From a virus, in IMG/VR virus record IMGVR_UViG_3300017776_000151, positions 1 to 26,505 of that record: a DNA stretch of 26,505 bases; one strand, given 5' to 3'. Under the pieces are notes generated by a model. The model saw only the letters and a program-made list of their open reading frames with translations. It had not been told where the DNA came from and ran no database searches. Both the position numbers and the translations under genes were made by a program. Positions 1-26,505 of the stretch are shown here, one piece after another (within the stretch, counting starts at the first letter, position 1; every line of letters begins with the position of its first letter).

Positions 1-165
1 AATGATTTTGGAGAATGTCACCAAAATGGTTATAATATCAATAAGTGGTTGGATAAGGAACTCAATCAAGAAGATCAACGTAAATTTATAGCCGACTTTG
101 TATCTAAGAATAAATATTCTTTTACTAAAACGGAAATAAAAACAGCAAGTAAGATAGATGGATAA
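1..165 (+). CDS. C-terminal end of an unidentified protein (partial)
   Basis: The frame is open from the first base of the window and stops at TAA 163-165, giving the last 54 residues of a protein whose start lies outside. The fragment is polar and rich in Lys, Asp and Asn, with a short segment that looks helical (around NKWLDKELNQEDQRKF). I do not recognise a family. It overlaps the next gene by 8 nt (the next ATG is at 158), as expected inside a tightly packed phage operon, so it probably belongs to the same replication transcript. The reading frame is certain; the function is not. Confidence 0.7.
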   Translation, partial: NDFGECHQNGYNINKWLDKELNQEDQRKFIADFVSKNKYSFTKTEIKTASKIDG

Positions 166-1183
166 TCCTAAAACAGCTCTCTCGGCAAGTAGAATTAAAA
201 CCGTAGAGGGTTGTTCTTGGCTATACTGGTGCAAATATAAATTAAAACTTCCAGACGCTAGTAATGATGGAGCTAAAAGAGGCTCTATTTGCCACTTAAT
301 TTTCGAACTCTTAGGAGAAAAGAAAAGAAAAAAATATTTCAATAAGATTATTAAATCTCAAGATGTTTTCGCCGTCCCTTCTATTAAGCGGCTCATTATG
401 AAACACGCTATTCGTGAAGGTGTAGATGATGATGAAAATATTGAATTAATCAAAGAAATGACGTATAATGGATTGAATTACGATTTCTTTGGCAATGACC
501 TTAAAGGACTCACAGAAGGGCTTTCTGAACAAGATTTTGATCTCGTTAAAAACGAAGGCGATGTACGGTATAGGATTCGCGGTTTTATTGATAAGCTTTT
601 TCTTTATAAGGGCGAAAAATTTGCGCTCATCAGAGACTTCAAAACGAGTAAAGAAGTCTTCAAAGGGAAAGACGCTGAAGATAATTTACAAGATCTGATG
701 TACAGCTTGGCGGTTGATCACCTCTTTCCAGAATACACAAATAAGCAGAGTGAATTTTTATTCTTAAAATTTGAATTAAATCCTGAAGCTAAAAAAAGTG
801 GTGTCATGAGAATGCAGCCTTTGGATAAAGATGACCTTAGAGGTTTTGAGTTGCACCTGACAGAAATACAAAGATATTTGGATAATTTTTCAGAAGAAAA
901 CGCGAGAGGTAATATGGCTGCTTACCAAGGGTTTCCCACAGATAAATCTTTTAGTAAGAAGCTCCTATGTGGTTTCGCTACTAAAAAAGGAGAGCTTAAA
1001 AAAGACGGCACTAAAAAATGGCATTGTGGGATGAAATTTGATTTCTTCTATTATGAGATTAAAAATTCAGAAGGCCATTTCTCTCGCTCTTGCTTTGAAG
1101 AGGAATTCACTGAAGAGATGGTTCCTGAAGGGGGTAGTTACGAGATGAAATATTATGCAGGTTGCCCCGCACATTCCTCTTGA
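158..1183 (+). CDS. PD-(D/E)XK superfamily nuclease (RecB/Cas4-like)
   Basis: Predicted DNA exonuclease or endonuclease of the RecB/Cas4-type PD-(D/E)XK fold, 341 aa. The N-terminus has the family opening LSASRIKTVEGCSWLYWCKY, in which a Ser/Arg segment precedes Cys19 and Cys25. The catalytic core is visible: GFID with Asp145, then IRDFKTSK with Asp160 and Lys162 (D-x-K), then the conserved helix LQDLMYSLAV with Gln178 and Tyr182. The C-terminal 80 residues hold several cysteines (LCGF, HCGM, RSCF, AGCP), so an Fe-S cluster as in Cas4 and AddB is possible but not proven. It overlaps the upstream gene by 8 nt and lies 30 nt before the polymerase genes, which suggests a role in phage recombination or end processing. 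The fold is a confident call; the exact activity is open. Confidence 0.8.
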   Translation: MDNPKTALSASRIKTVEGCSWLYWCKYKLKLPDASNDGAKRGSICHLIFELLGEKKRKKYFNKIIKSQDVFAVPSIKRLIMKHAIREGVDDDENIELIKEMTYNGLNYDFFGNDLKGLTEGLSEQDFDLVKNEGDVRYRIRGFIDKLFLYKGEKFALIRDFKTSKEVFKGKDAEDNLQDLMYSLAVDHLFPEYTNKQSEFLFLKFELNPEAKKSGVMRMQPLDKDDLRGFELHLTEIQRYLDNFSEENARGNMAAYQGFPTDKSFSKKLLCGFATKKGELKKDGTKKWHCGMKFDFFYYEIKNSEGHFSRSCFEEEFTEEMVPEGGSYEMKYYAGCPAHSS

Positions 1184-1213
1184 CTCGGATTAGAATATAT
1201 GGAATAATGAGGC

Positions 1214-1963
1214 GTGATCACGCCCATCTTCCGCTCGACCTATTCAATAGGTAAGAGCATATTAACAATCAATAAGTCTTCTGACGAAGGCCCAGACTCA
1301 ATTATCGACATCTGTAAAGATGCTGGCATGGAGAGAGTGGTGCTTGTGGAGGATAATTTGACAAGCTTCATGAAAGCTTTTAATGCCTGTTCTGAAAACG
1401 GTCTTGAATTACTCTATGGTTTGAGGCTTACTTTTTGTAACGATATTTCCGAAGAGGAGTGTGATTCCGAGCATAAGTCTATAATCTTTGCTCAAAATGA
1501 TGAGGGCTGTAAGTTACTCAACAAAATTTACTCTTTCGCTTTTACAGAGGGGGGAGGTAAGATTGATTATGCGAATTTCAAGGAGTTCTGGGATGAAGAT
1601 AAGCTGATGTTTGTCGTTCCATTTTATGACAGCTTTATTCATCAGAATAATTTCTTACTTAAGAACTGTATTCCAGACTTCAGTTTTTTAACCCCTAACT
1701 TTTGGATAGAGAAGAACGATCTACCTTTTGACCACTTACTAAGTTACAAGGTAAGAGAGTATATCTCAAAAAATCTACAATCCTCCACCTCTTCAAAAGT
1801 AAAAACAATTTGCTATAAAGATAAATCAGATGTCGAAGCTTTACAAACTTACAAAATCCTCTGTAATAGAAACTTTGGTAAACAGTCCCAACTCTCCAAC
1901 CCAAATTTGTCTCACTTTGGAAGTGATGAATTCTCTTTTGAGTCTTACCTAGAACAAGCATGA
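1214..1963 (+). CDS. Free-standing degenerate PHP domain of DNA polymerase III alpha
   Basis: This 249-aa protein aligns by eye to the N-terminal PHP domain of DnaE, encoded as its own gene. The opening IFRSTYSIGKSIL replaces the usual H-x-H-S-x-Y-S metal motif, and LVEDNLTSF (residues 44-52) replaces the T-D-H-G-N motif, so metal-binding His and Asp residues are missing and phosphoesterase activity is unlikely. The end of the protein (ALQTYKILCNRNF to DEFSFESYLEQA) matches the DnaE stretch that leads into the palm, so the break falls at a domain boundary. The start is GTG at 1214: an in-frame TGA at 1208-1210 excludes anything earlier. It overlaps the exonuclease gene by 4 nt. A structural role bridging exonuclease and polymerase, as the PHP domain does in E. 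coli DnaE, is inferred. Confidence 0.72.
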   Translation: MITPIFRSTYSIGKSILTINKSSDEGPDSIIDICKDAGMERVVLVEDNLTSFMKAFNACSENGLELLYGLRLTFCNDISEEECDSEHKSIIFAQNDEGCKLLNKIYSFAFTEGGGKIDYANFKEFWDEDKLMFVVPFYDSFIHQNNFLLKNCIPDFSFLTPNFWIEKNDLPFDHLLSYKVREYISKNLQSSTSSKVKTICYKDKSDVEALQTYKILCNRNFGKQSQLSNPNLSHFGSDEFSFESYLEQA

Positions 1964-2592
1964 ACGAGTCACTACTTAGATTTGACAAAAAGCAAAAGTA
2001 TCTAATCTTAGATACAGAGACTGAAGGTCTTAACCTTATCAAGTCTCGCCCGTGGCAGGTGGCTTGGATTACAGCGCAAGGTAATAATGTAATTGAGAAG
2101 TTTAATATGCATTTACATTGGTCCGATTTAGATATTTCTGAAGATGCCGCTAGAATCACAGGTTTTAAACGCGCCCAGCATGATAAAATCTCTAAAGACC
2201 CCAAGGAAGTCTTTGATGTATTTAAAGAGTATTTGTATGACCCAAGCTATAAGATTGTGGGGCAGAATCTTTTGGGCTTCGATGTTTATATGATTAATGT
2301 TTGGATGAAGGCTCTAGGGCTTGGCTCCGATTACTCTTACATGGATAGGATCATAGACACTCTTAGTTTAGCAAAGGCTATCGAGCTTCAAGATGAGCCA
2401 GACTTAAATAATTTTATTTACTGGCAGTATCGTTGGTTAAACTATAGAAAGAGGGGTCTTAAGGCTTCTCAGGGTGCGTTACTTAAAAAATACAATATAG
2501 AACATGACCCCAGCAAGCTTCATGATGCTCTGTATGACATCGAAATGAATTACAAGATTTTTCGCAAGCAACTTTTTGACATTGAAATATGA
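1960..2592 (+). CDS. DnaQ-like DEDDh 3'-5' proofreading exonuclease
   Basis: A 210-aa exonuclease of the DnaQ/RNase T superfamily, expected to remove mispaired 3' ends during phage replication. Exo I is ILDTETEG with Asp18 and Glu20, Exo II is in VGQNLLGFDVYM, and Exo III is HDALYD with His188 and Asp193, the H-x-A-x-x-D form of the DEDDh class. All four acidic residues and the general-base His are present, so it should be active. The gene starts at ATG 1960 inside the stop of the PHP-domain gene and ends overlapping the polymerase-core start by ATGA (2589-2592). This nesting between PHP and polymerase genes is strong context for it being the epsilon-like proofreading subunit. No clamp-binding motif was clearly identified. 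Confidence 0.88.
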   Translation: MNESLLRFDKKQKYLILDTETEGLNLIKSRPWQVAWITAQGNNVIEKFNMHLHWSDLDISEDAARITGFKRAQHDKISKDPKEVFDVFKEYLYDPSYKIVGQNLLGFDVYMINVWMKALGLGSDYSYMDRIIDTLSLAKAIELQDEPDLNNFIYWQYRWLNYRKRGLKASQGALLKKYNIEHDPSKLHDALYDIEMNYKIFRKQLFDIEI

Positions 2593-5126
2593 GATACAAG
2601 AATCCATTCCCTGCTGGCGTAAAGTTGCCAGAGATTAGCATCCCAGATAAAACTCTTCGCAGTTTAGGTTTAGGTGATGGTAGCTCTAATAAACAAATTC
2701 TATTTGAACTCACTCGCAAGGGTCTGAGGGAGAAAGGTATTGTAAAGTTAGAAAACAGAAAGGATTATTATGAACGCTCTAAGATGGAGTTAGATATTTT
2801 TGATGAGCTTGGGTTTGTTGATTATATCCTACTAAACTGGGACGTTCTTGATTTCTGTAAGAGTCAAAACATACCTACTGGCGCTGGCCGTGGTTCTGCC
2901 GCTGGTTCATTAGTTCTTTATTTACTTGGTGTCACCAATATTGATCCTATTGAATATGATTTGTTCTTTGAGAGATTTGTCTCTAAGAGTAGGGCTAAGA
3001 TGATTGAATCAAATGGAGAGGTATTTTTGGACGGTTCTCTCTTGGCTGATGTTGATAACGATATCTCCTATGATCGTCGAGCAGAGGTAATGGCGTATAT
3101 TGAGGAGAAATATAAAGGTAAGACCTCCAAGATTTTAACCTTGAATACTCTTAGTGGTAAGCTATGCATGAAAGAGTGTGGCAAGATCGTGGAAGGTCTG
3201 TCTGAGGTCGAGGTGAACCAAATTAGTGATACAATCCCCAAGCATTTTGGCAAGGTGGCAAAGCTAGAAGTAGCTTATGAAGAAAGCGAGTCCTTTAAGA
3301 ATCATGCTGATAAATATAAAAAATGTTTTAAAATAGCTAAGAAGGTTCAAGGTTTAATTAAGAATACGGGTGTTCACCCATCAGGGGTTTCTATCTGTTA
3401 CTATAACCAGTCTGACATTATGCCCTTGCAAAAGACAAATGATGGAGCTTTGGTTTCTGGATATGATATGGATGATGTCGCCAGTCTCAGCGTTAAGTTT
3501 GATATTCTTGGTTTAAGGACTTTATCTGTTGTTAATGATGTATGTGAGCAGCTTCAGATTAACGTAAATGACATAAACCCTCATGACCCATCCATATACG
3601 CAGCTCTAGCTTCTCTACAGGCTCCACAGGGGCTTTTCCAGATCGAGGCTGATACCAACTTCAAAGTTTGTCAGCAAATCTCTCCACAGAACTTAGAGCA
3701 GTTATCTGCGGTTGTGGCTATTGCTAGACCCGGGGCATTAGATTTTAAAGATAGGTATGCGGAGTATGTAAGGAGCGGTGATTTCCAATCAGTTCACGAA
3801 TTCTTTGATGATATTCTCAGTTATACTGGCGGCATCCCTCTTTATCAAGAGCAGCTAATGAAGATGGTGGTTAAAGTGGGTTTCAGCCTCGATGAGTCTG
3901 AGCAGCTTCGCCGTATCGTCGGAAAGAAAAAGGTTGATCAAATGCCAGCATGGAAAGCTAAGATCGAAAAAAAGATAAGAGAGAGAAATCTTGATCCACT
4001 TATTGGGGAGGTGTTGTGGAAGGTTGCGGAGGACTCTGCGAATTACTCCTTCAATAAATCTCACTCAATTAGTTACGCTTACTTAGCGGCTATCACTGTT
4101 TACTTAAAATTTAATCACCCAAAAGAATTTTTCTTGAGTTTGCTTAAATATACAAAGTATGAGCCGAATACTCACGAAGAGATTTCCAGAATCAGTCAAG
4201 AACTAAATAAGTTTGATATCGAACTTTTACCTCCAGACTTGAACAACTCTAAGGTTGACTTCTCTATTGAAGGTAAAAATATTAGATATGGACTTAATTC
4301 AATTAAAGGTGTTTCTGAAAAGGTCATTAAATCCCTTGTGGAGTTCAGAGAGGGAAGCTTTAGCAATAAGTATGAGGTGTTCATCGTTGCAAAACAAGCT
4401 GGTTTGAATATAGGTGTCTTATCAGGTCTTATTCAAGCTGGTTTACTTGATTCATTTGTAGATACAAACAGATGCAAGTTAGTTTTAGAAGCTCAAACAT
4501 TCAACATCTTAACAGAGAGAGAGAAGAGAAACTTTATAGAGCTTGGTTCAAAACATAATTACAGTATCCTAGATAGTATCTTCTCTGCTAGACAAGATGA
4601 TCTGATGGGAGATGACAATAAAAAACTATTTTCGGATAGGCGTTTCGAGACATTCAAGAAGAAATACGGCCCATATAAAGAAATCTTTGAATTAAACAAA
4701 AAGTCTATTAAGTATGCAAACTGGCATTTCGAGCAGAAGTTGCTGGGGTATAGTTACTCCCACAACATCAGAGAGATATACGAAAACCCAGAAGAATTCC
4801 AAGATTCAGATCAAGTCAAACAAGTTATAGAGCGTTCAAATGTCAGATTCACGGGTGTCTTAGTTGATTCCATTCGAAGAACCAGTCAGAACGGTAATAA
4901 ATACGCTAGATTTGAGATACATGATGAAAAAGGTGTGGTTAATGGTCTTCTTTTAGATAGTAGTAGAGAAGAAAGATTGACAAACTTCCTTAATTCTGGT
5001 AAAAAACTACCCAAGAAGGAGGACGTAGTTATAATAACAGGTGTCAAAGGCGATGACATCGTATTTGTCAACAATATATCTTCCTTAAAAGATAAAATTT
5101 ATATGAAACTTTCCCAACTAAAATAA
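2589..5126 (+). CDS. dnaE: DNA polymerase III alpha catalytic core lacking the PHP domain (DnaE-type)
   Basis: An 845-aa C-family replicative polymerase. GRGSAAGS at residues 100-107 is the nucleotide-binding motif, and the conserved stretch LGVTNIDPIEYDLFFERF follows. The catalytic acid motif is LADVDND with Asp154, Asp156 and Asp158; the third catalytic Asp is Asp305 in VKFDILGLRTL. Fingers-type motifs HPSGVSI and SYAYLAAITVYLKFNHPKEF are present. The last 100 residues (RFTGVLVDSIRRTSQNGNKY onward) look like the OB-fold domain. Cellular DnaE is about 1,100-1,200 aa; here the N-terminal PHP domain is missing and supplied by a separate gene two positions upstream. About 15 extra residues lie between FERFVSKSR and the catalytic Asp motif. 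The core is DnaE-like by motif order, not PolC. It is translationally coupled to the exonuclease gene (ATGA). Confidence 0.9.
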   Translation: MRYKNPFPAGVKLPEISIPDKTLRSLGLGDGSSNKQILFELTRKGLREKGIVKLENRKDYYERSKMELDIFDELGFVDYILLNWDVLDFCKSQNIPTGAGRGSAAGSLVLYLLGVTNIDPIEYDLFFERFVSKSRAKMIESNGEVFLDGSLLADVDNDISYDRRAEVMAYIEEKYKGKTSKILTLNTLSGKLCMKECGKIVEGLSEVEVNQISDTIPKHFGKVAKLEVAYEESESFKNHADKYKKCFKIAKKVQGLIKNTGVHPSGVSICYYNQSDIMPLQKTNDGALVSGYDMDDVASLSVKFDILGLRTLSVVNDVCEQLQINVNDINPHDPSIYAALASLQAPQGLFQIEADTNFKVCQQISPQNLEQLSAVVAIARPGALDFKDRYAEYVRSGDFQSVHEFFDDILSYTGGIPLYQEQLMKMVVKVGFSLDESEQLRRIVGKKKVDQMPAWKAKIEKKIRERNLDPLIGEVLWKVAEDSANYSFNKSHSISYAYLAAITVYLKFNHPKEFFLSLLKYTKYEPNTHEEISRISQELNKFDIELLPPDLNNSKVDFSIEGKNIRYGLNSIKGVSEKVIKSLVEFREGSFSNKYEVFIVAKQAGLNIGVLSGLIQAGLLDSFVDTNRCKLVLEAQTFNILTEREKRNFIELGSKHNYSILDSIFSARQDDLMGDDNKKLFSDRRFETFKKKYGPYKEIFELNKKSIKYANWHFEQKLLGYSYSHNIREIYENPEEFQDSDQVKQVIERSNVRFTGVLVDSIRRTSQNGNKYARFEIHDEKGVVNGLLLDSSREERLTNFLNSGKKLPKKEDVVIITGVKGDDIVFVNNISSLKDKIYMKLSQLK

Positions 5127-5133
5127 GTGTAAC
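5127..5133 (+). promoter_or_regulatory. GTGTAAC box upstream of the Clp ATPase gene
   Basis: GTGTAAC lies in the 12-nt gap between the polymerase stop and the Clp gene start, 5 nt before the first ATG (5139) and 8 nt before the second (5142). It differs at one base from the GTGTAAT boxes at 14216-14222, 14173-14179 (minus) and 17140-17146, which also sit just before starts. It may be a -10 element for a nearly leaderless transcript. No -35 sequence was recognised and the similarity may be chance. Confidence 0.3.
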
Positions 5134-5138
5134 TTATT

Positions 5139-7565
5139 ATGATGTTACTAACTGAATTCAATTTAACGCCTAAAGCTAAAAAAGCTTTGAAGGATGCAAA
5201 GTTATTCGCAGAATCACAAGATCATGCTCTTATAAGGAATGAGCATTTAATTTATGGATGCTTAACAAACATTTCCGACAGAGCCAGTCTACTTTTTGAG
5301 AGCAGGGGTATTGACTATCCTCCTGAAAAATTTTTAAAAGCTTTCAATAAGTTTTGTTCTGAAAATGAATTTCATTTTACAAGAAGTAAAAATCAAAACA
5401 AGTGGCATCAAGAGTTAAACGAATGCCTTCAGTCTGCTAAAGATTTTGCTTTTATCCATGAAGACCACTTCATTGGTATTGAGCATCTACTATATGTTTT
5501 GCTAGATTTTGATGAGTGCGTTTTCATGGAATATTTGTATGAGTCAGGTCTTGATGTTGAGTATCAAAAAGAAGTTATTCAAGATTTGATTACAGACAAT
5601 AATATATCAAGCCACCCTCCAACAAATAAACTTAGTGACAAAGGGCAGACCCGCTATAAACCCAAACGTCAGACAGGGCATCAAGAGTTTGAGTTTGAAC
5701 ATATTGCAAAATACTGTAAAAATCTAAATCAACACGTTATCCTTAATGATATTCCCCCGATCAGATCAAGAGATTCTGAGATTGAGGAAATGGTAGAGAT
5801 TTTATCTAAAAAAAATAAAGGTAATGTTATTTTAACTGGTGAAGCTGGCGTTGGTAAGACAGCTATCGTAGAAGGATTGGTTCAGAAAATAATTCAGGAT
5901 GAGGTTCCTGTTCATATGGCACTTACTCAAGTATTATCTCTAGATATAACCTCTATGATTGCTGGGACACAGTATAGAGGTCAGTTTGAAGAGAGGATCA
6001 AAGGCTTAATAAAGGAGTTGAGCATGCAAGAGAATGTCATTTTATTCATTGATGAGATTCACACCATCGTTGGGGCTGGTTCTTCTACAGAAGGCTCTCT
6101 AGATGCTTCCAACATACTGAAGCCAGCATTAGCTAGAGGCGAGATTAAATGTATTGGGGCTACTACGTCGAAGGAGTATAAGGACATCTTCGAAAAGAGT
6201 GCTGCTCTTAAAAGGCGTTTTGATAAAATTAATATCGAAGAGCCTAGTAAAGAAGCCACTAGAGAAATGGTTAATTACTCTTTAGATCATTACGAGTCTT
6301 TTCATAATGTTAGATTCTCCAAGAAAAACATCGATGATATTTTAAATTACTGTCACACTTACCTACCAAACAAAAGATTTCCAGATAAAGCTTTTGATAT
6401 AATTGATCAGGTAGGAGCGAAAACGAAAATTAAAAACGACGTTCCCTCCGATAGCATAAAAGATATTAAGAATAATTTTAATGACTTAATGTCTCGCCCA
6501 CAGAAACAAGAAGATATTGAGGAATATATAGATAAGTATGTAAAATCAATGGTTGAGTATGTGGATCAAAAACCAGACATTTGCAATGTTCACAAAGCGG
6601 ATATACTGGATGTGTTTGAGCAGAAGACGGGTTTACCCCAAAAAGTCATTAGCGAATCAAGCAAATCGTTTTCTTTATTTAGGCAAAAAATTAAACGTGA
6701 TGTGTTTGGCCAAGACGAAATCGTTGAGAAAGTGTATGACTCGCTATCTTGCGTAAAAGCTGGCCTTAATGACCCTAAAAAACCACTGACCAATTTCTTG
6801 TTTGTTGGGCCTACAAGCGTAGGTAAAACATTTACAGCGAAGAAGATAGCTAAATACTTTTATGGTAACGAGCGGTCTTTTCTCCAGATTAATATGAGTG
6901 AATATCAGGATAAGACTGGTATATCTAAATTAATTGGTGCTAACGCTGGATATGTTGGTTATAATGAAGGTGGTATATTGACAGATTTTGTGAGGAATAA
7001 TCCGAATTGCGTTGTTCTTTTTGACGAGATTGAAAAAGCTGATCCAAAGATACTAGACCTGCTTTTACATTTACTAGACGAGGGTTATATCTCAGATAAC
7101 CTGCATAGAGATGTGGATTTCACCAATACAGTTGTTATTCTTACGACGAATATTGGTCATGAAGAATCCACCAAAAGATCAATGGGCTTTGTAAATGATG
7201 ATTTAAGTGAGCAGGAGTCCTATAAATTAAGTCTAAAAAAGAGTCTGCGTCCAGAGCTTGTAGCTAGATTAGAAAATGTTTTAGTGTTTAATAACCTTAA
7301 CGATAAGACGCTCGTCAGTATTGTTGATTCTGAAATCAAAAAGATTCACAGCAAGTTAAAAGACAGGAGCGTGGTATTGACAGTCAAAAAAGGCGTAAAA
7401 GAGTTTATTTTAAATAAGATTAAATCAGAAAAACTTAACGCTAGAAACATAAAAACACTAGTTATTAAGCTAATTCAAGCCCCTCTAGCCAAATTTATCG
7501 TGGAGAATAATAAAATCAAAAAAATCTCAATTAAAGTAGTTGACAAAACTATCAAAGTTCAGTAA
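5139..7565 (+). CDS. ClpA/ClpC-type double AAA+ unfoldase
   Basis: An 808-aa Hsp100 ATPase that would unfold or remodel proteins using ATP. The N-terminal 150 residues carry two Clp_N repeats ([13 protein letters not shown] and [13 protein letters not shown]). D1 has Walker A GEAGVGKT at 234-241, pore-loop region [12 protein letters not shown] and Walker B with Asp305-Glu306. D2 has Walker A GPTSVGKT at 557-564, pore loop GYVGY, Walker B with Asp629-Glu630, and [14 protein letters not shown] near the sensor region. No long ClpB-type middle coiled coil is seen between the modules. At 682-684 Met-Gly-Phe lies where ClpA, ClpC and ClpX carry the (I/L/V)-G-(F/L) ClpP-docking loop, so pairing with a ClpP protease is plausible. 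No clpP gene is seen here. Two ATGs in a row (5139, 5142) make the start uncertain by one residue. Confidence 0.9.
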
Positions 7566-7571
7566 TATAAT
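7540..7571 (+). promoter_or_regulatory. Probable promoter for the small basic gene
   Basis: A perfect TTGACA (7540-7545) lies inside the end of the Clp gene, and a perfect TATAAT (7566-7571) lies 6 nt before the ATG at 7578. The spacing between them is 20 nt, longer than the usual 16-18. TAATAT at 7563-7568 would give a 17-nt spacer with a poorer -10. Either choice leaves almost no 5' leader. The gene downstream has its own terminator, which supports a dedicated promoter. Confidence 0.5.
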
Positions 7572-7577
7572 ATCGAT

Positions 7578-7793
7578 ATGAATAAGAAAATTCTTAATGC
7601 AATTCGCAATACAAACGGTCGTTTTTTCGGCCTTTACACTAAGCAGGGTGAATCTCTCAATGCCCAGCTTCAATCCGAAACAGATCAAACAATTGTCATC
7701 TATGATCGCAATTTCAACCGTACTCGTCGCTTTTCTAAAGCAAGTATCGCTGGGGTTCGTTCTGGATCGAAGACCTTCGGTAAGGTAAGATAA
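7578..7793 (+). CDS. Small basic protein of unknown function, likely highly expressed
   Basis: A 71-aa protein that I cannot assign to a family. It has about 14 Lys/Arg against 4 Asp/Glu and alternates short polar and beta-prone segments (GRFFGLYTKQGE, TIVIYDRNFNRTRRF, ASIAGVRSGSKTFGKVR), so binding of nucleic acid is a reasonable guess. Seven of its eight Arg codons are CGT or CGC, while neighbouring genes mostly use AGA; together with a consensus-like promoter and a strong terminator this points to a strongly expressed single-gene unit. A second frame over the same DNA (7597-7788) is a shadow. The gene sits 12 nt after the Clp ATPase gene but is probably transcribed separately. The gene call is solid; the function is unknown. 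Confidence 0.75.
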   Translation: MNKKILNAIRNTNGRFFGLYTKQGESLNAQLQSETDQTIVIYDRNFNRTRRFSKASIAGVRSGSKTFGKVR

Positions 7794-7820
7794 TTCATTT
7801 GGTGTTCTTTGTGATTGTTT

Positions 7821-7849
7821 AACCCGCCCTTGAAAGAGGGCGGGTTTTT
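7821..7849 (+). terminator. Strong intrinsic terminator
   Basis: A perfect 10-bp GC-rich stem, AACCCGCCCT (7821-7830) pairing with AGGGCGGGTT (7837-7846), with a 6-nt loop TGAAAG and a T run at 7845-7849. It lies 28 nt after the stop of the small basic gene and just before the kinase-like gene. It is the only clear Rho-independent terminator I found in the window. Confidence 0.93.
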
Positions 7850-7851
7850 GT

Positions 7852-7857
7852 TATTAT
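7852..7857 (+). promoter_or_regulatory. Possible -10 box (TATTAT) right after the terminator
   Basis: TATTAT lies 3 nt after the terminator T run and 5 nt before the ATG at 7863. Because the terminator stops upstream transcription, the next gene needs its own promoter, and this is the only candidate. Its -35 region would fall inside the terminator hairpin and has no recognisable consensus. Confidence 0.3.
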
Positions 7858-7862
7858 AGGTT

Positions 7863-8924
7863 ATGGATATATTTGAAGGCAAACTTTACACCCTGCCAGT
7901 CAACAGAAAACCAGACAGTTCAGATAAAGAATTGATCGAAAAAATCATTAAAAAAGGTGGCCTTGATATTTCACTTGAAAAAATGGAACTTATAAAAGTG
8001 GGTGAAGACTATGATTTATTTTTCATTAAGACTAGTGATAATTTTTATTCTTTTAAATTTTCTTTCGATGGGGACAATAAAGCTTTAAAAAGAGAAATAA
8101 AATTAGTAAAAAAGCTAAAATCAAAATGCGTTCCCACTTTTGTGTCAGGAGGAAGTATCGTTGTGGGCGAGAAACTACTGTATTTACTTTGTGAGGCTAA
8201 TCCTAGCGAACCCATTTCTGATTATGGGATTGGAGCTTTAGCTAGTGATTTCGATAAATTTTTAGAAGACTACTCCGAATTCTGCAATAGTCCCGCGCAT
8301 AATTATGGATTTAAATCTCAAACAAATAATTTTGTAGATAGCTTTGATTTCTCAGTATTATTTAATAAGGAAGGAATTGATAATATAGAAGCAAATACAG
8401 ATTATTTGCTTTGCAGAACAATCGTATCCACTTTATGCCAAGACATAAAAGAACTATGTAGAAACATAAATTTTGATTTTCCACATAATATCGTAGGAGA
8501 TTTCGACACATCTTACATATATTATGATGGATTAGATTTCCAATTCTTTGATTTAAAGAACTCTTGTAGAGGACATATTTTTTCTGACATCAGTAATCTT
8601 TCTTTAACTTTAGGCTTGAGTAAAGATTATGAAAAACATATTGCACAAAAAGCTTGCGAAGTTGTTGGTATCGGGTATGACCGAGAAATATTTTCTGTTT
8701 TATATCAAATTGAACTTAGAAAGAAAACTTTAAAATTATTTACCAACTACTTAAAAGAGGTATATCTGTACGAATCTCAAAGGATAGAGGAGATATTTAG
8801 GATATCACAGGAATTTTCTAATAGTTATGAAACTTACTGTCAAATACCGATAGTCAAAGAAAATAGACAATTTATATTTAAAAATATAACCCAACCTATT
8901 CTACATGGTCATATCAAAAAATAA
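7863..8924 (+). CDS. Kinase-like protein with aminoglycoside-phosphotransferase-type core
   Basis: A 353-aa protein with the layout of the APH/choline-kinase branch of the protein kinase-like fold. Lys65 (in FYSFKF) and Glu78 (in ALKREIKLVKKL) fit the N-lobe Lys-Glu pair; LLYLLCEANPSEPISDYG fits the hinge and start of the C-lobe. The segment HNIVGDFDTSYIYYDG (208-223) matches the catalytic loop, with Asp213 as the likely catalytic base, and FFDLKNSCRGHIFSDIS (228 on) the metal-binding Asp230 plus the G...D-I/L-x region typical of APH proteins. The remaining 100 residues are helical. The substrate is unknown: a small molecule, sugar or protein are all possible. It stands between a terminator and the glycosyltransferase genes, so a sugar substrate is worth considering. 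Fold assignment is by motif reading alone. Confidence 0.55.
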   Translation: MDIFEGKLYTLPVNRKPDSSDKELIEKIIKKGGLDISLEKMELIKVGEDYDLFFIKTSDNFYSFKFSFDGDNKALKREIKLVKKLKSKCVPTFVSGGSIVVGEKLLYLLCEANPSEPISDYGIGALASDFDKFLEDYSEFCNSPAHNYGFKSQTNNFVDSFDFSVLFNKEGIDNIEANTDYLLCRTIVSTLCQDIKELCRNINFDFPHNIVGDFDTSYIYYDGLDFQFFDLKNSCRGHIFSDISNLSLTLGLSKDYEKHIAQKACEVVGIGYDREIFSVLYQIELRKKTLKLFTNYLKEVYLYESQRIEEIFRISQEFSNSYETYCQIPIVKENRQFIFKNITQPILHGHIKK

Positions 8925-8952
8925 TTGAATTATGAGCATCACTTGATACTAT
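8925..8952 (+). promoter_or_regulatory. Weak promoter candidate before the 160-aa gene
   Basis: TTGAAT (8925-8930), a 16-nt spacer and TACTAT (8947-8952) lie in the 32-nt gap before the ATG at 8957; GATACT at 8945-8950 is an alternative -10. The -10 would be only 4-6 nt from the start codon, giving a leaderless message, as at several other starts here. This may be chance in AT-rich DNA. Confidence 0.3.
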
Positions 8953-8956
8953 CAGT

Positions 8957-9439
8957 ATGATTGTTCAGCTTTACAAGCCAAACCCTAGAAACACTGGTTA
9001 TGCTTTCAGTTTTGATATTGGCACTACAAATCAAACTCAAGAGCCATGCGTTTATGTCCGTGCAGTTAGACAGCACTCTTGGAATAGCAAAAAAAGAACT
9101 GGCTCGTTTTCTGAGAATGCCAAAAATCCAGAAAACTCAATTTCTATTAAAATTAACGAGATAGAAATGGGTGGTATAATCAACGCTATCGAGAACAAGA
9201 CTGAGTTTTCAGCTTATCATTCTTACGAGGATAATAAAACACAAATATCTTTCAAGCCTTATCAGAAGAAAGATGGTAACCAAGCTTTTTCTTTTGGAGT
9301 TACTAGAAACTCGACTAATAAGTTTGGTATTGGTGTGGAAGTTTCAGAAGCTTATTGCCTACTAGAGTTTTTGAGGTTTACTCTCCAAGAAATTTATGCA
9401 TTCCGTTTTACCAGAAACGAGAAGCTTAAAAATAAGTAA
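8957..9439 (+). CDS. Beta-rich protein of unknown function, possible ssDNA-binding fold
   Basis: A 160-aa protein that I do not recognise with certainty. It has a beta-rich N-terminal half (MIVQLYKPNPRNTGYAFSFD, then a strand with EPCVYVRAVRQ), a polar middle, and a repeat-like pattern KTQISFKPYQKKDG followed by FSFGVTRNSTNKFGIGVEV and a C-terminal helix EAYCLLEFLRFTLQEIYAF. Paired strands followed by a long helix recall PC4/Whirly-type single-strand binding proteins, but no catalytic or signature residue settles this. It overlaps the glycosyltransferase start by 1 nt (TAATG), so it is co-transcribed with the sugar genes and, further on, the annealase candidate. Arg codon use is mixed (AGA and CGT). 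The gene is real; the function is a guess. Confidence 0.6.
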   Translation: MIVQLYKPNPRNTGYAFSFDIGTTNQTQEPCVYVRAVRQHSWNSKKRTGSFSENAKNPENSISIKINEIEMGGIINAIENKTEFSAYHSYEDNKTQISFKPYQKKDGNQAFSFGVTRNSTNKFGIGVEVSEAYCLLEFLRFTLQEIYAFRFTRNEKLKNK

Positions 9440-11328
9440 TGAAAAAGAAGGTTTTATTTCATTCTAATTTTTGCCGAGCCTTTACGGGTTTTGGTAAAAA
9501 TAAAAAAAATATTCTAAGGTATCTTTATGACACTGGTAAGTACGAGTTAATCGAATTAGCTAATGGCAAACAGTGGAACGATCCGCAATGTGCCGCCCTG
9601 CCTTGGAAGTGTGTTGGAGCCATGCCTAACCCAGCTTCTATGCAGGGAATGGATGATTCTCAGAAAAGAGCTGAAGGCTATGGACTTTCCGCTGTTGATA
9701 GAGCGGTTAAAGAATTTAAGCCTGATGTTTATATCGGAATGGAAGATATCTGGGCATTTAGAGATTACCATAAAAAACCTTGGTGGAATAAGGTTAACAC
9801 AATGGTTTGGACAACCTTGGATAGTTTACCTATTCTCCCCCAAGCTATCGAGTACGCATCTAAAACTAAAAACTATTTTGTTTGGGCGAGCTTCGCAGAG
9901 AAAGCTATGAATCAAATGGGATACGATAACGTTAAAACTCTTAGAGGTTCGTTAGATAGTAAAAACTTTTTTAGGCTTTCCGATGAAGACAGGTTAAAAC
10001 TTAGAGGCTTCCACGGACTAAAAGATGAATTTATCATTGGTTTTGTTTTTAGAAATCAACTTCGAAAAAGTGTCCCTAATATTTTAGATGGGTTCAAGTT
10101 ATTCAAAGATGCTAATCCAGATTCTAAAGCAAAATTACTCCTACATACGCATTGGTCTGAAGGTTGGAATATTAACGATCTTCTCAAGGAAAAAGGGATT
10201 GATAATTCTGACATTTTAACGACTTATGTATGTAGTAATTGTGGGGCTTATTATATTACAAACTTTAAAGGTCAAAAGCAAAAATGCAGCGCTTGTGGTA
10301 GCGAAGGTTCTGTCAATACCACAAACACAGGCAAAGGTGTAACTGAACAACAACTCAATGAGATTTACAACCTCATGGATGTCTATTGCCACCCATTTAC
10401 TAGTGGAGGTCAAGAGATACCTATCCAAGAAGCTAAACTTACAGAGCTTGTCACCTTAGTTACAAATTACTCTTGTGGCGAAGATAACTGCACAGAAGAA
10501 AGTGGTGGGATTCCATTAGAGTGGAATGAGTATAGAGAACCCGGAACTCAATTCATCAAAGCTTCTACCTGTCCTAAATCTATTCTAAAACAACTACAAA
10601 AGACTTATGATATGAGTTTATCTGATAAAGAAGTCTTAGGTAAAAGAGCTAGACAGTGGACTATAGACAATTTTTCTATTGAGGTTATTGGTAAACAACT
10701 TGAGGATATTCTTGATAACATGCCAGAAGTGGTCTATGATTATGATTCCGAATATCGAAATATGAACCCGGATTACACTCCAGAAGACGGAATGAACGCC
10801 GATAAGTTTCTTATTGATATTCACAAAAATATCTTAGATGAAGACGTTGATTGTAACTCACTATCATTCAAACATTGGTTGACTAAATTAAAAGCAGGAG
10901 AAAAAGCTGTTGATATTTTAAATCATTTTAAAAAGATAGCTTTTAATTATAATAATGAACAATCGAAACTTTCTTTAAATGATGTTTTGGGGGAAGAGGA
11001 TAGAAGGAATAGAATAGCTATTGTAATTCCAGATTCTGGTCTTGATGTTCTTCTTATAAATTCTCTTTTAGAAGAGTTTAAGAAAACTTATGAAGATTAC
11101 AATATCTACATATTTACAAAACAAGAAAATTATCAGTATATAGAAGATAACCCTTATGTATTTAAAATTCTTCCGTATGCACCAGAATTAGAAAACACTT
11201 TTTATATGGAGGGTATTTCTCAAAATGATGGTTTATTTGAAATGGTTTTCCATCCAAATTTAACAACTCAAAAAAATCCAAGCTTTACTCATAACGGTAA
11301 AGACAAAACACAATTTTCATTTAGATAA
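9439..11328 (+). CDS. GT4-type glycosyltransferase with zinc-ribbon insert and GT9-like N-domain tail
   Basis: A 629-aa protein. The first ~450 residues look like a GT-B glycosyltransferase of group 1 (GT4): LFHSNFCRAFTGFGKN, EFKPDVYIGMED, FIIGFVFRNQLRKS, then YNLMDVYCHPFTSGGQEIPIQEA as the E-x7-E donor-site region and a final helix ARQWTIDNFS. Inside the C-terminal domain, CSNC (Cys265, Cys268) and CSAC (Cys283, Cys286) form a four-cysteine zinc ribbon. From about residue 525, RIAIVIPDSGLDVLLINSLL and YNIYIFTKQENYQYIEDNPYVF resemble the N-terminal Rossmann domain of GT9 heptosyltransferases, whose C-terminal half seems to lie in the next gene. Likely role: modification of host envelope glycan, virion protein or phage DNA; the target is not shown. 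It starts and ends with 1-nt TAATG overlaps. Confidence 0.75.
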   Translation: MKKKVLFHSNFCRAFTGFGKNKKNILRYLYDTGKYELIELANGKQWNDPQCAALPWKCVGAMPNPASMQGMDDSQKRAEGYGLSAVDRAVKEFKPDVYIGMEDIWAFRDYHKKPWWNKVNTMVWTTLDSLPILPQAIEYASKTKNYFVWASFAEKAMNQMGYDNVKTLRGSLDSKNFFRLSDEDRLKLRGFHGLKDEFIIGFVFRNQLRKSVPNILDGFKLFKDANPDSKAKLLLHTHWSEGWNINDLLKEKGIDNSDILTTYVCSNCGAYYITNFKGQKQKCSACGSEGSVNTTNTGKGVTEQQLNEIYNLMDVYCHPFTSGGQEIPIQEAKLTELVTLVTNYSCGEDNCTEESGGIPLEWNEYREPGTQFIKASTCPKSILKQLQKTYDMSLSDKEVLGKRARQWTIDNFSIEVIGKQLEDILDNMPEVVYDYDSEYRNMNPDYTPEDGMNADKFLIDIHKNILDEDVDCNSLSFKHWLTKLKAGEKAVDILNHFKKIAFNYNNEQSKLSLNDVLGEEDRRNRIAIVIPDSGLDVLLINSLLEEFKKTYEDYNIYIFTKQENYQYIEDNPYVFKILPYAPELENTFYMEGISQNDGLFEMVFHPNLTTQKNPSFTHNGKDKTQFSFR

Positions 11329-12485
11329 TGTCACACCTTTTAGAAGAATACGCTAAAAATTTGGGGGTCAAGGTTTCAAAGCCTATTGTCCAAGAACATT
11401 TTTACCCATTACTTGACGATAAATATATTATCATTTGCGGAGAAGATAGAGTTCAATCAAAATATTACAAGCATTACCCCTTGGTATTAGGTTTGTCGAA
11501 CCCGATTCTCAAAAAAAATAATATTAAAGTGTATCAATTAGGAGGGAAAGAAATTTCTGGGGTCGATAAGTTATTAAATTTAGATTTTAAAAAATCAGCA
11601 TACGCAATTTCTAGATGTATGTTATATATCGGTCCCGATAACGAGTTATCTCAGTACGCAAGCTCTCAAAGCGTAAACACTCTTACCTTATTTGGTAATT
11701 GCTATGCTCAAAATTCAAAACCTTTTTGGGATTCCGAAAAATCTACACATATCAACCTTGAGCCTAAATGGGATAGCAAGCCATGTTTTTCTACTACTGA
11801 CTACAAAGAGCAAATAAACAGTATTAAACCAGAAGAGGTAAGCTCTCATATAATTAATCTTTGTGGTCTAGAAGATGAAGAGGTTGAGTTTAAAACTAAG
11901 AATATAGGTAAGCATTTTTACCAGAACATTACAGAGGTTATTCCTACTGAAATTAGTCAATTGAATATTCCTAAAGAAATTTTTCTTCGTGTTGATTACG
12001 GTTTTAATGAGGAAGCTTTTATGCATTATTGTTTAAATCACAAAGTGACTATGGTTACAGATAAACTTATCCAACCTAGTACTTTAAATAGGATTTCAGG
12101 AAACATTTCTAAGATACTATATACAATAAATAAAGATTTGGAAACTATTCCTCAAAAATATTTCGACATCCTGAAGGGTATGGGGATTCCAATTATCCTA
12201 CTTTCAGAAAAAAAAGAAGATTTAAATTTTCTTAGAAATAAATATTTCGAAGTTCCAGTTCAGTTAAGAAAAGAGGAAAAAGAAAAAATCTTATGTTCCC
12301 CAGAATCTAGATTTTTAAGCAATAAGAATATCGTTGAAGGCAACAAGGTCTATAAAAGTTACGCCCATTACAAAAAAGGTCTTGACTCGGACGAGAATGT
12401 ATTGGATACTCCAGAGTATTGGGAAGAACTAGAACACTTCTGTATTTATGAGCAAAAAGAAAACAGCAAAAAAAGCGAAGGTTAA
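11328..12485 (+). CDS. GT9-like (heptosyltransferase-type) C-terminal domain protein
   Basis: A 385-aa protein that seems to complete the GT9-like enzyme begun at the end of the preceding gene. KYIIICGEDRVQSKYYKHYP resembles the start of the GT9 C-terminal domain, and CMLYIGPDNELSQYASSQ followed by VNTLTLFGNC matches the GT9 donor-site pattern (D-x-x-I/V-G-P-D-S-G-x-x-H-x-A ... T-L-F-G), although the usual Ser-Gly and His are replaced. The other half (from about residue 190: IFLRVDYGFNEEAFMHYC, then IPIILLSEKKEDLNFLRNKY) is not assigned. The ATG at 11328 overlaps the previous TAA by 1 nt, so equal expression and complex formation are likely. Its last 38 nt overlap the next gene in another frame. 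An alternative reading is two GT-B proteins with independent roles. Confidence 0.6.
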   Translation: MSHLLEEYAKNLGVKVSKPIVQEHFYPLLDDKYIIICGEDRVQSKYYKHYPLVLGLSNPILKKNNIKVYQLGGKEISGVDKLLNLDFKKSAYAISRCMLYIGPDNELSQYASSQSVNTLTLFGNCYAQNSKPFWDSEKSTHINLEPKWDSKPCFSTTDYKEQINSIKPEEVSSHIINLCGLEDEEVEFKTKNIGKHFYQNITEVIPTEISQLNIPKEIFLRVDYGFNEEAFMHYCLNHKVTMVTDKLIQPSTLNRISGNISKILYTINKDLETIPQKYFDILKGMGIPIILLSEKKEDLNFLRNKYFEVPVQLRKEEKEKILCSPESRFLSNKNIVEGNKVYKSYAHYKKGLDSDENVLDTPEYWEELEHFCIYEQKENSKKSEG

Positions 12486-13254
12486 GATTTATGGTCCTGA
12501 CATGTATGAGCGTAATCAACATGGATTACTCAGTAATGTAGATTACGAATTTAATGAGGACGGCTCTGTTAATTGGAGAGCTATGATTAAACCTGAGTTC
12601 CTGTATCCTAACAAGGACTGGTTTACGCTTAGAAACAAAGAGATCCCAACTTCTTCTGAAGGCTTGAGAGATAATCAACTTTTGATTATGCTAGCTGGCA
12701 TTAAAGAGCTTGCCAACCTTAGAGGGTTTAAGAGTGTTACTTTTGAAACTCAAAGCCCTTCAGACGGTTATGTAGTAGCTAAATGTAAGATTGTATGGAT
12801 TAGCAACTATGAGAGTTTTGATTCTGAACATGATACAAGCGGTATTGTTTATGAAGATGTGGCTAATGCTACCTTAGATAACACAGACTCTTTTGCTTCC
12901 AAGTTCTTAGAAACCATTGCTTGTAATAGAGCTTTTGTGCGTTGCGTCCGTAATTTTCTTAATGTCCACATTGTTGGGGCTGATGAGATTGACAAATCAA
13001 AGGGTAATAATAATAGAACTGTCAGTTCTAGCCCAAATACAACCTCTAACGCCTCGCCAATGACTCCTATCGGCCTTCTTCAGAAGACTCTTGATCAAAA
13101 ACACGCAATTTCTGAGTTTGACGATTTCTTGGAGAAGCTTAGAGAGCTTTGGAAGAATAAAGTTTATACCTGTGATGGTATCAAGGATTGGAAGTCTTGG
13201 AAAGATGTCCCTACAAGAGAGGCTCGCAAGCTTACTAGCATCTTATCTAAATGA
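12448..13254 (+). CDS. Possible Rad52/Erf-like single-strand annealing protein
   Basis: A 268-aa protein with a basic N-terminus (SKKKTAKKAKVK), a folded core to about residue 185, a Ser/Thr/Asn-rich linker (NNNRTVSSSPNTTSNASP) and a helical C-terminal domain. The core has a helix IKELANLRGFKSVTFE, a strand pair VVAKCKIVWISNY, then YEDVANATLDNTDSFASKFL and a basic helix CNRAFVRCVRNFLNVHIVG. The pattern of beta-sheet then helix with Arg-Ala...Arg, plus core-linker-C-domain layout, resembles Erf/Rad52-type phage annealases, which pair complementary strands during recombination with a partner nuclease such as the one at 158-1183. The match is from general pattern only; a different ssDNA-binding role is possible. 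Its start lies 38 nt inside the previous gene, with only a weak GAAGAA-like sequence upstream. Confidence 0.42.
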   Translation: MSKKKTAKKAKVKIYGPDMYERNQHGLLSNVDYEFNEDGSVNWRAMIKPEFLYPNKDWFTLRNKEIPTSSEGLRDNQLLIMLAGIKELANLRGFKSVTFETQSPSDGYVVAKCKIVWISNYESFDSEHDTSGIVYEDVANATLDNTDSFASKFLETIACNRAFVRCVRNFLNVHIVGADEIDKSKGNNNRTVSSSPNTTSNASPMTPIGLLQKTLDQKHAISEFDDFLEKLRELWKNKVYTCDGIKDWKSWKDVPTREARKLTSILSK

Positions 13255-13712
13255 TAGAAAGAATTACAAATCCAGAAAAGTTTGAAAAAGCAGTCAATAA
13301 TATATTTGATAGCTTAGATATAGACTCTGAAGAAAATCCTTACTATCAGATCATACCTAACGACAGGGCATCTTTTATAAAAGCTTACAGTCATAAAGGT
13401 CTTTTAGCCCAAAATGTTTTTGCGTGGGCTAACCTAAATAATTTAGGCAATTATGACGCTGGTATCCTTTTTATAAGACAGCCAGATGCCAAGTTAAACA
13501 AGGTGTTTTTTACAGAGCAAGTTTGGTTATCTAATAATCCAAAAGTTGGATTTAAGCTAATGGCAACAGCACTAGAGTTCGCTAGAAATCAAGGGTTTGA
13601 ATATATCAGGATGGGCGCAGCAGTTAAATCACCAGCCTACGAAAAAGTCAAAAAATTCTATAAAAAAATGGGCTTTTTACTAGAAGCCGAAAGCTATATA
13701 GCAAAATTATGA
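13251..13712 (+). CDS. GNAT-family N-acetyltransferase
   Basis: A 153-aa protein of the GNAT fold, which transfers an acetyl group from acetyl-CoA to an amine. The middle strands AGILFIRQ and VFFTEQVWLSN are followed by NPKVGFKLMATALEFARNQG, in the place of the CoA-binding motif A and its helix, then FEYIRMGAAV and the typical ending YEKVKKFYKKMGFLLEAESYIAKL (motif B, with the Tyr and the K-x-G-F strand). The glycine-rich Q/R-x-x-G-x-G/A signature is only partly kept. The substrate cannot be read from sequence. It starts in the stop of the annealase candidate (ATGA at 13251-13254) and overlaps the next small gene the same way, so it is part of the same operon. Confidence 0.75.
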   Translation: MIERITNPEKFEKAVNNIFDSLDIDSEENPYYQIIPNDRASFIKAYSHKGLLAQNVFAWANLNNLGNYDAGILFIRQPDAKLNKVFFTEQVWLSNNPKVGFKLMATALEFARNQGFEYIRMGAAVKSPAYEKVKKFYKKMGFLLEAESYIAKL

Positions 13713-13876
13713 GCGGTAAACAAGCTAAAAAATTAAGGAAAGCTTTACAAGCTGACAATGAAGTTTCGAAAAGAAATTATAAAAGGCTTAAAAAGAAATA
13801 TTTAGAGGTTTCTGGACCTAATAAATCTGACTTTATTAAAGGAGTGCAAGACTTATTTAATCCTACTGACCCCTAA
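13709..13876 (+). CDS. Tiny basic protein, unknown function
   Basis: An open frame of 55 codons: ATG 13709-13711 overlaps the TGA of the acetyltransferase (ATGA) and TAA lies at 13874-13876. The protein begins MSGKQAKKLRKALQ and continues KRNYKRLKKKYLEV, so it is strongly basic and helical at first, ending in a short acidic/aromatic tail (KSDFIKGVQDLFNPTDP). It runs 14 nt into the convergent gene at 13863-14165. The ATGA coupling and the low chance of an unbroken lysine-rich frame support it as a gene. Function is not recognised. Confidence 0.6.
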   Translation: MSGKQAKKLRKALQADNEVSKRNYKRLKKKYLEVSGPNKSDFIKGVQDLFNPTDP

Positions 13877-14165
13877 GCCTTTCATTCTCTTCTCTCAAGA
13901 ATTTAATCTCAACCTTCAATTCTGTGACTTGAACAGTTAACTCACTTACTTGGACCCTCATAGCTTCTTTTTCGTGTGAGGAGCTAACAAGCAAGGACTC
14001 TAACTTACTCACTCTATCAATTAGGTTACTAAGCAGAACCCCCTCTGTTTGGTAATCTAATTTTTTTATTTGCTGTTCGGCACTTAGTCTGTGACTCATG
14101 TATTTCCATAAAGCTCCCCCGAATAATGCTGATGCTACGGATGAGATAATTGTCCAATGATCCAT
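13863..14165 (-). CDS. Membrane-anchored coiled-coil protein (spanin- or holin-region candidate)
   Basis: A 100-aa protein with one N-terminal membrane segment (about residues 5-24, IISSVASALFGGALWKYM) and then a long coiled coil from about residue 55 to the end (VSELTVQVTELKVEIKFLREENERLRGQ). This layout, a short cytoplasmic end, one TM and an extended coiled coil, suits an inner-membrane spanin (Rz-like), which would reach across the periplasm to an outer-membrane lipoprotein such as the one at 15919-16170. Usual Rz proteins are about 100-170 aa. It is transcribed leftward from the divergent promoter region and meets the end of the rightward operon. Alternatives are a holin-associated or virion protein. 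Confidence 0.6.
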   Translation of the reverse strand: MDHWTIISSVASALFGGALWKYMSHRLSAEQQIKKLDYQTEGVLLSNLIDRVSKLESLLVSSSHEKEAMRVQVSELTVQVTELKVEIKFLREENERLRGQ

Positions 14166-14231
14166 AAGTTTAATTACACATTATTTTTAAAAATATTAAA
14201 AATAATATTATTTAGGTGTAATTAAAATCAA
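14166..14231. promoter_or_regulatory. Divergent promoter/operator region
   Basis: A 66-bp, almost purely A/T region between the starts of two divergent genes. Both genes have GTGTAATTAAA directly before their ATG: 14216-14226 on the plus strand (9 nt from GTGTAAT to ATG at 14232) and 14179-14169 on the minus strand (7 nt to ATG at 14165). If TGTAAT acts as a -10 box, both transcripts would have almost no leader. No clear -35 or Shine-Dalgarno sequence is seen on either strand. Confidence 0.6.
14169..14226. repeat. Nested inverted repeats in the divergent promoter
   Basis: The outer repeat is an exact 11-bp pair, TTTAATTACAC (14169-14179) and GTGTAATTAAA (14216-14226), 36 nt apart. Inside it lies an exact 10-bp pair, ATTATTTTTA (14180-14189) and TAAAAATAAT (14197-14206), with a 7-nt spacer. 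The inner pair is not centred on the outer one, so these look like two separate elements: shared promoter boxes and a possible operator. Confidence 0.8.
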
Positions 14232-14981
14232 ATGGGGGAAACAGATAAAAATCTTGAAGAAGCCGAGGCTTTCGCTTTAAAATACTGTAACCCAGATGAT
14301 AGCGAGGTCATCTCTGATCTTGACAGGTATGCGCGAGAGACGGCTTGGACGTTACTGCAAAGAGTTAAGCATTTAGATGATCAAAAGTGTGTTTGTGAGG
14401 AGTGCGGGATTGAGATAGTAGAGGAGATAGAAGAAGAAGTGGAACCCTCCCCTGAAGAGCAGGAAGAAAACCCAGAAGTCAAAGGTGAATCTTCAGATGA
14501 TTCTAACCTGCAAAAACTTGTAGAGACAGATAAAAATAATAAGAGGCTAACAAAAAAATCAAAAAAGGTTGCAGTAGGGGCTGGACTTATAGCTGCTACG
14601 ACTCAGAAAGTAGCAGCGATAGGAACTGCTGGAGTAATGACAATTGCAAGCGGAACCTATTTTCAAGCCAAAGCAGCGAAAACGGAAGGTATAGAGATAG
14701 CTGTTGTTACAGAGCAAGAATATGGAGCATTCTCCAAATTCAATAGGTTTACTGAGTCACTCTTAGGCATTTCAACCTTCGAAGGCGTTAGAGAGTACGC
14801 TGAAAAAGGCTATGGTGACATTAAAGGGTCTAATCCCTCTTCTGAGGAGAACGAAGAAAAGCAGGAGCTTTCTGAAGAAGAGAGGGCGAAGAGAGACAGA
14901 GAATTACTTAAAGTAAGGGAGGATCTTAAAATTAATTCCAATGAACCTCCTACTAATCCCCCAAAACTATCTGATTATTAA
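14232..14981 (+). CDS. Acidic protein with an internal hydrophobic segment, unknown function
   Basis: A 249-aa protein, first in a rightward three-gene operon. The N-terminal part is acidic and helical and contains CVCEEC (two closely spaced Cys pairs, a possible metal site). It is followed by a Glu-rich stretch (IVEEIEEEVEPSPEEQEEN), a basic Lys-rich strip (NKRLTKKSKK), and a long Ala/Gly/Val-rich segment (about residues 113-143, VAVGAGLIAATTQKVAAIG and on) that could cross or insert into a membrane. The C-terminal third is polar and highly charged (SEEERAKRDRELLKVREDL). I do not recognise the family; a minor virion protein or membrane-active lysis factor are both possible. It has no Shine-Dalgarno sequence and starts just after a GTGTAAT box. 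Confidence 0.65.
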   Translation: MGETDKNLEEAEAFALKYCNPDDSEVISDLDRYARETAWTLLQRVKHLDDQKCVCEECGIEIVEEIEEEVEPSPEEQEENPEVKGESSDDSNLQKLVETDKNNKRLTKKSKKVAVGAGLIAATTQKVAAIGTAGVMTIASGTYFQAKAAKTEGIEIAVVTEQEYGAFSKFNRFTESLLGISTFEGVREYAEKGYGDIKGSNPSSEENEEKQELSEEERAKRDRELLKVREDLKINSNEPPTNPPKLSDY

Positions 14982-14983
14982 TT

Positions 14984-15178
14984 ATGGAAGAAATATTCGA
15001 CAAAATTTTAGCGCCTTATATGTCCTCGCTGCCTGAATTTGTAATCGCGGTAATGGGTATAGTTGGGACACTTGCGTTTTTCGCGCCAGAAGATAGTAAG
15101 TTAAATAGATTGCTTAACAAAATCACTGGAAGATTGTCGAAATTTAAAGACTACTTACTTAAAAAACTTAAAAAATGA
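14984..15178 (+). CDS. Small one-TM protein with basic tail, holin candidate
   Basis: A 64-aa protein with a single hydrophobic segment (about residues 16-34, LPEFVIAVMGIVGTLAFFA) and a strongly basic C-terminus (SKFKDYLLKKLKK). Size, one TM and positive tail fit small phage holins of the one-TM class, which make holes in the inner membrane at lysis. No endolysin gene is seen in the window to back this up. It starts 2 nt after the previous stop and overlaps the next gene by ATGA (15175-15178), so it is translated as part of the operon. Any other small membrane protein is an alternative. Confidence 0.55.
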   Translation: MEEIFDKILAPYMSSLPEFVIAVMGIVGTLAFFAPEDSKLNRLLNKITGRLSKFKDYLLKKLKK

Positions 15179-15918
15179 AAAAATTAACACTTCTACTATT
15201 GTCACTATTAGCTTTGCCCTATGTTTGCAAAGCGGCTATCGTTACTTTTACAGGCGGGACGGCAAATTTAGAATCGGGTAGCACCATTATCACAACTACA
15301 ACTTCTAAAAATTATGGAGTCATTAGCTATCAAGAGCAGTCTGTTATTCTTGAATATGTTTCGCCCACCGAAGATTGGAGTTTTCAAACCGTAGGTGATT
15401 ATTATGAGGTAGGGAATGATGTTATTCATGGTCATTGGAATGCGATTTCTACTATAGAAATCTCACTTCAAAATAACACCCCTTTTGATTTGCAGTATTT
15501 TCAAATCACTTCGAATACTTCTGTTGGTGGGCAACCAGCTACAAATGAAGAAAATATCGGAATTCAAGGCCACTTAAATGGCTCCTCTGTTACGGAGATA
15601 TACGCTTTACCCAGCGTAGATTGGGGTGCAGCAAGCACTAGAGATGTTTTCCTACCCAGCTCTTTTAATAACGTCGATAAAGTAGTTATCTTCGATAGAG
15701 GTGTATCAGGTAATCACACTGGAAATTCAAGTTGTCCTGAGTGTGGTAATTCAGGTTTTTGTTTTGGGATGGATAACTTTGTTTTTGATGAGGCAGTTCC
15801 GCAAAATCTTGTACAAGGAAATGCGACCCCATTAACAGCTATACCAGAGGCTAGTGTAGCTTTACTTAGTGGATTAAGTATTCTACTACTCCTACAAAGG
15901 AGAAGGTTTTATAGGTAG
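15175..15918 (+). CDS. Secreted protein with PEP-CTERM-like sorting signal
   Basis: A 247-aa exported protein. The N-terminus is a typical signal peptide (MKKLTLLLLSLLALPYVCKA, cleavage likely after Ala20 or Ala21). The C-terminal 25 residues have the three parts of a PEP-CTERM signal: IPEAS (residues 223-227, Ala in place of the second Pro), a hydrophobic stretch (VALLSGLSILLLLQ) and RRRFYR. In bacteria such proteins are handled by an exosortase (EpsH/XrtA). The middle is beta-rich, with CPECGNSGFC (four clustered Cys/Gly residues) and GMDNFVFDEA, a kind of ending often seen before PEP-CTERM tails. It ends flush against the convergent operon (TAG at 15916-15918). Carriage by a phage is unusual. 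It could change the host surface or be an acquired host gene; I cannot tell which. Confidence 0.75.
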   Translation: MKKLTLLLLSLLALPYVCKAAIVTFTGGTANLESGSTIITTTTSKNYGVISYQEQSVILEYVSPTEDWSFQTVGDYYEVGNDVIHGHWNAISTIEISLQNNTPFDLQYFQITSNTSVGGQPATNEENIGIQGHLNGSSVTEIYALPSVDWGAASTRDVFLPSSFNNVDKVVIFDRGVSGNHTGNSSCPECGNSGFCFGMDNFVFDEAVPQNLVQGNATPLTAIPEASVALLSGLSILLLLQRRRFYR

Positions 15919-16170
15919 TTACTTGTTGTAAACTTCGCGCTCTAACTTCCTATAACGAGCATCTGAATGCCAAACTTCGTTAGTTTGAGGAGTGTAAACT
16001 CCTTCTTCAGTCTGAATCGGCTGACCCGCCTTGAGCTTCAAGGAAGACGGTTGATATATGTTTAAACTGGTTGTTTTCGGCACGGAGCTGCCCCCGCAAG
16101 AAGTCAGCGCGATCACTGGACTCATTGTCGCCAATAGCGCGTAGCTTTTCAATTTCTTCGATAAGTTCAT
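15919..16170 (-). CDS. Lipoprotein, candidate outer-membrane spanin (Rz1-like)
   Basis: The open frame extends to 16212, but the ATG at 16168-16170 gives a normal lipoprotein signal: MNLSKKLKSYALLATMSPVI followed by the lipobox ALTSCGG, with the lipidated Cys at about residue 25. The mature part is about 60 aa, polar and with several prolines, ending in a charged helix (YRKLEREVYNK). Small lipoproteins overlapping another gene in a different frame are the hallmark of Rz1-type o-spanins, which join an inner-membrane partner to disrupt the outer membrane. Here 164 nt overlap the gene at 16007-16267. The upstream start (16212) would put the signal peptide 14 residues in and is less likely. Its stop abuts the stop of the PEP-CTERM gene. 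Confidence 0.65.
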   Translation of the reverse strand: MNLSKKLKSYALLATMSPVIALTSCGGSSVPKTTSLNIYQPSSLKLKAGQPIQTEEGVYTPQTNEVWHSDARYRKLEREVYNK

Positions 16171-16267
16171 TTTTTCTTTTGTTGTGTTCTCTTGTAATCT
16201 GTGAGAATGCAAGTTTATTTTTTAGTTTTAAATATAACCTAAGACTCTCAATTAAACTTTTGATCAT
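16007..16267 (-). CDS. Charged helical protein overlapping the lipoprotein gene
   Basis: An 86-aa protein, mostly charged alpha helix: IKSLIESLRLYLKLKNKLAF, then REHNKRKNELIEEIEKLRAIG and DRADFLRGQLRAENNQFK. It sits upstream of and overlapping the Rz1-like lipoprotein gene, in the position an Rz (i-spanin) gene would have. It lacks an N-terminal membrane segment, so it is not a standard i-spanin; the membrane-anchored coiled-coil protein at 13863-14165 is a better candidate. It starts 12 nt after the preceding small gene's stop, and ends at TGA 16007-16009. Family not recognised. Both overlapping frames look real because each has a coherent protein character. Confidence 0.6.
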   Translation of the reverse strand: MIKSLIESLRLYLKLKNKLAFSQITREHNKRKNELIEEIEKLRAIGDNESSDRADFLRGQLRAENNQFKHISTVFLEAQGGSADSD

Positions 16268-16279
16268 TATTTTGTGTTA

Positions 16280-16423
16280 TCAAATTTTTTTACCAGTAAG
16301 TGTTTTTACTGATCCAGAGATTCGTTCGGCGCAATTTTTTGCATCTTCCAACTTTAAGTAGGAGTGATGATAATTATTTTTTTTATCATACACTCTGTAT
16401 TTTACTAATTCGGTTTCGTTCAT
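16280..16423 (-). CDS. 47-residue protein, unknown function
   Basis: ATG at 16421-16423 (minus strand) overlaps the TGA of the upstream gene by the ATGA arrangement (16420-16423), and the stop is at 16280-16282. The protein starts MNETELVKYRVYDKKNNYHH and ends SGSVKTLTGKKI, with one Cys. The coupled start and its tight fit between two operon genes support it. It fills what would otherwise be a 150-nt gap. No family is recognised. Confidence 0.55.
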   Translation of the reverse strand: MNETELVKYRVYDKKNNYHHSYLKLEDAKNCAERISGSVKTLTGKKI

Positions 16424-17112
16424 GGTTTAAAAAGTAAAGAGACTCTTCCAACAAAATCTTCATCATTAGAGATGAGAGTATTGATTACTACAGAATCCCT
16501 TAGAAATTCTACATCTTTTATGTCCAATAGGTATTTTTTCTTGTCAATTAAGACGGATGTTACGGTGGTATCTTTCTTAAATACAAACCCATTGTATTCT
16601 GCCGTTTTACCAACTAAGTGATTGGCTATTTCATTTGAAGCTACTACTTTTAATTGTCCTATCATTTTATCGGAGTTATACCAGAGGACGGTTTGGTCCT
16701 CATCACTTAATATTATAGCTCTTTTATCGTATTTATCAATCCATCTTTTGTAAATATCCGTTTTAAATGACCTCCTTATTTCTGATTTGAAATATTTTGG
16801 ACTGTTGATATGATCAAGAATTTCATGGAAACCTTTAATCATCTTGGTAAATTTTGACCCACCCATACCAAATAAGAATGCTACATGATTAAATCTTTCC
16901 TCCTCATTAATGAATACATAGCCAATTTTAGATTCTTCTGATGCTAGGTAGACATCACAACCCAATGAAAACATGTCAAAGTATTCTCTAATAAATCTTT
17001 TTTGCATATTATTAGACCCAACTTGCATTTTCCTATACGGCTTTGATTTCCTACAAAAAATATAAAAGTCCTCCCAAACCTCTTCTTTATCTTTAATTTG
17101 TGTAATTTTCAT
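16420..17112 (-). CDS. Unknown protein, weakly GNAT-like
   Basis: A 230-aa protein that heads the leftward operon. The N-terminal 130 residues show a pattern that could be a divergent GNAT fold: a helix VWEDFYIFCRKS, strand SKIGYVFINEEE and VAFLFGMGGSKFTKMIKGFHEI, which has the place of motif A with a Gly-rich turn, then YKRWIDKYDKRAII near where motif B would be. The C-terminal 100 residues (HLVGKTAEYNGFVFKKDTTV and on) form a separate beta-rich part that I do not recognise. GNAT-like proteins are known among phage virion and accessory proteins, but no catalytic residue is clear. The starting ATG is 41 bp from the divergent tail gene. It is coupled to the downstream 47-aa gene by ATGA. Confidence 0.5.
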   Translation of the reverse strand: MKITQIKDKEEVWEDFYIFCRKSKPYRKMQVGSNNMQKRFIREYFDMFSLGCDVYLASEESKIGYVFINEEERFNHVAFLFGMGGSKFTKMIKGFHEILDHINSPKYFKSEIRRSFKTDIYKRWIDKYDKRAIILSDEDQTVLWYNSDKMIGQLKVVASNEIANHLVGKTAEYNGFVFKKDTTVTSVLIDKKKYLLDIKDVEFLRDSVVINTLISNDEDFVGRVSLLFKP

Positions 17113-17153
17113 TTATCCCACATATAATAAGGAAAAGAAGTGTAATATCTAAT
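17113..17153. promoter_or_regulatory. Divergent promoter region before the tail-tip operon
   Basis: This 41-bp gap separates the leftward gene at 17112 from the tail gene at 17154. On the plus strand GTGTAAT (17140-17146) is 7 nt before the ATG, exactly as at the divergent region near 14200; a second GTGTAAT lies 40 nt upstream (17100-17106), inside the leftward gene. TATAAT at 17123-17128 is another possible plus-strand -10. On the minus strand TATTAT (17129-17124) lies 11 nt before the leftward ATG. No consensus -35 is seen. Confidence 0.45.
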
Positions 17154-19370
17154 ATGGCGGATGAAGGAAAAAATAAAGCGGCAAAAAGTCTATTAGATTT
17201 GCAGCCTACGGCTATTTTGGAGCTTTTTAAGGTATATCCTGATTATGAAAATGTTCCAGAGAAGTTCTTTACTCTTCATGGAGGATCTAACTTTTCCAAC
17301 AACATTATTTGGCAGGGGTTAGAATATATAGCTACTCCTATTGAAACAGAAGGTTTTGGTGTTTTCGCTGATGGAACCTTGCCAAGACCCAAGATTACAT
17401 TAGCTAACACCCACAAACTCATCAGTGTACTTCTAGATAAATTTGATGACTTTAAAAATGGAGCTGTTTTGAGAAAAAAGGTTTTCCTAAAACATTTAGA
17501 TGACGCTAACTTCGATGGTGGCAACCCTTTTAGCACAGCAGACCCAAATGCTGAAATTTCATCAGAAAAATATTTCTTTGGTCAAAAAAAGATCGAAAAC
17601 AATCATCTTGTTACTTTTGAGCTTAATTCCCCGCTTGATTTAGATAATTTTCAAGTCAACGAAAGGACTATTAGCGCTAAATACTGCCATTGGAAGTATA
17701 GAGGTTTTGGTTGCCGTTATTCTGGACCACCTGTAGAAAGAGACAGTGGCGATCCTTTTGAAGATGAGAATGAGGATACTGTCCAGCCAAATGCAACTGA
17801 TGAATTTGAGTCTGAGACTGAGGAGTATAGACCTAACAAGCAGTATGTTAAAAGAGATATTGTAAAAATAAATAATCCAAAAATTATTCTTGGAAGAAGT
17901 GATGATGGCACTCCAATATTTCACACCGCTTACTATGTTTGTGTCAAAGACCACGGCTCTGATAGCTCAACCGATGACTCGCATCACCCTGATATCGATG
18001 GGACTTATTGGCAAAAAGATGGATGCGCTAAACAATTAGTTTCCTGCCAAAAAAGATTCGCCAATGGAAGCTCCTTCTTTAAAAGATTTTATTATGGAGA
18101 TTTAGGAGGTTCGCACTTTAAAGTGCTACAAAATAAAGAGTTCAACCCACTATCTTTCATGACTAAAGATAGTACTTTAACTGATGTTTTAGGGTATACT
18201 AATAGTGATAATTTTACGCTATCAATAACTTTTGCAGGAGATTCTTTCAGGGATAGACATTATAATTATCATATGTCACTATTACTAAACAGTTTCCTCG
18301 TAAAGACCAACCAGTCGAACGTTCCCCCTGTAGACGAGACTCTTTTTGCGACAACCAAAGTCGATAGAGACTCAAGAAATATTATTGTGGGGTCTTATGG
18401 TCAGACATTTTCAGATGCAGCTATGGCTGCTAGAGAGAATTTAACAGGTTTTCATGTTTCTGTTCAACTTGAAGAGATAGACCTCGCGGGCCTCATGAAT
18501 GGTGGTGACACGCTACCGAATATTGAGGATACTGAAGCGCATTTAAATTTTACCAATAAAAATAATGATACACCTCCGCCGGGTTGGGTCTTGGCGATGG
18601 AAAACCAAGGTTATACTCTACCCCCCTCTATTCAAAAGTGTATGAGTAGAGCTGTGGTGAGCGATGGGTCTAGATTCCAGACTTTTATCATGAGGCCAGA
18701 TCCAGAAAATCCTAATAAATTTGAGCCTATTGTTAACCCTAATCTGGGTACGAATGGAGAGTTATTAGGGGTTAATTCAAGAGATAATGTAGACCCATCA
18801 CATTTCAGTAAAAATCAACCTACATCAGAAGCTGATTTCTTTAGTTTATTTGGAGATTCAACAACTATCGTATCTGATCAACCCGATGAGGATGAAGATC
18901 AGTTTGGCCCACAGAGCAGGATTTCTTCTTTTCAGGGTTCAATAGCTCAAGTAGTTATTTGGAATAGAAGATTAACAGATAATGAAATTATAGCATTTTC
19001 AGAGGTAAATGTAACATCAGATAAGGTTATAGGTCTCGATCCGGGGTTCACTAAAATCAAACGTGTTCCTTTAGCGTATAGTCAAATCAACAATCAAGAA
19101 GCCACAGAAAGTTTAACTAATGGACTTATAGCTTGGTATGATATGAAAACGGGTTTTTTAGATCCTAGCGAGACTGTGACTGGCATTTTAGATGAGCATA
19201 CAAACAATATTCATTTAACTGGATATGGAGGAAGTGATTTTGAAGTTAAAGAGATTCCTTACACACCAGCCAATATCAGCCCTTTGAAATTTAACGAAGA
19301 TTTAAACTATCACCTGCCTTTTGGGGGATTCCCCGGAACAGATGGTTACGATTACGGAGCAAAAAATTAA
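17154..19370 (+). CDS. Minor tail protein, lambda gpL-like, with sugar-binding-like extensions
   Basis: A 738-aa tail-tip protein. Lambda gpL carries a C-terminal Fe-S cluster bound by four cysteines in the pattern C-x-W/F-x-Y-R/G-G-x-x-C ... C-x-K/R-x-x-x-x-C-x-x-R-F. Here the same signature is YCHWKYRGFGCRYSG (Cys178, Cys187) and GCAKQLVSCQKRF (Cys291, Cys298). About 100 extra residues separate the pairs, including acidic linker and a segment (YVKRDIVKI ... YYVCVKDHG ... GTYWQKDG) like a chitin-binding CBM5/12 module. The C-terminal 440 residues add LamG/concanavalin-type features: FQGSIAQVVIWNRRLTDNEI (near 595-615) and LTNGLIAWYDMKTGF (near 652). It heads the tail-tip operon. Lambda gpL is about 230 aa, so this is a greatly extended version, probably reaching host glycans. 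Confidence 0.78.
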   Translation: MADEGKNKAAKSLLDLQPTAILELFKVYPDYENVPEKFFTLHGGSNFSNNIIWQGLEYIATPIETEGFGVFADGTLPRPKITLANTHKLISVLLDKFDDFKNGAVLRKKVFLKHLDDANFDGGNPFSTADPNAEISSEKYFFGQKKIENNHLVTFELNSPLDLDNFQVNERTISAKYCHWKYRGFGCRYSGPPVERDSGDPFEDENEDTVQPNATDEFESETEEYRPNKQYVKRDIVKINNPKIILGRSDDGTPIFHTAYYVCVKDHGSDSSTDDSHHPDIDGTYWQKDGCAKQLVSCQKRFANGSSFFKRFYYGDLGGSHFKVLQNKEFNPLSFMTKDSTLTDVLGYTNSDNFTLSITFAGDSFRDRHYNYHMSLLLNSFLVKTNQSNVPPVDETLFATTKVDRDSRNIIVGSYGQTFSDAAMAARENLTGFHVSVQLEEIDLAGLMNGGDTLPNIEDTEAHLNFTNKNNDTPPPGWVLAMENQGYTLPPSIQKCMSRAVVSDGSRFQTFIMRPDPENPNKFEPIVNPNLGTNGELLGVNSRDNVDPSHFSKNQPTSEADFFSLFGDSTTIVSDQPDEDEDQFGPQSRISSFQGSIAQVVIWNRRLTDNEIIAFSEVNVTSDKVIGLDPGFTKIKRVPLAYSQINNQEATESLTNGLIAWYDMKTGFLDPSETVTGILDEHTNNIHLTGYGGSDFEVKEIPYTPANISPLKFNEDLNYHLPFGGFPGTDGYDYGAKN

Positions 19371-19376
19371 AGAGTT

Positions 19377-19763
19377 ATGAATGAAAAAGAAGTTTTAAAG
19401 GAGATGATTAATATCTGTGAGTCTAATAATTTCATAGAAATCTGTGGTTTTATAGGTTATCAAAAAAATTCGAACGAATTTCTGATAGAGCAGCAGGAGA
19501 ACATTTCTGAAGACCCAGCTAAATTTTTTTTAATAAGTCCTGTAAATTATCTCTTATTTAAAGACAAAGTTGACAATTTGATTGTTTTCCATAGTCACCC
19601 TTCATCAAATGAGGAACCGTCAGAAATGGATATAAAAATTTCAGATAATTGCTGCGATCCATTTTTAATATATAGTTTAGTTAGTAAAAAAATTCACATT
19701 TATAATCCCAAAAACTCAATAATAGATGTAAGTATACTGGAAAGGTTGAAGGAAGCTATATGA
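19377..19763 (+). CDS. JAMM/MPN metallopeptidase, lambda gpK-like tail protein
   Basis: A 128-aa protein with an intact JAMM zinc-protease motif: Glu21 in the strand EICGFIG and H-x-H-x7-S-x-x-D as HSHPSSNEEPSEMD (His72, His74, Ser82, Asp85). In lambda-like phages the Mov34/MPN domain is the N-terminal half of tail-tip protein gpK, whose C-terminal half is an NlpC/P60 cell-wall hydrolase. Here only the MPN part is present, and no NlpC/P60 domain is seen nearby. It starts 6 nt after the gpL-like gene and overlaps the gpI-like gene by ATGA, keeping the lambda L-K-I-J order. It probably processes or helps assemble the tail tip. Confidence 0.87.
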   Translation: MNEKEVLKEMINICESNNFIEICGFIGYQKNSNEFLIEQQENISEDPAKFFLISPVNYLLFKDKVDNLIVFHSHPSSNEEPSEMDIKISDNCCDPFLIYSLVSKKIHIYNPKNSIIDVSILERLKEAI

Positions 19764-20353
19764 CTAAAATAAGATTACATGGGATATTGAAAGCTGAATA
19801 TGGCGATTGTTTTTATATGGACATTTCTCGACCTAGAGATGTTATCAAGGCTATTGACGCTAACAGGGATGGTTTTAGAAAAAGACTAATAGATTTACAA
19901 AAAGAAGGTATGTATTATGACATACTTGTTAATAAACAAAAAGTTGATAAACAAAATTTTTTACAAAATAAAAAACCAACCCAATTAGATATTGTCCCTT
20001 TAATTACTGGTCATGGACCTGTCGGGATGTTTATAGCTTCTGTAGTTATCTCAATCGCTATTGCTGTTGTTATGTACGCTTTAATGGACCCCGGAACTAT
20101 CGATGGAGGTTCTCAGGCGGTGGGTTCTGGTGGTGAGTCTTTGATATTCCAAGGTGGCGCGGCAAACGTATCTAATCAAGGAGATCCTTTACCCATAGGT
20201 TATGGCAGGTTGATGGTTGGGTCTAATGTGATTCAAAGCACAGTCAGATCTTTACCTCAAACGTTGAAGAGTATAGATTCAATGACGGCTGTTAAATACA
20301 ATGCTGATATTTCTGATGATACTTTTATAAGAGACTCATTTATAAATTCATAA
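19760..20353 (+). CDS. Tail assembly protein, lambda gpI-like
   Basis: A 197-aa protein with the gpI layout: an N-terminal ubiquitin-like part (TKIRLHGILKAEYGDCF ... QLDIVPLITG), a hydrophobic segment at about 91-111 (GMFIASVVISIAIAVVMYAL), then a Gly-rich stretch and DPLPIGYGRLMVGSNVIQST, which is the conserved gpI ending. gpI works with gpJ during tail-tip assembly and is not a major part of the virion in lambda. It has a clear Shine-Dalgarno AAGGA at 19749-19753, 6 nt before the ATG, one of the few in this window. Its stop TAA overlaps the following ATG by 1 nt at 20353. Confidence 0.87.
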   Translation: MTKIRLHGILKAEYGDCFYMDISRPRDVIKAIDANRDGFRKRLIDLQKEGMYYDILVNKQKVDKQNFLQNKKPTQLDIVPLITGHGPVGMFIASVVISIAIAVVMYALMDPGTIDGGSQAVGSGGESLIFQGGAANVSNQGDPLPIGYGRLMVGSNVIQSTVRSLPQTLKSIDSMTAVKYNADISDDTFIRDSFINS

Positions 20354-21114
20354 TGAAACATTTATTAAAGAAAATCAAAACTAGAGGAGCAGGTGGGGGA
20401 AAAGAAGCTAAAGTCACACCAGCTAATCTAACTCCGCACAAGATCGGAGATCATGAATTTGGTTCTTCATTTAGCATAGCCGAGACTATTGATTTGATTT
20501 CTGATGGGCCAATTGAGGGTTTGGTTGATTCAGAAGGTACTCTTCTCCCGCCTTCTGAGATTACAAGAGGTGTCTATTTAAATGATGTTGCTATTGCTGT
20601 TAAATCTGATCAAACGCCCCAAACTAATAATGAGTCAACAGTTTATAGAGTAGATATTACTGAGTTTCAAGAGGTTTATGGAACCCCACTAAATTCAAAA
20701 ACTAAACCGGGTTCTGTTGCTATATCATATGATAGAGGAGCTTTTCACTTAGATCAAACAGTAGGTTTAGGAGTATATCCTTGGCGGGAAGATGCTGGGC
20801 AGATTTGGAGAAATAAAAATGGTGAAAATGATTTAAATGGTACTCTAATCGAAAATAAATGGATTGAAACTAATTATGATGTAGATCGTTATATTAAAGG
20901 CTTTGAATTAATTAATGGAACAGAAGAGATAATAACCTCGCCTCAACAACCTTTGGCGAATGTGAAGGTGTATCCATTTGATAGTGCAAACTTACCTGAG
21001 TACACTTTATCTTATATTCAAACCAATAAAGCCACCATCAGTGGATCTACTCTGATTAATTTTATATCCATAGAACCTCCAGTCCCAAGTTCTTCCAACT
21101 ACGCCTCATACTAA
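20353..21114 (+). CDS. Tail tip protein gpJ, N-terminal part encoded separately
   Basis: A 253-aa protein matching the first part of lambda gpJ, the central tail-tip and host-attachment protein. The diagnostic stretch is AETIDLISDGPIEGLVDSEG (lambda: D-A-I-S-E-G-P-I-E-G) followed by RGVYLNDVAI, where gpJ has its first domain, and a glycine-rich basic N-terminus (KTRGAGGGKEAK). In lambda this region continues in one protein; here it ends at TAA 21112-21114, and the rest follows in a different frame with ATG 21116. The end region is Pro/Ser-rich (PPVPSSSNYASY), consistent with a natural linker. No slippery sequence was seen near the junction, so two separate proteins are more likely than frameshifting. 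Confidence 0.78.
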   Translation: MKHLLKKIKTRGAGGGKEAKVTPANLTPHKIGDHEFGSSFSIAETIDLISDGPIEGLVDSEGTLLPPSEITRGVYLNDVAIAVKSDQTPQTNNESTVYRVDITEFQEVYGTPLNSKTKPGSVAISYDRGAFHLDQTVGLGVYPWREDAGQIWRNKNGENDLNGTLIENKWIETNYDVDRYIKGFELINGTEEIITSPQQPLANVKVYPFDSANLPEYTLSYIQTNKATISGSTLINFISIEPPVPSSSNYASY

Positions 21115-21115
21115 A

Positions 21116-24100
21116 ATGAATAAAAAACCACATATTGGAGGAGCAGGTGATAGAGTCTATTGGATAGAGAGTCTACAAGGGTCAAATAAAGTCATCAAGT
21201 CAAAGGCTTTAAAAAATGCTGGAGATGCTTTCTTTGAAAAAAAAGCAATTGAACGGCTCGACACTGTTCGCGAAAAAGAACTCGACCTGTTCGAAGCCGG
21301 GAGGGTCTCGCGAGCGGGTAATCAAACAAACGATTTGCTTGATTCTGCCCAGAAAGAGCTATGGTTGAATGCTAATAGGGGGAATGGATTTACTCAACCT
21401 ATTATAGATATATTAAGGGAAATGCGAAATGGATCGTGGAAGGATGCAATTAGCAATACTGGCGCACGGAAGCCAACCCGAGAGTATTATAATATGATGA
21501 AAAATATTCTCGATAGAGCCATGCCGGGTTATTCCGATTTACATCTAAAAACTCCAGAAGAAATTGGTGAAATATTACTCCTTCAATTTGCCCGTTCGTC
21601 TCAACATATTGGTTTCGGGCAGATTATAATGTATATCCCGGATAGAGATTTACTGGACAGCCTTCCTAATAAAAAGACTTATGACCCAGCAAACAACGTT
21701 TTTCTTACCAACATTGAAAATTTAAGAATCGAACTTGTTAACGATGATAATACCCCAGTTAGATTGCAAGATATCTCAGGAGTATCAGTCGCTAATCTTT
21801 TAGTTCCACAGCTTGGAGGAGGAATCCCGAGCGCCGGGTACGAATCGTCTGGCGGCGAGACCGGCAGTCCGGGGCGGTGGAGTTTGACTGGTGAGGTATT
21901 CGGAGCTTTATTTATAGGAATCCCAGCAGAGAGTGCCGCCTTCAAACTCAAAGGTTGGCATTCAATAGAACTCACTAACTATCTCAGAGTCGAGAATCCG
22001 GGGGGTAACGATATAAGTATTTATGATGAGGACATAAATGGAGTGAAAAAAACTTTTGTAAAGTCAGCTAAAAAAACTATTCAGTTTGATCAACATTTTG
22101 CTAATGTAGCTTCCTCAATTAGCGGGGTTATAGTTACTGATAAGATTCATGATAACAATCTAAAATATAATTACGCAAACGTTCTTTTAGAGCAGAAATT
22201 AGGGGAAGAAACACAAACGCCTTTAAATTATTTTAATAGAGTTTCTATTGATAAAAATAAAAATAGAGACCTTTTTGGGCCATACAGAATAAATAAGCAA
22301 GTACAAAGGATAAAAAGAAACACTGCGCTTAATAAACAAAATTTTGATAAAGCTAATGTTGATTACTATGGCCCTGATTTAGGGAGAAAGCTCCATTCCA
22401 TACTCCCCAGAGGAGAAGGAAGTCTTGATGATCAACGTTTAACAGGTGGAAACACAACAGCCCCTTTTCAAGCTTGGGCTAAAGAAAATTCGGCTTATGA
22501 AGAAGGGGAAGATGCGGTCCCTATTACTCATACCATTCATAATCCTAACGTCGAAGAAGTATCAATTAGTCTTCAAATTGGCTCTCTTTTTGATACCGTA
22601 GAAAAAGATTTTGCGACCAATACTGAGAATAATCACGAATATAACAAGAATATCCTTAAAGCTGGAGATAAAATACCAGCTATTCTTAATGTTAGGGTCG
22701 AAATTGGTCTAATAGATCAAGAAGGAGTTCAAGAGGTATATAGCTCTAGGGATTATAGAATAACAGCCTTAATACAAACAGCTACTATATTAGATATAGG
22801 GAATCCTGATCAATTAAACGATAAAGATGCTTACGATCACATAAAAGTACATTTTGACTATTTTCAGAGTCTTACCCTAGATGAGCAGAGATCGGGGGTT
22901 TCGGAGAATCAATCGGAAAAAACTCCAGATGTAAATGTGCCTTTTAAGCTGCCTCCAGTCAGGACTTTTTTTAAAAATAACGAAGGGGCAAGTCTTCAAA
23001 AAAGATTTGTTAGAGTAACAAAGTTATCTACAGAGACGTTTTCTGTTTTAATTGACAAGCAGGTAAGACTAGCTAAGGTGACAGAAATCATTCCAACTTA
23101 CTTTTCATATCCATACTCAGCTATTTATGGGATGAAGGTAGATACTAAAAGCTTTAATAAACTCCCTCAAAGAACTTTTGATGCTAGATTAAAAAAAATA
23201 CAAATACCAAGCAACTATTATCCGATGAGGGTAGATGATTCTGGGAAAGATAAAAGGTATTATATTCGAAAAAATGAGTTTGATCTTTTATCTGAAAATC
23301 AAAAAGAGGTTTATTCTGGAGACTGGGATGGATCTTTCAAGATTGGTTGGACAGACAACCCGGCTTGGATTTTGTACGATCTTTTGACAAGCCCAAGATA
23401 TGGCTTGGGCCAGCAAGTTTCTGAGGCGGAAATCAATAAGTGGGAGCTTTATAAAATAGGTAGATTCTGTGATGCAGTAGATGACAATGGTGTTTTTGTG
23501 GGTGTTCCAGATGGTCGCGGGGGATTAGAGCCTAGATACTCTTGTAATATCCTGTTTAATTCAAAAGAAAAAATCTTTGATGCTATTCAGTTAATATCAG
23601 ACTTATTTAGAGGGAAAACTTTCTTTAGGAATTCTGAGGTATCTTTCTTATCTCAAACAATTAAATCTCCAATCGCTACATTTTCCAATACAAATGTTAA
23701 AGATGGAGTTTTTAACTATTCTAATTTTAGAAGAGATCAACAGTTTAATACTGTTGAGGTAGCTTATAAGGATAGGTTTGAAAACTTTGCTCCAAAAATT
23801 GAAACTGTTGAAGACCATACTGATATTTCTAGTAGAGGCGTATTCAAGACGACTATTGAAGCCGTAGGCGTAACTTCTAGAGCAATGGCCCGTAGGATTG
23901 GGCAACACCTCATATTTAAAACTGTAAATGAAAATCAAAGAATAGCTTTTACAGCGGGTCTAGAATCTTTATTGTGTCACCCCGGAGATTTAATAATTGT
24001 AGATGATGATTTAAAAAGCAATACATCAAATTTTGGCAAAGTCATGAGTGTCGATGTTAATAACCAATATATTAGGTTAAGTGGGCCATTTGATTCTTCC

Positions 24101-25336
24101 TCTATGACTGGAATACTCACCGTATATAATCCTACGGGGATGCCAAGTATAGATAATTTAAATACTATAGCGAATAAAAAAAGAAGGCGGCATAGTAATT
24201 TTACTATTACTGGCGATAATAATATTCTCTTTAACAATTTCACGGGAGATTACGCTTTTTCTGGTTACGAGATTGGGTATACTCTTACAGAGGAGGAATT
24301 AGCAAATGAGTCAGAACAGAGATTTGAAGAATATGCTCTATACACAGGAACTGGTGACAATATTTTGTATTTTAATACAGGGCATACAGGTTGGGTTTTT
24401 GCTACGGAATTAACGCATCAAGATAATGATAATTATGATATCTGGATCTCAGATACTGGTTTTGATGGTGGGATGTTAGATTCCATAAACTTTAATTCTG
24501 GAGTTTATGCTTTTAGAAATGATGGTGACAGAAGAGATAGAAGTGTTTTTCGTGATTTATCTGGTAGCTTTAGCGGTTTAGAGGGCTACGTAAGTATGCG
24601 AGATGGCGGGGGTATACTAGAATCCGAAATAACAAACGGAACCCCATCTCAAATAGTTACTTTAAATGTTACAGGCGAAAATTCAGTTGGTAATGTGATA
24701 GGAGAAAGAGGTTCTTTTATAAGCGGAGTAGATAAACCTGAATTATTAAATTTTATAAAAGTCGGTAGCCCATATAGATACCAGATACAAGAATCTTCTG
24801 ACACTATTTATCAAATAGATTCTATAAGAGAAGAGAATATTAATGAATACGAGATAGCTGGAATTAAATTTGATACAGGCAAGTATGATTTAATTGAAAA
24901 AAATATCTCCATAGAGAAAAAAGAAAACACTTTTGCATATTCTGTTGCTGCTCAAGTAGGCGATAAATTATATACGACTTTAGACGCTCCAACTTCTTTA
25001 AATATCTCTACAGGAGAAGATGTCGCCAATGAAAGTTTTTATATAAGTGGTTTATGGCCACAAGTAACCAATAATAACGGTTACCATGCAAAATTACATT
25101 TCCCTAATGGTCGAGTTACGGAAGTGATCACTGAAGAAGATGTAACTGGGGTTAAATTCACAGGAATACATTCAGTTGGTAATTTTTTAATAGCCGTAAA
25201 AACTATAGGTGATCAATTTGGGTCTGATGATCAAATATTCTTCGATTCAGATTACACTATTGAACGACAATTCTTTTTGTATGAAGATATAGTACCTCTC
25301 GATAGACCAATACTTACTCACATAAATTTTAGATAA
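21116..25336 (+). CDS. Tail tip protein gpJ, central and C-terminal part
   Basis: A 1406-aa protein. Residues about 640-1000 follow lambda gpJ closely: TYFSYPYSAIYGMKVDTKSF, LKKIQIPSNYYP, SGDWDGSFKIGW, NPAWILYDLLTSPRYGLG (about 748-765), the WELYKIGRFCD and LEPRYSCN motifs, FRGKTFF, and VTSRAMARRIGQHLI then CHPGDLIIVDDD. The first ~600 residues contain material with no lambda counterpart, including a lectin- or jelly-roll-like stretch (SIELTNYLRVENPGGNDISI) and two locally GC-rich patches (near 21250-21320 and 21821-21880). After about residue 1000 the protein is a chain of beta-rich, Gly/Asn/Asp-rich domains, probably receptor-facing. Lambda gpJ is 1132 aa. The start is 1 nt after the previous stop, with no Shine-Dalgarno sequence. 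Confidence 0.87.
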   Translation: MNKKPHIGGAGDRVYWIESLQGSNKVIKSKALKNAGDAFFEKKAIERLDTVREKELDLFEAGRVSRAGNQTNDLLDSAQKELWLNANRGNGFTQPIIDILREMRNGSWKDAISNTGARKPTREYYNMMKNILDRAMPGYSDLHLKTPEEIGEILLLQFARSSQHIGFGQIIMYIPDRDLLDSLPNKKTYDPANNVFLTNIENLRIELVNDDNTPVRLQDISGVSVANLLVPQLGGGIPSAGYESSGGETGSPGRWSLTGEVFGALFIGIPAESAAFKLKGWHSIELTNYLRVENPGGNDISIYDEDINGVKKTFVKSAKKTIQFDQHFANVASSISGVIVTDKIHDNNLKYNYANVLLEQKLGEETQTPLNYFNRVSIDKNKNRDLFGPYRINKQVQRIKRNTALNKQNFDKANVDYYGPDLGRKLHSILPRGEGSLDDQRLTGGNTTAPFQAWAKENSAYEEGEDAVPITHTIHNPNVEEVSISLQIGSLFDTVEKDFATNTENNHEYNKNILKAGDKIPAILNVRVEIGLIDQEGVQEVYSSRDYRITALIQTATILDIGNPDQLNDKDAYDHIKVHFDYFQSLTLDEQRSGVSENQSEKTPDVNVPFKLPPVRTFFKNNEGASLQKRFVRVTKLSTETFSVLIDKQVRLAKVTEIIPTYFSYPYSAIYGMKVDTKSFNKLPQRTFDARLKKIQIPSNYYPMRVDDSGKDKRYYIRKNEFDLLSENQKEVYSGDWDGSFKIGWTDNPAWILYDLLTSPRYGLGQQVSEAEINKWELYKIGRFCDAVDDNGVFVGVPDGRGGLEPRYSCNILFNSKEKIFDAIQLISDLFRGKTFFRNSEVSFLSQTIKSPIATFSNTNVKDGVFNYSNFRRDQQFNTVEVAYKDRFENFAPKIETVEDHTDISSRGVFKTTIEAVGVTSRAMARRIGQHLIFKTVNENQRIAFTAGLESLLCHPGDLIIVDDDLKSNTSNFGKVMSVDVNNQYIRLSGPFDSSSMTGILTVYNPTGMPSIDNLNTIANKKRRRHSNFTITGDNNILFNNFTGDYAFSGYEIGYTLTEEELANESEQRFEEYALYTGTGDNILYFNTGHTGWVFATELTHQDNDNYDIWISDTGFDGGMLDSINFNSGVYAFRNDGDRRDRSVFRDLSGSFSGLEGYVSMRDGGGILESEITNGTPSQIVTLNVTGENSVGNVIGERGSFISGVDKPELLNFIKVGSPYRYQIQESSDTIYQIDSIREENINEYEIAGIKFDTGKYDLIEKNISIEKKENTFAYSVAAQVGDKLYTTLDAPTSLNISTGEDVANESFYISGLWPQVTNNNGYHAKLHFPNGRVTEVITEEDVTGVKFTGIHSVGNFLIAVKTIGDQFGSDDQIFFDSDYTIERQFFLYEDIVPLDRPILTHINFR

Positions 25337-25337
25337 G

Positions 25338-26505
25338 ATGCCATTTGATTACGGAAATGATGATTTAAACACAGGTATTTATGAATTTCCTGTTGCATTT
25401 GCTTTTGATTCTGGAGACACAACCGAAATTAATACTGGTAGTGGTGTCCATTTGTTTATGGATGTAGAAATTGGTTTAAATATTTTAGATAGAAATGCGT
25501 CATTCTTGTCTAGAGGTAACGATATATTATCAAGCCCTTTTACTTCAGGAGTACAGATAGATATTATAGATATAAGTGGTAATGATATTGAAACTGGTTT
25601 TCTTACTGGTTATAAGTCCACGATGTTTACCTTTACTCGTAGGAATAATATAGATTCTTTCGGGTCTTATGCAAGACATTTTGGAATTAGAACTAAAGTT
25701 ATAGGGCGGGACGCTTTAGCGAACACTAGTGAATTTTATTTTTATGGTAACACTCCAGCTTTTAGCAGTATTTCTGTAACAGATTCTACAGGAACCTCAT
25801 CTCACGATAGCTCTTCATCAAGCAAAACTTTTATAGAGGAAACATCGGGGAATCGTCAAACTGGTTTTCTCGATTTGACAACATTATTTCGTAACGATCC
25901 GTCTTATGTTAAAATGGTAAATTTAGATATTTACGTCACAACGGGAAGCTCGATAGAGGTAAATGATTTAAACAATAATATTTTCCCTAATTATACTACA
26001 AAATTAAATAATGCCTCATTTAATAGTTTTAGTATAGACCAATCTAAATTTGGTGTTCCTTCCGGTGATTATTATCTCCACTTAGTCCCTTACAGTGAAT
26101 TAGGTTCTGGAGTAGCTTGGACTGTTGGGCCTTACAGAATAGAAGAAGAGAATCTTCCAACCAATATTTATCCTACAGTTGATGAAGCCGTTCTCGTTTA
26201 TGGGGAACAGTCTATTTTTGGTAAGAAGAATTTTCATGAAACAGTTGAAGCTTCTAAATTAAACCTCACAGGTCTATCAAATCAAGGCTCAGAAGCTACC
26301 GCGCTATTTATTAATGGAAGTAATGAGGTTGGTTTTAGGGAGCTTGGGGCAGCAGCCTTCTCCTCATCCGCAGGAAGAACGGTTACTGCTGGTGGCAATA
26401 CTCTTGATCCTAGTGAGACGTTAGCGTTTACAGCAGGTTCGGGTATACAAATTACGGAATCCGCTGGTGCTGTTACCATTGCGTCACCCTCTGGCGTAGC
26501 ATCAG
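25338..26505 (+). CDS. Tail fibre or receptor-binding protein (partial, 3' end outside)
   Basis: An open frame begins with ATG at 25338, 1 nt after the gpJ-like stop, and continues past the last base (389 complete codons here). It begins MPFDYGNDDLNTGIYEFPV and is dominated by Gly, Ser, Thr, Asn and beta-prone segments with repeated T/S-G-F-L/Y-turns (ETGFLTGY, QTGFLDLT). Near residue 290 the style changes to TVDEAVLVYGEQSIFGKKNF, LNLTGLSNQGSEATALFING and FRELGAAAF, then TAGSGIQITESAGAVTI; these are typical of trimeric phage tail fibres with stacked beta repeats. It likely forms the outermost part of the tail tip, contacting the host. Whether a C-terminal chaperone follows cannot be seen. Confidence 0.7.
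   Translation, partial: MPFDYGNDDLNTGIYEFPVAFAFDSGDTTEINTGSGVHLFMDVEIGLNILDRNASFLSRGNDILSSPFTSGVQIDIIDISGNDIETGFLTGYKSTMFTFTRRNNIDSFGSYARHFGIRTKVIGRDALANTSEFYFYGNTPAFSSISVTDSTGTSSHDSSSSSKTFIEETSGNRQTGFLDLTTLFRNDPSYVKMVNLDIYVTTGSSIEVNDLNNNIFPNYTTKLNNASFNSFSIDQSKFGVPSGDYYLHLVPYSELGSGVAWTVGPYRIEEENLPTNIYPTVDEAVLVYGEQSIFGKKNFHETVEASKLNLTGLSNQGSEATALFINGSNEVGFRELGAAAFSSSAGRTVTAGGNTLDPSETLAFTAGSGIQITESAGAVTIASPSGVAS

Follow-up and report, generated by a model that had tools for sequence, protein, structure and literature searches.

Phages of three different genome layouts carry in their lysis locus a mobile cassette in which one gene, here called C, encodes an exported protein with a C-terminal tail built like the sorting signals of exosortase substrates. 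Among all the proteins found at this position the tail is swapped yet never lost, which suggests that these phages rely on the surface-sorting enzyme of the host late in infection. The cassette was studied starting from a 26,505-bp virus record of IMG/VR (the window, i.e., the whole stretch of DNA that was analysed), in which genes for DNA polymerase, exonuclease and ATPase and the lambda-like tail genes L, I and J are also present. The features of the region are collected in Table 1.

Table 1. Features of the cassette region (positions in the window; roles are predicted).
Feature	Positions	Strand	Description
H	13863–14165	-	100 aa; N-terminal hydrophobic segment and coiled coil; divergent from A; i-spanin/holin-like candidate
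A	14232–14981	+	249 aa, function unassigned; acidic linker, Ala/Gly-rich hydrophobic stretch; first cassette gene
B	14984–15178	+	64 aa; one hydrophobic segment, basic C-terminus; putatively holin-like
C (C1 family)	15175–15918	+	Exported protein; predicted CBM-like beta-sandwich body; PE-type sorting tail
C, Sec signal peptide	15175–15234	+	Rule-based; predicted cleavage CKA/A after residue 20
C, sorting tail IPEAS-VALLSGLSILLLL-QRRRFYR	15841–15915	+	P-E, hydrophobic and basic parts kept in the slot; DNA of the segment swapped between alleles
C tail, P224-E225	15844–15849	+	
C tail, hydrophobic part	15856–15894	+	
C tail, basic end	15898–15915	+	
D	15919–16167	-	82-aa lipoprotein, lipobox-like L-T-S-C; putatively o-spanin-like; abuts C, convergent
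E	16007–16267	-	86-aa ORF overlapping D in another frame; weak match only

The open reading frame of C was confirmed, with 247 aa, an ATG start and a TAG stop. Simple rules predict a signal peptide with an A-x-A-like site at its N-terminus (MKKLTLLLLSLLALPYVCKA/AIVTF), and the C-terminus reads I223-P224-E225-A-S, VALLSGLSILLLL, QRRRFYR. The substrates of the PEP-CTERM/exosortase system (EpsH; TIGR02595/TIGR02602) likewise have a signal peptide, a short C-terminal motif, a hydrophobic helix and a basic cluster (Haft et al. 2006, PMC1569441). The preliminary description had proposed a phage-borne protein with such a signal in a lysis-like neighbourhood, and these three points are borne out: C has 33–36 viral relatives with phage genes on both sides, the signal architecture is under strong selection, and relatives have endolysin genes, together with holin-like and spanin-like ones, next to the cassette. 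No match to the window protein was obtained in Pfam (E 1), in PHROG or in a sequence search of the solved structures in the PDB, and the INPHARED phages gave none to C1, C2 or A.

The selection on the tail was assessed with the slot set, which comprises every distinct complete protein encoded after gene B in IMG/VR phages of the three layouts (n = 53; 24 of the C1 family and 29 of an unrelated family, C2). Leader, P-E, hydrophobic helix and basic end are kept in all 53, so that no homologue without the tail was found. The P-E pair is invariant throughout the set, while the remainder of the tail varies freely (38 distinct tail sequences among the first 50 slot proteins) and the residue following P-E can be A, V, L, I, S, M, F or, rarely, P. 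A rule-based tail scan over 1,157 stop-to-stop ORFs of the window and six related phages returned eight matches, seven of them C or its homologues, whereas the shuffled-sequence control gave 4 matches in 13,356 ORFs. This comparison, together with the retention of the tail in the slot set, rules out a tail by chance.

Against the PEP-CTERM profiles the proposed signal formally fails, as the scores are below the cut-offs and nearly every member lacks the second Pro of PEP. The window protein is reported neither by TIGR02595 nor by PF07589; the best relative reaches 8.9 bits with TIGR02595 (cut-off 16), and the maximum for PF07589 in any of 22 viral records is 15.8 (cut-off 20.7). The near-invariant PEP of TIGR02595 is replaced by PEA in the window, with Pro at position 3 in one of the 50 tails first counted. 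The other traits of that model are present in the 53 proteins, i.e., the helix and basic cluster at the extreme C-terminus and, by rules, the N-terminal signal peptide. The PEP-CTERM family NF038120 aligns residues 92–244 of C to profile positions 78–214 of 215, that is, through the tail, yet with 26.1 bits (E 6.9e-6) versus a curated cut-off of 80; the match is lost when the tail is removed. Several slot members match PEP-CTERM families to the last profile positions in the same way, below cut-off (NF038120, PepA NF033554 and XDP1 NF041927). The C2 protein L118 carries a canonical IPEP, and its match to the exosortase-dependent surface protein XDP1 (E 4e-4) is also below cut-off. Judged from the sequences, the sorting-signal architecture is plainly under strong selection despite these scores. 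We consider exosortase-type sorting of C likely; what the protein finally does we infer below.

The tails are swapped from one protein to another. Proteins L003 and L006 have bodies 92% identical and tails 29% identical, and for L024 and L026 the figures are 95% and 41%; conversely, L003 and L020 share 60% of the body and 79% of the tail. At the DNA level, the identity between L003 and L006 falls from about 90–97% to 45–68% over about 100 bp of the tail and returns to 82–100% in the next gene. The architecture of the tail is kept on either side of each exchange. On these alignments, about 100 bp of tail-coding DNA has been exchanged between proteins with bodies 92–95% identical.

The body can be replaced as well. 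In 29 of the 53 slot proteins, a C2 protein of 275–278 aa with the same kind of tail takes the place of the C1 body. An hhalign comparison of the C1 and C2 profiles aligns only the last 35 columns, which are the tail (probability 90, E 1.6e-6), and with leader and tail removed there was no alignment and no detectable homology between the bodies. Apparent tblastn matches between them (25–26% identity) also vanished after this removal, and the C1 and C2 tails, at most 64% identical in nucleotides, give no support to an exchange of tail DNA directly between the two families. Since bodies are replaced and the tail is kept, the conserved property of the slot would be that its product is exported and tagged rather than one fold. 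Unrelated bodies with one kind of tail are also typical of the PEP-CTERM substrates (PMC1569441). The slot proteins differ from those substrates in rarely having Pro at the third motif residue, in scoring below the model cut-offs, and in being phage-encoded inside a lysis module with no phage exosortase detected. As a separate observation, the N-terminal part (VDGIENPTENPNI) of the C1 protein L031 (L058, 7309–8064) resembles C2 proteins, which suggests a C1/C2 recombinant.

In the cassette of about 2.1 kb, A, B and C lie on the same strand, and D and E are convergent to them. Gene A was found in 65 viral loci, with weak or no family matches, and gene B in 61. In all 55 distinct B+C pairs, the stop of B and the start of C overlap as ATGA, and no RNA structure was detected at this junction (z +1.1). 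The D proteins are 52–94% identical across relatives by alignment, with a conserved VWHSDARYR end and no PHROG match, and E is conserved together with D in nearly all relatives. H matches PHROG 2658 'hol-like' (E 1.3e-7), and homologues 70–100% identical lie upstream of A in relatives of the window type. No endolysin gene was found in the window itself. In one related phage (G015), the cassette lies next to genes for a lysozyme (PHROG E 1.9e-36) and for an amidase (1.4e-23), and in another (G008) holin-like and amidase-like ORFs were read from the sequence beside it; hence the term lysis locus. The roles of B, D, E and H are putative, and for B, D and H the assignment to lysis relies mainly on size, motif and position. 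In lambda-type lysis cassettes (holin, endolysin, Rz/Rz1 spanins) there is also a small transmembrane protein and a lipoprotein gene overlapping another ORF, with endolysin adjacent in our relatives, but the present module also contains an exported payload, whose gene is coupled to the holin-like one.

The module was found in three layouts: a, that of the window, with lambda-like tail genes; b, in which the gene order is inverted, the DNA polymerase is 50% identical and the structural genes are others; and c (G015), with baseplate-like genes by eye and nothing clear in common with a and b outside the lysis region. The replication genes of types a and b are distantly related, and thus they are different but not wholly unrelated phages. 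Between a type-a and a type-b contig from one metagenome, the sole similar DNA in the stretches compared is a block of 2,090 bp (86% nucleotide identity) that spans the module. By this comparison, the lysis-locus cassette of about 2.1 kb has moved between different phages.

The body of C shows a median dN/dS of 0.09, which indicates strong purifying selection. The predicted model of C1 has a mean pLDDT of 66, better in residues 21–60 and 90–170, and is a beta-sandwich; with this confidence, the best structural alignments are to DUF4465/BtuJ (Z 10.7) and CBM4 (Z 10.2). The predicted arrangement, in a model of low confidence, is similar to that of DUF4465/BtuJ and CBM4/CBM29-like modules (Z about 9–10.7 over 126–163 residues), but the identity is 6–13% and there is no sequence match to them. 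The fold fits a ligand- or glycan-binding surface protein while demonstrating no function, and a glycan-binding role of C1 may be read from fold resemblance only. The C2 model (mean pLDDT 49.8) is not interpretable as a fold, since Foldseek gave nothing under E 0.4 and the best VIA hit (Z 7.3) lay among beta-helix proteins. Therefore, that both C1 and C2 bind glycans is a guess.

We think that C may be a phage surface protein made late, which the host exosortase sorts and which modifies the host surface or exopolysaccharide (EPS) for release or self-exclusion, a reading to which we would give an even chance. Judging from its location, C would be made late, coupled to the holin-like B through the observed overlap. 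Sec would export it and signal peptidase would remove the predicted leader, and the P-E/helix/basic tail would retain the protein in the inner membrane until the host exosortase cuts at P-E. Tail conservation and known exosortase biology suggest that the body might then be passed to the outer surface or the EPS, where the C1 beta-sandwich or the unrelated C2 body could bind or coat glycans. At lysis, such a coating may free the progeny from being trapped on cell remains or EPS and keep other phages off. With the architecture kept, swapping would adapt the tail to whichever exosortase the local host has. Cellular substrates of exosortase stabilise contacts between EPS and the surface (PMC12188702). 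The role proposed for C, a phage protein on the host surface altering adsorption, would be analogous to that of known surface-exclusion proteins. Those, such as T5 Llp and phage-encoded porins, are lipoproteins or porins and, unlike what is proposed for C, they are not exosortase-sorted. More tentatively, and with clearly less confidence, this phage group might have an exosortase-dependent lysis or release step with a modular slot for any surface protein, the tail being exchanged to suit the exosortase of the current host; the sorting enzyme would then be a host-range factor acting after entry.

The strongest of the other readings, which we hold to be rather unlikely, is that C is a lysis effector: delivered by exosortase, it would loosen the outer envelope or EPS, or saturate the exosortase and starve the EPS-anchoring proteins of the host, as an extra lysis step in EPS-coated hosts. 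The translational coupling to B and the endolysin, holin-like and spanin-like genes of the relatives agree with it, but neither C1 nor C2 has a hydrolase family match or a convincing enzyme fold, and the position in the lysis block may mean late timing only. A less probable reading takes the tail as a plain, unprocessed inner-membrane anchor with C active in the periplasm, for instance by exclusion at the stage of DNA entry. Any helix with basic residues would indeed anchor, and the motif is PE-X with scores below the PEP-CTERM cut-offs. However, an anchor alone needs no P-E, which is the part that stays invariant while helix and end vary, and the below-cut-off family matches extend to the last profile positions.

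Least probable of all, and in our opinion very improbable, is that C is cargo for lysogenic conversion, as a gene for a host surface protein whose carriage benefits the host (biofilm, EPS). In its favour, a Planctomycetota MAG encodes a chromosomal protein of 33% identity, with a VPLPPAAW tail, amid other exosortase-type substrates, and the remote origin of C is probably a host PEP-CTERM protein of this sort. Against it, no integrase was found in 22 records (partial ones), and C is fixed inside the lysis-locus module in the viral loci examined. The earlier suggestion of a host gene merely carried along does not survive as the main reading, since C is a translationally coupled part of a conserved phage module with a dN/dS of 0.09. 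A common source of C in Planctomycetota was also discarded, with a relative in only 1 of 294 genomes.

The tail had also been taken as a clue to the host, which it narrows without settling it. A search of 43 viral records, among them contigs of 118, 94 and 80 kb, revealed no exosortase, and thus any processing of the tail would require an enzyme of the host; no genome of a host with a matching exosortase was found. In the window and related phages, Shine-Dalgarno motifs upstream of genes are not enriched (31 of 243 upstream stretches versus 28 of 243 control positions), and these upstream regions are A-rich. Bacteria in which such motifs are scarce are mainly Bacteroidota and some Verrucomicrobiota (PMC10783764), while the classical PEP-CTERM systems are distributed among Verrucomicrobia, Planctomycetes, Cyanobacteria and Proteobacteria, in bacteria that have an outer membrane and EPS genes (PMC1569441). 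The overlap of both distributions points to a host that is probably a Shine-Dalgarno-poor member of the Verrucomicrobiota. The alternative is Bacteroidota with XrtF-type enzymes; XrtF-sized exosortase matches occur in 20 of 60 Flavobacteriaceae genomes. One Flavobacteriaceae MAG (ERR2094171_bin.138) contains two phage contigs of different layouts (L035 and L036), both with the cassette. A Flavobacteriaceae host deduced from it is doubtful, given these differing layouts and the lack of an exosortase in the MAG, and the contigs are probably misbinned.

Exosortase sorting is known from cellular genomes, and in the open-access literature searched we found no report of a phage-borne exosortase/PEP-CTERM substrate; new here would be the use by phages, with the PE-X motif and as part of a mobile lysis-locus module. 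With a conserved mobile module centred on such a substrate, phages would be seen to exploit a surface-sorting enzyme of the host. Moreover, some 40 natural sorting tails kept by selection would be useful for decoding exosortase specificity, and the module would offer a genetic handle on phages of uncultured bacteria.

Some minor observations can be added. Between the divergent genes H and A (window 14168–14231) there is an inverted pair, TTTAATTACAC ... GTGTAATTAAA, and several relatives also have a TACAC ... GTGTA pair upstream of A; it is possibly a late promoter or a regulator site. Two phages that differ in layout and come from one metagenome (L059, 7784–8458; L061, 10729–11403) encode a 224-aa exported, outer-membrane-barrel-like protein between C and D. 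Neither copy has a Pfam match, and the L059 copy has none in PHROG or NCBIfam; its presence there fits the theme of surface modification. In type-b phages (L072–L073; G014, 16080–22856), sugar-nucleotide and glycosyltransferase-like genes form a block whose content varies from phage to phage, which is one more hint that surface glycans may be modified. Finally, a tail gene at window positions 19377–19763 encodes a JAB (Prok-JAB) peptidase domain, and its product perhaps resembles lambda tail protein K in the N-terminal part of the latter.
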